Source: Eisenbergiella porci (GTDB lineage Bacteria; Bacillota; Clostridia; Lachnospirales; Lachnospiraceae). Taken from it: a DNA stretch of 64,000 bases. The notes under the pieces were generated by a model. That model ran no database searches and was not told the origin of the DNA. It saw only the letters and a list, made by a program, of their open reading frames with translations. A program made the translations under genes and the position numbers. Position 1 is the first letter of the stretch. Every line of letters begins with the position of its first letter. The stretch is from assembly GCF_009696275.1 (NCBI RefSeq), contig NZ_VUMI01000004.1, positions 1 through 64,000 of the forward strand. Reading direction: 5' to 3'. Of the stretch, positions 1 through 64,000 are shown one piece after another.

Positions 1-48
1 CATCATTAAAACGGCATAAGAGGTCCGCATGTGCGACTTGGTTCAAAA

Positions 49-120
49 GGAAAGTACTAAATCAGGGGCTTGAAGTTCATATCAAGCTCTTGATTTTGAG
101 CCCCTGACTTAGAACTTTCC
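49..120. repeat. 22-bp imperfect inverted repeat at the edge of an inserted element
   Basis: Arms at 49-70 and 99-120 are complementary except for two bases. They enclose a 28-base loop that contains a smaller hairpin (ATCAAG/CTTGAT). The outer end of the right arm lies within a few bases of the point where permease coding sequence resumes, so this is probably the right end, or the terminal hairpin, of a mobile element whose body lies left of the window. The element family cannot be named; bases 1-48 show nothing I recognise. Confidence 0.5.
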
Positions 121-123
121 TAA

Positions 124-969
124 TCTATTCTGAATAATTATATACCTATGTTCGGCATCATAATTGCATTTAAAAAGATTGATTTTCAGAAGGGCATCTT
201 TGGTAGTCCGTGGAATGGTATAAATAACTTTAAATTCCTGTTTGCAACCAAGGATGCATTTATTATTACAAGAAATACAATTTTATATAATATCGCCTTT
301 TTTATTGTAGGAACAATCTGTTCCATTGCGCTGGCGATTTTTATTAATGAAATCCGTTCAAAGCAGATGAAAAAAATTTATCAGACATTAATATTGCTTC
401 CATTTCTGATGAGCTGGGTAATTGTAAGCTATCTGCTTTACGTTTTCCTTTCAGGAGAAACCGGGCTGGTAAATTCCAGCATTCTCAAGCCCCTGGGGCT
501 GGCGCCTGTCAGCTGGTATCAGGAAAAAAAATATTGGCCGTTTATCCTGGTATTTATGAACCTGTGGAAAGGCGCAGGATACAGTATGATTATCTATTTG
601 TCCAGTATTGTGAGTATCAGCACTGATTATTTTGAGGCCGCAAGAATTGACGGAGCAGGAAAATGGCAGCAGATACGGCTGATCACACTGCCATTGCTGA
701 AGCCGACAGTTATAACTTTGTTTATTATGAGCATCGGACAGATCTTTCGTTCAGATTTTGGGCTGTTCTATCAGCTGCCAAGAAACAGCGGTGCAATTTA
801 TTCTGTGACAAGAACGTTGGATGTTTACATATATCAGGCATTGATGCAAAATAGTGATTATGCAATGTCCAGTGCAGCCAGTTTCTACCAGTCCATAGTT
901 GGATTGGTACTGATTGTGGCAGCGAATGCCGTAGTCAGAAAATATGAAAAATCCAGCGCGATCTTTTAG
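124..969 (+). pseudogene. LplB-type sugar ABC permease, 5' end lost
   Basis: Membrane permease of a CUT1/LplB-type oligosaccharide importer. The ATG at 148 is internal: the reading frame continues upstream to 124 and encodes the conserved stretch ending NNYIPMFG that follows the first membrane segment in this family, and a stop at 121-123 precedes it. The N-terminal cytoplasmic tail and most of TM1 (about 30-40 residues) are therefore missing, replaced by the hairpin at 49-120. The rest is intact: the EAA-type loop (residues EAARIDGAGKW), the following membrane segments and the usual C-terminal SAIF ending. The next permease starts 11 bases after its stop, so it was the first or second gene of the operon. 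Transport through this permease is doubtful unless an alternative N-terminus is made from ATG 148. Confidence 0.8.
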
Positions 970-980
970 GAGGATGCATT

Positions 981-1874
981 ATGAAAACAAGAGAATACAA
1001 AATTACGCAGTTTATATCCCATTTTGTTCTGATTATTGCATCACTGGTAGTACTCCTCCCTTTTCTGCTGTTAATTGTTGCATCCTTTACAGATGATGTA
1101 TGGGCGACAGCAAACGGATTTTCTTTTTTTCCGGCAAAATGGAGTCTTGATGCGTACAGTTATATCTGGATGCAGAGGAGTATGATAGGACAGGCATATC
1201 TGATGACAATTCTGGTTACCTTTGTGGGGACTGCATTGAGTTTAATTATCACTACGCTGTTGGCCTATGCTACCAGCAGAGATGATATGCCCGTTATGAA
1301 GATTATCAACTTTATGATAATTTTTACTATGCTATTTAACGGCGGACTTGTAGCAACCTATTATTCTTATGTAAATTTCCTTCATATAAGAAACACATTC
1401 TGGGCATTGGTGATGCCGGGTCTGATGATGAATGCCTTCAATATCATTCTGATAAGGAATTATTTTAGAAACAGTATTCCGGCCAGTCTGCTGGAAGCCG
1501 CAAGGCTGGACGGCGCGGGAGAGTTTTTGGTATTCGGAAGAATTGTTATGCCTTTAAGCAAGCCGATTGTAGCTACCATTGGTCTGATGACCGGTCTGTC
1601 TTACTGGAATGACTGGCAGAATGGACTGTATTATCTGACACCCCGGGGCGGAAGCAAATATTATACAATTCAGGTTATTCTGAATAACATCAATGAAAAT
1701 ATACAAACATTGCTGCAAAATGCTAACTTCCTTCCGGGAATGACAATTAAACTGCCCTCCACAACCATTCGTATGGCAATTGCAACGGTGGGAATTCTTC
1801 CGATAATGATAATTTATCCGTTTTTTCAGAAGTATTTTGTAAAAGGCATTACACTCGGCGGAGTAAAGGAGTGA
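981..1874 (+). CDS. YtcP/LplC-type sugar ABC transporter permease
   Basis: Second inner-membrane permease of a CUT1 oligosaccharide importer, 297 residues, full length for the family. Six membrane segments are visible. The EAA loop reads EAARLDGAGEF, and the C-terminus FVKGITLGGVKE is the standard ending of YtcP/LplC proteins. An AGGAGG lies just before the ATG. It pairs with the damaged LplB-type permease upstream. No binding protein or ATPase gene is seen in this operon; a binding-protein gene may lie left of the window, and these systems usually share a distant MsmK-like ATPase (family knowledge). The following GH3 gene starts 8 bases after the stop, so transport and hydrolysis are co-expressed. 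Confidence 0.88.
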   Translation: MKTREYKITQFISHFVLIIASLVVLLPFLLLIVASFTDDVWATANGFSFFPAKWSLDAYSYIWMQRSMIGQAYLMTILVTFVGTALSLIITTLLAYATSRDDMPVMKIINFMIIFTMLFNGGLVATYYSYVNFLHIRNTFWALVMPGLMMNAFNIILIRNYFRNSIPASLLEAARLDGAGEFLVFGRIVMPLSKPIVATIGLMTGLSYWNDWQNGLYYLTPRGGSKYYTIQVILNNINENIQTLLQNANFLPGMTIKLPSTTIRMAIATVGILPIMIIYPFFQKYFVKGITLGGVKE

Positions 1875-1881
1875 CATACAT

Positions 1882-4311
1882 ATGAAAAAATATATGGACA
1901 GCACCTTGTGTCCCAAAGAACGGGCAAAAGATTTGCTGGAACAGATGAGCCTGGACGAGAAGATGGGGCAAATTACAGGATTTATGCCAGTTCCCGGGGA
2001 AATGGGCCAGTTGGAAATGGAACATCCCCATGGAGTGGGCGCTGTTTCCTGCCTGTGGATGATGGGCTTTGACAGCATAGAAGAAGCGGCAGATTTTCAG
2101 CGAAATATACAGAAACAGGTAATGGAACTGAGCGAACATCATATTCCTGCCGTATTTCATTTGGAAGGATTGTCCGGCGTCTTGCTTCGGGAAGCACCCA
2201 ATTTTCCATCAGGGATTGGCAGAGGTGCTGCATGGGATCCAGGGCTTGAGTATGAAATAGGCAGTTTGATAGGCAGGGAAGCTGCTGCTTTGGGTGTAAC
2301 ACAGGTTTTTGCCCCTGTACTGGATGTGACAAGAGATGCCAGATTTGGGCGTCATGGGGAAAGCTACGGAGAGGATCCTGTATTGGTGTCGGCTCTGGGC
2401 TGTGCTTATGCAAAAGGGATTCATGATAATAGAACATATCTTAAGCCGGAATCCGTTGCGAAACATTTTCTGGGGTATCATGCATCTCCTAACGGAATAC
2501 ATGCTACCAGCGTGAATATTACGGAGCGGGAATTGCGGGAAATCTATGCAAAACCCTTTCAGGCAGCAATTTCAAAGGCCGATCTGCGGGGAATTATGCC
2601 GGCATACAGCGCTGTCAATGGAGAACCAATAACCGGTTCAAAAAGCTATCTGACGGATCTGCTTCGTACGGAAATGGGTTTCGATGGTTTGACGGTATCT
2701 GACTATACTGCAGTCTGGGAAATGTATGATAGGCAGAAGGTAGCGGCTTCCCTTAAGGAAGCTGGGCTGCGCGCTTTGAAGGCGGGAATGGATATTGAAC
2801 TGCCAAACTGCCGTTGCTGCGGAGAAGAATTAAAAGAAATGTTCGCTTCAGGAAAAGAAAAGATTGAAGTACTTGACCGGGCGGTGATGGATATTCTGGA
2901 AGCCAAGTTCCGTATGGGTCTGTTTGAAAATCCTTTTGCAGCTGAGACAGGAAGTCTTCGGAAGATGTTTCATAAAGAAGGAGAGGGAGAGCTTTCCCTT
3001 CTGGCAGCACAGGAATCCATGGTACTTTTAAAGAATGACGGCATACTTCCGTTGAAGAAAGAAAAGTACAGGAAAATAGCAGTAATCGGTTATCATGCGG
3101 ATAAAATACATGCTTTGTTCGGCGGGTATACATATTTAAGCTTTGCAGAAGGATTATTTATTGCAAAGAATACGATGGCCGGTGTGGACACCGGAGTAAC
3201 AGACGGAAATACAGAAACCTATCCGGATAGTATAGTACAGAAGGAAAAGCCGGAAATTGAGGCACAAGCAAGAAAGGCAAAACCTCAAATTAAATCTTTG
3301 TTGGAAGTTATAAAGGATAATTTTAATGAGGCAGAAGTTGCATATGAACCCGGATATGATTTTATTGGGACTGATACGTCCTGTTTTGCTCAGGCATTAA
3401 AGTTAGCCGCTGAGGCGGACTTGATTATTCTTACACTGGGTGGAAAATATGGCACTGGTTCCATGTCGTCAATGGGTGAAGGAATAGATAATACCAATAT
3501 TAATCTACCGGAGTGTCAGGAACTTTTTCTAAAGGAATTAAGCAGTATAAACACACCAAAAGTCGCTATACATTTTGATGGACGACCGATTTCTAGTGAC
3601 AGTGCTCAGGATATAATGAATGCAATTTTGGAGGCATGGACACCTGCGGACAGAGGGGCAGAGGCTGTTGTAAATATACTTACAGGTAAATATAATCCGT
3701 GTGGGAAGCTGCCGGTTACAGTAGCTTATAATGCAGGGCAGGAACCTATATATTATAACCATCCAAATGGTTCTTCCTGGCATCAAAATACGAAATCAGC
3801 TTTTAAACGGTATGTGGATTTACCTCATGAGCCCAGATATTGTTTTGGGTATGGTTTGTCTTATACGGAGTATTCTTATTGTTGTATGGAAATCGACAGG
3901 AAGGAAATAAAGGGGAATCAGCCGATACATATTTCCGCTGTAATTAAAAATATCGGTAGCTGGGATGGAGTGGAAATAGTACAGCTTTATGTACAAGATC
4001 GCAGTGCTTCAGTTTTGAGGCCAAACATGGAACTTGCAGGATTTGTAAGGGTGCCATTGAAGATTGGTGAAAGCCGAAAGATAATATTCAGCTTATGGCC
4101 TGATCAGCTGGGGTATATTTGCCCTGACAAAAATTGGATTCTGGAAGCCGGAGAGGTGGAAATTCTACTGGGCTCATCTTCTGAAGATATCAGGCTGCAT
4201 GAATCCGTAAGAGTGATGCTGGATATCCCTGTGGAAGAAAAGAGTCGGAAATTCTATGCATCAGCAGAAATTTTGAAAACACCTGAGGGAAGAAGCACAG
4301 ATGAAATGTAA
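1882..4311 (+). CDS. Glycoside hydrolase family 3 beta-glycosidase
   Basis: 809-residue GH3 enzyme without a signal peptide, so it probably acts on imported oligosaccharides in the cytoplasm. The N-terminal (beta/alpha)8 domain carries the KHF motif and the nucleophile motif GFDGLTVSDY, with Asp at about residue 274. The C-terminal half has the alpha/beta sandwich (VLLKNDGILPL) and a fibronectin-III-like domain (YCFGYGLSYTEYSY). The combination with GH43-like and GH2 genes downstream suggests beta-xylosidase or beta-glucosidase activity on a plant side chain. The sugar specificity cannot be read from sequence. Start chosen at the ATG 7 bases after the permease stop TGA; no in-frame defects. 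Confidence 0.9.
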   Translation: MKKYMDSTLCPKERAKDLLEQMSLDEKMGQITGFMPVPGEMGQLEMEHPHGVGAVSCLWMMGFDSIEEAADFQRNIQKQVMELSEHHIPAVFHLEGLSGVLLREAPNFPSGIGRGAAWDPGLEYEIGSLIGREAAALGVTQVFAPVLDVTRDARFGRHGESYGEDPVLVSALGCAYAKGIHDNRTYLKPESVAKHFLGYHASPNGIHATSVNITERELREIYAKPFQAAISKADLRGIMPAYSAVNGEPITGSKSYLTDLLRTEMGFDGLTVSDYTAVWEMYDRQKVAASLKEAGLRALKAGMDIELPNCRCCGEELKEMFASGKEKIEVLDRAVMDILEAKFRMGLFENPFAAETGSLRKMFHKEGEGELSLLAAQESMVLLKNDGILPLKKEKYRKIAVIGYHADKIHALFGGYTYLSFAEGLFIAKNTMAGVDTGVTDGNTETYPDSIVQKEKPEIEAQARKAKPQIKSLLEVIKDNFNEAEVAYEPGYDFIGTDTSCFAQALKLAAEADLIILTLGGKYGTGSMSSMGEGIDNTNINLPECQELFLKELSSINTPKVAIHFDGRPISSDSAQDIMNAILEAWTPADRGAEAVVNILTGKYNPCGKLPVTVAYNAGQEPIYYNHPNGSSWHQNTKSAFKRYVDLPHEPRYCFGYGLSYTEYSYCCMEIDRKEIKGNQPIHISAVIKNIGSWDGVEIVQLYVQDRSASVLRPNMELAGFVRVPLKIGESRKIIFSLWPDQLGYICPDKNWILEAGEVEILLGSSSEDIRLHESVRVMLDIPVEEKSRKFYASAEILKTPEGRSTDEM

Positions 4312-4376
4312 AAAGCATTTTTATTAGTTATGTATAAAAAATTAGCATAATAAAACAGGAAAGGGAAAAACACAAT

Positions 4377-5450
4377 ATGTATAATTCGATAAGGCCGGGC
4401 CAAGTATGGCTGGACACAGAAGGAAAGAGAATTCAGGCTCATGGAGGTTCTGTGATTTATATTGATGGAACTTACTATTTTTATGGGGAAAATAAGGAAA
4501 AGACAGATGGAAAAAACGGTATCTGGCATTGGGGGGTACGTTGCTATGCTTCCAAAGATTTATATAATTGGGAGGATAAGGGGCTGATCATTCCACCGGA
4601 ACCGGAAAATCCGGCCTCTTCATTGCACCCGGCTTCCCAGATGGACAGACCACACATTATTTATAATATGGAAACAAAGAAATATGTGGCATGGCTGAAA
4701 ATAATGAATAAAGATAGAACACAAACGGAAACGGTGCTTACAGCTGATAAATTTCTGGGACCATATACAAAAGTACGTGAAGGTTTGAAACCGTTGAATA
4801 TGAGCGCCGGGGATTTTGATCTGGCAGTGGCGCCGGATGGCAAAGCCTACTATTATTTTGAAAGGGTACATTCCGAAACAATTTGTGCAGATCTGACTTC
4901 GGATTATACAGATGTAACAGGATACTACAGTACGCATTTTCCCCATCCTTATCCCCCATATGTAAGGGAAGCAACAGCACATTTTATAAGAAAAAACAAG
5001 CATTATCTTATTACCTCCGGAACTACGGGTTATCTGCCTAATCCGTCAGAGATAGCAATAGGTGACAGCTGGCATGGACCATTTGTTATATTGGGAAATC
5101 CGCATCAGACAGACGAAAGTAATACTTCCTTTCATTCCCAGATTTCTTCTGTATTCAAAGTGCCGGGGAAAAAGGATCTTTACATTGCTTGTGCAGATCG
5201 CTGGCTGCCAGAACATATGGATGAAAAGTATGAAGAGTATTCAAAGCTGTTTGAAGCTATGTTCAATCCGGAGACTGATGTTGACTGGAAAGAACTTGCT
5301 AAGGAACATCCTCAGGATATATCGGACAATACTTCTATTGCAGATTATGTTTGGCTGCCGTTACGGTTTGAAGAACCGTCACAGGAGCATCCCTTTGGAA
5401 TGGTATATATTGACTGGCTGGATGAATGGAAGATTGAAGATTACGAGTAA
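4377..5450 (+). CDS. GH43-like five-bladed beta-propeller glycosidase
   Basis: 357 residues, no signal peptide. The N-terminal pattern (AHGGSVIYIDGTYYFYGENK, then WGVRCYASKDLYNWED) is typical of GH43-type and related five-bladed propeller enzymes, in which the first blade carries the general base. Later segments include a DFDLAVAPDGKAYYYF blade and a TSGTTGYLPNP blade. Such enzymes act as exo-beta-galactosidases, arabinofuranosidases or xylosidases; which one applies here is not decidable. It lies 65 bases after GH3 and 14 bases before GH2, so it belongs to the same operon. RBS AGGAAAGGG precedes the ATG. Confidence 0.75.
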   Translation: MYNSIRPGQVWLDTEGKRIQAHGGSVIYIDGTYYFYGENKEKTDGKNGIWHWGVRCYASKDLYNWEDKGLIIPPEPENPASSLHPASQMDRPHIIYNMETKKYVAWLKIMNKDRTQTETVLTADKFLGPYTKVREGLKPLNMSAGDFDLAVAPDGKAYYYFERVHSETICADLTSDYTDVTGYYSTHFPHPYPPYVREATAHFIRKNKHYLITSGTTGYLPNPSEIAIGDSWHGPFVILGNPHQTDESNTSFHSQISSVFKVPGKKDLYIACADRWLPEHMDEKYEEYSKLFEAMFNPETDVDWKELAKEHPQDISDNTSIADYVWLPLRFEEPSQEHPFGMVYIDWLDEWKIEDYE

Positions 5451-5464
5451 AGGATGATACATAT

Positions 5465-7918
5465 ATGCTTAGAACATTATTTAATGACAATTGGAAGATA
5501 ACAAAATTAACTGGTGGAATCCTTGGAATGCATATCATGGGATATGGAGAGGCAAAAGATGTTACGTTGCCTCATGACGCCATGATTGAAGAAGAAAGAA
5601 AGCCGGATTGTGTGAGCGGAGTCAGCACTGGTTTTTATCCCGGCGGAATCTACCGGTATGTAAAACGGTTTTATGTTCCCGGGGAATGGGCGGAAAAAAC
5701 GGTTTCCCTTGAGTTTGAGGGCAGCTATATGAATACCCGTGTTTATCTGAATGGTGATTATATGGGAGGCTGTGCTTATGGGTACTCCAATTTTTACATC
5801 CCTTTGGATAAAGGGCTTTTATATGGGGAAGAAAATGAAATAGCTGTTCTTGTCAATAACAGTGCACAACCAAACAGCAGATGGTATTCCGGCAGCGGTT
5901 TATACCGGAATGTGAACCTGATTGTCGGGAATTATCTTCATATTGCCACGGACAGTGTAAAAATCACTGTGCCTGAAATTGAAAAAGATGCAGCGGTGGT
6001 TTGGGTAGAAGGAAGACTGAAAAATCAGGATAACCAGAACCATAGTGTGTTACTGAAAACTGTAATTTTCGGCCCTGATAATGAACCGGCGGCAGAAGAA
6101 ACAAACAGGGTGACAGTTTATGGAAATACCAGCGCCTATGTGAAGCAAAGAATAACGATAAGGAAACCGGCGCTGTGGAGCTGTGAATCACCTGATTTAT
6201 ATCGGTGTGAGCTTCGCATACTGGAAGCGGGAGAGGAAAAAGACGTTGAAATTGTGAATTTCGGAATCAGGAAGCTGAGTCTGGATGCGGTAAACGGGCT
6301 AAGGATTAACGGACAGGAGGTAAAGCTTCGTGGAGCCTGTATCCACCATGACAATGGAGTGATCGGCGCATGCACGCTTCCCCGGGCCGAAGAACGCAGG
6401 TGTCGTCTTCTGAAGGAAGCCGGCTTCAATTGTATCAGAAGTTCCCATCATCCGCTAAGCAAGGCCATGCTGGATGCCTGTGATCGCTTGGGCATGCTGG
6501 TAATGGATGAATTGTCCGATATGTGGGAACATCCTAAGAATATCAATGACTATGCCATGTTTTTTCCTGATTGCTGGGAACAGGATCTGAAAAGGATGAT
6601 AGATAAAGACTATAATCATCCATGCGTTATCATGTACAGCACAGGAAATGAAATTCAGGAAGTGGGTACGCCGCGAGGCGCTGAGTTAAACAGGAGAATC
6701 TGTGAAAAAATGCGGATGCTGGATCCGTCCAGATATACAACAAATGCGTTTAATGGTCTGTTGGCATCTTTGGATTACAAAATGGAAATCAGCGCGGCAC
6801 TTCGGGAGAAAGCCTCCAGAGAAAAGAAAGGGCTGAATGATATAATGGGTGAAGCGATAAATCCTTTTCAAAAGGAAGTCATTAATGCATCTTCAGTTCA
6901 CCCTCTTATGACGGCAAAAATAGATGAGTTTATGGCTCCGCTGGACATTGCAGGCTACAATTACCTTACAGTCAGGCATGAAATGGATCGGGAGGAAAAG
7001 CCGAACAGAGTCATTCTGGGTACAGAAACATTTCCATCGGAAATAGCTGAGCTTTGGAAAATCGTCAGGAAAAATAAGTATGTGATCGGGGATATGACGT
7101 GGACCGGATATGATTATCTGGGAGAAGCTGCCCTGGGACTGATAACCTATGATGGAGAGCAGAAGGAAGGCGGCATGTATCGGACCGCATATGCCGGGGA
7201 TATCGATTTAATAGGACACAGGAGGCCTATTAGCTTTTTCAGGGAAATAGTGTTCGGTTTAAGAAAGGATCCATATATTGCAGTTGAAAGGCCGCAATAT
7301 TTCGGCAGGAAACCGAAGAAATCCCAGTGGGCATTCGAAGACAGTATTTCAAGTTGGACCTGGAGAGGATATGAGAAAAAGCCGGTTATTGTGGATGTTT
7401 ACGGTGATGGTGATGAAGTGGAGGTCTTCGTTAACGACAAATCCAAAGGGCGCCGGCCGATGGGAGAGAAATTTGGTTTTGCTGCAAAATACCAGTTGGA
7501 ATATGAACCGGGTGAGATAAAGGCGGTACTTTATAAGGATGGAACGGTTTGCGGATGTTATGAGCTCAGGACAGCAGAGGCAGAAGTCGAATTATTTGCG
7601 GAGGAATGTGATACTGTTTTGAAAGCGGACGGTCAGGATATCGTATTCCTTACGGTTGGAATGAGGGATAAAAGAGGAAATATCAATCTGCAGGAGAAGA
7701 AAGAAATCAGCATTTGTGTAGAAGGGGAGGGTATCCTTCAGGGATATGGAAGTGCGGATCCTGCGGCGGAGGAAAGCTATAAGGATACCGTTTGCCATAC
7801 CTTCGACGGCTATGTACAGGCGGCTGTACGTTCCGATAAAAAAGCCGGAACGATTAAGGTTACTTTTTGTACGGAAGGGTGTAAGCCGTTGGAGATAGCT
7901 GTGTTAACTGAGGTATAA
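5465..7918 (+). CDS. Glycoside hydrolase family 2 (beta-galactosidase-like)
   Basis: 817-residue GH2 enzyme. Order of domains: N-terminal jelly roll (GSYMNTRVYLNG), immunoglobulin-like sandwich domain, and a TIM barrel with the acid/base in the motif STGNE (Glu at about residue 396) and a candidate nucleophile Glu at about 521 in GTETFPSE. C-terminal beta domains contain a VEVFVND motif, as in the DUF4982-type tail of many gut GH2 proteins. There is no signal peptide, which implies cytoplasmic action on imported oligosaccharides. It is the last gene of the operon and is followed by a terminator. Beta-galactosidase is the commonest activity in this architecture, but beta-glucuronidase or arabinosidase activities exist. 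Confidence 0.88.
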   Translation: MLRTLFNDNWKITKLTGGILGMHIMGYGEAKDVTLPHDAMIEEERKPDCVSGVSTGFYPGGIYRYVKRFYVPGEWAEKTVSLEFEGSYMNTRVYLNGDYMGGCAYGYSNFYIPLDKGLLYGEENEIAVLVNNSAQPNSRWYSGSGLYRNVNLIVGNYLHIATDSVKITVPEIEKDAAVVWVEGRLKNQDNQNHSVLLKTVIFGPDNEPAAEETNRVTVYGNTSAYVKQRITIRKPALWSCESPDLYRCELRILEAGEEKDVEIVNFGIRKLSLDAVNGLRINGQEVKLRGACIHHDNGVIGACTLPRAEERRCRLLKEAGFNCIRSSHHPLSKAMLDACDRLGMLVMDELSDMWEHPKNINDYAMFFPDCWEQDLKRMIDKDYNHPCVIMYSTGNEIQEVGTPRGAELNRRICEKMRMLDPSRYTTNAFNGLLASLDYKMEISAALREKASREKKGLNDIMGEAINPFQKEVINASSVHPLMTAKIDEFMAPLDIAGYNYLTVRHEMDREEKPNRVILGTETFPSEIAELWKIVRKNKYVIGDMTWTGYDYLGEAALGLITYDGEQKEGGMYRTAYAGDIDLIGHRRPISFFREIVFGLRKDPYIAVERPQYFGRKPKKSQWAFEDSISSWTWRGYEKKPVIVDVYGDGDEVEVFVNDKSKGRRPMGEKFGFAAKYQLEYEPGEIKAVLYKDGTVCGCYELRTAEAEVELFAEECDTVLKADGQDIVFLTVGMRDKRGNINLQEKKEISICVEGEGILQGYGSADPAAEESYKDTVCHTFDGYVQAAVRSDKKAGTIKVTFCTEGCKPLEIAVLTEV

Positions 7919-7978
7919 GTGCCTGCAGATAAAAATCATAATAACCGGAAAAAGAAGCTTATAGTACGTAGATATAGT

Positions 7979-8025
7979 AGCTGAGAAGACAGAGTGTGCA
8001 CCACGATGTTTTCTCAGCTGTTTTA
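7979..8025 (+). terminator. Intrinsic terminator after the GH2 gene
   Basis: Nine-base perfect arms AGCTGAGAA (7979-7987) and TTCTCAGCT (8011-8019) are followed by GTTTTATTT. It sits 60 bases after the GH2 stop and closes the carbohydrate operon. Confidence 0.7.
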
Positions 8026-8125
8026 TTTGGGAAAGTGATGTTGAGAGTTGCTATAAAGAAGGGATGTACCCTGAAAGAATTCAAATGATACAAATGAACT
8101 GCCTGGATAATCTTTTAAATACAGC

Positions 8126-8623
8126 TTAATGTACTTCAACCCTACAAAGCTTTTTATAAAAAGCAATACCATATTTCATAAACGTATGATATCCTTCTGA
8201 ACGCAAACCTGCATCATACTGCTTTTCTTCAATTTGAGAAAGCGCCTGGATGGCTTTTTCATCCAACTGTTCATAGGAATCTGCTACTTTTGTTTCAATA
8301 ATAATTGCTATACCTTCATATGGCGCTGAGCGGATAATAATGTCACTTCTCCCCATACCGCTTTTCCGTTTGTATTCGACAATATAGCCTTCCATCATTT
8401 TCATCAGTCCTGCCGTGAAACCGTGTATTTCCTCATAAGTGATATCTTCATGAACCTGTTTTTCGATGCATTCTCCTGCAATCAGATTTTCAAGTTCCAG
8501 CTTTATACTACTATCCGCATGCTCGATCAAATTACGTATAATATCATTAGATGATGTATTGGCCCAATATGGCCGTGGCAGAGAATTTATATTGACTTCA
8601 GCTTCGTTCACATAATTAATCAT
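8126..8623 (-). pseudogene. C-terminal PD-(D/E)XK nuclease domain of an AAA-ATPase-like protein
   Basis: 165 residues that match only the C-terminal nuclease part of the AAA-ATPase-like/DUF1703 family common in Bacteroidales and Lachnospiraceae. Visible core: GMGRSDIII followed by IAIIIETKV, the D...ExK active site, and a conserved ending GYHTFMKYGIAFYKKLC. The N-terminal AAA-like domain (roughly 350 residues in the family) is absent. The frame runs straight upstream through a stop at 8639-8641 into an unrelated gene remnant, so this is a deletion scar rather than a short natural variant. Function of the full family is unproven. Confidence 0.75.
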
Positions 8624-8638
8624 ACTCCACTGTTTGGC

Positions 8639-9171
8639 CTATTCAATATTTTCAGGGAAAAATTTATCCAGTATTTTTAAATGTTCTTTAGAGGTATATC
8701 CCCATAAAATTGCACTCAAAGCCCGGATTGCCTCAGGACGTTTACGATATTAGGTTCGGTGGGAGATATTTGCAATATGAGGACGCAGCTTTTCATCTGT
8801 ATTTTGCAGCTGCTGTGGGGAGAGATAGCTGTAATAAAGTAGCCAGTAATATTGTTCGCCGTGTTTGTGTTTACTTCGCAGAATTTCTACAGCAGAAGTC
8901 AAAAGTGTCAGCATTTTGTTGCTTCTTTCTATGCTCTTTGCATAGCTTTCCAATTTGGTACCTCCGACATCTGCGCCAGCCAGATATATCGAATCAAGGA
9001 ATTCTTCAATAGTGCTGCCATATTCAATCTGGAAGGTAGTCCGTACCTGTTGAACGGCCAACGCCAGGTTCCACACAGCGTCCCGGTAGTTTTTCAGCAG
9101 ACGCCAGGTATCATGGAATAATGGGTCATCCTGCTCGGTTGTAATATTTTATTTTTTTTATTTTCACTCAT
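8639..9171 (-). pseudogene. Small Lachnospiraceae family protein, frameshifted and with a nonsense codon
   Basis: Reconstructed from two frames. It begins at ATG 9171 (MSENKKNK), changes frame at about 9145 next to an A-rich run, and continues as HDTWRLLKNYRDAVWNLALA and then VRTTFQIEYGSTIEEF. An in-frame TAA at about 8750 interrupts SHRT-YRKRPEA, after which the same frame runs on to WGYTSKEHLKILDKFFPEN and stops at 8639. I recall this as a conserved family of unknown function that sits directly downstream of the winged-helix protein represented by the next remnant. Both are inactivated here, which supports decay of the whole cassette. Confidence 0.7.
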
Positions 9172-9175
9172 AATT

Positions 9176-9857
9176 TTAACCTCTTTCTTTATTTTCTGTA
9201 GTTTTCTTAGTTTGCATCAAGTACCCATCAGGAGTGGGCTCAGGCGATAAAGTTAGTTCAAACCGATATATCGTCTGCATATCAGGACATCCCAGCCTTA
9301 AAGAGTATCTAATAATACCTTACCTGCAGTCGGATAAAGGAGATAACTTATATTGTGTTAGCGGACATTCACAACATGAAACCCCTTGCGTAGCAAGGAT
9401 TTGCGCTGCTTTTCTTACAATATAGAGAATGTGTATTTTTGAAACGCTGGAGGAATCGTTTGAAACGGAAGAACATTCGGGTATAGTGGATAAATCAATT
9501 TGATTTTTATTTATTATGTGTGTATCTGGATCATTTTCAGCTGTTATGTTCACTGGGATTTTAAAAGTCATTGAAACCTCCTCTTTGTCAATCATGATAT
9601 CGCTGATATTAAACATAGTAGAAAGATAACTGCAAAGATAAATAATACTGCCGTTTCTACCTGTAAAGTTTATTATGGAGAGATATCCTTTTTCCTGAAA
9701 TTTATTAAGGTATCTGCTGACAGTTGACTTAGAGATGCCCCATCGCAGGGACATTTATATGGAGGTTCTTATCTGATATTAGAGAACGTATAAATTCACG
9801 ATAGATACGGCATCGTGGATAATCTACAATTTGTTTAATTTCCAATTGATATTCCAT
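9176..9857 (-). pseudogene. Winged-helix replication/regulator-like protein with internal deletion
   Basis: Start is ATG 9857 after a GGGGATAAC site. The first 30 or so residues (MEYQLEIKQIVDYPRCRIYR) are intact. The reading frame then jumps at about 9755 to a winged-helix segment (LRWGISKSTVSRYLNKFQEK and IYLCSYLSTMFNISD), so the centre of the protein is deleted. A second frame change near 9320 separates the tail (MQTIYRFELTLSP), which ends at the stop at 9176. The HTH and cassette context suggest a DNA-binding protein from a mobile or plasmid-like module. The gene downstream on the same strand starts 5 bases later, as expected of an operon. 9858-10111 holds no gene I can support. Confidence 0.7.
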
Positions 9858-10111
9858 TGTTATCCCCCAAGTTAATTTATTGATTGGAATCATTAATATA
9901 GGGGAAAGACGTTGTTGTCCTTCCCCTGTGATTGTGCTGTCTGTTTCAGCCACTTTTTTGTTTATGCAGAATGGATGTTAAATTGAATTATTTAGCGAGT
10001 TTAGTAGTATGTATCCCTCATGCATCCCTCTAAAGTACCTTTGTTTACGTTTTCACGTGTGGAAATTCAGGTTCTAAAAGCATAAAGCTCTTATGGAGGG
10101 CTTACATATAA

Positions 10112-10438
10112 ATAATACTGGATCCCAGCATACTTGATGTGGCGTTGGTTAATGAAGATGTTCATTATTCAAAGGGAACAATAGCGATTATGCTGATACT
10201 GGCAGGCCAGGTGGTGACGAACGGTTCGTTCGATCAGTTATTTAACCTGTATTCATCTCCGGTTTACCAGGTGGGAGATACGCTGGATACCTATATTTTC
10301 AGAGAATCCTTTATTACAGGCGGACTGAACTATGGATATTCTACAGCAATTGGTATGTTTAAATCAGTTATCGGGGTTATTATGATAACAGTCAGCAATA
10401 AAATAGTGACCGCGATAGGTGTGAACGGATTATATTAG
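10112..10438 (+). pseudogene. C-terminal fragment of an LplB-type sugar permease
   Basis: Only the last 85-90 residues of a CUT1 permease are recognisable, from KGTIAIMLILAGQVV through FNLYSSPVYQVGDTLDTYIF to the terminal VNGLY. The preceding residues do not match a permease, and the frame is closed by a stop at 10109-10111, so the junction lies near 10165. The first in-frame start is a GTG at 10139 without a good RBS. It is the left part of a collapsed ABC operon. Confidence 0.75.
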
Positions 10439-10440
10439 GA

Positions 10441-10652
10441 CCGATAAAAACGGGAAGAAATCCTATCCCATGTGGGGATATGCAGGGAGTGAATCCTTTA
10501 TTAATGCCAGTGTCTCCGATGAAAAACTGGACAAAATACTTCAGCTGTACGATTATCTTTTGTCTGATGAAGGTGCTTTACTGTCCACCTATGGCTCGGA
10601 AGGCGATACTAATGGAATTGCTTCTCCTGTAAGCAGTAATATGATAGTGTGA
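10441..10652 (+). pseudogene. Internal/C-terminal fragment of a sugar-binding lipoprotein
   Basis: In frame from about 10445 (DKNGKKSYPMWGYAGSESF) the sequence matches the late part of LipO-type extracellular solute-binding proteins, including ILQLYDYLLSDEGALLSTYG, and then stops at 10652. The signal peptide, lipobox and first two thirds of the protein are missing. It directly abuts the permease fragment, so the second permease and most of the binding protein were removed by one or two deletions. Confidence 0.65.
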
Positions 10653-10723
10653 GAAAAAATGTATTTGTTGTGAGTTACAAGTAACAGGAAATTCTCCGCA
10701 TGCTTATTTCACCCTGGAAAAGT

Positions 10724-10755
10724 CCTGGGGGGTAAAATACTTTCTGCCCCCCAAG
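10724..10755 (-). terminator. Intrinsic terminator of the amt gene
   Basis: Read on the minus strand, TGGGGGG (10753-10747) pairs with CCCCCCA (10732-10726) and is followed by GGACTTTTCC. It lies about 20 bases beyond the amt stop codon. Confidence 0.65.
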
Positions 10756-10772
10756 ACATCCTTTATATGGTA

Positions 10773-12563
10773 TTATTCTACATCCTGCAATGCTGCAAAA
10801 TCCTCTTCCCCGGTGCGGACCTTGACAACTCTGTCAACACTGTATACGAAGATTTTACCGTCACCGATATGCCCTGTATATAGAGTTTTCTTAGCCGTAT
10901 CGACTACGCTGTCAACAGAGATCCTGCTGACCACAACCTCGATCTTGACCTTTGGAAGCAGGGTGGCGTCAACCTCAACACCGCGGTACATTTCTCCGGA
11001 ACCCTTCTGAATGCCGCAGCCCATAACCTGAGTGACGGTCATACCGGTAACGCCCAACTCATTGAGCGCATTTTTGATTTTGTCATATCTGGAAAGCCTG
11101 GTAATAATGACAACCTTGTGAATGTCGGCATCTGCAGCGGAGGTCTGTTTTACGACGCTGATGGCTGCGTTCTTCTGTGCTTCGGAGGCCATTTCGTAAT
11201 CGGAAGTGCCAAGGCTTGTATTCTGGTTGATATCCATCGTCATAGTGTTGGAAACGTCCAGGATGGAAAAACCGGAGTAGGCGCTTGCCAGGCCGTGTTC
11301 TACGGGATCAAGACCCTGAAGCTCTTCTTCCTCGCTGACACGCAGACCTACCAAGGCTTTGATGATTATAAATGTAAGGGTAATGGTAACCAATGTCCAC
11401 GCAGCAACGCTCAAAAGCCCCAGTAGCTGAATACCAAGAAGTTTAAAACCGCCGCCATAGAAAAGGCCGGTACCTGCGATCTGGTTTGCGCCGAAGCTTA
11501 CGCCGTCACCGAAACCTCTTGAAAAGGCAGGAGCGGTATCTGTCGCGAAAAGGCCGACAGCGATGGTGCCCCAGATACCGTTTAAACAGTGAACCGCTAC
11601 AGCACCTACAGGATCATCAATATGTAGTTTATAATCAAGGAGCCATACGCCGAATATCACCAGCAGTCCGGCTACAGTGCCGATGATAATTGCACCAAAG
11701 CAGTCGGTTACATCACAGGGGGCGGTAATGGCAACCAGGCCTCCCAGTGAGGCGTTTAAGCACATGGAAACATCGGGCTTTCCATATTTAAGCCAGGTAA
11801 AAATCATACATACGATGGTTGCCACAGCAGGTGAGACTGTAGTGGTAAGAAAGATAGAGCCAAGTTCGGAAACACTGGTAGCAGCGGCACCGTTGAAACC
11901 ATACCAGCCAAGCCACAGGATAAATACGCCCAAACAACCGATGGGAAGGTTATGGCCGGGAAATGCGTTTACTTTTATGACCTTGCCGGATTTATCTCTT
12001 TCAAATTTACCGATGCGGGCGCCTAATATCTTTGCGCCGACAAGGGCGCTGATCCCGCCAACCATGTGAATCGCGCAGGAGCCGGCAAAATCATGGAAAC
12101 CGATTTGCGCAAGCCAGCCGCCGCCCCAGATCCAGTGTGCTTCGATGGGGTAAATCAAGGCGGAGATTACGCCGGAGTAGATGCAGTAAGAAAGAAATTT
12201 CGTTCTTTCTGCCATAGCCCCGGATACGATGGTTGCGGTAGTTGCGCAGAACACAAGATTAAATACAAAATTGGACCAGTCGAAACTTTCATAAGCGGTG
12301 AAGATGTCAAAACCGGGCTTGCCGATGAAGCCCAATAAATCTTCACCAAGCAGGAATGAAAAGCCGATTAAAATGAACATTACTGTACCGATACAGAAGT
12401 CCATCAGGTTTTTCATCAGGATATTTCCCGCATTTTTGGCTCTGGTAAAGCCGGTCTCCACCATGGCAAAGCCGGCCTGCATCCAGAATACCAAAGCGGC
12501 TCCAATCAGGAACCATACGCCATACACTTCACTGCTGATGGCTCTCAAAATTTCTTCAGTCAT
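10773..12563 (-). CDS. amt: Ammonium transporter fused to a PII signalling domain
   Basis: 596-residue membrane protein for ammonium uptake. Residues 1 to about 430 form an Amt/MEP channel with the usual 11 membrane segments and the family stretches MQAGFAMVETGF and GAVAVHCLNGIWG. After a cytoplasmic linker, residues 482-596 are a complete PII (GlnB/GlnK) domain: ITRLSRYDKIKNALNELG, the T-loop region, and the nucleotide-binding IGDGKIFV and VRTGEED segments. In the T-loop the first tyrosine (in EMYRGVE) is kept, but the position of the classical uridylylation tyrosine (Tyr51 of E. coli) is valine. Covalent UMP control is therefore unlikely, and gating by ATP/ADP/2-oxoglutarate is inferred. 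Fusion means the regulator is permanently at its transporter. RBS GAGGAGG before ATG 12563. It lies downstream of glnN and purF on the same strand but has its own leader. Confidence 0.93.
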   Translation of the reverse strand: MTEEILRAISSEVYGVWFLIGAALVFWMQAGFAMVETGFTRAKNAGNILMKNLMDFCIGTVMFILIGFSFLLGEDLLGFIGKPGFDIFTAYESFDWSNFVFNLVFCATTATIVSGAMAERTKFLSYCIYSGVISALIYPIEAHWIWGGGWLAQIGFHDFAGSCAIHMVGGISALVGAKILGARIGKFERDKSGKVIKVNAFPGHNLPIGCLGVFILWLGWYGFNGAAATSVSELGSIFLTTTVSPAVATIVCMIFTWLKYGKPDVSMCLNASLGGLVAITAPCDVTDCFGAIIIGTVAGLLVIFGVWLLDYKLHIDDPVGAVAVHCLNGIWGTIAVGLFATDTAPAFSRGFGDGVSFGANQIAGTGLFYGGGFKLLGIQLLGLLSVAAWTLVTITLTFIIIKALVGLRVSEEEELQGLDPVEHGLASAYSGFSILDVSNTMTMDINQNTSLGTSDYEMASEAQKNAAISVVKQTSAADADIHKVVIITRLSRYDKIKNALNELGVTGMTVTQVMGCGIQKGSGEMYRGVEVDATLLPKVKIEVVVSRISVDSVVDTAKKTLYTGHIGDGKIFVYSVDRVVKVRTGEEDFAALQDVE

Positions 12564-12650
12564 AATAGTTTCCTCCTCATTCTTTTTTTTCGGCTTTAGG
12601 GCGGTACGAAAGCATACCGGACATAAGCCGTGTGAAACTGCAGAAACATC

Positions 12651-12686
12651 AAAAGCGCGGACTCTGTTTTTTGAGTTCGCGCTTTT
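12651..12686 (-). promoter_or_regulatory. Leader hairpin of amt
   Basis: On the minus strand a 14-base stem with one or two mismatches (arms at 12686-12673 and 12664-12651) encloses an A-rich 8-base loop. It begins about 15-20 bases downstream of the expected transcription start and is followed by GATGTTT. The descending arm starts GCAAAAGCGC, closely resembling the start of the glnN leader hairpin (GCAAAGGCGC). Possible attenuator or antiterminator target. Confidence 0.55.
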
Positions 12687-12706
12687 GCGATGTTCCTTAT
12701 AAGAGA

Positions 12707-12769
12707 ATTATATCTAATTTGCGGATACATCCGGCAGAAAGTTCAGGGCTTCCTGACGGATGTATCCGC
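12707..12769 (-). promoter_or_regulatory. amt -10 element with a 13-bp palindrome over the -35 region
   Basis: A consensus TATAAT lies at 12712-12707 on the minus strand. There is no TTGACA-like box 17 bases upstream. That position lies inside a perfect 13-bp inverted repeat, GCGGATACATCCG at 12721-12733 with its complement at 12757-12769. The palindrome may be the purF terminator (it lies 30 bases past the purF stop but lacks a good T-run) or an operator/activator site for amt. Confidence 0.45.
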
Positions 12770-12799
12770 GTTTAAAGAATGCCTGACAGCCGGGGAGAG

Positions 12800-14188
12800 T
12801 TATACAGGGTATTGGCCGTCAAAGCACGCTTTACATAAGGGAAGTTCCCGGGTCATCTGTTTTAGAACTTCGAGTTTCAGATAACCGAGGGAATCTGCGC
12901 CGATTTCGGTGCAGATTTGGGAAGCTGTGCGGGAAGAAGCGATCAGCTGGTCGTTGCTGGGAACGTCGGTTCCGTAGTAACAGGGGAATAGAAAGGGCGG
13001 GGAGCTGATGCGTACATGAACCTCTCTGGCGCCTGCGTTCTTTAGCATACCAATCAGGCTTGCTATAGTAGTGCCTCGGACAATGGAATCATCGATGAGG
13101 ACAAGCCTTTTATCCCTGACGACATTTCCCAGTACGCTCAGCTTCAGATGGACAGCTGATTCCCGCTCCTTTTGGGTAGGTTTTATAAAAGTTCTTCCCA
13201 CATAACTGTTTTTATAAAATGCAAAGGCAAACGGCAGGCCGGAGGCCTGTGCATATCCCATTGCAGCAGTGATGCCGGAGTCAGGCACTCCGGTGACCAG
13301 ATCTGCATCTACAGGATAAGAAGCGGCAAGCGCCTTTCCGGCACGGATTCTTGCGTCATAGATATTGATTCCATCCAGTATGGAATCCGGCCGGGCGAAA
13401 TAGATGTATTCAAAAATGCAGTGTGCATGTTTTTCCTGAACGAGACGGCGGTCAGAACGGACCCCATCTTTTGAAATCGTAATGATTTCACCGGGCTGTA
13501 TGTCACGGATAAAGTCAGCGCCCACTGCGGTCAGGGCACAGCTTTCGGAAGCAAGGATATAGCTGTTTCCGCGTTTCCCGAGGCATAAGGGTTTTAGCCC
13601 CAGGGGATCCCGCACACCAATTAATTTTCTGGGACTCATGATGACCAGCGCATATCCGCCTTTCAGCTTTCTGGCAGTCTGCAGTATCGCATCCTCCACA
13701 CAGGAGGTGTGTGTTCGTTCCCTGGCGATATAGCAGGCAATCACTTCGGAATCCGTTGTCGTCTGGAAAACAGCGCCTTCTTCCTGGAGTTTTTGCGCCA
13801 GCTTCTGCGCATTGATCAGATTTCCGTTATGGGCCAGGGCAAGCGTTCCCTTCAGGTAACTTAATACCAGGGGCTGCGCATTTTCAGCGGTGCTTGCCCC
13901 GGTAGTAGAGTAGCGGACATGGCCCACGCCCGCACTCCCCTTAAGTTTTTCCAAAATATCAGTATGAAAGACTTCACTTACAAGCCCTGTATCCTTGTGC
14001 CACGAGATATTCCCCTTGGGGCCGCAGGGGTCGCATACCGCTATACCGCAGGCTTCCTGTCCCCGATGTTGCAAAGCGCACAGCCCCCAGGCAACATCGG
14101 GGGCTGCGGCGCTGCCATCGGTATGATAGATACCGAATACACCGCATTCTTCTTTGAGTTTATCAAATTCTTCACATCGATTATTCAT
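12800..14188 (-). CDS. purF: Amidophosphoribosyltransferase
   Basis: 462 residues; first step of purine synthesis, transferring glutamine amide nitrogen to PRPP. A 14-residue propeptide precedes the catalytic Cys15 (KEECGVFGIYH), as in the processed Bacillus-type enzyme. The Ntn-hydrolase glutaminase domain is followed by the PRTase domain with the PRPP motif VLIDDSIVRGTT. Cysteines suited to a [4Fe-4S] cluster are present (IFEYIYFARPDS region and the C-terminal CKACFDGQYPV), the oxygen-sensitive form usual in anaerobes. It lies 30 bases downstream of glnN on the same strand, so glutamine synthesis and use are coupled in one transcript. Confidence 0.95.
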   Translation of the reverse strand: MNNRCEEFDKLKEECGVFGIYHTDGSAAAPDVAWGLCALQHRGQEACGIAVCDPCGPKGNISWHKDTGLVSEVFHTDILEKLKGSAGVGHVRYSTTGASTAENAQPLVLSYLKGTLALAHNGNLINAQKLAQKLQEEGAVFQTTTDSEVIACYIARERTHTSCVEDAILQTARKLKGGYALVIMSPRKLIGVRDPLGLKPLCLGKRGNSYILASESCALTAVGADFIRDIQPGEIITISKDGVRSDRRLVQEKHAHCIFEYIYFARPDSILDGINIYDARIRAGKALAASYPVDADLVTGVPDSGITAAMGYAQASGLPFAFAFYKNSYVGRTFIKPTQKERESAVHLKLSVLGNVVRDKRLVLIDDSIVRGTTIASLIGMLKNAGAREVHVRISSPPFLFPCYYGTDVPSNDQLIASSRTASQICTEIGADSLGYLKLEVLKQMTRELPLCKACFDGQYPV

Positions 14189-14218
14189 CGTTTTTGTGCC
14201 ACTTTCCCTTTCCTTTTC

Positions 14219-16318
14219 TCAGACGGAGAATAACAGCTTTTCATAGTTCGGATAAGGAAGAATCTCATCTGGAAGATACTTTTCAACAGAATCCGCTGCT
14301 TTTCTGAGCGCATTCATATCGGAGAGAACCGTTTCATAATAAAATACCGCGGCTTCCTGCATTTCGGTCAATGCTTCCGCTTTGGCCGTATCGGCTTCCA
14401 GTTTTTCTTCCGCCCGGAAAATTTCTTCATAATATACAGAGAGCTTTTCCAGAAGCCGTTCCTGTGAGCTGCATGAAAGTTCCGGAAGGAGGGCCTTTTT
14501 AGCACGAAGGGAACTGGCGATTTTGTCTGTGTATTCCATCAAAGCAGGCAGGAATTCTCTGCAGATCATATCCTGCATGGTCTTTGCTTCAATGTGGAGT
14601 GTTTTACAATAGTTTTCCAACAGAATCTCATATCTGGAGTAAATTTCCTCCCGGGTGAAAATATGATGTCCCGTAAAGAGCGCCACATTTTTTTCAGCGA
14701 TAAAATGGGGCAGTGCCTCAGAAGTGGACCTTAAGTTATAAAGCCCTCGTGCGGCAGCTTCTTTTACCCATTCCTCCGTATAGCCGTTGCCGTTGAAAAT
14801 TATTTTTTTATGATTGAAAATGGCCCGCTTTACCAGACCGTGAACCGCTTCCTCCATCTGGTGGGAGGGAGTGTCCTTTAATTCTTCATAAAACTGGCGG
14901 AGGGCTTCCGCTACGGCGGTATTCAGTACAATGTTGGGACCTGCGACGGAAATGGAGGATCCCAGCATACGGAATTCAAACTTGTTGCCAGTAAAAGCAA
15001 AGGGAGAGGTACGGTTCCTGTCAGTGTTGTCCTTGAAAAAATGGGGCAGTACCGCAGCGCCGGTCTCCATTTGGATCTTTTGCTGCTTTCCGAAAAAAGT
15101 GTCGTTTTCAATGGAATTTAAAACAGCTGTCAGTTCATCGCCAAGGAAAATGGAAACAATGGCCGGAGGCGCTTCATTTGCGCCAAGCCTGTGATCATTG
15201 CCTGCGCTGGCCACAGAAACCCTCATCAGATCCGCGTACTCATCCACCGCTTTGATGACTGCCATCAAAAAGACGAGAAACTGAATGTTTTCAGCGGGAG
15301 TTCGGCCGGGATCCAGCAGGTTAACGCCGGTATTGGTGATCATGGACCAGTTGTTGTGCTTGCCGGAACCATTGATGCCTTCAAATGGTTTTTCATGAAG
15401 AAGACATACCAGTCCATGTCTGTCGGCTACTTTTTTCATCATTTCCATGGTAAGCTGATTATGGTCCACGGCAATATTGGCCGTATCAAAAACAGGCGCC
15501 AATTCATGCTGGGCAGGGGCTACTTCGTTATGTTTTGTCTTGGCCGGGATGCCCAGCTTCCAGAGTTCTTCATCCAAATCATGCATGTAAGCGGATACAC
15601 GGGGCTTTAAAGCGCCGAAATAGTGATCCTCCATTTCCTGCCCCTTGGGAGGCATTGCGCCAAGCAGTGTCCTTCCGGTAAAGATCAGATCTTTTCTCTT
15701 TTCATAGAGGGCTTTGTCCACAAGGAAATATTCCTGTTCAGGGCCGATGGTTGTGGAAACGCTGGTCACATCGTTTTTGCCCAGCAAATGTAAAATTTTT
15801 ACCGCTTCCTTATTAAGTGTCTCCATGGAACGCAGAAGGGGCGTCTTTTTATCCAGGGCTTCTCCGCTGTAGGAGCAAAAAGCGGTGGGAATATACAGCG
15901 TCCTGTCTTTAATGAAGGCAGGGGAAGTGGGATCCCAAGCGGTGTAGCCCCTTGCTTCAAAGGTAGCCCTCAAACCGCCGGAAGGAAAACTGGATGCATC
16001 CGGTTCCCCTTTCACCAGCTCTTTTCCTGAAAAATCCATAATTACCTGGCCGTCGCCGATGGGGGTAATGAAACTGTCGTGTTTTTCAGCGGTGTGGCCG
16101 GTCATGGGCTGAAACCAGTGTGTGAAGTGAGTGGCACCATTTTCAACCGCCCACTCCTTCATTGCCACAGCCACAGAGTTGGCCACATCCAGCTCCAGAT
16201 GCGTATTATTTTCAATGGTTTTGCGTAGCGCCCTGTAAATATCCTTCGGAAGCTTATCGCGCATGACCTTGTTATTAAAAACCAGGCTGCCGTAAAGTTC
16301 GGGAATTCCTTTTGTCAT
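14219..16318 (-). CDS. glnN: Glutamine synthetase type III
   Basis: 699-residue GSIII, the large dodecameric form found in Bacteroides and Clostridia. It makes glutamine from glutamate, ammonia and ATP. Family marks are the N-terminal IPELYGSLVFNN, the metal-binding GPEQEYF and the catalytic-domain stretches KHNEVAPAQHE and GINGSGKHNNWSM. The frame is open to 16429, but translation should begin at ATG 16318 (MTKGIPELYG). That ATG has the RBS AGGAGAAAC 5 bases upstream, and the longer form would start inside the leader hairpin and promoter. First gene of the minus-strand glnN-purF unit. Confidence 0.95.
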   Translation of the reverse strand: MTKGIPELYGSLVFNNKVMRDKLPKDIYRALRKTIENNTHLELDVANSVAVAMKEWAVENGATHFTHWFQPMTGHTAEKHDSFITPIGDGQVIMDFSGKELVKGEPDASSFPSGGLRATFEARGYTAWDPTSPAFIKDRTLYIPTAFCSYSGEALDKKTPLLRSMETLNKEAVKILHLLGKNDVTSVSTTIGPEQEYFLVDKALYEKRKDLIFTGRTLLGAMPPKGQEMEDHYFGALKPRVSAYMHDLDEELWKLGIPAKTKHNEVAPAQHELAPVFDTANIAVDHNQLTMEMMKKVADRHGLVCLLHEKPFEGINGSGKHNNWSMITNTGVNLLDPGRTPAENIQFLVFLMAVIKAVDEYADLMRVSVASAGNDHRLGANEAPPAIVSIFLGDELTAVLNSIENDTFFGKQQKIQMETGAAVLPHFFKDNTDRNRTSPFAFTGNKFEFRMLGSSISVAGPNIVLNTAVAEALRQFYEELKDTPSHQMEEAVHGLVKRAIFNHKKIIFNGNGYTEEWVKEAAARGLYNLRSTSEALPHFIAEKNVALFTGHHIFTREEIYSRYEILLENYCKTLHIEAKTMQDMICREFLPALMEYTDKIASSLRAKKALLPELSCSSQERLLEKLSVYYEEIFRAEEKLEADTAKAEALTEMQEAAVFYYETVLSDMNALRKAADSVEKYLPDEILPYPNYEKLLFSV

Positions 16319-16346
16319 TAAAAGTTTCTCCTTTCGGTTTATAGTA

Positions 16347-16384
16347 AAAAAAGGCACTCTGGAAGGATTTCTTCCAAAGCGCCT
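16347..16384 (-). terminator. Promoter-proximal terminator-like hairpin in the glnN leader
   Basis: On the minus strand, arms at 16384-16373 and 16365-16354 form a 12-bp stem with two G-U pairs and a 7-base loop, followed by seven T (16353-16347). It begins about ten bases after the predicted transcription start and lies before the RBS, so transcripts can stop before glnN. No upstream antiterminator stem is obvious in the short 5' segment. A protein or small RNA factor, or RNA stabilisation instead of termination, are alternatives. Confidence 0.7.
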
Positions 16385-16401
16385 TTGCTTTATGGTTCGC
16401 A

Positions 16402-16430
16402 TCATACTCCTGTTTTTGCAGGCTGTCAAG
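16402..16430 (-). promoter_or_regulatory. Sigma-A promoter of glnN
   Basis: On the minus strand TTGACA (16430-16425), a 17-base spacer and TATGAT (16407-16402). Near-consensus; transcription is expected to start at about 16395. Confidence 0.8.
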
Positions 16431-16464
16431 AAAAAATTTTGAAAATTTCAGAACCTGCTCCAGG

Positions 16465-16733
16465 GTTACTGTTCACACCCCATTTGGGTCCCTGCCACCG
16501 CCGCCCTATGGCCGTGCCTCTGTGTCCACCAGCCGGCTTAGATGTTGTTTCTTAGAGGGCACGCTTTCGCTCGATTAAAAACGCAACGGTACTAACGCCG
16601 CAAAAAACGCGGCGTAAGGACCGGCGTTTTTAGACGACCCTTACAGAAAACAACATCTAGGCCGGCTGGTGGACACAGAGGCGCGGCCATAGGACGGCGG
16701 TGGCAGGGACCCAAATGGGGTGTGAACAGTAAC
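16465..16733. mobile_element. 269-bp palindromic MITE with 8-bp target duplication
   Basis: The element starts GTTACTGTTCACA and ends TGTGAACAGTAAC. Its outer arms, about 86 bases each (16465-16550 and roughly 16647-16733), are nearly perfect inverted repeats. The centre carries a smaller GC-rich hairpin (ACGCCGC/GCGGCGT). The element is flanked by a perfect 8-bp direct repeat GCTCCAGG at 16457-16464 and 16734-16741. No transposase is encoded; the short ORF seen across it is chance. It sits between the divergent glnN and pyrG promoters without touching either. The transposase that mobilises it is not in this window. Confidence 0.85.
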
Positions 16734-16762
16734 GCTCCAGGAAAAATTTTTGAAAAAAAGTC

Positions 16763-16791
16763 TTTACAAATCAAAAGTATTAGTTTATATT
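16763..16791 (+). promoter_or_regulatory. Sigma-A promoter of pyrG-gltB-gltD-purC
   Basis: TTTACA (16763-16768), 17-base spacer, TATATT (16786-16791). The transcription start is expected near 16798, giving a leader of about 120 bases. Confidence 0.65.
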
Positions 16792-16840
16792 GAAACGCAT
16801 AAAAACATTGTTAAGAGATAGAATAAGACAGGTTGACAAG

Positions 16841-16883
16841 GGTGTCAAAGAGCTTGCAGATGCGGGCTCTTTGGCGCCTTTTT
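16841..16883 (+). terminator. Leader terminator (attenuator) upstream of pyrG
   Basis: Arms GGTGTCAAAGAGC (16841-16853) and GCTCTTTGGCGCC (16866-16878) form a 13-bp stem with two G-U pairs, followed by TTTTTATAT. It lies between the promoter and pyrG, so it is positioned as an attenuator. In Bacillus pyrG, low CTP causes reiterative G addition at a GGGC start that forms an antiterminator (established). The predicted start here has no GGGC, so the sensing mechanism may differ or the start may be elsewhere. Confidence 0.7.
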
Positions 16884-16920
16884 ATATATGTAGATTTTTC
16901 ATGCAGGGCAGGAGGAGAGT

Positions 16921-18540
16921 ATGGCGGTAAAATATGTTTTTGTGACAGGCGGCGTTGTGTCCGGCCTGGGAAAAGGAATCACGGCGGCTTCACTGGGACG
17001 ACTGCTGAAGGCGAGAGGTTACCACATTACCATGCAGAAGTTCGATCCCTATATTAATGTAGATCCGGGAACCATGAACCCCATCCAGCATGGGGAAGTA
17101 TTCGTGACAGATGACGGTACGGAGACAGATCTGGATTTAGGGCACTATGAAAGGTTTATCGATGAAAGCCTTGACAAAAATTCCAACGTCACCACCGGGA
17201 AAATATACTGGTCGGTACTGCATAAGGAACGTCGGGGTGATTATGGCGGCGGAACCGTTCAGGTGATTCCCCATATCACGAATGAAATCAAGTCCCGTTT
17301 TTATCGGGCCAGTTCCCCTGAGGAGGAGACCATTTCCATCATAGAGGTGGGCGGGACTGTAGGAGATATTGAGAGCCAGCCTTTTTTGGAAGCGATCCGT
17401 CAGTTTCAGCATGAAATGGGACATGAAAATGCGATTCTCATACATGTAACCCTGATTCCTTATTTAAAAGCTTCCGGTGAAATGAAAACAAAACCCACAC
17501 AGATGAGTGTGAAGGAATTGCAGGGCATGGGGATCTGGCCGGATATTCTGGTGTGCCGCTCCGATTATCCGGTGGATGAAAAAATGAAGGAAAAGATAGC
17601 TTTGTTTTGTAACGTAAAAAAAGAGCAGGTGCTGCAAAATATGGACGCTCCCTCTTTATATGAAGTGCCGTTGATGCTGGAGAAGGAAAAACTGGCCCAG
17701 GCCGTCTGCGAATGTTTAAGGCTGCCCTGTCCAGTGCCGGACCTGAACGGCTGGAAGGCGATGATAGAGGATCTGCTCCATCCCTGTACCTCTGTGACGA
17801 TCGCCCTTGTGGGAAAATATGTTGGGCTGCATGATGCTTACTTAAGCGTGGCGGAAGCTTTAAAACATGGCGGCATCGCAAACCGGGCGGACGTGAATAT
17901 CCGCTGGATTGATGCTGAAGAGCTTACACCTGAAAATCTGGAGGGATATTTGCATGATGCGGACGGCATTTTGGTTCCGGGAGGATTCGGGCAGAGGGGA
18001 ACAGAGGGAAAAATCCTGGCGATCGAATATGCGAGAAAAAATAAAGTTCCCTATCTTGGAATTTGTCTGGGCATGCAGCTTGCCATCATAGAGTTTGCCA
18101 GAAATGTGGCCGGACTGCCTGATGCAGCCAGTGCGGAGCTGGATCCTGATACGAAATGTCCGGTGATCGCGCTGATGCCAGAACAAAATAATGTGATTAA
18201 TCTGGGTGGCACCATGCGGCTGGGCTCCTATCCCTGTATATTGAAGGATGGGACACTGGCCCAAAGGCTGTATGGAAAAAAAGAAATTTCAGAACGCCAC
18301 AGACACCGTTATGAAGTAAATAATGCATACCGGGAATGTCTGATCCAAAAAGGTATGTGTCTTTCCGGATTGTCGCCGGACGGACGGATCGTGGAGATGG
18401 TTGAGTTGGAGAAACATCCTTTTTTTATTGCCACTCAGGCCCATCCCGAATTTAAATCGCGGCCGAATCATGCCCATCCTCTTTTCCGGGGCCTGATCGC
18501 CGCAGCCGTGGAATACACTACCGTCAAGGAGGAGGAATAA
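16921..18540 (+). CDS. pyrG: CTP synthase
   Basis: 539 residues, full length. Converts UTP to CTP using glutamine and ATP. The N-terminal amidoligase domain begins with the invariant [17 protein letters not shown] and includes [11 protein letters not shown]. The C-terminal class I glutaminase domain has the nucleophile elbow [10 protein letters not shown] and the terminal catalytic His-Pro-Glu (AHPEFKSRP). RBS GGAGGAG just before the ATG. First gene of a four-gene operon with gltB starting 2 bases after its stop, which ties CTP supply to glutamate synthesis. Likely controlled by the leader terminator upstream. Confidence 0.97.
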
Positions 18541-18542
18541 CA

Positions 18543-21500
18543 ATGAAACAGATACAAACACAACAGGATCTTTACAGTCCGGCATTCGAACATGATAACT
18601 GCGGAATTGGCGCTGTCGTTCATATTAAAGGCAGGAAAAGCCATCAGATAGTGGTGGATGCTTTAAAAATCGTGGAAAAGCTGGAACACCGCGCCGGGAA
18701 GGATGCAGAAGGCAAAACCGGGGACGGCGTTGGCATACTGACTCAGATTTCTCACCGTTTTTTTACAAAGGTCTGCGGGCAGGCCCAAATTCATATCGGC
18801 GGTGAAAGAGAATATGGCGTGGGTATGTTTTTCTTCCCCCAGAATGAACTGAAACGCAGCCAGGCCAAAAAGATGTTTGAAATCATTGTGGAAAAAGAAG
18901 GTATGGAATTTCTGGGGTGGCGGGATGTTCCCATCCGGCCTGAGGTGCTGGGACATAAGGCCAGAAAATGTATGCCTGTAATCTGTCAGGGCTTTGTAAA
19001 AAAGCCGGAACAGTTAAAAAAAGGACTGGATTTTGACCGCCGTCTTTATGTGGTGCGCCGCGAGTTCGAGCAGAGCAACAATAATACCTATGTGCCTTCT
19101 CTTTCCAACCGTACTGTTGTGTATAAGGGAATGTTTCTTGTGGGACAGCTGCGTACCTTTTTTACAGACCTTCAGGACGAGGACTATGAGTCCGCAATTG
19201 CCATCGTACATTCCCGCTTTTCTACCAACACAAATCCCAGCTGGGAGAGAGCGCATCCCAACCGCTTTATCGTCCATAACGGTGAAATCAACACCATCAG
19301 GGGAAACGCGGATAAGATGCTGGCCAGGGAAGAAACCATGCGGGCGCCGGCATTTCTGGCGGATGATCTGACAAAGGTCCTTCCGGTGGTAAACACAGGC
19401 GGTTCCGATTCTGCCATGCTGGACAATACGCTGGAGTTTCTGGTGATGAGCGGCATGGAGCTTCCCCTTGCGGCCATGATCACCATTCCGGAGCCCTGGG
19501 CCAACAACGATACCATTTCCCAGGAGGTGCGCGATTTTTACCAATACTACGCCACTATGATGGAGCCCTGGGACGGCCCTGCATCCATCCTTTTTTCCGA
19601 CGGGGATCTGATGGGAGCGGTACTGGACAGAAACGGCCTTCGGCCCTCCCGGTATTACATCACTGATGATGACCGGCTGATTCTTTCCTCAGAGGTTGGG
19701 GTGCTGGATATTCCGGCGGAAAATATTCTCAAGAAGGAACGCCTGCATCCGGGGAAGATGCTTCTTGTGGACACGCAGAGGGGCATGGTGGTAAGTGATG
19801 AGGAAATAAAGGAATATTATGCAAAAAAGGAACCTTACGGGGAATGGCTGGACAGCAATCTGGTTACCTTGCAGGAATTGAAAATTCCGAATGAGAAAAT
19901 TTCCTCCTACACAAAAGAGGAACGCGCAAGACTGCAGAAGTCCTTCGGTTATACCTATGAAGAATACCGGGAAGGCATCTGCGCCATGGCTTTAAACGGC
20001 ACGGAGCAAATTGGCGCCATGGGTGTGGATACCCCTCTGGCCGTCCTGTCGAAAGAATATCAGCCCCTGTTTTATTATTTCAAGCAGCTTTTCGCACAGG
20101 TGACGAATCCGCCCATTGATGCGGTGCGGGAAAAAATTGTAACCTCCACCACAGTATATGTGGGGAAGAACGGCAGCCTGCTGGAAGAAAAACCGGAGAA
20201 CTGCCAGGTGCTTAAAATCAATAATCCAATTTTATCGGATCTGGATCTTTTAAAAATAAAAGAGATGACGAAACCCGGCTTTCAGGTGGCCTGTGTCCCA
20301 ATTATTTTCTATAAAAGCACTCCCATAGACAGGGTGTTGGAGCATCTGTTTGTGGAAGTGGATAAGGCTTACCGGGAAGGAGCCAATATCCTGATCCTTT
20401 CTGACCGGGGCGTGGATGAAAACCATGTGGCAATCCCCTCTCTGCTGGCCGTTTCTGCGGTACACAAGCATCTTGTAAAAACGAAAAAATGCACAGCGCT
20501 TTCCCTCATCCTGGAATCAGGGGAACCCAGAGAAGTACACGATTTTGCAGCCCTTTTAGGCTATGGGGCCTGTGCGGTCAATCCTTATCTGGCTCATTCC
20601 ACAATCGCGGAACTGGTGGAAGAGGGTTTTTTAAATAAGGACTATTATGCCGCTGTGGAAGATTATGACAGGGCTATTTTACAGGGCATTGTAAAAATTG
20701 CCTCCAAAATGGGGATTTCCACAATCCAGTCTTACCAGGGAAGCCAGATTTTTGAAGCCATCGGAATTTCCAGTGAAGTCATTGACCGGTATTTTACCCA
20801 GACGGTGAGCAGGGTGGGCGGCATCACTCTGCAGGATATTGCGGCCCAGACCGATGAACAGCATTCCAAAGCCTTTGATCCTCTGGGGCTGGATACGGAT
20901 TTGACCCTTTCTTCCATGGGACGGCACAAAATGCGGAGCCAGGGGGAAGAACATCGCTATAATCCCCGCACCATCCACCTGCTGCAGCAGTCCACAAAAG
21001 AGGGCAGCTATGAAAAATTCTGCGCCTATACAAAGCTGGTGGATGAGGAAAATACCGGATATTTACGCAGCCTCATGGATTTTCGGTATCCGCAGACGGG
21101 GATATCCATAGAAGAGGTGGAAAGTGTGGAATCCATTGTAAAGCGTTTCAAGACAGGCGCCATGTCTTACGGTTCCATTTCTGAGGAAGCCCATGAGGCG
21201 CTGGCGGTTGCCATGAACCGGCTCCACGGCAAGTCTAACAGCGGAGAGGGCGGAGAGAGTGAGGAACGTCTGGAATCTGCCGGAACCGATCACGACAGAA
21301 GCTCTGCCATCAAACAGGTTGCCAGCGGGCGCTTTGGCGTAACCAGCCGGTATCTGGTGAGCGCCAGGGAAATTCAGATTAAGATGGCGCAGGGGGCAAA
21401 ACCTGGTGAAGGCGGCCATCTTCCCGCCAAAAAGGTATACCCGTGGATTGCCAGAACCCGTCATTCCGCGCCTGGCGTAAGCCTGATTTCTCCGCCGCCG

Positions 21501-23090
21501 CATCACGATATCTATTCCATTGAGGATCTGGCGCAGCTGATTTATGATCTGAAAAACGCCAATAAATATGCCAGAATATCTGTAAAGCTGGTGTCTGAGG
21601 CAGGCGTTGGCACGGTGGCGGCAGGGGTCGCAAAAGCGGGGGCCCAGGTTATCCTGATTTCCGGCTATGACGGCGGCACCGGGGCCGCGCCGGTAAGTTC
21701 CATCCACAATGCTGGACTGCCCTGGGAGCTGGGGCTTGCGGAAACACACCAGACACTCTTGCGCAACGGGCTCCGTAATCGGGTGGTCATTGAAACAGAC
21801 GGTAAGCTCATGAGCGGCCGTGACGTGGCCATAGCAGCCCTTCTGGGCGCAGAGGAATTCGGTTTTGCTACGGCTCCCCTGGTGACGCTCGGCTGTGTGA
21901 TGATGCGGGTCTGCAATCTGGATACATGCCCTATGGGCATTGCCACCCAAAATCCGGAACTTCGCAAACGGTTTACTGGAAAACCGGAGTATGTGATGAA
22001 TTTTATGCTCTTTATTGCGCAGCAACTGCGGGAATATATGGCGAAGCTGGGCGTGCGCACCGTGGATGAAATGGTGGGCCGTACAGATCTGTTAAAGAAA
22101 AAGGATTTCCTGACAGGACAGGCAGCGAAGGTGGATTTAAGCCTTATTCTGCAGGGAATGAACGAAGGAGAAAGGAAGAACTGTGTATTTGATCCGAACT
22201 GTGCCTATCATTTTCAGCTTGAGCAGACAAAGGATGAAGCAGAGCTTCTGAAAAACAAAGAAATTCTGGAGTCGGTGGTTCAGGGAAAAAAGAGCAGCTA
22301 TCAGGTTCAGCTGACCAACACCGACCGCACCTTCGGAACCCTGCTGGGGGCGGAGGTGACACGGCATCATCCTTCCGGATTGCCGGAGGATACCATTACC
22401 ATACTCTGTCAGGGAGCGGGCGGACAAAGCTTCGGCGCATTTCTGCCCAAAGGGATCACCTTGTCTTTGTGCGGCGACAGCAACGATTATTTCGGCAAAG
22501 GCCTCTCCGGCGGAAAACTGGCGGTTTATGCGCCGCCGGAAGCAAACTTTGTGCCGGAAGAAAATGTCATTATAGGCAATGTCGCTCTCTACGGGGCCAC
22601 CGGAGGAGAAGCCTATATCGCCGGCATGGCAGGCGAACGCTTCTGTGTGAGAAATTCCGGCGCAACAGCGGTTGTGGAAGGCGTGGGTGAGCACGGATGT
22701 GAATATATGACCGGAGGCCGGACGGCGGTGCTTGGACCCACCGGTAAAAACTTTGCAGCCGGCATGAGCGGCGGCATTGCCTATGTGCTGGATGAGGGAA
22801 ATTGTCTGTATAAAAATCTGAATAAAGAAATGGTGCTCATGGAAAAGGTGGAAACCAAATATGACCAGGAAGAGCTGCGGGCCATGATCGAAGCCCATGT
22901 GGCCCACACCAATTCCCGAAAGGGGAAAGAAATTCTGGCACATTTTGCACAATATCTGCCTGCCTTTAAAAAAATCATTCCTGCAGATTACAAACATCTG
23001 ATTCAGTTGTCTTCCCAGTTTGAAGAACAGGGCATGAGCAGACAGGAGGCACAGATAGAAGCATTCTATGCGGGCGTCAGTAGAAAGTGA
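18543..23090 (+). CDS. gltB: Glutamate synthase large subunit
   Basis: 1515-residue GOGAT large subunit making two glutamates from glutamine and 2-oxoglutarate. The 19-residue propeptide is followed by the catalytic Cys20 (HDNCGIGAVVH). Then come the glutaminase domain, the central and FMN-binding synthase domains (GEGGESEERLESAG, GGHLPAKKVYPWIA), the [3Fe-4S] cysteines (CVMMRVCNLDTCPMG) and the C-terminal beta-helix domain rich in glycine (GGEAYIAGMAG). RBS AAGGAGGAGG lies in the end of pyrG. It overlaps operonically with gltD, which follows 9 bases later. No defects seen. Confidence 0.97.
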   Translation: MKQIQTQQDLYSPAFEHDNCGIGAVVHIKGRKSHQIVVDALKIVEKLEHRAGKDAEGKTGDGVGILTQISHRFFTKVCGQAQIHIGGEREYGVGMFFFPQNELKRSQAKKMFEIIVEKEGMEFLGWRDVPIRPEVLGHKARKCMPVICQGFVKKPEQLKKGLDFDRRLYVVRREFEQSNNNTYVPSLSNRTVVYKGMFLVGQLRTFFTDLQDEDYESAIAIVHSRFSTNTNPSWERAHPNRFIVHNGEINTIRGNADKMLAREETMRAPAFLADDLTKVLPVVNTGGSDSAMLDNTLEFLVMSGMELPLAAMITIPEPWANNDTISQEVRDFYQYYATMMEPWDGPASILFSDGDLMGAVLDRNGLRPSRYYITDDDRLILSSEVGVLDIPAENILKKERLHPGKMLLVDTQRGMVVSDEEIKEYYAKKEPYGEWLDSNLVTLQELKIPNEKISSYTKEERARLQKSFGYTYEEYREGICAMALNGTEQIGAMGVDTPLAVLSKEYQPLFYYFKQLFAQVTNPPIDAVREKIVTSTTVYVGKNGSLLEEKPENCQVLKINNPILSDLDLLKIKEMTKPGFQVACVPIIFYKSTPIDRVLEHLFVEVDKAYREGANILILSDRGVDENHVAIPSLLAVSAVHKHLVKTKKCTALSLILESGEPREVHDFAALLGYGACAVNPYLAHSTIAELVEEGFLNKDYYAAVEDYDRAILQGIVKIASKMGISTIQSYQGSQIFEAIGISSEVIDRYFTQTVSRVGGITLQDIAAQTDEQHSKAFDPLGLDTDLTLSSMGRHKMRSQGEEHRYNPRTIHLLQQSTKEGSYEKFCAYTKLVDEENTGYLRSLMDFRYPQTGISIEEVESVESIVKRFKTGAMSYGSISEEAHEALAVAMNRLHGKSNSGEGGESEERLESAGTDHDRSSAIKQVASGRFGVTSRYLVSAREIQIKMAQGAKPGEGGHLPAKKVYPWIARTRHSAPGVSLISPPPHHDIYSIEDLAQLIYDLKNANKYARISVKLVSEAGVGTVAAGVAKAGAQVILISGYDGGTGAAPVSSIHNAGLPWELGLAETHQTLLRNGLRNRVVIETDGKLMSGRDVAIAALLGAEEFGFATAPLVTLGCVMMRVCNLDTCPMGIATQNPELRKRFTGKPEYVMNFMLFIAQQLREYMAKLGVRTVDEMVGRTDLLKKKDFLTGQAAKVDLSLILQGMNEGERKNCVFDPNCAYHFQLEQTKDEAELLKNKEILESVVQGKKSSYQVQLTNTDRTFGTLLGAEVTRHHPSGLPEDTITILCQGAGGQSFGAFLPKGITLSLCGDSNDYFGKGLSGGKLAVYAPPEANFVPEENVIIGNVALYGATGGEAYIAGMAGERFCVRNSGATAVVEGVGEHGCEYMTGGRTAVLGPTGKNFAAGMSGGIAYVLDEGNCLYKNLNKEMVLMEKVETKYDQEELRAMIEAHVAHTNSRKGKEILAHFAQYLPAFKKIIPADYKHLIQLSSQFEEQGMSRQEAQIEAFYAGVSRK

Positions 23091-23099
23091 GGAAAAAGA

Positions 23100-24584
23100 A
23101 TGGGAAAATCGACGGGTTTTTTGGATTATGAACGGAAAACGGGACCGGTGTCAGCTCCGGGCGAAAGAATTAAAAATTTCAGAGACTTCCATGGCGCCCT
23201 TTCCGAAGAACAACAGCGCCTTCAGGGAGCAAGATGCATGGAATGTGGCGTGCCCTTCTGTCAGGCGGGAGTGATGATCGCCGGTATGGCATCAGGCTGT
23301 CCGCTGCATAACCTGGTGCCGGAAATCAACGACCTGGTATATCGCGGCAACTGGGAGCAGGCCTATATCAGACTGTCAAAAACCCATTGCTTCCCAGAAT
23401 TCACCTCCAGGGTCTGCCCGGCTTTGTGTGAAGCGGCTTGTACCTGCGGTCTGCACGGTGAACCGGTATCTACAAAGGAAAATGAAAAGGCTGTAATCGA
23501 GTATGCCTTCTCGAAAGGACTGGTAAAGGCTGACTCTCCCCGTGTGCGTACAGGAAAGACCGTAGCAGTTATCGGCAGCGGACCGGCAGGACTGGCGGCA
23601 GCTTTACTGTTAAACCGCCGCGGCCACAGCGTGACGGTATATGAAAGAAGCGACCGTCCAGGTGGACTGCTTCGCTATGGCATTCCCAATATGAAGCTGG
23701 AAAAAGGTATCATAGACAGACGCATTCGTCTCATGGAGGCAGCAGGCGTCCGTTTTGAATGCGGAGTGGATGTGGGAAGGAACCTCCCCGGAAAGGAGCT
23801 GCTCAAAAAATATGACCGCATCCTTCTGGCCGGAGGTGCATCAAACCCGAGAGATATTGAAGTGCCCGGCAGAGATGCAAAAGGAATTTATTTTGCGGTG
23901 GACTTTCTCAAAAATGTGACTAAAACGCTGCTGGACAGTAATTTTAAAGAAATACCCCATCACCTTGCCAGAGGGAAAAAGGTGCTGGTGATCGGCGGCG
24001 GCGACACAGGAAACGACTGTGTGGGAACCGTTATCCGACTGGGCGCCGCCAGTGTGGCTCAGCTGGAAATGATGCCGAAAGCACCCGCAGGGCGGATGGC
24101 CAACAATCCCTGGCCGGAATGGCCAAAGGTGTTAAAGACTGATTATGGGCAGGAAGAAGCGATTGACCGATTTGGCCATGACCCAAGAATTTATCAGACG
24201 ACGGTTACCGAATTCCTGAAAAATAAAAAGGGAGATATATGCGGTGCCAAAACAGTACAGCTGGCGCCCGTACGTGACGAAAAGACGGGGCGGATGCGCA
24301 TGGAGCCTGTCCCCGGAACCGAAAAAGAAATTCCTGCAGATCTTGTGCTCATTGCAGCAGGTTTTTTGGGCAGCGAGAGTTACAGTGCAGAAACTTTTGG
24401 TGTCAAATTAGACGGGAGGACGAATGTGGAGACAGCTCCCGGTTCTTATTGCACCGAAAACACCAGAATTTTTACGGCAGGCGATATGCACAGAGGACAG
24501 TCTCTGGTGGTCTGGGCTATCGCAGAAGGCACAGAAGCCGCTGCCCGGATCGACGAATCTCTGATGGGCTATACAGGCCTTTAA
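23100..24584 (+). CDS. gltD: Glutamate synthase small subunit (NADPH)
   Basis: 494-residue flavoprotein that passes electrons from NADPH to GltB. N-terminal cysteine clusters ([10 protein letters not shown], then [12 protein letters not shown]) bind two [4Fe-4S] centres. FAD motif [13 protein letters not shown] and NAD(P) motif [11 protein letters not shown] are intact, and the conserved [14 protein letters not shown] lies near the end. Length is normal for the family. It is third in the pyrG operon; purC follows after about 40 bases. Confidence 0.96.
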
Positions 24585-24624
24585 GGAACAATATAAAATG
24601 TGCAAATCAGAACAGGAGACAGTC

Positions 24625-25380
24625 ATGGAAAAAAGAGAACAGTTATATGAAGGAAAAGCAAAAAAGGTTTTCGCAACTGATGACCCAAACATGGTGATTG
24701 TCAGCTACAAGGATGATGCTACCGCCTTTAACGGGCAGAAGAAAGGGACGATTGACGGAAAAGGTTCCATTAACAACCGAATGAGCAATCTCCTGTTTGA
24801 ACTGCTGGAGAAAAACGGGATTCACACTCATTTTGTAAAGGAACTGAATGACAGGGAAACTCTTGTGAAAAAAGTAGAAATCGTACCTTTGGAGGTTATT
24901 GTCCGCAATGTGGGCGCCGGCAGCTTCGCAAAACGCATGGGCATTGAAGAGGGCAGAACATTAAAATGCCCAACAGTGGAATTTTCCTATAAAAATGATG
25001 CACTGGGGGATCCATTTATCAATCACTGGTATGCGCTGGCGTTGAATCTGGCTGCCGAAGAGGAAATCGAAAAAATTACGGAGACTGCTTTTGCGGTCAA
25101 TGAGGTGCTGCGAAATTTCTTTGCGGCCGCAGGCATTGAGCTAATTGATTTCAAGCTGGAATTTGGAAGATTTGATGGCAAGATCCTTCTTGCGGATGAA
25201 ATTTCCCCGGACACCTGCAGGCTGTGGGACAGTAAAACCAAAGAAAAGCTGGATAAGGACCGTTTCAGGCGGGATATGGGCGGAGCAGAGGAGGCCTACC
25301 AGGAAGTATTTTCCAGAATCGGCCGCCTTAAGTATCTGCTCGGTGTTACTCCAAAACATCTGCGGAACATCTGCATATAA
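24625..25380 (+). CDS. purC: Phosphoribosylaminoimidazole-succinocarboxamide synthase
   Basis: SAICAR synthetase of purine synthesis. The frame is open from ATG 24598, but the start at 24625 ([15 protein letters not shown]) is preferred. It has CAGGAG 7 bases upstream and places the conserved LYEGKAKK at the usual distance from the N-terminus. Signature stretches [14 protein letters not shown] and [10 protein letters not shown] are present. The protein ends with about 15 residues beyond the usual EVFSRI ending, possibly a small 3' rearrangement. It is last in the pyrG operon; purF of the same pathway lies on the divergent unit. Confidence 0.94.
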
Positions 25381-25672
25381 TAGCGTTGTCCATTAAAACA
25401 GCACCTGGCAGCGCCTGCAGGTAGTCCTGATTGATATAACCGACGCTGTGACGAGGGACGGGACTGCGGCAGCATAAAAGAATTTGGATTGAAAGGATGT
25501 TTTCAGGCAGTTGAGGGCAGGCTAAAAGATATGGTAAAGTCTGTCGCTCAGGTCCTTTTCGTTGTATAATAAGTTTGTCGTAGAGGACTGCTTCCCTCTG
25601 GATATCATGAAGGAATGGCAGGAAAATAAGGAACCCGGAAGCTTGTTTATACAGGAACAGGAGCGGATATGT

Positions 25673-26047
25673 ATGAAAAAGGAATTGGAGTATTTTTATA
25701 TAGAAAATTCATTTGGTGGGAATCAGGACTGGTTTCGGGATTATTGGATGCACCTGGGCGGGTGTGCTGCCGCCGCGGCTTGTGACAGTTGTATTTCAAT
25801 GGAAAAAGCAGGTGTGAAGAAGAAGCTGTATCCGTTTGATATTAAAAATCTTAATAAGAGTGATTATCTGGATTTTCCATGTTGATGAAGCCATATCTGC
25901 GGCCAAGGTTGAAAGGAATCGATCGGCTGGATATCAGGGGAGCTTTATGTAAAAGAAACAACCTACGGAGGATACCGGTATTTGTCTTTTCAGGAATTGT
26001 GGAACAGTGGATACCGGGAAAACGGCGGTATGATATTGTATTCGTAG
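25673..26047 (+). pseudogene. Hypothetical Lachnospiraceae protein with internal deletion
   Basis: ATG 25673 follows CAGGAG and opens the stretch ELEYFYIENSFGGNQDWF, then GGCAAAAACDSCI. The frame changes at about 25880 (YLDF to LMKPYLRPRLKGIDRLD). About 45 bases later it changes again and resumes as the C-terminus ISGELYVKETTYGGYRYLSF, ending at TAG 26045-26047. The middle of the protein is missing. I recall an intact family with these ends in gut Clostridia, of unknown function. 25381-25672 and 26048-26189 contain no supportable gene. Confidence 0.6.
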
Positions 26048-26189
26048 ATTGTATAATCGTTACTTTATTCCGAACTAAAGGAGAAGCCAGGGAAATAAAC
26101 GGGTGGTGGCGCTGGTGACAGGTATATTGACAGCGCCGGTAACAAGTGGTACAACAGAGACTGTTTCCAATAAGATCATATACTGGCGC

Positions 26190-27797
26190 TTATTCCTGCA
26201 AAGAATCCTTCCATTCCTTTGCCTGCCGTGTCATTTCCGAATAAACCTCATCGGCTCCGGCGGCCTTCAGCTTTTCCTGTGTTGCCTTTATGTCCTTTTG
26301 GGGATCATCTGAAAAGCCAAGGTAGAGCAATTTGATATTGGTGTTATAAATATCATTCATAGCTGCAACCTGATTTTTCACACTTTCATTGTTAAAGGTA
26401 AATGCTGTGAATTCCCCTGCCTGCGCTGTTTTTATCCACTTGTCATATAATTTGTCATAATTGGGGATTCCGCCTTCCACTGATTTCCAGTATTTATCAT
26501 TTCGGATGCCCCAGTTGCCGTTGGTGTCGTAGGGATAATTGCTGTTATTTTCCGTTAATTCAATCTTTCCATTGCCAAGGTCAATGTAATGCTCTCCTTC
26601 AATCCCATAGCTGAAAAGGTCATGAAGCTCTTCGTCATTGCGCAGCAGATCCAGCGCCATGAGTGCACGCTCAGGGTTTTTGGACTTTGAGAAAATGCAC
26701 ATGCCATTTGCAAGATACGACTGTACGATAGCAGGGACATCTCCCTGTGCGTCCACCACACGGATATCCCATTCGGGGTGCGCAAGGGTATTATTTGTAT
26801 ATTCACTTTTCGCATTATTGATATTCATCAGTGCAGCGGCGCTTTTTCCTGCCGCAAAGCTCTCTTTGTTGTTCTGTGTATTTACCACAGCGCTCTTACT
26901 CCAGAAACCGCGGTTTTTCCAATCCTGAAGCTTTTCTACGGCAGTAAGGAAAGCGGGATCCTCCGTCTCATTGAATACGGTGACGGTATCGTCCCCTTTT
27001 TTGGAATATCCCATCAGCTGCATGGGATTGATTTTTTCCAGACGGTTCACTGTTTCCTTTTGCCAGAACAGGTCATAAAGCATACGCGCATCGAAGTCGG
27101 AGCCGATATCCAGAGGAATCAGGGACGGTTCATTTTTCGCGATCTGATCCAGATAGTTTTCCACATCGTCCATCGTCTCTACTTTCTCAATCCCATATTT
27201 TTTCATGAGATCACCGCGTACAAGGAATACAAAGGCAGTGAGCTCTTTATAATTCATGGGAAGCATATAGACCTTCCCGTCTGCTTTAGCCTGTTCCCAG
27301 GCATCTTCATAAATGCTTTCGGCGGTCAGGGGAGCATATTTTTCAAGCATATCCTTCGTGATTTCATAGAATCCCTGTTTGCTTGCCTGGGTATTGTACA
27401 TGGCCCAGTCTGCGGAGTAAATCAGGTCAAAGTCCTCACCGGATGCAAATACCAGGGGATACTTCTGCTCCCATTCCCCCCATCCCATGAATTTAACTTC
27501 GATGGTCGCATTGATTTTTTCTTTCAGCTTCTCATTAATCCGGTCAAATACCTTGTCAAAATCCGGCGTCCGCTCACCTAACAGGTACATGACAAGCTTC
27601 ACTTCCTGGGAAGTATCAATGGCTTCCGTTCCTTCCGTCTCCGCAACAGCCGCTTTACTGTCCGGTTCTTCGGACGGCGCAGCAGCCGGAGCGGTGTCTG
27701 CCGGCGGCGCGGGCTTTTGGCCGCATGCGGATAAAAACATGCCCCCAAGCATTATCAGTACCAGAAACATTGCAAGAATTTTAGAGTTTCTTCTCAT
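26190..27797 (-). CDS. Sugar ABC transporter substrate-binding lipoprotein
   Basis: 535-residue LipO-type binding protein. The signal peptide ends in the lipobox LSAC with Cys25, followed by a low-complexity Ala/Pro/Glu linker, so it is anchored to the outer face of the membrane. The mature part has the usual large CUT1 binding-protein fold (PLVFASGEDFDLIYSADW, YMLPMNYKELTAF). It lies 39 bases downstream of a YtcP-type permease and belongs to the same minus-strand operon. The partner LplB permease of this operon is truncated, so the system is probably non-functional although this gene looks intact. Substrate unknown. Confidence 0.9.
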   Translation of the reverse strand: MRRNSKILAMFLVLIMLGGMFLSACGQKPAPPADTAPAAAPSEEPDSKAAVAETEGTEAIDTSQEVKLVMYLLGERTPDFDKVFDRINEKLKEKINATIEVKFMGWGEWEQKYPLVFASGEDFDLIYSADWAMYNTQASKQGFYEITKDMLEKYAPLTAESIYEDAWEQAKADGKVYMLPMNYKELTAFVFLVRGDLMKKYGIEKVETMDDVENYLDQIAKNEPSLIPLDIGSDFDARMLYDLFWQKETVNRLEKINPMQLMGYSKKGDDTVTVFNETEDPAFLTAVEKLQDWKNRGFWSKSAVVNTQNNKESFAAGKSAAALMNINNAKSEYTNNTLAHPEWDIRVVDAQGDVPAIVQSYLANGMCIFSKSKNPERALMALDLLRNDEELHDLFSYGIEGEHYIDLGNGKIELTENNSNYPYDTNGNWGIRNDKYWKSVEGGIPNYDKLYDKWIKTAQAGEFTAFTFNNESVKNQVAAMNDIYNTNIKLLYLGFSDDPQKDIKATQEKLKAAGADEVYSEMTRQAKEWKDSLQE

Positions 27798-27836
27798 TTG
27801 TAACCCTCCTTAATTAATTTTTCACCGGGGCGGCAC

Positions 27837-28742
27837 TCATCCCTTCACGGCCCCGATAGTAACCCCTTTAACGAAATACTTTTGTAAAAATGGATACAGC
27901 AGGACAATAGGACCTGTAGCCACCACAGTCATCGCAAGCTTCACAGGTTCGCTGGGAACCTGTGCGGATGGAATTCCCGCACGGGCTGCGGCATTCATCA
28001 TTCCCTGGCTTTTGTTGAGAATATCGTTCAAATAATACTGCAAAGGATACATTCTGTCATCATCAATATAGAGCATGGCCGCATACCAGTCATTCCAATA
28101 GTTCAATGCAATAAACAGTCCCACCGTAGCAAGGCCGGCTTTGCTTAAAGGAAGCGCGATGCGGCGGTATATTGTCCAGTCATTGGCGCCGTCCAGCCGT
28201 GCCGATTCGAAAACTGCCTCCGGGATGTTGGCCATATAGCTTTTGAGTATCAGCAGGTAGGTGACATTGACTAACGTAGGCAGAATCAGGGAAATATAAT
28301 TGTTTTTAAAGTGAAGATATTTCATATTGAAAATATACCATGGTACAAGGCCGCCTCCGAAAACCGTCGTAAAATAGAAGAAAAAAGAAACGGTATTACG
28401 GTATATAAAATCTCTGCTTGAAAGCGCATAGGCAGCCATGCTCGTAACTATCATGCTGGAGAATGTACCAACGGCAGTCACAAAAATTGTGACCCCATAA
28501 GCATGCAGCATATCTTCCGGCGCTTTGAACAGAAACTGATATGCTTCCAGGGAAAATATTTTCGGAAGCAGGCGGTATCCATCCGTCAGGATCGAATCCT
28601 GGCTGGTGAAGGAGCCTGAGAGGATAAGCCAAAACGGGAGAGTACAAAACAGGGTAAGCAGCGAAAGCAATACCACACTGATGATATTGAATACTCTCCG
28701 GTTGCTGCTGAATTTTCTATTGGAACCGGTTTGTGTTTCCAT
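27837..28742 (-). CDS. YtcP/LplC-type sugar ABC transporter permease
   Basis: 301-residue inner-membrane permease, six membrane segments, EAA loop FESARLDGANDW and the family C-terminus YFVKGVTIGAVKG. Complete. It sits between the truncated LplB-type permease (12 bases upstream) and the binding protein (39 bases downstream). It was co-transcribed with both. Confidence 0.9.
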   Translation of the reverse strand: METQTGSNRKFSSNRRVFNIISVVLLSLLTLFCTLPFWLILSGSFTSQDSILTDGYRLLPKIFSLEAYQFLFKAPEDMLHAYGVTIFVTAVGTFSSMIVTSMAAYALSSRDFIYRNTVSFFFYFTTVFGGGLVPWYIFNMKYLHFKNNYISLILPTLVNVTYLLILKSYMANIPEAVFESARLDGANDWTIYRRIALPLSKAGLATVGLFIALNYWNDWYAAMLYIDDDRMYPLQYYLNDILNKSQGMMNAAARAGIPSAQVPSEPVKLAMTVVATGPIVLLYPFLQKYFVKGVTIGAVKG

Positions 28743-28754
28743 TGCTTTCTCCTT

Positions 28755-29365
28755 TCAGAAAAGTGTATAGTCGGGTTCTACTTTTTTGACCGCATAATTG
28801 GCGAGCATAATCAGGATAAAGGAAAATACGGACTGATACAGGCCTGCCGCGCTTGTCATACCGAATTCCTGCAAATACATCAGGCTGCGCGTCACATATG
28901 TGTCAATCACATCCGTAACCTCCAGCGTCATAGGGTTGTTGCCCGTCACCTGCCAGAACATCTGGAAATCCCCTTTCATAATGGTGCCGATGGAAAGCAG
29001 TATCAGAATGACCATTGTCGGCCGGATGCACGGAAGCGTAATGTTCCATATTTTCTGCCACATTGTGGCTCCGTCCACATCCGCCGCCTCGTAAAGCTGA
29101 TCATCGATATTCACCACACTTGCCAGATACATCACAGTACCATAACCCAGGTTTTTTAAAAGGCTTGCGCCGATCAGGATAGGAATCCATACTTTCGGAT
29201 TGGAATAAATATCAACACTGTTCAGCCCCAGCTGACGCAGCAGGGTATTTACAGCGCCGAATTCATAATTAAACATATTGTATACAAAAGCGCCGACCAC
29301 AACCCATGAAATAAAATAAGGCAAAAACATCAATGACTGCGTGATGCGTCGGAACAAAATTTGGA
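28755..29365 (-). pseudogene. LplB-type sugar permease, 5' third lost
   Basis: Permease homology begins at about 29360 (RRITQSLMFLPYFISW) and continues intact to the terminal EPDYTLF. Upstream of that, the frame is open to ATG 29447, but those residues do not match a permease and include no proper membrane segment. About 100 residues (TM1 and TM2) are missing. The breakpoint lies next to the plus-strand promoter of a broken response regulator, so one rearrangement probably joined the two. Confidence 0.8.
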
Positions 29366-29410
29366 AAGGAACACAGAATGTTGCTGTTTCGTCATAATGC
29401 CTGATTATAT

Positions 29411-29439
29411 TTGTGCAGCTATAAAAACAGATGTATAAT
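29411..29439 (+). promoter_or_regulatory. Promoter upstream of the broken response regulator
   Basis: TTGTGC (29411-29416), 17-base spacer, TATAAT (29434-29439), followed by the RBS AAAGGGG and ATG at 29470. Confidence 0.6.
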
Positions 29440-29469
29440 ATGTTCATAAAATGAAAGGGGAAATCTGCT

Positions 29470-29907
29470 ATGATATCCGTTTTGATTGTAGATGATGAAA
29501 AGCTGGTGCGGGATACTCTGGCAAATTACATAAATTAGGGAGAACTGGGCGCAGATGCCGTATACCTTGCGGAGAACGGCGTATGCGCGCTGGAGCTTGC
29601 GGAAAAAGTGCAGCCTTCCATCGTGATAACTGATATTAAAATGCCGCATATGGAGGGCATGGAATTTGCGCAGCTCATCCGGGAACAGTTCCCCGGCAGC
29701 CGCCTTGTTTTTTTGAGCGGCTATACGGATAAGGAATACCTGAAGGGCGCCATCCATTTACATGTTGACGGGTATATTGAGAAACCTCTTGATTTACCGG
29801 AGATTTCATCCATGGTTCGTCAGCTTGTCTGTCTGTGCCTCCGGGAAGAGGCACAGAAGAATCCTGAGCTGTTTTTTTACCATGGGGATACAAAGGCAAG
29901 AAGGTAG
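29470..29907 (+). pseudogene. YesN-type response regulator: receiver domain with nonsense codon
   Basis: ATG 29470 opens a receiver domain (ISVLIVDDEKLVRDTL). Codon 23 is TAG at 29536-29538 where this family has tryptophan (YIN-W-GELGAD), a single-base nonsense change. The same frame continues with the phospho-acceptor region (VITDIKMPHMEG) and the conserved lysine (YIEKPLDL), then runs into kinase sequence and stops at 29907. The AraC-type DNA-binding domain that should follow is deleted. Confidence 0.8.
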
Positions 29908-30683
29908 AGGATGGAGACGTGGAGGTCCGCTTCAACAGCGAGGGAAAAGATGAAATCGGACAGCTCATTCTGCATTTCGACCATATGATGGGGCGTATCC
30001 AACAGCTGATGGAGGAAAAAATCCGGTATGGTTTTGAAATTAAGAATCTGGAGCTGAAAGCGCTCCAGGCACAGATCAACCCCCATTTCCTCTATAATAC
30101 GCTGGATACCATTAACTGCATGGCGATCCAGAAGGCCGTGCCGGAAATCGCCGGTGTGGCCACCTCCCTGGCCACCTTTTATAAAATTTCACTGAGCAGG
30201 GGAAAAGACAGGATTCCTGTCTGCGATGAAGTCCTGCATGCAAAGATGTACCTGAGGATCCAGAATGCACGCTTTGAAAACCGGATTCAAACCAGATGGG
30301 ATATTTCTCCTGAAATCGAAAATCTGTACATTATAAAAATAGTGCTCCAGCCAATCATTGAAAATGCGGCTATCCATGGAATTTATGAACGGGAGGACGG
30401 AACGGGGACCATTACGGTACATGGATACCGGAAAGGGGAAGGCGTATATATAGAGGTGGCCGATGCTGGAATCGGAATGCCACAGGAAAAAGCCGATGCG
30501 GTATTTTCTTCTCCGCCGGGTGAAATCGCACGGGAGCCGGGCGGATATGGTGTTAAAAATATTATTGACCGTTTAAAGATAGCCTATGGATACGAATATG
30601 GATTATCCTGCAAAAGCGTCCCGGGCGCCGGGACGGTGGTCACAATCCATATTCCGGCAGTCATTGAAATTTCCAACGAATAA
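29898..30683 (+). pseudogene. YesM-type sensor histidine kinase, N-terminal half lost
   Basis: Homology begins in the HAMP domain (KKVEDGDVEVRF) and continues through the histidine box (QINPHFLYNTLDTIN) and the HATPase motifs (PIIENAAIHGI, DAGIGMP, GYGVKNIIDRL) to the stop. The extracytoplasmic sensor and both membrane segments are missing. The nearest in-frame start is a GTG at 29919 without a clear RBS, and the upstream frame belongs to the receiver fragment. The kinase core could fold but would be a soluble orphan. Such kinases normally control the neighbouring sugar ABC operon. Confidence 0.8.
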
Positions 30684-30696
30684 AAGGAGCATATTT

Positions 30697-31542
30697 ATGG
30701 AAAAAATATATTGTTTTACGCTTGATGATAACATCCGTTTTATGGAAAATGTCTGCCGGCGGAAGGAACCGTCTTTACTACAAAGCCCTTATCTGGCGAT
30801 GCTCTTCCGTCAGCATAAAGAGTTTGGCTGCAAGTTTCAGCTCAATATGTTCTACAGCTATTATCCCGGAAGTTTTTCACTGGCTGATGTTCCCGATACT
30901 TATAAAAAGGAATTAAAAGAAAATTCCGGCTGGCTTAAATTTTCTTTTCATGCGCGCCATAATGATCCCCCATATCCTTATGAAGATGATGTAGCGCTTT
31001 TGAAGCGCGATTTTGAAGATGTAATGTCACAGCTTTACCGAATCGTAGGCCCGGACGCTGTGGCTCACACCACTACCATACATTATGCGGCAGCGTCCAC
31101 GGAGGGCTGTTCCATGCTTGGAAATCACGGTATCAGGGGCCTGATTGGTATGTTTTATGAAAAAACGGGAAGGGAAGCCCTTCATTATCATCTTTCGCCG
31201 GATGAGGCGGAAAAACTTCGCAGGGGAGAATTCGTATATGATGCACAGACGGGCCTGACCTTCGCGCACAACGATATCATTCTGAACCAGCATGGGCTCG
31301 GTGAAACGGAAGCTATTATTGAAAACATGATTCAGAATGTGGAACGGGGGCAGCATACGCCGTTTATCCAGTTGATGACCCATGAGCAGTATTTTTATGA
31401 AGATTATGCTGCCTGGCAGCCGGACTTTGAGGAAAAGCTTCATTCCGCCCTGCGCATTCTCCACCAAAACGGATACCGGCCGGTTTTCCTGGAGGATGTT
31501 ATAGGGGGGAAAACAGAAGGAGGGAATACGGAAAAACAGTAA
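30697..31542 (+). CDS. Putative polysaccharide-deacetylase-like protein
   Basis: 281 residues from ATG 30697 (RBS AAAAGGAG); the longer frame upstream is kinase sequence read out of phase. No signal peptide. The start CFTLDDNIRFMENV resembles the first metal-binding motif of NodB-like barrels, here DDN rather than DDG. WLKFSFHARHND could supply the His residues, and FIQLMTHEQYF a C-terminal His. I cannot assign activity. Relatives in gut Clostridia commonly accompany YesMN/LplB sugar loci (recollection). It is the only intact gene between the broken kinase and the graveyard that follows. Confidence 0.5.
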   Translation: MEKIYCFTLDDNIRFMENVCRRKEPSLLQSPYLAMLFRQHKEFGCKFQLNMFYSYYPGSFSLADVPDTYKKELKENSGWLKFSFHARHNDPPYPYEDDVALLKRDFEDVMSQLYRIVGPDAVAHTTTIHYAAASTEGCSMLGNHGIRGLIGMFYEKTGREALHYHLSPDEAEKLRRGEFVYDAQTGLTFAHNDIILNQHGLGETEAIIENMIQNVERGQHTPFIQLMTHEQYFYEDYAAWQPDFEEKLHSALRILHQNGYRPVFLEDVIGGKTEGGNTEKQ

Positions 31543-31632
31543 TTATTTTTTTCCTCCCCATTTTGGGAAAATCTTGAGAATTACCGTTTATACTTAACAT
31601 AATAGGATAGAAATAAATGAGAGAAAAAGGTG

Positions 31633-31848
31633 ATGAAACAGAAAATATTGATCGTGGATGACGAGTACGGCATAGTGGATATGATGAAGAGTTATTTTCA
31701 GGCGCGATATGAGGTCCTGACCGCATACAGCGGCAAAGAAGCGCTGGAAAAGGCCGCCCGGAATCCGGAGCTTATTCTTCTTGACATCAACATGCCTGAA
31801 ATGGATGGCCTTGCGGTTTGCCGGAGGCTAAGGGAATATATCAGCTGA
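31633..31848 (+). pseudogene. OmpR-type response regulator, N-terminal fragment
   Basis: RBS AAAAAGGTG and ATG 31633 open a receiver domain (KILIVDDEYGIVDMM, LILLDINMPEMDG) that breaks off after about 70 residues. The remainder of the receiver and the winged-helix DNA-binding domain are missing. The stop at 31846-31848 is followed at once by transporter sequence in another frame. Regulators of this type usually control the adjacent FtsX-type exporter, which is also broken here. Confidence 0.8.
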
Positions 31849-32742
31849 CCCATTTTATTTCTGACGGCGGCGGGCCTTCTGGTGGGGACGTTGGTCCTGT
31901 TGGCGGCGGGGCTGGTCATTTATAACATTTTGAAAATCGCCGTATCCAAACGGATCAGACAGTTCGGGACGCTGCGGGCCATCGGAGGAGAAAAAGGACA
32001 GCTCTATGCCATCGTCACCACCGAAGTCCTCCTGTTATGTATTGGCGGAATCCCCGCCGGAATGCTGTTGGGGATGCTTTCGGCAGAGGGGATTCTGTCC
32101 GCCGCGGCCGGAATGCTGTCACCGGACATTTTTTTAGTGAATGACGCCGCACAGCTGAAACGGCTGATTACGGAAAACAGCGGCGGGAAAGGCCTTTTCC
32201 TTGCGCTGAGCGCCGTTATCACTTTAGGCTTTGCTTTGATTGCGGCTCAGCCTGCCGCCCGGTTGGCCGCGAATGTGCCGCCTGTCGTGGCGATATCCCA
32301 TACCGATACCAGAGTCAGGCGCAGAGGGCGGAAGGCGAAACGGATCAGGAGCTTTGAACGGAGATATTGGAAGAGCTGGAACATTACGGCGGCTATATCA
32401 GCATCGGAAGCAGCGGGTTTGTCAACGGTGTTCAGATGATTGTAAACAACGGCCTGTACACAGAGCTTACAGGCAAAAGCGTCTATGAGGAGATACTTCC
32501 TGTTTTGAAAAAGGATGCGGACAGAAAAGCATTCGACACCACGCTGGAGGAGCTGTCCCGCCGGATACCGGGAACCACTGTCTCTCCTTTGAGCAGACGG
32601 ACAAACAGCTGGAGGAAAGCTTCGCCCAGATTAAAATGCTCGCCTGGGGGCTGATACTTTTTATAGGACTGATTGGGCTGCTTAACATCGTTAACACCGT
32701 CTATACCAATATCCACACAAGGATCAGTGAAATCGGGCAGCC
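31849..32742 (+). pseudogene. FtsX/MacB-type ABC permease remnant
   Basis: Three pieces of one large permease in different frames. From 31849, GLLVGTLVLLAAGLVIYNIL, then SKRIRQFGTLRAIGGEKGQL and further membrane segments up to about 32340. From about 32367, YGGYISIGSSGFVNGVQM with an extracellular domain. From about 32620, QIKMLAWGLILFIGLIGLLN, then TNIHTRISEIG, where the sequence breaks at about 32742. The second FtsX module is cut in its conserved cytoplasmic loop. At least one internal deletion and one frameshift have occurred. Confidence 0.75.
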
Positions 32743-33165
32743 AGTCAATAACATTAATTACTTTGATACCGTTGTAATTTCCGGCGGTGAATCTGTCCAG
32801 AGTGAGGACACTTTTTTCATAATTGTCACGGATGGATTCCAGCGGCCTCATTTCCCTGGAGAAGGTTTCTTCAGAGGTCATGTCCGCAGTTACCTGGAAA
32901 TAGTAGCAGGCATCCTGTCTGTGTGCGACGAAATCAACCTCCGTGTTCCCTGATTTTCCGATATTGACCTGGCAGCCGCGGCGCAGCAGCTCAAAATAGA
33001 CAATATTTTCAATGGAGAAGCCTAAATCATACTTCTGTCGGGGGAGCATGTGGCTGCGCAGCCCCAAATCAACAACGTACCATTTGGAATTGGATTTCAG
33101 AAGTTGTTTTCCAATGATATCGATACGATCGGCTTTATAAAATATAAAAGATTCCTTCAGGGCTT
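32743..33165 (-). pseudogene. DUF4143 C-terminal part of an AAA ATPase
   Basis: On the minus strand the frame gives ALKESFIFYKADRIDIIGK, WYVVDLGLRSHML, SIENIVYFELLRRGCQVNIG, EVDFVAH and ending INVIDWLP. These are the landmarks of the DUF4143 domain at the C-terminus of ATP-binding proteins of unknown role. The AAA domain is absent. On its 3' side it runs into antisense FtsX sequence, and upstream into galM sequence, so the piece is wedged between two other remnants in opposite orientation. Confidence 0.75.
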
Positions 33166-33440
33166 TTATGACGGAAGCGTGCGCCGCGTGGCGGTCGTGC
33201 ATAATTCGGACAAAACCCGCACGATGGAGGTCTATACGGATCTGCCCGGCATGCAGTTTTTATACCGGAAACTTTATTGAGTCGGACAAGGGAAAAGACG
33301 GCAAAACCTATGATTTCAGAGGCGGATTCGCGATGGAGACGCAGTTCTTTCCGGATACGCCGAACAAACCGCAGTTTCCTACGTCGGTGTTTGGACCAAA
33401 GAGACATTATCATACGGTGATGGAGTATCGGTTCGGCTGA
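33166..33440 (+). pseudogene. galM: Aldose 1-epimerase (galactose mutarotase), C-terminal fragment
   Basis: Matches the last 80-90 residues of GalM: RRVAVVHNSDKTRTMEVYTDLPGMQF, then FYTGNFIESDKGK, GGFAMETQFFPDTPNKPQFP and the terminal YHTVMEYRFG (read as short pieces in two frames). One extra T in a T-run at about 33256-33260 shifts the frame within the MQFYTGN motif. The N-terminal three quarters, with the catalytic His residues, is missing. Confidence 0.75.
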
Positions 33441-33456
33441 TAGGAAATGAAAATAA

Positions 33457-33499
33457 AAACGCAGAAAAGGATTTTTGATGAAATTTCTTTTCTGCGTTT
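33457..33499. terminator. Bidirectional terminator between galM remnant and MBL gene
   Basis: Perfect 13-bp arms AAACGCAGAAAAG (33457-33469) and CTTTTCTGCGTTT (33487-33499), with A/T tracts at both ends. It ends the GH94-MBL transcript on the minus strand and reads also on the plus strand. Confidence 0.8.
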
Positions 33500-33505
33500 A
33501 TTAAG

Positions 33506-34339
33506 TTAGATGGTAATACTTAGCCCGTCATAGGCGGCTAGAAAGCCATGCTGTTTTGCTGCGGCAGAGAGTTCATTATGAAGCGGACAACATCCATGGG
33601 AAAAGTGTGTAATAATAAAAATGGTAGAGGAATCAGCGCATCCGTCAGCAAGCATTTTTTCTCTGATCTGAGAACATTTCTCAAGATTGAGGTGACTGCT
33701 GCAGGAAGCATTGGTACCCATAGTACAGTCAAGGCTGACAAGATTAAAGTGCATGGAAGAAATAGTTGCCCATGTTTCTTCACAGATAGATCCAGTATCA
33801 TTACCATAAAAAACAGCTTTTCCATAATTGTCTGTAATTGCATACAGTAAACAGTTTTCGCGGGGGTCGTGCATTGCTTTTAAAGGCATAATTTGATACT
33901 GCCCGGTATAAAATGGAGAAAATGCAGATACTGTTTTAAAATCTATATAGTTTTTTAATTCTGTGGGAGCTTCTGGATGAACCAGAAGCTCTTCGTACAT
34001 GGAACGGCATTTTTCATTTCCGTATAGGCATAAAGTTTGGGCGCGCAGATTATAGGCATAAGGAGCAGCCCGGAGAATAAGCTGCAGAGGATAAAAATGA
34101 TCTGAATGCGAGTGCGTGAGCAAAACAGTTTTTACAAGATCAAGTTCCAGGCCATAGTGAATGGAATGATAGAAAGTATCTGGTCCATAATCCATCAATA
34201 AGTCATCATTGATTAGTACCTGCGGACGGCTCCGGAGATTTTTTCCTCTCATGATACGGGCATTTTTGCAGTTACTGCATTGGCAAAAAGGAGCAGGCCA
34301 GCCTTCTGCAGCGGCAGTGCCGAGATATTGAAATTTCAT
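33506..34339 (-). CDS. MBL-fold metal-dependent hydrolase
   Basis: 277-residue cytoplasmic metallo-beta-lactamase-fold protein. The N-terminus MKFQYLGTAAAEGWPAPFC is followed by a Cys-rich segment (CQCSNCKNARI) seen in PhnP-like phosphodiesterases. The zinc motif is THSHSDHF, with later ligands in NDTGSICEE and ITHFSHGC. It begins 18 bases after the GH94 gene on the same strand, so the two form one transcript. A role in removing a phosphodiester substituent from the imported glucan is an attractive inference from the PhnP-like look, but is untested. Confidence 0.75.
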   Translation of the reverse strand: MKFQYLGTAAAEGWPAPFCQCSNCKNARIMRGKNLRSRPQVLINDDLLMDYGPDTFYHSIHYGLELDLVKTVLLTHSHSDHFYPLQLILRAAPYAYNLRAQTLCLYGNEKCRSMYEELLVHPEAPTELKNYIDFKTVSAFSPFYTGQYQIMPLKAMHDPRENCLLYAITDNYGKAVFYGNDTGSICEETWATISSMHFNLVSLDCTMGTNASCSSHLNLEKCSQIREKMLADGCADSSTIFIITHFSHGCCPLHNELSAAAKQHGFLAAYDGLSITI

Positions 34340-34357
34340 GGGAATCCTCCTGTGGTT

Positions 34358-37300
34358 TTAGCGGTATAAATAAATATCAAGCAGACCGCTGCATTGTTCC
34401 AGTATTTTGCGGCTTATCAGAACGGCACCGGAACGATATGGATTGGGCTGAATCTGTATAGCTAATTCCTGACTGCCATCAAAAACTTTCAACGGACTGG
34501 TATTTTTGCCGGATTTTATGTGATAGCAGAACATAAAAGGTTTTCCGAAACAACTGTAACAAAATTTCAGACCATCCATTTTTTCAGGTAAAATCGGGTC
34601 GATCAAAAGACCATTTTCACTGAAACGTATGCCAAGCACATTTTGAATGAGCTGGCGGATGTAGATCCCGGGACCGCTGGAATATAGACGCCATCCTCCT
34701 TTTACGCCGATAGAGCCGGATTTCAGGAGATCAAAATGCTGCGCGTATTCATAGCGATCATTATAAGCTCCATCAGAACTGCTGAAGTAAAGATTGCTTT
34801 GTCTGATGAGAGCGTTTGGAACGCTGTGCTGGATTAAAATAGGATTGATTGTAAAGAGGCAGTCCCATGCCTCTGATGCATAACCTAATTTTGTAATTGC
34901 TTCAATATAGCGGATATGGGCGTGAGTATATTGGAGGCTGATCTCACGTCCTACATTAGCAGCCTGTTCGGCACGTCGGAACAGATGGCTGACGCCTCCC
35001 TGATAATCAGCTGGTTTATCCATCAGTCGAACGCCATCAGGGCATTTAAGCTGCGTATGGATTAAAGCGACATTGCATTTAGCCTGATCGGCATCAGCAA
35101 GTTCTGCGATGATACTTCTGGTCATAGGGAGAAGCCTGTGATGAATGCCCGTTATTTGGTCGCTGGGGTGGATCATGTGGGTATAGTGTTGCCCGCAATC
35201 AAGAAAACCGGCAATAACTCCGTCTTTGATCAGGATATTTTCAAAGGCATCTTTTACTTGAAGTTTTAAATCTTTGAATTTTGCAGCCAGGGAGATTGCC
35301 GTTGCTGAATCTGCAAAATTTTGAAGTCTTTTTGAAGCTTCTTGCAGACTGCCCTCGAGTGCTTCAAAAGTTTGAAAGGCAAGTTCGACAGTCCATGAGC
35401 TTACGAGCCTCTGCTTTAAATCATCATTGGCAGGTTGGAGTGTATCATCCCAGTCGCCTCCTGCATAAGTGATCAGACCTGTATTTCCGATCATGCGTGT
35501 TTCAACGATATTTGATAGGGCGAGGGCAATATGCGCAAGCAGAGAATCTTTTAAATCTCCATTTTCGTAAGGAATAAGTTCTGTCAAAATGGAAAAATCT
35601 CCGGATGCATATAGATAATCGGCAGTACACTTAAGCGGCCAGAATATGACATCACCATGACATTCGCCGGGATTGATGGAATATCTGTCGAACATAAACC
35701 ATTGAGGCCATTCGCGAGTAAGAAAATCCTGATGAGAAAAAATGTTGAGGAGAATGGATCTTACTAAGTGGTAGCGCTGTGTGGTCAGGAAAAATTCAAT
35801 CGGTCCTTGACAAATATCCCGTGTTCCCCAGGCTGCTCCGCAGGGCTGTTCCAATCCGTGCGGCATGGAAAAGTGAATCATCGCATTGTGGGCATACCAT
35901 CGAACCGTTTCATTAAGTATAGCAACCTGTTCTGTGTCTGATTTTGGAATCAGGCAAAAATGGTTGATCAGGGATTCGTAATATTCTATTCCTTTTTGCT
36001 TTTCCCTTTCGAAAGAGGTTGTCTGACGAATATCTTCGTATTCTTCCAAATATCCGCGGATTACTACAGAAAATTCGGAGCGCGCAGATATGGAGAGTGT
36101 CAGGAAAGATTCGTCAAAGGGGGCGTTGTCCTCGAAAAAAATTCTGTCGTCGCTGGCAGAAAATGAACACTCTGGGAGAGAGAGATTATAATGCAAGCCG
36201 GGATAGACATCACTTTGTAGGGTAAAACAAAATTCGTTTCCGGAGGTTGAGAAGTATACAGGGTTTGTATATTCATTTGTTCCCATGACAAGCTGAGAGG
36301 TAAGGATAAAATCATAGCTGTTTCCATTAACACTGCTGACATCTAAGGTCAGATTAGGAGCATTTACGGAGGTGTATGAGGTAATCAAAAGAATGTCCGT
36401 TTCCAATTTATAGTACCATCTGGAATAATTCATTCCCATTTCATACAAGGCGGGCAGATTAAGAAGACGATAAGTGTCGTTTATTTTGACATATAATCGC
36501 TGACCGCTGTTTTTCATTAAATTCAGAAAACCTCTGGGGGTCGAAAGCAGTTTGTGGAGATCAGTGTTCCCTATTACAACATGGCTGTTAAAGATGCCAT
36601 ACATATATTGCGTGGAAGAAATAAGAGAGCTGCTGATCTGCTCCTGGTCGGGAGGCGTAATGATGATTGTGCCATGAGGACGTTCTGATAACAGTTCTTT
36701 TTCTTTTGTTACAACATGGGTATGGTCTTTCGTAAAGAAAGAGAGCAGGGTATTATCCTGATATTCTTCCAGAGTGCGTTCCGGGAAAAAATGATTCAGT
36801 TCTTCTGGCAAAAAGGAATCAGAAGAAAAAGGCATTCCAAAACTCTTTCTGATTTTGACAGGATTTATGTACTGGAAGCATAGCTCTGTTTCGGAAGACG
36901 ATAAAAAGGCATCTTTAATTTTATCCTGATATTCTGCTTCTGTAACGGCGTCCGGATGATCTGGCAGGAAATATCCATAAAAAGAAAGTCTTTTTTCGCC
37001 GTTCAAAGCAAAGCGTTCTGTCTGCAGAGCAGTATATGAGAATTCATATTGAAGATTTTTATCGCTAAGATTTCCGATAAGGGCTTCAGGAGCATTATTT
37101 TCTTTGCTGGAAAGACCGAAAAACTGCAGACCGTCAGTGGAATAATGAGCAGCTTTTGCGCCGAGGATACCTTGCTGCAGGTATGGAAAACAATTATCTG
37201 CGGGCATATTTTGTCTGGAGCAGATGATGTATCCGTTTTTCGTGTTAAAAATGGAATGCCCTAAATATTGTGAAGTATATAATTCATTTGTATAGATATT

Positions 37301-37699
37301 GTTTTCGGGGGCGATTCCAATATCCTGGCCGTAAACAAGGTCGACAGACTGGGCACAGCCATTGAGAACAACATCCCAAAACCAGCAGTTTTTTACTGGG
37401 CGGAAAGTTACAGTATAAGAGATTTTTGCAATTGTTCCACGATATTGAAGGGCTTTTTTGTGATAAAAGATACTGCTGCCGGAGTGTATGCCGAGCAGGG
37501 GATAGGATATAGGACCGTTTGGAGTATGGATACGAAGATATATATTATTTACGGATCCATCTTTGGCATTTCCCCGGAGTTGATTTATGAGGAAGTGTCC
37601 CTGCTTGAAAGTAAATACATCGCCGGTGGGCAAAAATGTGTAAGCCGCGTCGCCTTGTGTTAAGGACAGGAAGCGGTTCATTCTACTCATGATACTCAT
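34358..37699 (-). CDS. GH94 glycoside phosphorylase, probably beta-1,2-oligoglucan phosphorylase
   Basis: 1113 residues, cytoplasmic. The N-terminal beta-sandwich half is followed by an (alpha/alpha)6 barrel with the GH94 landmarks GAAWGTRDICQGP and YAGGDWDDTLQPA (GDWDD around residues 748-752, the catalytic region), and a C-terminal GVKGGWRLYSSGPGIY segment. The great length and the WGTRD-CQGP motif fit the sophorooligosaccharide phosphorylase type rather than the roughly 800-residue cellobiose or chitobiose phosphorylases. The expected reaction is phosphorolysis of beta-1,2-glucan oligomers to glucose 1-phosphate. The neighbourhood (ABC importer, LacI, GH3) matches that role. A weak RBS precedes ATG 37699. 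An operator lies between promoter and start. Specificity is inferred. Confidence 0.8.
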   Translation of the reverse strand: MSIMSRMNRFLSLTQGDAAYTFLPTGDVFTFKQGHFLINQLRGNAKDGSVNNIYLRIHTPNGPISYPLLGIHSGSSIFYHKKALQYRGTIAKISYTVTFRPVKNCWFWDVVLNGCAQSVDLVYGQDIGIAPENNIYTNELYTSQYLGHSIFNTKNGYIICSRQNMPADNCFPYLQQGILGAKAAHYSTDGLQFFGLSSKENNAPEALIGNLSDKNLQYEFSYTALQTERFALNGEKRLSFYGYFLPDHPDAVTEAEYQDKIKDAFLSSSETELCFQYINPVKIRKSFGMPFSSDSFLPEELNHFFPERTLEEYQDNTLLSFFTKDHTHVVTKEKELLSERPHGTIIITPPDQEQISSSLISSTQYMYGIFNSHVVIGNTDLHKLLSTPRGFLNLMKNSGQRLYVKINDTYRLLNLPALYEMGMNYSRWYYKLETDILLITSYTSVNAPNLTLDVSSVNGNSYDFILTSQLVMGTNEYTNPVYFSTSGNEFCFTLQSDVYPGLHYNLSLPECSFSASDDRIFFEDNAPFDESFLTLSISARSEFSVVIRGYLEEYEDIRQTTSFEREKQKGIEYYESLINHFCLIPKSDTEQVAILNETVRWYAHNAMIHFSMPHGLEQPCGAAWGTRDICQGPIEFFLTTQRYHLVRSILLNIFSHQDFLTREWPQWFMFDRYSINPGECHGDVIFWPLKCTADYLYASGDFSILTELIPYENGDLKDSLLAHIALALSNIVETRMIGNTGLITYAGGDWDDTLQPANDDLKQRLVSSWTVELAFQTFEALEGSLQEASKRLQNFADSATAISLAAKFKDLKLQVKDAFENILIKDGVIAGFLDCGQHYTHMIHPSDQITGIHHRLLPMTRSIIAELADADQAKCNVALIHTQLKCPDGVRLMDKPADYQGGVSHLFRRAEQAANVGREISLQYTHAHIRYIEAITKLGYASEAWDCLFTINPILIQHSVPNALIRQSNLYFSSSDGAYNDRYEYAQHFDLLKSGSIGVKGGWRLYSSGPGIYIRQLIQNVLGIRFSENGLLIDPILPEKMDGLKFCYSCFGKPFMFCYHIKSGKNTSPLKVFDGSQELAIQIQPNPYRSGAVLISRKILEQCSGLLDIYLYR

Positions 37700-37740
37700 G
37701 GAAAAGAATCCTTTCTTAAATATTAAATAGTAGCATCAAA

Positions 37741-37756
37741 ATGGAAACGTTTTCCT
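37741..37756. promoter_or_regulatory. LacI/cre-type operator for the GH94 transcript
   Basis: ATGGAAACGTTTTCCT, a palindrome around CG, lies about 35-50 bases downstream of the minus-strand start site and 42 bases before the GH94 ATG. It is almost identical to the second site at 37996. The LacI-family gene in the divergent operon is the obvious ligand; CcpA is an alternative. Confidence 0.75.
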
Positions 37757-37797
37757 ATAAAGTAAATAGAATTCAGAAAAATAAATGGGATAACTGG

Positions 37798-37826
37798 ATT
37801 ATATGAAAAACAGAAAATTATGTCAA
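37798..37826 (-). promoter_or_regulatory. Sigma-A promoter of the GH94-MBL operon
   Basis: On the minus strand TTGACA (37826-37821), 17-base spacer, TATAAT (37803-37798): a full consensus promoter. Transcription should start near 37791. Such strength fits an operon held down by a repressor. Confidence 0.85.
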
Positions 37827-37950
37827 CAGGAACAATAAAATTATTTGAAAATATAGTAAAGTACATAATATATATAATTAAAGAGGAAAGGGGTGACGAC
37901 TTGTTTAAATTGAATAAAAAATAAGAATGTAAACTGGCGAAAATAATATA

Positions 37951-37979
37951 TTGACATTAAAACAACGATGATTTATGAT
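37951..37979 (+). promoter_or_regulatory. Sigma-A promoter of the ABC-LacI-GH3 operon
   Basis: TTGACA (37951-37956), 17-base spacer, TATGAT (37974-37979); start expected near 37986. The 37830-37950 stretch between the two divergent promoters is AT-rich and carries no gene. Confidence 0.85.
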
Positions 37980-37995
37980 AAATACATCAAAAGAA

Positions 37996-38010
37996 ATGGA
38001 AACGTTTTCA
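37996..38010. promoter_or_regulatory. LacI/cre-type operator for the importer transcript
   Basis: ATGGAAACGTTTTCA lies about +10 to +24 relative to the predicted start, a roadblock or start-blocking position. It also satisfies the general CcpA cre pattern, so local repression and carbon catabolite repression cannot be told apart by sequence. Confidence 0.75.
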
Positions 38011-38047
38011 GAAAAATAAGGAAAATACAAAAGAATGGAGGAACAAA

Positions 38048-38980
38048 ATGAAAATAAAACAGGGACTCCGAAATCTTTCAAAAGAATTGAGGAAGAATTG
38101 GGTATTGTTTTTGATGCTGATTCCGGCGTTGATATATTTTATTATTTTTTGTTATATCACCATGCCGGGAGCTTATGTGGCGTTTGTAAATTATAATCCC
38201 AATAAAGGAATCTTTCACAGTGATTTTGTAGGATTTCAAAATTTTGAATTTTTGATCCGAAATGGAGATTTGGCGAGGATAACAAAGAATACACTTCTTT
38301 ATAATGCGGTATTTTTACTTCTGGGACATTCTATTCAGATTGTTTTGGCAATAATGTTGTCAGAAATTATGAATAAAGCATTTAAGAAAGTATCACAGTC
38401 AGTTATTCTTCTGCCTCACTTTATTTCTTATGTAGTAGTTGGCGTATTTGCTTATAATTTTTTTAATTTTGATAATGGATTTATTAATTCTTTGCTGGTT
38501 AATATGGGCATGGAAAGAATTTCGTTTTATTCTACGCCGGGTGTATGGAAGTATATTATTGTTTTCTTTTATATATGGAAAACAACCGGATATGGAATGA
38601 TTGTTTATATGGCAGCGATTACGGGAATCAGCAGTGAAATATATGAAGCATGCTATATAGATGGGGCGACCAGGTTTCAAAGAATTTGTTATGTAACGCT
38701 GCCTCTTCTGAAACCAACATTTATTCTTCTGGTTTTATTTGGATTGGGAGGAATTTTGAGAGGGTCATTTGATTTGTTTTATAATCTGATCGGTACAAAT
38801 TCGACCCTTTATGCGCAGACGGATATTATTGATACATATGTATACAGGAGTCTTGTTGGTTCATTTAATTTTTCATCGAGTGCTGCAGTGGGATTATATC
38901 AGTCGGTATTTGGGTTAGTATTTGTTTTGATAATTAATTTGATTGTGCGAAAAATCGAGCCGGAAAGTGCTCTGTTCTAA
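38048..38980 (+). CDS. LplB-type sugar ABC transporter permease
   Basis: 310 residues, complete. Unlike the two truncated LplB proteins elsewhere in the window it keeps its N-terminal tail and TM1 (FLMLIPALIYFIIFCYI) and the conserved Pro-Gly that follows. The EAA loop reads YEACYIDGATRFQ and the C-terminus EPESALF. RBS AATGGAGG before ATG 38048. First gene of the importer operon and 12 bases from its partner permease. Confidence 0.92.
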   Translation: MKIKQGLRNLSKELRKNWVLFLMLIPALIYFIIFCYITMPGAYVAFVNYNPNKGIFHSDFVGFQNFEFLIRNGDLARITKNTLLYNAVFLLLGHSIQIVLAIMLSEIMNKAFKKVSQSVILLPHFISYVVVGVFAYNFFNFDNGFINSLLVNMGMERISFYSTPGVWKYIIVFFYIWKTTGYGMIVYMAAITGISSEIYEACYIDGATRFQRICYVTLPLLKPTFILLVLFGLGGILRGSFDLFYNLIGTNSTLYAQTDIIDTYVYRSLVGSFNFSSSAAVGLYQSVFGLVFVLIINLIVRKIEPESALF

Positions 38981-38992
38981 GGAGGGGCGAAA

Positions 38993-39913
38993 ATGAAAAA
39001 GGCAAGAAAAGAGAATCGGCCGGCAACCCATATTAAGATGGGGAAAAGCAATCGGACGTTTTCGATCATTTGCTATATAGTAATTGGACTTTTTGCGGTC
39101 GTATGTTTGTTTCCGTTTGTGCTTATGATTACTTCGTCTTTTATGACTGAAAATGAAATTGTGAGCGAAGGATATAAATTATTCCCGAAGGAGTGGACAG
39201 CATCAGCATATGTATATCTCCTGGATAATCCGAAAAAATTATTGGATGCATATAAAACGACGATTATTATTACGGTAGTAGGAACGATACTGGGGCTGGT
39301 CATTATGTCTATGGCGGGCTATGTCTTGAATAGAAAAGATTTTAAATACAGAGGATTCTTTTCTTTTATGATTTACTTTACTACATTGTTTTCGGGTGGT
39401 CTTGTTCCTACATATATTTTGTATGTCCGTTATCTTAATCTTAGAGATAATATTTGGGCGATGATTTTGCCGGGACTTGTAAGTGCGTGGTCAATATTCC
39501 TAATGAGAAATTTTATGAAGTCTATTCCGGATGAACTGTATGAGTCGGCGACAATGGATGGAGCCGGGGCGTTTACGATTTATCTGAGAATTTTTATGCC
39601 GCTGGCAATCCCTTCGCTTGCAACGGTAGGATTATTCTTGGCGCTGGGATATTGGAATGAGTGGTATAATGCCAGTCTGTATATTGATACAGCATCAAAA
39701 TATCCGCTGCAATATTATTTGCAGAAAATGATCAATCAGACAAGCATAGAGGCTTTGACAAATACGGGGCATGTCATTGATGCGGGCTTGGTTCCTACGC
39801 AGTCTGTAAAAATGGCAACAGCGGTTCTGACTACGGGACCTATTATTCTGCTGTATCCTTTTGTGCAGAAATATTTTGTTAGCGGACTGACGGTGGGGAG
39901 CGTAAAAGGATGA
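38993..39913 (+). CDS. YtcP/LplC-type sugar ABC transporter permease
   Basis: 306 residues, second permease of the importer. A charged cytoplasmic N-terminus is followed by six membrane segments, EAA loop YESATMDGAGAF and ending YFVSGLTVGSVKG. RBS GGAGGGG. No ATPase gene is present in the operon, as is usual where an MsmK-type ATPase is shared. Confidence 0.92.
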   Translation: MKKARKENRPATHIKMGKSNRTFSIICYIVIGLFAVVCLFPFVLMITSSFMTENEIVSEGYKLFPKEWTASAYVYLLDNPKKLLDAYKTTIIITVVGTILGLVIMSMAGYVLNRKDFKYRGFFSFMIYFTTLFSGGLVPTYILYVRYLNLRDNIWAMILPGLVSAWSIFLMRNFMKSIPDELYESATMDGAGAFTIYLRIFMPLAIPSLATVGLFLALGYWNEWYNASLYIDTASKYPLQYYLQKMINQTSIEALTNTGHVIDAGLVPTQSVKMATAVLTTGPIILLYPFVQKYFVSGLTVGSVKG

Positions 39914-40010
39914 TTCGCAATAAAGAAAAAAATAAGATGGAAAACTATGAAACAGGAGTAAAATCACCTTTACTTTTAAAAGGAAGGTTGATAAAATAAA
40001 GGAGGAAAAA

Positions 40011-41579
40011 ATGAAATTCAAGAGACTTATGAGCACTATTTTATGCACGGCGATGGTGGGGTCACTTTTGGCCGGGTGCGGAAGCGGCAAAAACACAGAG
40101 ACTGGGGGCGGTACAGAGCCTATTGGAGAGAAGCAGGAAGCCGAAGCGGGTAAAGTGGATCTTTCGGAGCATGTAACATTATCACTTTATTTGTATGGTT
40201 CTCCGGGAGCGGCAAATGAAGATATTTTGGCGGAGATCAATAAGAAACTGACTGAAGATATTAATACTTCCATAGAGGTTAAATATATTGACTGGGGAGA
40301 TATTAATACGAAGTATCCCCTTTTGTGGGCGTCGGGAGAAGAGTTTGATATGGCATATGCTTCGGTTAATACAGCAGTGCCGTTTTATACACTTGCGAAG
40401 CAAGGCTCACTGTATGAGATTTCTGGACTTTTAGATAGCTGTACTCCTACTTTAAAAGAGGCAATAGGAGAATCTGGATGGACGGCAGCATCTACTTCGG
40501 AAGGGATATTTGGCGTTCCGAGTTTAGGAGCAGGATATAATAGTTACGCATTTGTTTATAATAAAGCCAATTGTGAGAAATGGGGCATTTCGGAAGTGAA
40601 TGATCTGGAATCGTTTGAAGCTTATTGTGATGCATCTGTGAAAAATGGTATTTATCCGATTAATGGAAATGCAGAAGTAGCGATGGACTTTTATCATATG
40701 CTGGAGCAGACAACGGGCAACTGGGTTCCGGCTCCTGGCATTGCAAGCAACGAAATGTATCTTATGTGTGAAAATTATCATAGTCCTGAGAAAATAATAC
40801 ATCCGGCATTTACAGAGGAATTTGAACAGTTTGTTATTAAGCTGGACGAGTGGTCAAAGAAAGGGTATTGGCCTACGGACATTTTATCGGCTTCAACCGG
40901 GGATAAAGAAATGTACAAGAATGGTCAATGTACTTCATATATCACACATATGGGAGACTGGACAGGAAATTATACAGCTATCCACGGACAGCTTCCCGAT
41001 CAGGATATTGATGCATGGTATTTTGCAGAGGATAACAATAAAGTAATGAAAAGTTCTCCGGCACAGGATTTGACAGTTATCAATGTGAACAGCAAATATC
41101 CGGAAAGATGCTTGATGGCGATTGAGAAGTTTATTACAGATGAATCATATTACAGATTGTGGCAGAATGGTATTGAGGGGCGGCAGTATGAGATTGTGGA
41201 TGGTTATCTTGAAAAGCCGGCATCGTTTAATGAGGAAGTTGATGGAGGCGGATTTTCAGCATGGGCATTTAGCAATAATGAGTTTAAGATTCCGCTGAGA
41301 GTAGAGCATCCGAGCCGCTATGAGAAAATGGAGGAATGGGGAAAGAATCACATTGATGATCCATATATTGGATTCAGTTTTGATGATTCTGCAGTAAAAG
41401 CAGAATTGTCCGCAATTTCCAATGTGAATTCAACTCTTGGAATTCAGTTGATGCTGGGAAAAACAGAGAATGTGAAAGCGGCGCTTGAGCAGTATAGGGA
41501 GCAACTCAAATCGGCAGGTATTGACACTGTGATCGAAGAAGTAAAAACACAGGTTCAGGAATTCGCATCCGCCGGATGA
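40011..41579 (+). CDS. Oligosaccharide-binding lipoprotein of the ABC importer
   Basis: 522 residues. The signal peptide ends in LLAGC with the lipid-modified Cys23, then a Gly/Glu linker and a CUT1-type binding fold (PLLWASGEEFDMAYA, WAFSNNEFKIPLRVEHP). RBS AAAGGAGG before ATG 40011. It follows the two permeases by about 100 bases. By context it should capture glucan oligomers outside the cell for import; specificity for beta-1,2-linked glucose is inferred from the GH94 and GH3 partners. Confidence 0.92.
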   Translation: MKFKRLMSTILCTAMVGSLLAGCGSGKNTETGGGTEPIGEKQEAEAGKVDLSEHVTLSLYLYGSPGAANEDILAEINKKLTEDINTSIEVKYIDWGDINTKYPLLWASGEEFDMAYASVNTAVPFYTLAKQGSLYEISGLLDSCTPTLKEAIGESGWTAASTSEGIFGVPSLGAGYNSYAFVYNKANCEKWGISEVNDLESFEAYCDASVKNGIYPINGNAEVAMDFYHMLEQTTGNWVPAPGIASNEMYLMCENYHSPEKIIHPAFTEEFEQFVIKLDEWSKKGYWPTDILSASTGDKEMYKNGQCTSYITHMGDWTGNYTAIHGQLPDQDIDAWYFAEDNNKVMKSSPAQDLTVINVNSKYPERCLMAIEKFITDESYYRLWQNGIEGRQYEIVDGYLEKPASFNEEVDGGGFSAWAFSNNEFKIPLRVEHPSRYEKMEEWGKNHIDDPYIGFSFDDSAVKAELSAISNVNSTLGIQLMLGKTENVKAALEQYREQLKSAGIDTVIEEVKTQVQEFASAG

Positions 41580-41629
41580 TAAATGGTTTCTGGAAAAAGT
41601 CACATACTGTTTCAATGTGTGTGGTTGCG

Positions 41630-41662
41630 GCGGGGGTGCAGTATTTTGCAGCCCCGCTTTTG
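41630..41662 (+). terminator. Partial terminator between binding-protein and lacI genes
   Basis: Arms GCGGGGGTGCA (41630-41640) and TGCAGCCCCGC (41647-41657), one mismatch, followed by TTTTGA. It probably makes the binding protein more abundant than the genes downstream. Confidence 0.6.
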
Positions 41663-41690
41663 ATAATCCGGCAGAAAGAGGGAAGAAGAA

Positions 41691-42722
41691 ATGGCAAACA
41701 TCAATATTAAAGATATTGCGAGATTGTCGGGTGTAGGTATCGCGACAGTTTCCCGAGTTATTAATCAGACGGGATCGGTAAGCGAAAAGACAAGGAAAAA
41801 GGTAATGGACGTTATCAATGAATATAATTATATACCGAATAACAATGCCCGCAATTTAAAATTAACACAATCAGAAAATATTGCGCTTTTTGTAAAATAT
41901 ATTTCAAATCCCTTTTTTGAAAAAATGATAGAAATAATTCAGCAGGAAGTAGCATCACGAGGGTATCCGCTGCAGATTCAAAATGTAGATGAGAATTCGG
42001 ATGAACTTGATTTTGCAATCAGTGAATCTATGCAGAGAAATTTATGCGGTCTGATCATTATGGGGGGATCTTACTCTTCTTATACAGAGGCAAAGTTCAA
42101 GCAATTAGGGATTCCTTGCGTATTGCTCACAGTAAGTTCTGAGGGGAATGTGGATCCTTCTTTGTATTCAAGCGTTACGATTGATGATGAGCTTGAAGGG
42201 TATCGGGCAACAAAATATCTGATAGATATGGGGCATCGCAAGATTGGCTTTCTTTATAAGGATATAGAAGGAGTGGTAACGCCGAATTTATTACGTTATA
42301 GAGGATATGTTAGGGCTTTGGAGGAAAGCGGTATACCAGTGGAAGACAGGTTGATTGCATCAGCAATTCCTACAAGCGGTGTCGGATACTGGGCAGGGTT
42401 TCAAACAATGAAAGGCTTGATGCAGAGGAATCCGGATATGACGGCTATTTTTGCCTTTTCGGATGTTTTGGCAATCGGCGCGGCAAAAGCTGTTTTGACT
42501 TCGGGGAAAAAAGTTCCGGATGATATTTCCATTATTGGATTTGACGGCATAGAGATGACGGAATTTTATAATCCGACATTAGATACCGTATATCAGCCTG
42601 CGGCGGAGATGGCTCTTTCGGCTGTGTCCCTGCTACATGGGATGATGAATGGAGAAAAAGCACAGCATTTAGTTTGTGATTCGGTTATTATGAAGCGCGG
42701 ATCAGTAAAAAAGCTGCAATAA
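41691..42722 (+). CDS. LacI-family transcriptional regulator
   Basis: 343 residues. The N-terminal HTH (NIKDIARLSGVGIATVSRVI) and hinge helix precede a periplasmic-binding-protein-like effector domain, with the family ending VIMKRGSVKKL. The HTH is of the type that binds palindromes with a central CG. Two such sites (37741 and 37996) flank the divergent promoters, so this protein most likely represses both the GH94-MBL and the importer operon and thereby its own synthesis. The inducer is probably an imported oligosaccharide. RBS GAGGGAAGAAG. Confidence 0.93.
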   Translation: MANINIKDIARLSGVGIATVSRVINQTGSVSEKTRKKVMDVINEYNYIPNNNARNLKLTQSENIALFVKYISNPFFEKMIEIIQQEVASRGYPLQIQNVDENSDELDFAISESMQRNLCGLIIMGGSYSSYTEAKFKQLGIPCVLLTVSSEGNVDPSLYSSVTIDDELEGYRATKYLIDMGHRKIGFLYKDIEGVVTPNLLRYRGYVRALEESGIPVEDRLIASAIPTSGVGYWAGFQTMKGLMQRNPDMTAIFAFSDVLAIGAAKAVLTSGKKVPDDISIIGFDGIEMTEFYNPTLDTVYQPAAEMALSAVSLLHGMMNGEKAQHLVCDSVIMKRGSVKKLQ

Positions 42723-42731
42723 AGAGGGAAT

Positions 42732-43475
42732 ATGAAAGAAATAAAAATTTTGGCGGTAGGCAACAGCTTTACAGAAGATGCTTTTTATTATTTACATGAT
42801 ATTTTTGAGGCATCAGGAATCAACTGTCTCGCAGTTAATCTTTATATCGGAGGATGCAGCCTGAAACGGCATTGGGAGAACATTGAGACAGGGGAAAGGG
42901 TATACGAATATCAAAAAAATGGGAAAACTGAGGGGAAATATGTATCCTCAGAAGAGGTATTGAATGCAGAAAAATGGGATTATATTTTGACGCAGCAGGC
43001 CAGCCATGACAGCGGAATGTGGGAAACTTATGAACCGTGGCTGGAGAAAGTGATTGGATTTTTCAGACAAGAGTGCCCGACGGCGGAGATTTTGCTTCAA
43101 AAAACATGGGCATATGAGACTGATAGTACGCATGAGGCGTTTTCGCGCTATCATAACAGTCAGTATGAGATGTATGAAAGGCTGTCAGAGTGCTATGAAA
43201 AGGCGGTAGAGAAAATAAAGGCAAGGTTGATTCCGAGTGCGGATGTGATTCAAAAGGTGCGGGAAGAAAAAGGGTTTAGATACAGTGAAGGAGAGAAAAG
43301 TTTGTGCCGGGATGGCTTTCATATGGATATGATTTATGGAAGATATTTGGTAGCGGCGCTTATTTTTTCGTTTGTGACTGGAAAAGATATTAGGAAAAAT
43401 TCATTTATACCGAATGGGGCGCAGAAAGAATTGGTGGAAACAATTCAAAGGACGATCATAGATGCGCTGAAATGA
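42732..43475 (+). CDS. SGNH/GDSL-type hydrolase (DUF4886-like)
   Basis: 247 residues without a signal peptide, so cytoplasmic. The N-terminus KILAVGNSFTEDAFYYL holds the block I serine (GNS), QQASHDSG fits the oxyanion-hole region, and LCRDGFHMDMIYGRYL supplies the catalytic Asp-x-x-His. Such enzymes deacylate sugars or act as esterases. It starts 9 bases after lacI and is followed by GH3, so it is a regular member of the locus. A role in stripping acyl decorations (for example succinyl or acetyl groups known on bacterial beta-1,2-glucans) is inference. Confidence 0.78.
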   Translation: MKEIKILAVGNSFTEDAFYYLHDIFEASGINCLAVNLYIGGCSLKRHWENIETGERVYEYQKNGKTEGKYVSSEEVLNAEKWDYILTQQASHDSGMWETYEPWLEKVIGFFRQECPTAEILLQKTWAYETDSTHEAFSRYHNSQYEMYERLSECYEKAVEKIKARLIPSADVIQKVREEKGFRYSEGEKSLCRDGFHMDMIYGRYLVAALIFSFVTGKDIRKNSFIPNGAQKELVETIQRTIIDALK

Positions 43476-43494
43476 AAATAGAGCGGAGGGTAAA

Positions 43495-45693
43495 ATGGAA
43501 CAAAATAAACTTCGAGAGCTTCTGGAAAGTATGTCGATTGAGGAGAAAACAGACCAGCTTCTTCAGGTAAGCGGAATATTTTATGAAGAGGATGGAGTAA
43601 TTACGGGGCCGGCCAATACGATGGGGTATACGGAAGAGGAAATAGAACAGGCAGGAAGTGTTCTTGGATCTGTAGGGGCTGAAAAATTAAAAAATATCCA
43701 AAGAGAATATATGAAAAAACAGCCGCATCGTATACCGTTGATTTTTATGGCTGATATTATCAATGGTTTTAAAACGGTTTTTCCAATTCCGCTCGCGCAA
43801 GGGTGTTCGTTTGAGCCGGAGATGTCAAGGCGATGTGCCGAAATAGCGGCAAAGGAGTCTGCTGCGTCAGGGCTTCATTTGACCTTTTCTCCAATGGTTG
43901 ATCTTGCGAGAGATGCCAGATGGGGAAGAGTTATGGAATCAACAGGGGAAGATCCATATCTGAATAGATGTTTTGCGAGAGCGATGGTAGAGGGGTATCA
44001 AGGGGTGCATGAATTGAGAGAAAAAGGAAGGATTGCATCGTGTGTAAAACATTTTGCAGCGTATGGAGCGCCGATGGCGGGGAGAGATTATAATACAGTA
44101 GAATTATCTGAAAGAACGCTGAGAGATGATTATCTTCCTTCCTATAAAGAAGCGGTAGATGCGGGAACGGCAATGGTCATGACCAGTTTCAATACGTTGG
44201 ATCGCATTCCGTCTTCGGGTAATAAAAAACTTCTGAGGGATATACTGAGAGGAGAAATGGGCTTTAAAGGGGTTGTTATTTCAGATTGGGCATCTATTGA
44301 GGAGATGTGCAACCATGGAATTGCCCAGAATCGAGAGGAAGCTGCTCGATTGGCAATGGAAGCGGGAGTGGACATTGACATGATGACTGGATGCTATTGC
44401 AAAAATTTAAGAAAACTGATTGAAGAGGGGAAAATTGAAGCGGCATTGATTGATGAGGCGGTTTTTAGAATTTTAAATTTGAAAAATGAGCTGGGGCTGT
44501 TTGAAAATCCTTATAAAGATGCGGATGAAAAAGAGGAAAAAGAAATTTTATTATGCAAGGAACATCGGAATGAGGCGAGAAGGGCGGCTTTAGAGACGTT
44601 TGTTCTTTTGAAAAATGAAGGAGTTCTTCCGCTGAAAAATGAAGAAAAGGTTGCATTTATCGGACCTTATGTCTCCAATTGTGAGATTTACGGAGCCTGG
44701 TCTATGTTTGGCAGACCGGAAACGACTGTTTCGGCTGAAATGGGAATTAAGAGTAGGTCTGGGATAAATGCAGAATTCCTGACGGGTTGTGCAATGCTGA
44801 ATGAGTTCGATGGGCTGGAATACATGAAGGGTAAGGGAGAAGAAACTGGAAACGAAAGTGAACAGCTTTTGGAGGAAGCGGAAGAGGAGGCTCAAAAAGC
44901 GGATAAAGTGGTATTGTTTTTAGGGGAGCATCGGATGCAGTCAGGAGAGGCGGCTAGCCGTGCAGATATTTCATTGCCGGAGTGCCAGATGGAGCTTTTT
45001 CGCAAAGTACGTGCGGTAAATCAGAATGTAGCAGTTGTGCTGTTTACAGGAAGACCGCTTGATATTAGGGAAATCAGTCGTTATGCGGCATCTGTTTTGG
45101 TGGTGTGGATGCCAGGAACAGAAGGAGGGAATGCGATTGCAGATGTTTTGTACGGGGACGTGAGTCCGTCTGGTAAGCTGGCAATGAGTTTTCCGTATTG
45201 TGTTGGACAGGTTCCGGTATTTTATGGGCAGTTTGCGACGGGAAGACCATACAAAGAAGGGACAGATGAGAAGTATGTATCTCGTTATTTAGATATTCCG
45301 AATAAGCCGCTTTATGCATTTGGATATGGGCTTTCTTATACAGAATTTCAGATTGGTAAGGTGTGTCTGAGCGCGTCGCACATGAATAGGGAAGGCGTGA
45401 TCTTGGCATCTGTACAGGTAAAGAATATCGGCGGAATGAAAGGAAAAGAGGTTGTGCAGCTTTATATTCAGGACGTTTGTGCAAGCGTTGTGCGACCGGT
45501 GCGGGAATTGAAAGGAATCAAAAAAATTGAGTTGTTTCCTGGCGAAGAAAAGACAGTTTCTTTTGAAATCAGGGAAGAGATGCTTCGCTTCCATAATGTT
45601 GATATGAATTATTTGAGTGAGCCGGGAGAATTTAAAATTTTTATAGGCAATTCAAGTGAAACGGAAAATGGAGCTATTTTTGTACTTGAATAA
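43495..45693 (+). CDS. Glycoside hydrolase family 3 beta-glucosidase
   Basis: 732 residues, no signal peptide. The GH3 barrel has KHFAAYGAP and the nucleophile motif GFKGVVISDW with Asp264. The second domain (FVLLKNEGVLPLKN) and C-terminal fibronectin-III-like domain (YAFGYGLSYTEFQIG) are complete. It shares only the family framework with the GH3 at 1882. Next to a GH94 phosphorylase it would be expected to cleave the short remainder, such as sophorose, to glucose, as in the Listeria innocua locus where a GH3 beta-1,2-glucosidase accompanies the phosphorylase (established for that organism). Last gene of the importer operon. Confidence 0.92.
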   Translation: MEQNKLRELLESMSIEEKTDQLLQVSGIFYEEDGVITGPANTMGYTEEEIEQAGSVLGSVGAEKLKNIQREYMKKQPHRIPLIFMADIINGFKTVFPIPLAQGCSFEPEMSRRCAEIAAKESAASGLHLTFSPMVDLARDARWGRVMESTGEDPYLNRCFARAMVEGYQGVHELREKGRIASCVKHFAAYGAPMAGRDYNTVELSERTLRDDYLPSYKEAVDAGTAMVMTSFNTLDRIPSSGNKKLLRDILRGEMGFKGVVISDWASIEEMCNHGIAQNREEAARLAMEAGVDIDMMTGCYCKNLRKLIEEGKIEAALIDEAVFRILNLKNELGLFENPYKDADEKEEKEILLCKEHRNEARRAALETFVLLKNEGVLPLKNEEKVAFIGPYVSNCEIYGAWSMFGRPETTVSAEMGIKSRSGINAEFLTGCAMLNEFDGLEYMKGKGEETGNESEQLLEEAEEEAQKADKVVLFLGEHRMQSGEAASRADISLPECQMELFRKVRAVNQNVAVVLFTGRPLDIREISRYAASVLVVWMPGTEGGNAIADVLYGDVSPSGKLAMSFPYCVGQVPVFYGQFATGRPYKEGTDEKYVSRYLDIPNKPLYAFGYGLSYTEFQIGKVCLSASHMNREGVILASVQVKNIGGMKGKEVVQLYIQDVCASVVRPVRELKGIKKIELFPGEEKTVSFEIREEMLRFHNVDMNYLSEPGEFKIFIGNSSETENGAIFVLE

Positions 45694-45709
45694 AATATAG
45701 CATAGTTTT

Positions 45710-45928
45710 ATGAATCGAGATATCCGAAACGCATTAAGCAAAGGAAATACGGATTCCAAAAAGGAACGCAGCCGGATGAGCCGTGAACTTTCCAAATTCA
45801 GGGTGCATGGGCTGATACGGAAGATACCACACTCCAGAAGATATATGGTGAGCGATAAAGGTCGCCGCATCATGGAGGCACTGATAGAAACCAAACACAG
45901 AATCTATCCTGAATTAGCTGTCGGTTAA
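45710..45928 (+). pseudogene. Winged-helix C-terminal fragment
   Basis: 72 residues (from MNRDIRNALSKGNTDSKK to RIYPELAVG) that resemble the C-terminal winged-helix end of a larger protein of about 450 residues found in many bacteria (RELSKFRVHGLIRKIPHSRR, then DKGRRIMEALIE). No RBS is present before the ATG and the N-terminal bulk is missing. Probably a remnant brought in or left by mobile DNA. Confidence 0.5.
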
Positions 45929-46035
45929 ATCAGCCATAATAAAATATTGCTTTTCATTCCTGCCAGAAAGGACGGGGTGAATACTTGTGGGAGAATATCG
46001 CTATTGACGTTTTATTTTTATGTTCTGCTAATACA

Positions 46036-46233
46036 ATAACATACAGACCTGCCAGCGGCAGGTCTGTATGTTATATTGTGTCACAGTAAAAAATAACCCC
46101 CCTGCTATGCAGGGGGAGAGAAGTTCTTTAGATATAAGTATGAGCTCCTGTGCTAGAATAAATGTGGGTCTGCAAAACCACAAATAAAAAGCACAGGAGG
46201 TCCAAAGAATGGACAATAACAGTTTAGCTCATA
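46036..46233 (+). mobile_element. tnpA: Left end and tnpA start of an IS200-type element
   Basis: A perfect 18-bp stem with a 3-base loop (46036-46053 and 46057-46074) lies at the left. A second hairpin pairs CTCCTGTGCT (46145-46154) with AGCACAGGAG (46190-46199) and would bury the ribosome binding site. ATG 46210 then opens MDNNSLAH, the typical start of IS200/IS605 TnpA. These are the known IS200 control features: an upstream stem that blocks read-through and an SD-sequestering stem. After eight codons the coding sequence is cut by the intron fragment. The rest of tnpA, with its catalytic tyrosine and HUH motif, is not in the window. Confidence 0.75.
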
Positions 46234-46655
46234 GTGCGCCACGAAACAAGGGTGCATTTGTTATGCGGGTGGAAACCCCGTTCGGTAAGGTGCAAGCCAC
46301 ACCATCGGAAGCGAGTCTTGGGATTGTACTGGTAACGATACAGTCTAAGCGTAGACAGTAAGGCAGTAGAGTAGCCATTGAGCACCGAAATAAACTTAGA
46401 TCCAGCAGGCCGACGCTGTTATGTGAGCGGAAGGTAAGACATCAGTTTATCGATATGGCGAGATTTCGGATGCTGCTGCGGTGTCGGAGAACCTATCATG
46501 CTGTACAAGAACAATGCATCAACGTGGGAGAGCCAGCACTCCCCGGCAGAGAAAACTGCCGGTATGCCGTATAACCGCAAGGGAGGAAAGCAAACAGGGT
46601 GAGGGCAGTCGGACAGCCGGATAGTACCGGAGAAAGTGGTGAAAGCCGCTGGAGT
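46234..46655 (+). mobile_element. 5' part of a group II intron, 3' end deleted
   Basis: Begins GTGCGCC, the conserved 5' end of bacterial group II introns, exactly after codon 8 of tnpA. It continues with domain-I-like sequence (ATGCGGGTGGAAACCCCG, GGTAAGGTGCAAGCC and several stems). No reverse transcriptase ORF, domain V or domain VI follows. Near 46655 the sequence changes to an RBS and start of another gene. The intron is therefore truncated and cannot splice. The exact 3' breakpoint is uncertain. Confidence 0.7.
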
Positions 46656-46669
46656 CAAAGGAGGAGCGG

Positions 46670-46819
46670 ATGAAGCTGGAGAGGGCCAATCCGCTGACAC
46701 TTGATTTTCGGCCGCATATTTTCTGCAATGGAAAGGAGCTTCTATATTCCCGCAGTTGCAGCATGAGCTATCAGCCATATCTGGAAGGAATCCAGGATAT
46801 GGAGGTGGAAGAAAAATAG
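46670..46819 (+). pseudogene. N-terminal fragment of a carbohydrate enzyme, probably the GH36 gene below
   Basis: A strong RBS (AAAGGAGGAG) and ATG 46670 open 49 codons (MKLERANPLTLDFRPHIF and so on) ending at TAG 46817-46819. The stop lies at the join with an opposing transposase remnant. Because alpha-galactosidase sequence resumes on the same strand beyond that remnant, this is probably the N-terminus of the same gene. The residues themselves are not diagnostic. Confidence 0.45.
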
Positions 46820-47480
46820 ATTTCAACAGAATCAAAAGCCGCGTCACCCAGGAAGATTCTGGGATTGATCAGTAGGTGCTTTAGAAAAAAATCCTTTAAT
46901 ACAGGGATCAAAGCTTTGGAATCAGCAAGGCTCTTATCCTCATCCGGGGAATCGGATTTTTTTTCCACAGGGATTTCCGGGTGCGCCTTAAGAAAATTCT
47001 TGTTATAAAAAGTAATATCCCTGACAATACCAAGCCCATTGGTGATGATGCCAAACTTATAGGCGTAGCAGAAATGTCCGTTGATATACATCTGCTGGAT
47101 GGCCGGATTGGCGGCGGCATGGGAAGGCATGGAGGCATAAGCGGCTTTATAAGGGTCGTAGGAATCATGCAGTTTTTTTGCTTTTTTAAACGCTTTCAGT
47201 TGTTTGATAATGGAATTGGCATATTAGGGATAAAGAAGATGCCTGCGGGGTCTGCAGGTGGCAGCATGAAAATGGGAAACAAAGGATACCGGAACAATTT
47301 CATCAAGGTTAATGGTTTCATCAAGAAGAGAAAGAAACTTATACTTATCGTTATCAAATTTATTTTGGCAATCGGTAAAAATATCTGCCAAAGAGAGCTG
47401 TTTATATGTTATCATGTAAGTACATCTCCTTTTTGGTGGATTGGTTGATAGCTGTTCGTAACTCTATTGTACCATAAACC
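46815..47480 (-). mobile_element. Transposase remnant with internal deletion
   Basis: On the minus strand ATG 47415 opens YKQLSLADIFTDCQNKFD and runs to CRPRRHLLYP at 47224. The next recognisable residues, YANSIIKQLKAFKKAKKLHD, come from the middle of the protein. They continue through HAAANPAIQQMYINGH to FLGDAAFDSVEIY, breaking at about 46818. This is a DDE-type transposase I know from Lachnospiraceae insertion sequences; I cannot fix the IS family. Both an internal block and the C-terminus, with the last catalytic acidic residue, are missing. The upstream end of the IS lies near 47480-47560. Confidence 0.7.
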
Positions 47481-47589
47481 ATTGAGGAGATGTTTTATTT
47501 TGTAGAAAAAAGAATCCCGCATTTATGCAGGTTCTGGCGTTTCGCAAACGCCTAAAGTACGCTCAAATACAGAAAGGAGAATTTAAACA

Positions 47590-48285
47590 TGGCTACTGTA
47601 CGAACTTTAATCAGCCGCAGCTGACGGAGTATCTGAATGGTCTTGCCGGAATGGAAAAACGGCCGGATATTAAATATTTTCAGCTGGATGTGGGGTACTG
47701 TACCTCCATCGGAGATTAAACAGAAGCCGGCTTTACAGGGAGCATCCGGACTGGATTCTGTATGATACGGAGGATAAGCCGGTCAGACCCTGGATAACGG
47801 ATAATGAGCCAAAGCCCTGGGGATATCAGGATGAGGAGTACTATTGTCTGGATACCTCCCATCCTGGGGCGATGGCCTATATGAAAAATGTATTTGAGAC
47901 ACTTCACGGCTGGGGCGCGGAAATGTTTAAAACAGATTTCATGCTCTGGGGGCTGCAGGACAGCAGCCGGGTAAAAAGGCACATGCCGGGAAAAACCTCT
48001 GTGGAATACTTTAGAGAGTATCTGCAGATGATCAGAGAAGCCATTGGTGAAGAAAGCTATTGGCTGGGCTGTATCGCCCCCTTCCTGCCGTTTGTGGGTT
48101 ATGCGGACGGTATGCGCATAGGCGGGGATGTGGGCTCAAGCTGGGACGGGGAGTTCGGTCCGCAGAATATGATGCGCTGCCTTGCGGGAAACCATTATAC
48201 CAATCATCACTATTATCAAACGGATCCGGATGCTGTAATGCTAAAGCAGGAGCGGCTGATTGGAAAGGTTGCTCCGCACACAAAC
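47590..48285 (+). pseudogene. GH36-type alpha-galactosidase, internal deletion
   Basis: From 47590 the frame gives QPQLTEYLNGLAGMEKRPD and YFQLDVGYCTSIGD, then a stop at 47717. A different frame then resumes with RLYREHPDWILYDTEDKP and, from 47872, HGWGAEMFKTDFMLWG, where the KTD aspartate is the GH36 nucleophile position. Next comes GYADGMRIGGDVGSSWDG with the acid/base Asp in RIGGDV. Homology ends near 48285 after NHHYYQTDPDAVML. About 30-40 residues between the two frames and the whole C-terminus are absent. The gene was first split by the transposase remnant to its left. Confidence 0.75.
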
Positions 48286-48300
48286 AGAAAGGAGCAGCTT

Positions 48301-48928
48301 ATGGCAGAAGAACTGCACGTAGTAAGAAATCAGAAGGATACGGTTTTCCGAATGCTACAGCCCGAAAAGCAGATCCTGCGGCTGTCGGATGCGTTTGAAA
48401 AAGAGACGGCAGAACCGGAGCTTGAGCTTAAAGTACTTATGCTGAACATTAATTTTGGACATAACCAAGAGCTGATGGAGAAATGCCGGACATTGAAGGA
48501 ATATGCACAGTATGTGGACCGGGTCAGAAAATATGCAAAGAGAATGCAGATTGAGGAAGCGGTTGAGCGGGCGGTAACGGAATGCATCAGAGAAGGCATT
48601 CTGGCAGATTTCCTGTCGTCACAGAGAGCGGAGGTGATAGCGGTGTCAATCTTTGAGTATAATGAAGAAGAGGAAATGAGAAAAATCCGTGACAGCGAGT
48701 ATAAGAGCGGCAAAGAAGATGGGATTGCCCAGGGAATTGCCTGCGGTGAAGCCGAGGCGATAATATCTTTGATCAGAAAAAAAATCCGAAAAAGGCTTAG
48801 ACATAAATGAAATAGCCGACATACTCCAGCTGGATGTTTGTTATGCAAAGAAAGTGCTTGATCTGCTGGCGGAAAATCCCGATAAAACTGATATGCAGGT
48901 TGCGGAACTTATTATCGGCCAGGTATAG
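48301..48928 (+). pseudogene. Rpn-family (PD-(D/E)XK) recombination-promoting nuclease remnant
   Basis: Although open in frame with the GH36 piece, this is a separate gene with its own RBS (GAAAGGAG) and ATG 48301 (MAEELHVVRNQKDTVFRML). After 20 residues it jumps to RLSDAFEKETAEPELELKVL, so the nuclease core is deleted. The C-terminal helices (YAQYVDRVRKYAKRMQIEEA, FEYNEEEEMRKIRDSEYKSG) remain. An extra A in the eight-A run at about 48778-48785 shifts the frame. The true tail INEIADILQLDVCYAKKVL continues to the stop at 48926-48928. Confidence 0.75.
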
Positions 48929-49010
48929 GCGTTTAGATGTATTGAGCATGAGTTATTGTAACAGACCGAATGCCTGAACGATTACAGAGCATGATAAAAA
49001 GTCTGCAATA

Positions 49011-49040
49011 AAAAAAGTCTTGTGTATTCAAGGCTTTTTT
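49011..49040 (+). terminator. Intrinsic terminator after the Rpn remnant
   Basis: AAAAAAGTCTTG (49011-49022) pairs with CAAGGCTTTTTT (49029-49040) with one G-U pair, followed by TATTTG. Confidence 0.7.
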
Positions 49041-49095
49041 TATTTGCTATAATATGGATGATATCCCAAAACTTTTAAATAACTAGAAGGAAATC

Positions 49096-49157
49096 AAAGC
49101 CCCCGCTGCAAGCAACGGGGTATCAAACTTGCAGAGCTGCAGAGCAGCGGGGTCTTT
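49096..49157. repeat. REP-like intergenic palindrome
   Basis: AAAGCCCCCGCTGC (49096-49109) and GCAGCGGGGTCTTT (49144-49157) pair with one mismatch. Between them is ACGGGGTATCAAACTTGC. The sequence style recalls repeats scattered between genes in Lachnospiraceae genomes. It lies in the leader region of the lipoprotein gene; 48929-49246 has no coding feature. Confidence 0.5.
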
Positions 49158-49246
49158 GACCCTCGCGGCAGTCGCCAAATATCCATGCAAGCATGGCTGC
49201 TTGGCTCGTTGCTAGCGGGAATAAAGATAAGTCAGGAGGAAGCAGC

Positions 49247-49810
49247 TTGCGCAAACTTAAAGGAATATTATTGTCCGTCCTGCTTTCCGGCGCCGTATTT
49301 TTTACCGGCTGCCAGGGAAATGGGGGCGGTGAGGCGGCGGTTATGAGCCAGGACGAAATCAGCGTAATCAGCCATACATTTAATCATAACAGCTTTGTGG
49401 ACAGTATTTTTATGATCCTGCCGAAGGACTGGACCTATGATACCTATGAAAAGATCAATGCAGGCGAGAAAATGGACAGCTACGAATGGGGCTATGACCT
49501 GTACATTGACGGAGACAGCGGCAATGAAATTTCCATTTACGGAACCAAAGGCGTGGAAGAAATGCCGGAGGATGAAGGGATGGATTTCAGTACGGCAAAC
49601 GGGCTGCAGGGAAAAAGGTATGTGAAAGAGATTGAAGAGGACGACGGCAGTGTGGTGCGGGAGGAGTATCTTGTGCTGCGCATACCGGACAATGATTTTG
49701 CTGTCTATGTCGTTTCTTATTCAATATCAAATGAATTATATCAGGAAAAGAAAGAAATTTTGGAAAACTTCCTGATTAATATCGGGGTATCCAGCGTTGC
49801 GGTGGAATGA
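49247..49810 (+). CDS. Small lipoprotein of unknown function
   Basis: 187 residues from a TTG start at 49247, chosen because AGGAGGAAGCAGC precedes it and the next residues form a lipoprotein signal (LRKLKGILLSVLLSGAVFFTGC, lipobox FTGC with Cys22, given in two pieces). The frame is open upstream to 49193, but those residues would spoil the signal peptide. The mature domain is acidic, about 165 residues, with a pattern like PsbP/DUF1795-type folds (SFVDSIFMILPKDWTYDTY). No active site is visible. Stands alone between mobile debris and the AraC remnant. Confidence 0.7.
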   Translation: MRKLKGILLSVLLSGAVFFTGCQGNGGGEAAVMSQDEISVISHTFNHNSFVDSIFMILPKDWTYDTYEKINAGEKMDSYEWGYDLYIDGDSGNEISIYGTKGVEEMPEDEGMDFSTANGLQGKRYVKEIEEDDGSVVREEYLVLRIPDNDFAVYVVSYSISNELYQEKKEILENFLINIGVSSVAVE

Positions 49811-49980
49811 TGCGGCGCTGGATTTTTTCCTGTTAACTGAAAAAAGCGGCAAAACAGGAAATGTTTTTCCAATGCCTCAATGCTAAGATAGAGTCAGCAG
49901 AAAAACTGGCGGGTAACACAACGGCAGAGATTAACTGCGATGGCCGGGAAGCCGGAAATCAGAAAAAGGAGATACACGCT

Positions 49981-50150
49981 GTGGATTACCGGGATACAAT
50001 ACAGGAGAGCCTGGATTATATTGAAGATAACCTGGATACGGAGATTATGGCGGAAGAGCTGAGCAGCCGTGCCGGATTTTCCCTGTTTTATTTTTACCGG
50101 CTGTTTCAGGCGCTGGTGGGCATGCCTGTCATGCAGTATATTCTGCGCAT
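49981..50150 (+). pseudogene. AraC-family regulator, N-terminal HTH fragment
   Basis: RBS AAGGAGATACACGCT and a GTG at 49981 open DYRDTIQESLDYIEDNLDTE, then ELSSRAGFSLFYFYRLFQAL, the first helix-turn-helix of an AraC-type domain. After VMQYILR the sequence passes directly into GH127 sequence in another frame. The second HTH and any effector domain (often GyrI-like in this subgroup) are missing. Confidence 0.75.
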
Positions 50151-51388
50151 ACTTCGCCCACCCGGATGTGGATAAGTACTGGACCCAGCTGAACCATGTG
50201 GTGAATACAGCCATGGCGTTTAAATCCCGGGCGCTGATGTCCCTGCTTACCGGGGAGAGCGCGGACGGCTTTGCACGGGAAATGTATGAAAAAGTGATGC
50301 GGTATAACAGCATGGCAACCGGGCATTTTACAGGGGACGAATGCCTGTCCGGGGATTCGCCCGTCCAGGGAAGCGAATGCTGCAGCGTGGCCGAGGCTAT
50401 GTATTCCTATGAAATCCTCCTGGCGGTGAGCGGGAATCCCTTCTGGGGCGATCTGCTGGAAAAAGAGGCCTTTAACTGTCTGCCTGCCACTACGACGCCG
50501 GATATGTGGGCGCATCAGTATGTGCAGATGACAAACCAGATCTGCTGCAGCAGGATTGCGCCGGATCAGGTGCCCTTTAATTCCAATGGCGGGGAAGCCC
50601 ATATGTTTGGGCTGGAGCCGAATTTCGGATGCTGCACGGCGAACTTTAATCAGGCCTGGCCGAAATTCGCATTGTCGGCGGTTGCGTTGAGCGCAGACGG
50701 GCTGGCCGTGATGTCGCCGGTTCCCGTTTCCGTAAGGATAGAAAAGGAGGGAACGGCAGTTTCACTGCAGGTGATTTCCGGATATCCCTTCCGTGATGAA
50801 GCCGTCATTGAAATCACGGCGGAGCGGCCGGTGGAAATGGAGCTTCTTGTCCGCATTCCCGGTTTTGCACAGGGAGCGCTGGTGGATGGTGAAAAGGCGG
50901 AGCCGGGAAGCTTTTACCGGATTTACCGCAAATGGGAGGGGAGTACCCGGGTGAAGGTGAGTTTTTCCTTTGTGCCTGTCCTTACAGACCGGCCGAACGA
51001 TATGAAAGCCCTGGTGAGAGGCCCGCTGGTTTTTTCCCTGCCCATCACGGAAACCTGCAGAAAGCTGGAATATGTGAAGGACGGCGTTGAACGCAAGGCT
51101 CCTTACTGCGATTATGAGCTGACGCCGGCCTCTGACTGGAATTACGGCTTCTGCACGGAAACGTTTGAGGTGCGCGGCAATGAAATAGGAGAATTTCCTT
51201 TTGCTGTGGATAATCCGCCCCTGCAGATAAAAACGGAAATGGTAAAAATCCCCTGGCAGGAAAATGGCGGAGTCTGCGCCCCTCTGCCGCAGGAGCGCAG
51301 GGCATTGTCGCAGCCGGAGGAAAAGCTTCTGCAGCCCTATGGATGCACCAATCTGCGTATGACGGAGATGCCCCTGGTCAGCCGGTGA
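50151..51388 (+). pseudogene. GH127-type beta-L-arabinofuranosidase, N-terminal half lost
   Basis: The open frame starts at 50069, but its first 27 residues are AraC sequence read out of frame. Genuine GH127 (DUF1680) sequence begins at about 50151 (HPDVDKYWTQLNHVVN). It includes the metal-site Glu-Cys region (GSECCSVAEAMYSYE), the catalytic cysteine region (NFGCCTANFNQAWPK) and the C-terminal beta-sandwich domains to the stop. The beginning of the (alpha/alpha)6 barrel, about 250-300 residues, is absent, so activity is unlikely. No RBS for the fragment itself. Confidence 0.8.
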
Positions 51389-51475
51389 GACGGGACAGAC
51401 AATTCCGGCTGTCAGGCCGGACAGGGGACAGGGCTTTCTGCAACTATACTGCAATCAGATTAAAGAAAAGGAAGC

Positions 51476-51502
51476 GTTACTGGCCACGGAGCGAACAGTA
51501 AC
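51476..51502. mobile_element. 27-bp minimal palindromic element with target duplication
   Basis: GTTACTGGCCACG...CGAACAGTAAC has the same ends as the MITE at 16465 but only 27 bases in all. It is flanked by AAGGAAGC (51468-51475) and AAGGAATC (51503-51510), a 7 of 8 match. Probably an internally deleted copy or an excision footprint. Confidence 0.6.
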
Positions 51503-51573
51503 AAGGAATCATAAAATAATAGAATCTTTTGCCTGGCATTCTTCCATTTTGTTTCTGATATGATAGAATAAAA

Positions 51574-51614
51574 GTAACTGTTCGGCAGGCCAGTATATTT
51601 ACTGCGCCGGCTGT
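51574..51614. repeat. Truncated end of a GTAAC-type palindromic element
   Basis: GTAACTGTTCGGCAGGCC followed by AGTATATTTACTGCGCCGGC resembles the left end of the 149-bp element at 59522 (GTGACTGTTCAGCAGGTC, then AGCGCATTTAGCTGCGC). No matching right end precedes the next gene. Confidence 0.45.
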
Positions 51615-51631
51615 AAAAAAGGAGTGGTTGA

Positions 51632-52498
51632 ATGAAAACAGGCAAAAGGGGAATAGCAATAATAACGGCAGCGGCCCTGGCAATAATGTGGCAGCTGCCT
51701 TCCTGGCGTACACAGGCCGCGGAGGCTGTCCCGGGAATTCCCGCGGAAGCCGTCCCGGGAATACCATCAGGGGCGGAAAATACAACCGGCATGCTTCTCG
51801 GCGCGGTGGCGGCCGGGGCAATGCAGGCGGAAGGAACCGAGCTGAAGGTCTATGTGGCGGTTCAGGCGCTGTCTGGACCCGCCGGAATCGATCATGTCAA
51901 CATCCAGTTTAAAAATACGGCAAACGACAGGACCGTTACCAAGATACTCCGTGATAAGGACTTTGCGAATGGTGTTTATGCGGGATGGATGACCATGAGT
52001 ATTTATGAGCCGGCCGGTTTTTTTGTGCTGGATAAGGTGATACTGCAGGATAATAACGGAGGGTATCTGAAATATTGCAGGGCAGAGGACCGGAAGGAAA
52101 ACGACAAATACCAGACGCTTCCTGTGACCGCCGGCTTCCAGATTATGAACGGCGTGGCGGCAGCTGACGAAACACCGCCAGTGCTGGGAGCGGTAGTGGT
52201 GACGCCTGCCCGGGCGGCCAGGGAATCCGAAATTACGGTGACTGCTGCGGTTGCGGATGATTTTTCCGGCGTGGATACGGTAGCGGTGCGTTTTGAGAAC
52301 GAAAACGGAAAGGCCGTCACCGTGAATCTGGAAAAGACGGGCGATTTATATTCGGCGGTGATAAAGAAAAGCCAGACCAAAGAAGCGGGCACCTACCGGC
52401 TGAAGAGAGTTTCCGTTTCTGATAATATGGGAAACAGTAAGATTTATAACGGAGGAGACGGTCCCTTTGCCAGCGATTGTTTATTTGTGATTCAGTGA
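51632..52498 (+). CDS. Secreted protein with Ig-like domain
   Basis: 288 residues. The signal peptide (KRGIAIITAAALAIMWQLPS, cleavage near AEA at residue 30) is followed by a short tandem repeat (AVPGIPAE/AVPGIPSG). Two beta-rich domains follow: residues about 70-165, and about 175-288 with the bacterial Ig-like signature ETPPVLGAVVVTP...DDFSGVDTVAVRF. There is no sorting signal or lipobox, so it is probably released or loosely cell-wall associated. Function unknown; a carbohydrate- or wall-binding role would fit. RBS AAGGAGTGG before ATG 51632. Confidence 0.7.
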   Translation: MKTGKRGIAIITAAALAIMWQLPSWRTQAAEAVPGIPAEAVPGIPSGAENTTGMLLGAVAAGAMQAEGTELKVYVAVQALSGPAGIDHVNIQFKNTANDRTVTKILRDKDFANGVYAGWMTMSIYEPAGFFVLDKVILQDNNGGYLKYCRAEDRKENDKYQTLPVTAGFQIMNGVAAADETPPVLGAVVVTPARAARESEITVTAAVADDFSGVDTVAVRFENENGKAVTVNLEKTGDLYSAVIKKSQTKEAGTYRLKRVSVSDNMGNSKIYNGGDGPFASDCLFVIQ

Positions 52499-52558
52499 GC
52501 GCCTGCGTGGTGAAAAATCCGGAGGTATATAATACAGTAAAAAGGCAGGAAAACAGCA

Positions 52559-53119
52559 ATGGAAATGTTTGATGTCCGCACGCCGCAGGGAGATCCTACG
52601 GGTGAGGTGAAGGAAAGAAGCGCGGTCCACAGGGACGGTGACTGGCATGGTACCGCCCATATATGGCTGGTGCGCCGCCGGGAAGGGCGGATTGAGCTGC
52701 TGCTGCAGAAACGCAGCCGGACGAAGGAAAGCTTCCCGGGCTGTTATGATACCTCCTGCGCAGGGCATCTTTCTGCCGGAGACACCTTTCTGGAAGCGGC
52801 ATTAAGGGAGCTTGAAGAGGAGCTGGGGATTGCGGCCTCCGGTGAAGAGCTGTATTTTGCAGGAATCTATCCCTGCCAGGTGGATGATTATTTTGGAGGA
52901 AAGCATATCCTTGACCGGGAAATATCTGCGGTATATTTGTACGAGAAGCAGGTAAACGAGGCGGACTTAAGGCTTCAGGCGGAAGAGGTGGATTCGGTCT
53001 GCTGGATTGATTTTGAACGGCTGAAGGAGCTGGCGACGGCAGGCGCAGAGGGATACTGCATTTTCCCGTGGGAGACAAGTGCCCTGGAATCGGCGTTTCA
53101 AAGGCGTTACGGAATATGA
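52559..53119 (+). CDS. Nudix hydrolase
   Basis: 186 residues of the isopentenyl-isomerase-like Nudix group. The Nudix box is GHLSAGDTFLEAALRELEEE followed by LGI; the first acidic position is Asp instead of Glu, common in this subgroup. The N-terminal ERSAVHRDGDWHGTAHIWLV is typical of YfcD-like proteins that hydrolyse diphosphates of unknown identity. Complete, 60 bases after the secreted protein; may be monocistronic. Confidence 0.85.
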   Translation: MEMFDVRTPQGDPTGEVKERSAVHRDGDWHGTAHIWLVRRREGRIELLLQKRSRTKESFPGCYDTSCAGHLSAGDTFLEAALRELEEELGIAASGEELYFAGIYPCQVDDYFGGKHILDREISAVYLYEKQVNEADLRLQAEEVDSVCWIDFERLKELATAGAEGYCIFPWETSALESAFQRRYGI

Positions 53120-53206
53120 TGAAAGGATTCAGGAATATTACATAAAAAGAAGGAGGGATGCGCGGCGCAGACCGGTGAATAGCCGGCGCCGCAGCAGGAA
53201 AATGAT

Positions 53207-53975
53207 ATGAAAAAACTGAGAATGGCAATTATGGGAGCGGGCGGAATCGCTTCCTGTATGGCAAGAACCATTGCGGAAATGGAAAATGTGGAGCGCTATG
53301 CGATAGGCTCCAGAAGCCTGGAGAAGGCGGAGGCTTTTTCTTCAGAATATGGCTTTGCAAGGGCTTATGGCTCCTATGAAGAGCTGGTACGGGATGAAAA
53401 TGTGGATTTGGTATACATTGCGATGCCTCATTCCGAACACTTTGAAAATGCAAAGCTCTGTATCGCCCATGGCTATGTTATCAGCCAGGTTCCCAGGCTG
53501 CGCAGGCGGTGCGCTTTTGGATGTGGGCGTTTATCCGCTTAATTTTGCCCTGATGATTTTCGGGGGCGAGGTGGCAAAGGTTTCTTCCGTCTGCACCTAT
53601 ACGGATACGGGAGTGGACGAGCAGAACAGTGCAACGCTGATTTATGAAGACGGAAAAGTTGCCGTCCTCAACAGTTCCATGCTTTCCCTGAGTGACAGGA
53701 AAGGAATCATTTACGGGAGAAAAGGTTTTATGATAGTTGAAAACATCAATAATTTTGAAAGCATTACTGTTTACGATCAGGATCGCAGGAAAATCAAGCA
53801 CATTGACTGTCCGCCGCAGATCAGCGGGTATGAATACGAAGTGGAAGCCTGCATCAGGGCACTGGAGGAGGGACGTCTGGAATGTCCTCAGATGCCTCAT
53901 GCCGAAACCATCCGCGTGATGAAAATGATGGATGCGATGAGAGCCGAGTGGGGAATCAGGTATCCGTTTGAGTGA
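53207..53975 (+). pseudogene. Gfo/Idh/MocA-family oxidoreductase with internal deletion
   Basis: ATG 53207 opens the NAD-binding Rossmann domain (RMAIMGAGGIASCMARTIAE, IAMPHSEHFENAKLCIAHG). The sequence then jumps at about 53475 from IAHG to YVISQVPRL, skipping roughly 60-70 residues that contain the EKP-type motif. A frame change near 53505 leads to GGALLDVGVYPLNFALMIFG and the rest of the C-terminal domain, ending GIRYPFE. Nucleotide binding and catalysis cannot both be intact. 53120-53206 holds only the leader. Confidence 0.8.
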
Positions 53976-54041
53976 TGGTTAAGCTGCATGGTATTGTAAT
54001 AGTTACGGAACATAAAAATAGTATCTTTAAAAAAGTTAAGA

Positions 54042-54079
54042 CCTCCGGTGTGTATTTTTATTAAATACATGACCGGAGG
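54042..54079. terminator. Hairpin between the oxidoreductase remnant and the VOC gene
   Basis: CCTCCGGT (54042-54049) pairs with ACCGGAGG (54072-54079), extended inside by GTATTT/AAATAC. T-rich sequence follows on the plus strand, and A-rich sequence precedes, so it may serve both converging genes. Confidence 0.65.
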
Positions 54080-54185
54080 CCTTATTATTTACGTTCTGCC
54101 GATAAATGGAAATTTGCTGAAATGTAATTATCACGGAGGCAAATTACAAGAAACATATAAAATCTATTGCAGGACAGTTCTGTTT

Positions 54186-54611
54186 TTAACGAAGCGTCTG
54201 CTCTGTCATGATTTCCCACCGGTTCCCGAATCTGTCTATCAGAGAAAGAAAACAGGAGCTGTAGGTGGTGCTTTGCGGCGGCGAAAGGATTTCTGCACCG
54301 TCCTTCATTGCCTCAAATGCCTGCATTACCTGCTCCTTCGTGTCCATTGTCACAACCAGGGAAAGCGGCAGATAAGACGGACGCTGCGCCGGTACCGCAG
54401 GCTCCATATCCGACATCATGATTCTTGTGCCATGCAGAAGCATTTCCGCATGGTATATATAATCGTCCCATCTGCTGTCGGCGGAATAATCCTCTGGATT
54501 GGCATCCCGATAGCGGAGCATGCAGGTGATTTCTCCGGAAAAAGCCTTCTGGTACAGCAGCATGGCTTCTTCACAGTCTCCATGAAAATGAAAATTCGGT
54601 GTAAGCAGCAT
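54186..54611 (-). CDS. VOC-family (PhnB-like) protein
   Basis: 141 residues of the vicinal-oxygen-chelate fold, PhnB/3-dmu-9_3-mt type. Landmarks: NFHFHGDCEEAMLLYQKAF, DDYIYHAEMLLHGTRIMMSD and the ending SLIDRFGNRWEIMTEQ. Substrate unknown; these proteins are often annotated only by fold. It is convergent with the genes to its left and follows hydA on the same strand by about 93 bases, but a functional link is not evident. Confidence 0.85.
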   Translation of the reverse strand: MLLTPNFHFHGDCEEAMLLYQKAFSGEITCMLRYRDANPEDYSADSRWDDYIYHAEMLLHGTRIMMSDMEPAVPAQRPSYLPLSLVVTMDTKEQVMQAFEAMKDGAEILSPPQSTTYSSCFLSLIDRFGNRWEIMTEQTLR

Positions 54612-54704
54612 TTTTTTATCCTCCCGGTATATGATGGGAATCCATGGATGCAGTGTATGAAAGCACCTCCCGCCACTTTTTCCGCCACTTTCTTCCTGCG
54701 GCTA

Positions 54705-56417
54705 TTATTCCTGCGGCTGCGCCCCTTTATAGTGCACATGCAGCAGCTCATGCTCTCTGCCTTCCAGCAGCCCGCCGTGATACAGATTGTAAATCACGGG
54801 ATTTTCCTCACTTCTCTTGATGGGAGCGGCTTTATCGGAGCGGTACATGCCTGCCATACGCTCTTTTTTGTCCACCTTATGGCAGAAGGGCTGGCCGGCG
54901 CCGGCAATACATCCGTAAGGACAGGCCATGACTTCCACAAAATCAAAATGCTCTTCGCCGCTCTTAATTTTTTCAATGAGGTTATCGGCATTTCCCAGCC
55001 CGCTTACCACGCCGATGCGGAGGGTGCGGCCGTTCAGCTCCAGGACGGCTTCTTTGACGCCTTCCATGCCGCGGATGCCGGAAAACTTGATATCACGCAG
55101 CGACTGGGTGCTCTTTTCCTGAACCAGGCGGCGGAGTGCGGCTTCGGTTACGCCGCCGGTTACGCCGAAAATAACGCCTGCGCCGGAGGAGATGGAGAAG
55201 GGCATGTCGGGGGCCTCCGGATCGATTTCATCAAACTGGATGCCGCTTTCACGGATCATGCGGATCAGCTCCTTGGTGGTGATGACATAGTCGATGTCCG
55301 GCACGCCGTCCCGGATGAATTCATCACGGACCGCTTCCATCTTTTTGGCTACGCATGGCATAACGGCCATGGAGATGGTTTCTTTTCCTTCCTCTTTATC
55401 TTTATCCTTATAATACTCCTTCAGGACAGCGCCGAACATTTCCATCGGGGATTTGCAGGAGGAAATGTAGGGCATGATGTCGGGATGCTTCGTTTCTGCA
55501 AAACGGATCCAGGCGGGGCAGCAGGAGGTGAACAGCGGGAAACGGTCGTCTCCGCTTTCCAGTTTTTCACCCAGCTCCTTTGCCTCTTCCATAATGGTCA
55601 GGTCGGCGCCCACACAGGTATCGTGCACAGCGTCAAAGCCCAGCATACGGATGGCGGTAAAGATTTTGCCGATGCTGTCTTCGCCGGGAGCAAGACCGAA
55701 GGCTTCGCCCAGGGCGACACGGACGGCGGGAGCAACCTGTACGACGACACGTTTGCCTGGATCGTAGAGCTGACGCCATACCTTATCCAGGTTGGTTTTT
55801 ACCTTGATGGCGGCGGTGGGGCATACGGCGGCGCACTGGCCGCAGTTTACGCAGTTGGTTTCCGCCAGCTTCTTGCCGAAGGCCGGGGTGACAATCATGG
55901 AGGAACCGCGGTTTGCAAAATCAATTGCCCCTACGTGCTGTACCTCATTACATACCCTGACGCAGTCGCCGCAAAGGATGCATTTGCTGGGATCCCTGAC
56001 GATGGAAACTGAGGAATCATCCACGGGCTGTGCTTCTCTCGTATTGGGAAAACGGACATCAGTAAGGCCAAGGCGGCCCGCCAGTTCCTGAAGACGGCAG
56101 GTCTGGTTTTTCTCACAGATAGTGCAGTCGCGGCAGTGGGCGGCGAGCAGCAGCTCCAGAATCATTTTCCGGTGGTGCTGCAGCCTGGGGGTATTGGTGC
56201 GGATGACCATTTTATCCTTGGGAGGAGTGGAACAGGAAGCAATCAGATTGCCCCGTTCATCCTCCACCATGCACATACGGCAGGCGCCGTATATGGAAAG
56301 ATCGGAATAATAGCAAAGGGTGGGAACATGGATGCCTACGCTGTTGATTACCTGCAGGATGTTTTTTTCCTGATCGAAATCCGCCCTTATGCCGTCAATT
56401 ATCATGTATTTTGCCAT
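54705..56417 (-). CDS. hydA: NADH-linked [FeFe] hydrogenase catalytic subunit
   Basis: 570-residue cytoplasmic hydrogenase. Order of centres: N-terminal [2Fe-2S] domain (CYYSDLSIYGACRMC), His-ligated [4Fe-4S] segment (HCRDCTICEKNQTC), two [4Fe-4S] motifs (CILCGDCVRVC, CVNCGQCAAVCP), then the H-cluster domain and C-terminal small-subunit-like tail. The H-cluster motifs are TSCCPAW, MPCVAKKMEA and VMACPYGCIAGAGQP. The last departs from the common MACxGGCxxGGGQP at two glycines, while all four cluster cysteines are kept. With HydB and HydC it should exchange electrons between NADH, ferredoxin and H2. RBS GAGGAG before ATG 56417. Last gene of hydCBA. Confidence 0.93.
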   Translation of the reverse strand: MAKYMIIDGIRADFDQEKNILQVINSVGIHVPTLCYYSDLSIYGACRMCMVEDERGNLIASCSTPPKDKMVIRTNTPRLQHHRKMILELLLAAHCRDCTICEKNQTCRLQELAGRLGLTDVRFPNTREAQPVDDSSVSIVRDPSKCILCGDCVRVCNEVQHVGAIDFANRGSSMIVTPAFGKKLAETNCVNCGQCAAVCPTAAIKVKTNLDKVWRQLYDPGKRVVVQVAPAVRVALGEAFGLAPGEDSIGKIFTAIRMLGFDAVHDTCVGADLTIMEEAKELGEKLESGDDRFPLFTSCCPAWIRFAETKHPDIMPYISSCKSPMEMFGAVLKEYYKDKDKEEGKETISMAVMPCVAKKMEAVRDEFIRDGVPDIDYVITTKELIRMIRESGIQFDEIDPEAPDMPFSISSGAGVIFGVTGGVTEAALRRLVQEKSTQSLRDIKFSGIRGMEGVKEAVLELNGRTLRIGVVSGLGNADNLIEKIKSGEEHFDFVEVMACPYGCIAGAGQPFCHKVDKKERMAGMYRSDKAAPIKRSEENPVIYNLYHGGLLEGREHELLHVHYKGAQPQE

Positions 56418-56489
56418 TTCAAATTCTCCTCTTAGCTTTTCATAACGCGTGCAAATGTCTGATTATGTACCGCAGCCGTATTGGTAAAG

Positions 56490-56516
56490 GTAACTGTCCA
56501 ATACTTTCACAGTTAC
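56490..56516. repeat. 27-bp palindrome of the GTAAC family between hydB and hydA
   Basis: GTAACTGTCCAATACTTTCACAGTTAC has the same length and ends as the minimal element at 51476. Flanking 8-mers match at only 5 of 8 positions, so a target duplication is not secure. It lies in the 134-base gap between hydB and hydA and could add a hairpin to the transcript. Confidence 0.5.
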
Positions 56517-56551
56517 CAGTGAAGATATCAACAGTATACCTGCGGCCCAAA

Positions 56552-58489
56552 TCAGCTGATTGCATGGAACGGGCAGCCTTCCTTACAGGCTCCGCACTTG
56601 ATGCATTTGCTGACATCGATGGTGTGAGGCTTTTTCAGTTCTCCGGTAATGGCGGAGACAGGGCAGAGCCTTGCACATTTGGTACAGCCCTTACACAGCT
56701 CGGGATCGATCTGCAGGTTAACAAGCGCCTTGCATTGTCCGGCAGGGCATTTTTTATCCACAACATGGGAGATGTATTCGTCCCTGAAATATTTCATGGT
56801 GCTGACAACAGGGAATGCCGCGGTTTTTCCAAGGCCGCAGAGCGCGGTATCGGAAATGGTCTGGGACAGTTCCTCCAGCATATCCAGATGCTCCATGGTT
56901 CCCCGGCCCTCTGTGATATCCGTAAGCAGCTCCAGCATACGCTTGGTGCCTTCCCGGCAGGGTACGCATTTGCCGCAGGATTCGTTCTGGGTAAAATTCA
57001 TGAAGAAGCGCGCAACCTCTACCATACAGCTTTTATCGTTCATGACCACCAGACCGCCGGAGCCGATCATGGCGCCTACTTTTTTGAGGGAATCAAAATC
57101 CAGGTGCATATCCAGGTGATCCTCAGTAGCACTGATGCACAGGCAGCCGCCGGAGGGGCCTCCGATCTGGACGGCCTTAAAGCTGCCGCCTTTTACGCCG
57201 CCGCCGATGTCGAAAATAACCTCGCGCAGCGTCGTACCCATGGGAACCTCGATAAGCCCGGTGTTATTTACGTTTCCGGTGAGGGCGAAGGCCTTGGTGC
57301 CGTGATTGTTTTCAGGCCCCATGGTCTTATACCAGTCCGCGCCCTTTAAGATAATGGGAGCAACGTTACAGAAGGTTTCCACGTTGTTGAGTACGGTAGG
57401 CTTCTCAAACAGGCCTTTTTCCACGGTTCTGGGGGGCTTTACGCGGGGCATGCCGCGGTTGCCTTCGATGGAGGAGGTGAGGGCGCTGCCTTCACCGCAT
57501 ACAAAGGCGCCTGCGCCCTGGCTGATTTTCACGGTAAAGCCGAAGCCGGAGCCAAGGATATTGTCTCCCAGAAGCCCCATTTCCATAGCCTGGTCGATGG
57601 CGTTCTGCAGTCTGGAAACGGCCAGGGGGTATTCCGCACGCACATAGATATAACCGTAATGTGCGCCGGTGGCAATTCCAGCAATGATCATGCCTTCCAG
57701 GACGCGGTGGGGTTCGCCTTCCATCATGGAACGATCCATGAATGCGCCCGGGTCGCCTTCATCACCATTGCAGACAACGTACTTGATTTCTTCGGGCTGA
57801 CGGAGCACCTGCGCCCATTTCCGGCCGGTGGGGAAACCGCCGCCTCCTCTGCCCCGCAGGCTGGAGTCTGAGATCTCGTCCACGATCTGCTGGGGCGTCA
57901 TATCAAAAAGCGCCTTTGCCACGGCGGAATAACCGCCTACGGCTATGTATTCCCTGACGGATTCCGCGTTGATATGTCCGCAGTATTCCAGGGCAACGCG
58001 CGTCTGCTTTTTATAGAAGGGAATGTCCTCCTGTCTGGGATAGGATTTCAGGGACTGATCCTGATAGACGAGACGTTCCACAATTTCATCCTTAAGGATG
58101 CTTCGTTCAATAATTTCTTCGCAGTCCTCCACCTTTACCTTAATGTAAAGAAGGCCTTCCGGATCGATGCGCAGAAGGGGGCCCATTTCGCAGAAGCCGT
58201 GGCAGCCGCTTTTTTTCAGGCCGATACGCGCGCCTTCGGGGGCGGATTCTTCACAATGGCAGGTGTGTCCGGCGCCGTCTGCATGTTCGTGGGGCTCTTC
58301 CTCAAGAACCACCTCACAGCGGATGCCCTGTTCCTCCATCAGCTCTTTTAAGCGGGCATAGATTAAAAGGGAGCCGCCCGCAACACAGCCGGTGCCGGCA
58401 CAGACGAGAATCCTTTTAGTCTGCGCATGAAGCCTGCTGCTGTAAAATTCCTGCAAGTGGTTTAATTCTTCGCGGCTGTTAATTTTCAT
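56552..58489 (-). CDS. hydB: NADH-binding flavoprotein subunit of the [FeFe] hydrogenase
   Basis: 645 residues, NuoF-like. An N-terminal thioredoxin-fold [2Fe-2S] domain (VCAGTGCVAGGS, GCHGFCEMGPLL) is followed by the FMN/NADH domain (GRGGGGFPTGRKW, CNGDEGDPGAFMDRS), the [4Fe-4S] motif SCGKCVPCREGTK and a C-terminal 2x[4Fe-4S] ferredoxin domain (CTKCARLCPVSAI, CIKCGACKEGCPFHAIS). This is the full architecture of HydB in trimeric, often electron-bifurcating, hydrogenases. Its ATG overlaps the end of hydC by 11 bases, indicating translational coupling. Confidence 0.95.
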   Translation of the reverse strand: MKINSREELNHLQEFYSSRLHAQTKRILVCAGTGCVAGGSLLIYARLKELMEEQGIRCEVVLEEEPHEHADGAGHTCHCEESAPEGARIGLKKSGCHGFCEMGPLLRIDPEGLLYIKVKVEDCEEIIERSILKDEIVERLVYQDQSLKSYPRQEDIPFYKKQTRVALEYCGHINAESVREYIAVGGYSAVAKALFDMTPQQIVDEISDSSLRGRGGGGFPTGRKWAQVLRQPEEIKYVVCNGDEGDPGAFMDRSMMEGEPHRVLEGMIIAGIATGAHYGYIYVRAEYPLAVSRLQNAIDQAMEMGLLGDNILGSGFGFTVKISQGAGAFVCGEGSALTSSIEGNRGMPRVKPPRTVEKGLFEKPTVLNNVETFCNVAPIILKGADWYKTMGPENNHGTKAFALTGNVNNTGLIEVPMGTTLREVIFDIGGGVKGGSFKAVQIGGPSGGCLCISATEDHLDMHLDFDSLKKVGAMIGSGGLVVMNDKSCMVEVARFFMNFTQNESCGKCVPCREGTKRMLELLTDITEGRGTMEHLDMLEELSQTISDTALCGLGKTAAFPVVSTMKYFRDEYISHVVDKKCPAGQCKALVNLQIDPELCKGCTKCARLCPVSAITGELKKPHTIDVSKCIKCGACKEGCPFHAIS

Positions 58490-58967
58490 CTGCTGCTTCC
58501 TCCCTCAGTTCTTTAATGAGTTCCCGTGCTTTTTCCGGTGTCATGGCGGCATGGACCTTGTCGTTTACGGTGCATACCGGCGCCAGGCCGCAGGCTCCCA
58601 GGCAGGATACGGTTTCCAGGGTAAAAAGCATATCGTCCGAATTATGCTTGGTTTCGGACAGCCCCAGGATATTCCGGAATTCCTCCAGGATGGGAATTGA
58701 TTTGCGGACATGGCAGGCTGTCCCATCGCATACTTTGATGACATATCTGCCTTTTGGTTCCAGAGAAAAGTTTTCATAAAAGGTGGCTACGCCATAAATT
58801 TTGGCTTCGCTCATCTTCAGCTTCCCGGCGATATAGGTCAGCGCCTCCTGGGGAAGATAGCGGTACGTTTTCTGGATGTCCTGCATGATTGCAATAACGG
58901 ATGCGCTGTCGTAATCATGGCTTGAAAGAATCTCATCGAGGCTGGTGATTTCTTCGTGCGTCAACAT
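58479..58967 (-). CDS. hydC: NuoE-like [2Fe-2S] subunit of the [FeFe] hydrogenase
   Basis: 162 residues from ATG 58967 (MLTHEEITSLDEIL). That start has GAAAGGAG 6 bases upstream and is preferred over the open extension to 58994. The thioredoxin-like [2Fe-2S] domain has CDGTACHVRKS and CLGACGLAPVC. First gene of hydCBA. The 760-base region upstream (58968-59729) holds no gene, only palindromic elements. The hyd promoter is not clear; a TAAAAT about 230 bases upstream is the best -10 candidate. Confidence 0.94.
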   Translation of the reverse strand: MLTHEEITSLDEILSSHDYDSASVIAIMQDIQKTYRYLPQEALTYIAGKLKMSEAKIYGVATFYENFSLEPKGRYVIKVCDGTACHVRKSIPILEEFRNILGLSETKHNSDDMLFTLETVSCLGACGLAPVCTVNDKVHAAMTPEKARELIKELREEAADEN

Positions 58968-59439
58968 GTGAACTCCTTTCGTTCTTGCGGACAAATCTGT
59001 GGGATGGGCGGCGAATGCCGCGCTGTGATAAAAATAAGAATCCCGGCAGCTGCCCGCAGGGTAACTCCCTGCTTTACATTATTATTCCAGCTGTCAATAC
59101 ATAAACGCCTGACCTTGATGAAAAGGCAGACGGACGGCAACAGCTCAGATCACTGAACTGTCTGTTACGGTGACTAACAACGGTTTTAATATTTTACCAT
59201 GAATGAGTGGAGTAAGCCATAAAATTTCTATGAATTTTGATAAAAAAACTCATTTTATACACAAATTAAAGAAGAATATACAATAAATACAATCAAAATA
59301 TAAAAAAATATGCATATTGCACTAATGCTGAAAAGGGAGAAAACGGGTATCGTTCTGGCGGGATTCTCTGGTTGCTGGAATATGCAGCAAAAGCAGATAT
59401 CGGGCCCATCGCACATCGATTTTAAACGGCAGGATGCCT

Positions 59440-59467
59440 GTAACAGTCCGGTTGTCTGAACTGTTAT
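59440..59467. repeat. Degenerate GTAAC-type short palindrome
   Basis: GTAACAGTCCGG...CTGAACTGTTAT, 28 bases, resembles the short members of the family; no convincing target duplication. A similar 28-base sequence occurs at 48958-48985. Confidence 0.4.
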
Positions 59468-59521
59468 GGAGGTTGGTGTTGCCCGAACGCCTCTTTTTCT
59501 ATAGAATAATAGAAAAATAAT

Positions 59522-59670
59522 GTGACTGTTCAGCAGGTCAGCGCATTTAGCTGCGCAGGCCAACGCTTTGCGTTGACCGTAAGAAAGTGATTCAAGAGTG
59601 CTAAAATCCATCGCCAAAGGCGATTTAGGATGGATTTTAGCAGTAACTGTGAGGGGTACTGAACAGTTAC
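59522..59670. mobile_element. 149-bp palindromic MITE with 8-bp target duplication
   Basis: Ends GTGACTGTTCAG (59522-59533) and CTGAACAGTTAC (59659-59670) are inverted with one mismatch. A perfect 8-bp direct repeat AAAATAAT flanks it (59514-59521 and 59671-59678). Inside are two further hairpins, one pairing CTAAAATCCA with TGGATTTTAG around a TCGCC/GGCGA stem. It lies just upstream of the alpha/beta hydrolase gene, and its right edge is followed by another short palindrome (about 59679-59703, TAACTGT/ACAGTTA). Confidence 0.85.
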
Positions 59671-59729
59671 AAAATAATTAACTGTGGACTGAGCGGACAG
59701 TTACAAAAAATGAAAAAGAGGGATCAGAC

Positions 59730-60488
59730 GTGAAGGAAAGAAAACATGGCACAGGAAGAAAAATTATCATAGGAGTACTGGCTGTCCTGTTATTTGCGGC
59801 GGCAGGAATTTTTATTTATATCCAGGCATATTACCATGCGCTGCCGGATATTCAGGAGGTTTTTGCACAGGGCGGCGGGGAGCAGATACAGGTGGATGCA
59901 TTGGATGCCTGGATTACGTACGGGGATACAAAAAGCGGTCGCGGTTTTATTTTTTATCCCGGCGCAAAGGTGGAGGAAGAGGCTTATGGCCCTCTGATGC
60001 GCGAAATTGCAGCTGAGGATTTTTTCTGCGTGCTTGTGCGGATGCCGGGGCGACTGGCGGTGCTGGGAAGCGGCGCGGCTGAGGACGTGATGTCGGCATA
60101 TCCTGAAATAGAAGAATGGTACCTGAGCGGGCATTCCCTGGGCGGAGCCATGGCAGCGGGCTATGCGGCGGAGCACGCAGAGCAGCTGTCCGGGCTGGCG
60201 CTTTTGGCCGCTTATTCCACAAAGCCGCTTCTGGAGGCTCTGCCGGTGCTGTCTGTGTATGGCAGCCGGGACGGGGTGCTGAACCTGGAAAAGTATGAGG
60301 AGTGCCGGGTAAATCTTCCAAAGACGGCAGAGGAGTATGTGATTGAGGGTGGCAATCATGCCGGCTTTGGCTGGTATGGGGAACAGAAGGGCGACGGCAG
60401 GGCGGAAATTACGCCGCAGGAGCAGTGGAGGCTGACGGCGGCGGAGATTGGCAGATGGGCCGGGGACAGCAGGCAGCGGGAGCAGTGA
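59730..60488 (+). CDS. Membrane-anchored alpha/beta hydrolase
   Basis: 252 residues from a GTG start at 59730 (GAGGGATCAGAC upstream). One N-terminal membrane helix (residues about 10-32) anchors a domain expected outside the cell. The nucleophile elbow is GHSLGGA, the likely acid is the Asp in YGSRDGVLN, and the histidine lies in EGGNHAGFGWYG, completing a triad. Matches the alpha/beta hydrolase group often annotated as DUF3887/hydrolase-5-like carboxylesterase. Substrate unknown. Two palindromic elements sit directly upstream, and their junctions may supply the leader. Confidence 0.85.
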   Translation: MKERKHGTGRKIIIGVLAVLLFAAAGIFIYIQAYYHALPDIQEVFAQGGGEQIQVDALDAWITYGDTKSGRGFIFYPGAKVEEEAYGPLMREIAAEDFFCVLVRMPGRLAVLGSGAAEDVMSAYPEIEEWYLSGHSLGGAMAAGYAAEHAEQLSGLALLAAYSTKPLLEALPVLSVYGSRDGVLNLEKYEECRVNLPKTAEEYVIEGGNHAGFGWYGEQKGDGRAEITPQEQWRLTAAEIGRWAGDSRQREQ

Positions 60489-60583
60489 CCTCAGGATTAC
60501 AGCCGGGAAGCGGTCAAAGATATCGATTGAAAAGCCTGGAACAATAACAATGCTTCGTAAGCTTTGAAAAAATAAATAAAAAA

Positions 60584-60613
60584 GTAATCATTTACATTCC
60601 TCCCATACGTTTC
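60584..60613 (+). promoter_or_regulatory. Candidate ECF-type promoter of the sigma factor gene
   Basis: GTAATCATTT (60584-60593) and ACGTTTC (60607-60613) are spaced like the -35 and -10 of ECF promoters (AAC/ATC-rich -35, CGT-type -10) and lie 35 bases before the sigma gene. This would make the gene autoregulated. Pattern judgment only. Confidence 0.35.
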
Positions 60614-60646
60614 AATCTATGAGGGGACGCCCTCAGGAGGAAAAAC

Positions 60647-61174
60647 TTGACGCGTGAAGATGAAATATTCAGAAAAATAGAACAGGGGGACAGCGGCGGG
60701 CTGGATGAGCTGGTGAGCCTTTATTACCCTGAAATACTGCGGTACTGCAGATGGCATACGCCGGATCAGGCAACGGCGGAGGATGCGGCGCAGGAAACCT
60801 TTCTAAAGGCGGTGCGGCATTTTAACCGGTATGTACATAAAGGCAGGTTCAAGGCCTTTCTTTATCAGATTGCCGCCAATACCTGTGTGGACATGTGGCG
60901 GAAAAAGAAACCGGAGGCCCTGCCGGAGGAGCTGGTATATACGGAACGGGAATTTGACCGGGCCGAGCAGGAGGCAGATCTCGCCCGGCTGGTGGAACGG
61001 CTGCCCGAAAAGCAGAGGGAAATCGTGCTGCTCCGGTTTGCCCAGGATCTTACGCTGCGGGAAACCGCCGATGTCCTGGGGCTTCCGCTGCGGACGGTAC
61101 AATCGCGGCTGCGCGCCGCATTGAAGTACCTTAAGAAAATTCTGAAGGAAGGAGGAGAGACAGATGCAAAATAA
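60647..61174 (+). CDS. ECF-type RNA polymerase sigma factor
   Basis: 175 residues from TTG 60647 (AGGAGGAAAAAC upstream). Region 2 (LVSLYYPEILRYCRWHTPDQ, AEDAAQETFLKAV) and region 4 (LPEKQREIVLLRFAQDLTLR, RTVQSRLRAALKYLKK) are complete, with no regions 1 or 3, so it is an ECF sigma. Its last codons overlap the start of the membrane-protein gene that follows by 11 bases, the usual arrangement for a sigma/anti-sigma pair. ABC-2 exporter genes follow. The unit probably responds to envelope or antimicrobial stress, but the signal is not evident. Confidence 0.92.
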   Translation: MTREDEIFRKIEQGDSGGLDELVSLYYPEILRYCRWHTPDQATAEDAAQETFLKAVRHFNRYVHKGRFKAFLYQIAANTCVDMWRKKKPEALPEELVYTEREFDRAEQEADLARLVERLPEKQREIVLLRFAQDLTLRETADVLGLPLRTVQSRLRAALKYLKKILKEGGETDAK

Positions 61175-61919
61175 CTGGGAAAAAGAGCTGGGAAGGGCAT
61201 TGAAGGAGAGCGTCGGGGAACCGGACGCCGAACGGATGGCCATGACAGCGGAAGCGCTGCATAAAGCTTACCGGGGAAAACACAGGGAGCGAATCGGTTT
61301 TACAGGCTTTCTGCTGCGGCAGATCCGGTTTAACGGCTGGAAAATATGGCTGATGCAGGGTGTGCTTCTTGGCCTGCTGCGCTTAGTACTGACCTTTACT
61401 TATGGCAGCCTGAAGGTGGTGAATCAGGAAAAAATCCCGCTGCTTCTTTGCTGTATATCCGTTCTTATCGTGATGACGGCGGTACCGTTTTTATGGCGTT
61501 CCCTGCGTTATCGGATGTTTGAAACTGAAATCGCTACGCGGATGTCCATGGGCAGGCTGACAGGAGCATGGCTTGTTCTTGCGGGGCTGGGGGATGCGGC
61601 AGTTCTTTCCTGCGTATTTTGGTACACGGTGCGCAGTACCGCCATAAGCCGGAGCGGCGCGGTATTATATTTGCTTGTGCCGTTTCTTCTTGCGGCGGCG
61701 GGGCTATGCTATCTGTTGGGCCATGTGAGGCCGGAACGGTTTTGTGCGGGCTGTGCGGGAATGTGCGCTGTGCTTCTTCTTCTTTTTCTGGCTGCCGGCG
61801 AGTATTGCCCGGTGGTGTTCCGGCAGAACTTCAGCCTTGGCTGGGGCGGTATCTGTCTCTGCCTGCTGGCCTTTGGGGCACGGCAATGCCGCTTTATCCA
61901 AAAAAGGTATGCGCTGTAA
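61164..61919 (+). CDS. Membrane protein, probable anti-sigma partner
   Basis: 251 residues. A 50-residue cytoplasmic N-terminus (LGRALKESVGEPDAERMAMT) precedes about six membrane segments. The overlap with the sigma gene and topology suggest that it restrains the sigma factor, though no zinc anti-sigma motif is present. The stop codon is supplied by an inserted palindromic element: reading across the target duplication without the element would give a C-terminus RYAFCGMDL instead of the present RYAL. Loss of five residues is probably tolerated. Confidence 0.75.
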   Translation: MQNNWEKELGRALKESVGEPDAERMAMTAEALHKAYRGKHRERIGFTGFLLRQIRFNGWKIWLMQGVLLGLLRLVLTFTYGSLKVVNQEKIPLLLCCISVLIVMTAVPFLWRSLRYRMFETEIATRMSMGRLTGAWLVLAGLGDAAVLSCVFWYTVRSTAISRSGAVLYLLVPFLLAAAGLCYLLGHVRPERFCAGCAGMCAVLLLLFLAAGEYCPVVFRQNFSLGWGGICLCLLAFGARQCRFIQKRYAL

Positions 61920-62051
61920 CCGTTCAGGCCGGTCTGTGCATTCACTGCACAGACCGTGAGAAAACGTGGAGGCATCAGGCGTCCGCCCCTCGCCGAAGGC
62001 GACTCTAATGGGCGGATGCAGTAACAGTTCGGCCGAAGGCTGAACTGTTAC
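61916..62051. mobile_element. 136-bp palindromic MITE inserted in the end of the anti-sigma gene
   Basis: Left end GTAACCGTTCAG (61916-61927), right end CTGAACTGTTAC (62040-62051). Flanks TATGCGCT (61908-61915) and TATGCGTT (62052-62059) agree at 7 of 8 bases, as expected for an aged target duplication. Internal stems include GGTCTGTGCA...TGCACAGACC. It separates the anti-sigma gene from the ABC ATPase gene within one operon, so it is transcribed and could act as an RNA hairpin. Confidence 0.82.
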
Positions 62052-62103
62052 TATGCGTTCTGTGGTATGGATTTATAAGCGGTAAACGGAAAGGAGAATG
62101 GAA

Positions 62104-63048
62104 ATGGAATTATGCTTGGAGCATGTATCCAGGGAATTTAAAGATAAAAAAGCAGTGGATGATGTGAGTCTGCGGATCGGTCCCGGCGTCTGGGGGCTTC
62201 TGGGAGCCAACGGCGCGGGAAAAACAACGCTGATGCGTATGATAGCCGGTATTTTAAAGCCAGGTTCAGGACAGATAACCTATGACGGCATCAGAATAGA
62301 TGCGCTGGGGGAGGCATACCGGGATATTTTCGGATATCTGCCTCAGGAATTCGGCTTTTATCCGGAGTTTACAGTAAAGGATTATCTGGAATATATCGCG
62401 GCCCTGAAAGGGCTGACTGTAAATAATACAAATAAAAAAATAGCTGAGCTGTTGGAAACACTGACGCTGTATGAGGTGAGGAATAAGAAGATAAGCAAGC
62501 TGTCCGGCGGTATGAAAAGAAGGGTGGGAATTGCCCAGGCGTTGCTGAACGAGCCGGAAATCCTGATTCTGGACGAGCCTACCAGCGGTCTGGATCCGGG
62601 GGAGCGCGTGCGTTTCCGGAACCTGCTTTCGGAGTTCGCCCATGACAGGATCGTCCTGATTTCCACACATATTGTGCCGGATGTGGAATATATTGCCATG
62701 CAGAACGCCATCATGAAGGACGGGCGCATTATTGAAACCGGGACGACGCAGGAGCTGGTGGAGCGGATGAAGGGGAAGGTTTGGGGCAGCACGATTTTGG
62801 CCCGTGAGCTTCCTTCCTGTGAAAAACGCCTTCGCATCGTCAATCTGAAGAATGAACCGGACGGCCGGATAACGATCCGTTATCTTTCCGAAGAGCCGGA
62901 AACGGAAACCGCCGTGGCTTTGGAGCCAAGGCTGGAGGATCTGTATCTGTGGCTGTTCCCGCAGGGAATGTATCCTGAGGATCAGGTTGCTGCGGAAAAA
63001 GAATCCGGGATAAAGAAACCAGGAAAAAAAGGAGGAAGCGGCAGATGA
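62104..63048 (+). CDS. ABC-2 exporter ATP-binding protein
   Basis: 314 residues. ATG 62104 is preferred over ATG 62098 because AAAGGAG then lies 7 bases away. Walker A GANGAGKTT, Q-loop YLPQEFGFY, signature LSGGMKRR, Walker B ILILDEPTSGLDP and the H-loop STHIV are all intact. A C-terminal extension of about 95 residues, as in bacitracin- and lantibiotic-type exporters, may couple to the permease. Its TGA overlaps the permease ATG (ATGA), so the two are translated together. Regulated with the sigma unit upstream. Confidence 0.93.
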   Translation: MELCLEHVSREFKDKKAVDDVSLRIGPGVWGLLGANGAGKTTLMRMIAGILKPGSGQITYDGIRIDALGEAYRDIFGYLPQEFGFYPEFTVKDYLEYIAALKGLTVNNTNKKIAELLETLTLYEVRNKKISKLSGGMKRRVGIAQALLNEPEILILDEPTSGLDPGERVRFRNLLSEFAHDRIVLISTHIVPDVEYIAMQNAIMKDGRIIETGTTQELVERMKGKVWGSTILARELPSCEKRLRIVNLKNEPDGRITIRYLSEEPETETAVALEPRLEDLYLWLFPQGMYPEDQVAAEKESGIKKPGKKGGSGR

Positions 63049-64000
63049 AATTATTTACTCTGGAAATCAAACGGGTCCTCAGGACGAAAACCACCTGGCT
63101 GCTGCTGGCGGCATCGCTGGCACTTTCCGGAATCATGGCATGGCTACCGGTCACTTTTGAATCCCGCTATATCGGCGGGCTGGACGGTATAGAGCAGACC
63201 GAGGTCAAAGGCATGGCTGCCATACGGCTGGTCAGGGACGCACAGGCGGATCTGGGCGGCGTGATCACTCAGGAGCAGCTGAGAAATGTGCTGGAAACGG
63301 CGCAGAAAACGCTTAATGATTCCGGAAAAGCCTATACCTATCAGCTGTCTCCCGGTATTTATCAGGAAAATATCCTCCCCATAGCTCCTTTGCTGTCGCG
63401 GATTACCGAGGTCTATGCAGATCCGGAAACCGGGATGGCGCCAGGGCTGACAGACCTTGCACCGAAGCAGCTGGATTATTATTATGAAAGCTGCGTCACA
63501 CATCTGGATGATTTAATGAAGCTGGAGCAGAAGGAGCACCCGGCTGCGCAGGAAAAGGCCAGGGCCTTATATTCGAAGGTAAAAATGCCCTTTGTGTTCT
63601 ATCCGGGCTACAATACGAATGCCTATGACTATCAGATGCTGCTGATTTTCCTGGTGGTTCTATTTTGCACCGTCATTGCTGCGCCGGTATTTTCAGCGGA
63701 ATACCAGACCCAGGCGGATGACATCCTTCGGTGCACCAAATATGGAAAAGCCAGGCTGGCAGTGATTAAGCTGCTGTCAGCGCTGTTCATAACATCGGCT
63801 GCCTTTCTTTGCTGTGCGGCGCTGTATCTGGTGCTGTCCAACAGCTTTTACGGCTGGGATATGTTGAAAACCTCCATACAGCTTATCTTTTCCTCTGTAA
63901 GCCTGGGCAGCATGAACATCGGGCAGCTGCAGCTGGCGGTGACGGCCGCGGGATGGGCCAGCCTGCTTGCAACCATCAGCTTTACGCTGTTTCTTTCCTC
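63045..64000 (+). CDS. ABC-2 type permease, 5' part (runs off the window)
   Basis: Open from ATG 63045 to the window edge, 318 codons without a stop. The first membrane helix (TTWLLLAASLALSGIMAWLP, residues about 15-36) is followed by a large external domain of about 160 residues. Then come further membrane segments (LLIFLVVLFCTVIAAPVFSA, LSALFITSAAFLCCAALYLV). RBS AGGAGG lies in the end of the ATPase gene. Architecture fits ABC-2 permeases with an extended loop. The substrate is not known. Confidence 0.85.
   Translation, partial: MKLFTLEIKRVLRTKTTWLLLAASLALSGIMAWLPVTFESRYIGGLDGIEQTEVKGMAAIRLVRDAQADLGGVITQEQLRNVLETAQKTLNDSGKAYTYQLSPGIYQENILPIAPLLSRITEVYADPETGMAPGLTDLAPKQLDYYYESCVTHLDDLMKLEQKEHPAAQEKARALYSKVKMPFVFYPGYNTNAYDYQMLLIFLVVLFCTVIAAPVFSAEYQTQADDILRCTKYGKARLAVIKLLSALFITSAAFLCCAALYLVLSNSFYGWDMLKTSIQLIFSSVSLGSMNIGQLQLAVTAAGWASLLATISFTLFLS

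What the first reader, a model, noticed from the sequence alone, without database searches (positions are those of the whole stretch)
16465..16733. Family of palindromic MITEs with GTWACNGTTC ends and 8-bp target duplications
Four copies have flanking direct repeats that can be read directly: 269 bp at 16465 (GCTCCAGG, 8/8), 149 bp at 59522 (AAAATAAT, 8/8), 136 bp at 61916 (TATGCGCT/TATGCGTT, 7/8) and 27 bp at 51476 (AAGGAAGC/AAGGAATC, 7/8). Interiors differ but ends agree, and none encodes protein. I know no named element with these ends. The consistent 8-bp duplication points to one transposase acting in trans.
Basis: partly seen in the sequence, partly recalled or inferred. Interest (0 to 1): 0.75.

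Follow-up and report, generated by a model that had tools for sequence, protein, structure and literature searches.

The report
IS66-driven hairpin elements, unknown structured core
Short gene-less DNA hairpins scattered through a gut-type bacterial genome are mobile elements apparently moved by the enzyme of a known transposon family (IS66), and the longest one carries a conserved folded core that is widespread in this bacterial family and that I could not match to any catalogued element.

Summary
Of 29 genome copies found by the end pattern, 22 are flanked by perfect 8-bp repeats, 5 by 7/8 repeats and 2 by none. The window copies read as stated. There are two unrelated kinds. Copies at 59522 and 61916, with a third subfamily elsewhere, share one covarying interior. 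The 27-bp piece at 51476 matches that third subfamily's terminal hairpin at 25/27 bases. The 269-bp element at 16465 is different.

The missing transposase is most likely IS66 family, ISBst12-like. Copies with these ends and 8-bp repeats exist in a congener and in another family member, and a relic with one near-matching end lies in this genome. The published ISBst12-group element ISDge4 has very similar ends, so the ends are not new.

The 269-bp element holds an 84-nt core of a separate high-copy family: 123 of 299 sampled family genomes, and no match outside the family in a 299-genome phylum sample. The core covaries strongly, has a GNRA hairpin on one strand and no Rfam match, and sits inside palindromes with about five end types and 8-10-bp repeats. 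Its function is unknown. That core is the novel part.

The parts
16457..16464 (.). left target-site duplication GCTCCAGG
16465..16733 (.). 269-bp hairpin MITE; IS66/ISBst12-type ends GTTACTGTTCACACCC, arms 83/86 complementary
16557..16640 (-). conserved structured core (model R1); GNRA hairpin on the - strand
16734..16741 (.). right target-site duplication GCTCCAGG
59514..59521 (.). left TSD AAAATAAT
59522..59670 (+). 149-bp MITE, subfamily B (ends GTGACTGTTCAGCA / GTAACTGTTCAGTA), with an 18-bp expansion in hairpin 1
59671..59678 (.). right TSD AAAATAAT
61908..61915 (.). left TSD TATGCGCT
61916..62051 (+). 136-bp MITE, subfamily A; its first bases GTAA supply the stop codon of the ORF 61164-61919
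62052..62059 (.). right TSD TATGCGTT (7/8)
51468..51475 (.). left flanking repeat AAGGAAGC
51476..51502 (.). 27-bp solo terminal hairpin, 25/27 identical to the right end of subfamily C elements elsewhere in the genome
   Evidence: compared by eye
51503..51510 (.). right flanking repeat AAGGAATC (7/8)

Best explanation
These are non-autonomous miniature elements moved in trans by single-ORF IS66-family transposases of the ISBst12 type. The transposase recognises the GTWACWGTTC terminal inverted repeats and inserts the element with an 8-bp staggered cut, giving the 8-bp duplications (inferred from the shared ends and duplications; no transposition was assayed). Subfamilies A, B and C are one such family, with three hairpins inside. 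The 269-bp element at 16465 is a second kind: a long palindrome that has ISBst12-type ends but encloses a conserved folded core. That core is shared by many hairpins across Lachnospiraceae that carry other ends as well, so the core appears to travel with more than one transposase system (inferred; the other transposases were not identified). The arms are probably kept complementary by template switching during replication, since their mismatches show no strand preference. The core is held by selection as a single-stranded fold, RNA or ssDNA, most likely of the minus strand, which carries the GNRA loop.
For: TSDs 22/29 exact, 5/29 at 7/8. Partners: congener G005 L255, a 507-aa transposase (PF03050 E 1.7e-17) between GCAACAGTTCAGAC and GTAACAGTTCAGAC ends, with a palindromic miniature element with the same ends next to it; TAATTGGA stands left of the IS, between the two and after the miniature element. 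G116 L257, a 558-aa transposase, 2358 bp, ends GTTACTGTTCACACCCTATT (19/20 equal to the 16465 end), TSD GCCGGAAT 8/8. Inward end pairs (at most 1 mismatch per end, 700-3300 bp apart) occur in 7 of 41 IS66 loci, against a mean of 0.15 and maximum of 1 in 60 shuffled motifs. In genome G063 all 7 core loci examined match that genome's IS66 26-bp end at 21-25/26, against at most 16/26 in 33 core loci of other genomes. Own genome: IS66 relic on contig C140 with one end GTAACTGTTTAGGACCCC (1 mismatch to the motif). Published ISDge4. No element at the orthologous site in congener G012 (aligned by eye). Core: 96.0% of cells paired, 207 double-changed cells against 56.4 in shuffles, 0/500; GNRA loop in 59/62; minus strand folds more stably in 81/116. 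Arms: wobble-type mismatches 73 versus 79. Exact TSD of 8-10 bp plus IR in 20/193 copies against 0, 0, 0 in controls.
Against: No intact IS66 element with both ends was found in the window's own draft genome. Of the 7 IS66 loci with an inward end pair, only L255 and L257 show an 8-bp repeat; L258, L259, L262 and L281 do not, and L260 is cut by the contig end. In L255 an extra C lies between the IS right end and the repeat, so the exact 8/8 register holds for IS plus miniature element together. NCBIfam's IS66 model scores 130, below its 180 cut-off. Only 7/193 core copies carry ISBst12-type ends with a TSD of at least 7/8; most copies show no TSD, and at least 2 of the 20 are palindromic artefacts. 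The strand of the core is not settled by wobble pairs: 40 G-U against 9 A-C on the minus-strand structure, but one pair that this structure leaves out has 33 A-C cells, and the plus-strand structure also shows more G-U than A-C, 41 to 17. G-U pairs in the folds number 216 (+) and 232 (-). Transposition and transcription were not tested.
Confidence: 0.85

Rival explanations
1. The elements are chromosomal structured RNA genes or terminators, not mobile; the flanking repeats are coincidence.
For: Interiors covary and fold strongly. The core has a GNRA loop on one strand.
Against: Exact 8-bp repeats in 22/29 copies, an orthologous site without the element (by eye), a copy nested in another, and ends shared with IS66 elements. 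Core copies show no preference for gene orientation: 24 and 20 tandem, 9 convergent, 9 divergent, 10 inside ORFs, of the 72 of 116 copies with usable flanks.
Confidence: 0.05
2. A different transposase family with 8-bp duplications moves them, and the IS66 copies with similar ends are themselves passengers or chance.
For: No complete IS66 copy with both ends in this genome. Four of 7 IS66 end pairs lack an 8-bp repeat. The core family also uses ends with 9-bp repeats from unidentified transposases.
Against: 7 of 41 IS66 loci carry inward pairs of these ends against 0.15 in shuffles, two with 8-bp repeats. In G063 the element ends match the resident IS66 end over 26 bp. ISDge4 transposed experimentally with similar ends and an 8-bp repeat (PMC12898284, passages).
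Confidence: 0.08
3. The variable arms of the core family come from insertion of the core into pre-existing palindromes (terminators or MITEs), rather than from fast evolution of the arms.
For: About five end types with 8-10-bp repeats around one core. In G098 near-identical cores have different arms.
Against: In G098 most arms look like diverged versions of one sequence that stay complementary (by eye). Only the 16465 element's arms were searched for elsewhere in its genome: they gave one solo arm on C71 at 90% and no core-less palindrome. Other arms were not searched.
Confidence: 0.3

Closest known systems
ISDge4 / ISBst12 group of the IS66 family (PMC12898284, passages)
   Same: Terminal repeats GTGACTACTCAGCA / GTAACTGCTCAGCA (each subfamily B end equals 12 of 14 bases of one of them), 8-bp duplication, single transposase ORF
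   Different: It codes for its transposase; the window elements are 27-269 bp, code for nothing and are palindromic. The 16465 ends match it at only 9 of 14
Bacterial MITEs and repeats with conserved folds such as bcr1, ERIC or Correia elements (recalled, no call)
   Same: Short, intergenic, high copy, foldable, mobilised in trans
   Different: From memory they have other ends and duplication lengths; none that I recall has ISBst12 ends, hypervariable long arms or this core
Template-switch maintenance of hairpins (PMC8794818, search listing and start of abstract only)
   Same: Would explain compensatory changes in long stems without selection for each pair
   Different: From the part seen, it concerns RNA hairpins and replication in general, not this element

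Membership tests
MITE of the IS66 family, ISBst12 group | 8-bp target duplication | tested here: met
   22/29 exact, 5/29 at 7/8, 2/29 none
MITE of the IS66 family, ISBst12 group | Terminal repeats shared with an autonomous IS66 element | tested here: met
   L255, L257; G063 L259 against 7/7 core loci examined; published ISDge4
MITE of the IS66 family, ISBst12 group | Intact autonomous element in the same genome | tested here: not met
   Own genome gives 7 PF03050 matches, none with both ends; a C140 relic with one near-matching end and a stop codon inside the match. Draft assembly, so absence is weak.
MITE of the IS66 family, ISBst12 group | Partner transposase carries the IS66 catalytic domain and is a single long ORF | tested here: met
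   L255 transposase PF03050 E 1.7e-17; L255 507 aa, L257 558 aa; L259 581 aa plus a 100-aa upstream ORF. NCBIfam NF033517 below cut-off. L257 and L259 were found by similarity to the L255 protein, not scanned against Pfam.
MITE of the IS66 family, ISBst12 group | No transposase inside the element | tested here: met
   Elements are 27-269 bp, too short for a transposase gene
MITE of the IS66 family, ISBst12 group | Mobilisation in trans demonstrated | not testable with these tools
   Needs a bench assay
A known Rfam RNA family (for the 16465 core) | Match at gathering score | tested here: not met
   No gathering-score match at the elements in the window or at the core in 17 relative loci. At relaxed E-values only sub-threshold hits: miRNA- and sRNA-type models on the 16465 hairpin, and MIR1144 on both strands of the L035 hairpin at 49.3 and 47.8 bits, gathering 90

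The most novel reading that the evidence does not exclude
The centre of the 269-bp element is a previously undescribed, largely Lachnospiraceae-specific mobile structured nucleic acid: a folded core with a GNRA hairpin on one strand, present in about two fifths of sampled genera. It has hitched itself to at least two transposase systems by sitting in the middle of long palindromes with exchangeable ends, and its hypervariable arms are homogenised by template switching. If transcribed, it would be a selfish structured RNA spreading independently of any one transposase.
Probability: 0.4. Interest if true: 0.8.

Novelty: new variant of a known kind. Interest (0 to 1): 0.62.

Why it matters
It gives an enzyme family to an unassigned class of bacterial miniature elements, and ties it to a transposon group only recently reported to move (PMC12898284). 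It also exposes a conserved folded core spread through a major gut bacterial family that has no match in the RNA family library. A single core carried by elements with 8-bp and 9-bp duplications would be a natural test of whether miniature elements can switch transposases. The arms offer a natural record of hairpin homogenisation.

Tried and rejected
HOLDH RNA as the identity of the core: recalled, but Rfam finds no match, and the paper found (PMC8191799, passages) concerns a k-turn RNA; rejected.

Pairing single ends 1-12 kb apart in the own genome to find a full transposon: L037-L040 showed no 8-bp duplication (flanks judged by eye). The end list was cut at 100 of 147 places, so this was partial.

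IS66 loci L248-L254 as partners: no inward pair of these ends.

The core as terminator or leader: no gene-orientation bias; not supported.

Long-arm RNA function: mismatches do not favour either strand (98 of 116 copies, those with at least 20 aligned columns; the aligned stretch also takes in part of the core); not supported for the arms.

Wobble pairs as proof of the core's strand: I first counted 40 G-U against 9 A-C. The check shows that this depends on which structure is used, so I dropped it, and lowered the novel case from 0.45 to 0.4.

Papers: IS66+MITE+Lachnospiraceae 0; IS66 family+MITE+palindrom 0; miniature inverted-repeat+IS66+8-bp 0; Lachnospiraceae+structured RNA+motif+transposable 0; Lachnospiraceae+miniature inverted-repeat 3, unrelated by title; IS66+MITEs 13 (passages read in PMC3281130 and PMC3189936, nothing on these ends in the passages shown); IS66+ISBst12 2 (PMC8024623 seen in the listing only); a broader Lachnospiraceae/hairpin search 1, unrelated.

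Full report
What was checked. The window is bases 1-64000 of contig C84 of a 6.1-Mb draft genome of 149 contigs. The genomes' names are withheld.

Is it more than chance? The pattern GTWACNGTTCN{100,130}GAACNGTWAC gives 30 + strand places in the own genome and 0 for the reversed control. Two of the places are one element, so 29 are unique. Their 8-bp flanks are identical in 22, differ by one base in 5 and fail in 2: L352, and L363, where a subfamily C element lies inside the end of a subfamily A element. The single end GTWACWGTTCA occurs 147 times against 10 for its reversed control. The 59522, 16465 and 51476 copies are outside this count because of an end mismatch or their length.

Two kinds of element. 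Copies A (61916), B (59522) and C (elsewhere in the genome) align over their whole length (17 of the copies): a first hairpin with a GCATTTACTGC loop region, a conserved linker, a second hairpin, and a right end that can pair with an internal copy of itself. 10 of 32 predicted pairs show changes on both sides. Subfamily A is spread through the genus: hits confined to the element appear in the listed rows for 10 of 13 genomes, the own one included; the list was cut. The 27-bp piece at 51476 is 25/27 identical to the right terminal hairpin of C (by eye), so it may be a deletion remnant or a minimal mobile palindrome. The 269-bp element at 16465 has an unrelated interior.

The transposase. PF03050 gives 7 matches in the own genome, several near contig ends. 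In congener G005 the locus L255 holds a 507-aa IS66 transposase between GCAACAGTTCAGACGGCCCC and GTAACAGTTCAGACAGCCCA. A palindromic miniature element with the same ends lies next to it, and TAATTGGA occurs left of the IS, between the two, and after the miniature element; an extra C sits at the IS right junction. A search with that protein hit 27 of 200 family genomes. Of 41 IS66 loci scanned, 7 have an inward pair of ends with at most one mismatch each (L255, L257, L258, L259, L260, L262, L281), against a mean of 0.15 and maximum of 1 in 60 shuffled motifs. L255 and L257 (GCCGGAAT) show 8-bp repeats, four do not, and L260 is cut by the contig end. L257 is 2358 bp with one long ORF of 558 aa. 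Its left end equals the 16465 end at 19 of 20 bases. The own genome has an IS66 relic on C140 with one end, GTAACTGTTTAGGACCCC, one mismatch from the motif, and a stop codon inside the match. Pfam gives PF03050 at E 1.7e-17 for the L255 protein; NCBIfam's IS66 model scores 130, under its 180 cut-off. ISDge4, assigned by its authors to the single-ORF ISBst12 group, has ends GTGACTACTCAGCA / GTAACTGCTCAGCA and an 8-bp direct repeat, and was seen to transpose (PMC12898284, passages). Each subfamily B end matches 12 of 14 bases of an ISDge4 end; the 16465 ends match 9 of 14. The ends therefore belong to a known kind.

Insertion evidence. The gene downstream of the 61916 element has orthologues in G005 and G012 at 79-80% identity. 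The G012 locus has no element at the corresponding place (aligned by eye; the upstream part is too diverged for BLAST). G005 was not compared further. In the window the element's GTAA end supplies the stop codon of the ORF 61164-61919.

The core of the 269-bp element. Its middle matches other places in the own genome at 80-93% and 5 of 13 genus genomes, with up to 142 first-look candidates in one, of which 40 were scored. Each copy viewed sits in a hairpin; in many the arms are 95-100% complementary, but mostly unlike those of other copies. The viral collection gave 1 match. A covariance model R1 from 62 sequences finds 123 of 299 family genomes at E up to 1e-4, with at most 13 candidates per genome scored. 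In a phylum sample it finds 4 of 299, all four in the same family. Both searches used stricter filters that lose weak matches.

Structure and strand. On the 62-sequence alignment 96.0% of cells pair, and 207 cells changed on both sides against 56.4 in shuffles (0 of 500); slid controls pair at 23-42%. These counts lean towards the structure because it was derived from the same alignment. On the minus strand a small hairpin has a GNRA loop in 59 of 62 sequences, with seven different GNRA sequences and compensated closing pairs; the script preferred a GNRA reading when several loops were possible. The minus strand folds more stably in 81 of 116 copies. Wobble pairs do not settle the strand: the minus-strand structure has 40 G-U against 9 A-C cells, 18 of the 40 at one pair, but it leaves out a pair with 33 A-C cells, and the plus-strand structure has 41 G-U against 17 A-C. 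The arms show 73 and 79 mismatches of the two wobble types (98 of 116 copies). My reading is a folded core, most likely of the minus strand, inside strand-neutral palindromic arms. Template switching between inverted repeats is a published way to keep hairpin arms alike (PMC8794818, listing and start of abstract); its action here is inferred.

Ends around the core. An end-agnostic search finds an exact duplication of 8-10 bp with terminal repeats of at least 9/12 in 20 of 193 copies (copies too near a locus end were skipped). Three controls with exchanged right flanks give 0, 0 and 0; they could use only copies whose partner had enough flank, a number the script did not print. Two of the 20 (L103, L093) look like palindromic artefacts and L143 is doubtful. 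The end types are GTWACWGTTCA with 8 bp, GGGTGYAGATAA mostly with 9 bp, CACGGAAATCAA with 9 bp, and single cases of TAGGTAATTGC and CAGGAYAAAGGC with 10 bp, plus one GTAATGACTCCG with 8 bp. A directed search for ISBst12-type ends with a TSD of at least 7/8 finds 7 of 193, against a mean of 0.1 in 30 shuffled motifs. In G063 all 7 core loci examined match that genome's IS66 end at 21-25 of 26 bases; 33 loci of other genomes reach at most 16. That IS66 copy itself has no 8-bp repeat. Most core copies show no duplication.

Context. Of 116 core copies, 72 had usable flanks: 10 lie in ORFs; the others lie between tandem (24 and 20), convergent (9) or divergent (9) ORFs (ORFs were called mechanically). 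This gives no support for a terminator or leader role.

Known or new. As miniature elements of the IS66/ISBst12 type, A-D are new members of a known kind. The conserved core with exchangeable ends matches no Rfam family at gathering score (sub-threshold hits), and I found no paper on it in the searches listed under Tried and rejected; most subscription papers are not in that library. I therefore rate the whole a new variant of a known kind, with the core as the part that could be more.

Noticed in passing
window 46272-46493 (+): Group II intron match (RF02005, 145.8 bits).
   Followed up: no
window 59440-59467, 56490, 51574, 48985, 59704: Further lone or decayed end motifs and a 28-bp palindrome with similar ends, without partner or clear duplication (by eye).
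   Followed up: partly
window 61164-61919: The ORF's stop codon is supplied by the GTAA end of the inserted element.
   Followed up: yes
L255 480-2500 (congener G005): An IS66 element and a palindromic miniature element lie side by side at one target, TAATTGGA occurring left of, between and after them.
   Followed up: partly
L026 and L027 (own contigs C145 and C63): Two contigs end in the same long hairpin, so such hairpins probably break the assembly.
   Followed up: no
L312-L321 (G213): Core copies with short arms whose variable bases change in step on both sides, with no visible duplication (by eye).
   Followed up: partly
L363 (own C128): A subfamily C element is inserted in the terminal repeat of a subfamily A element.
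   Followed up: partly
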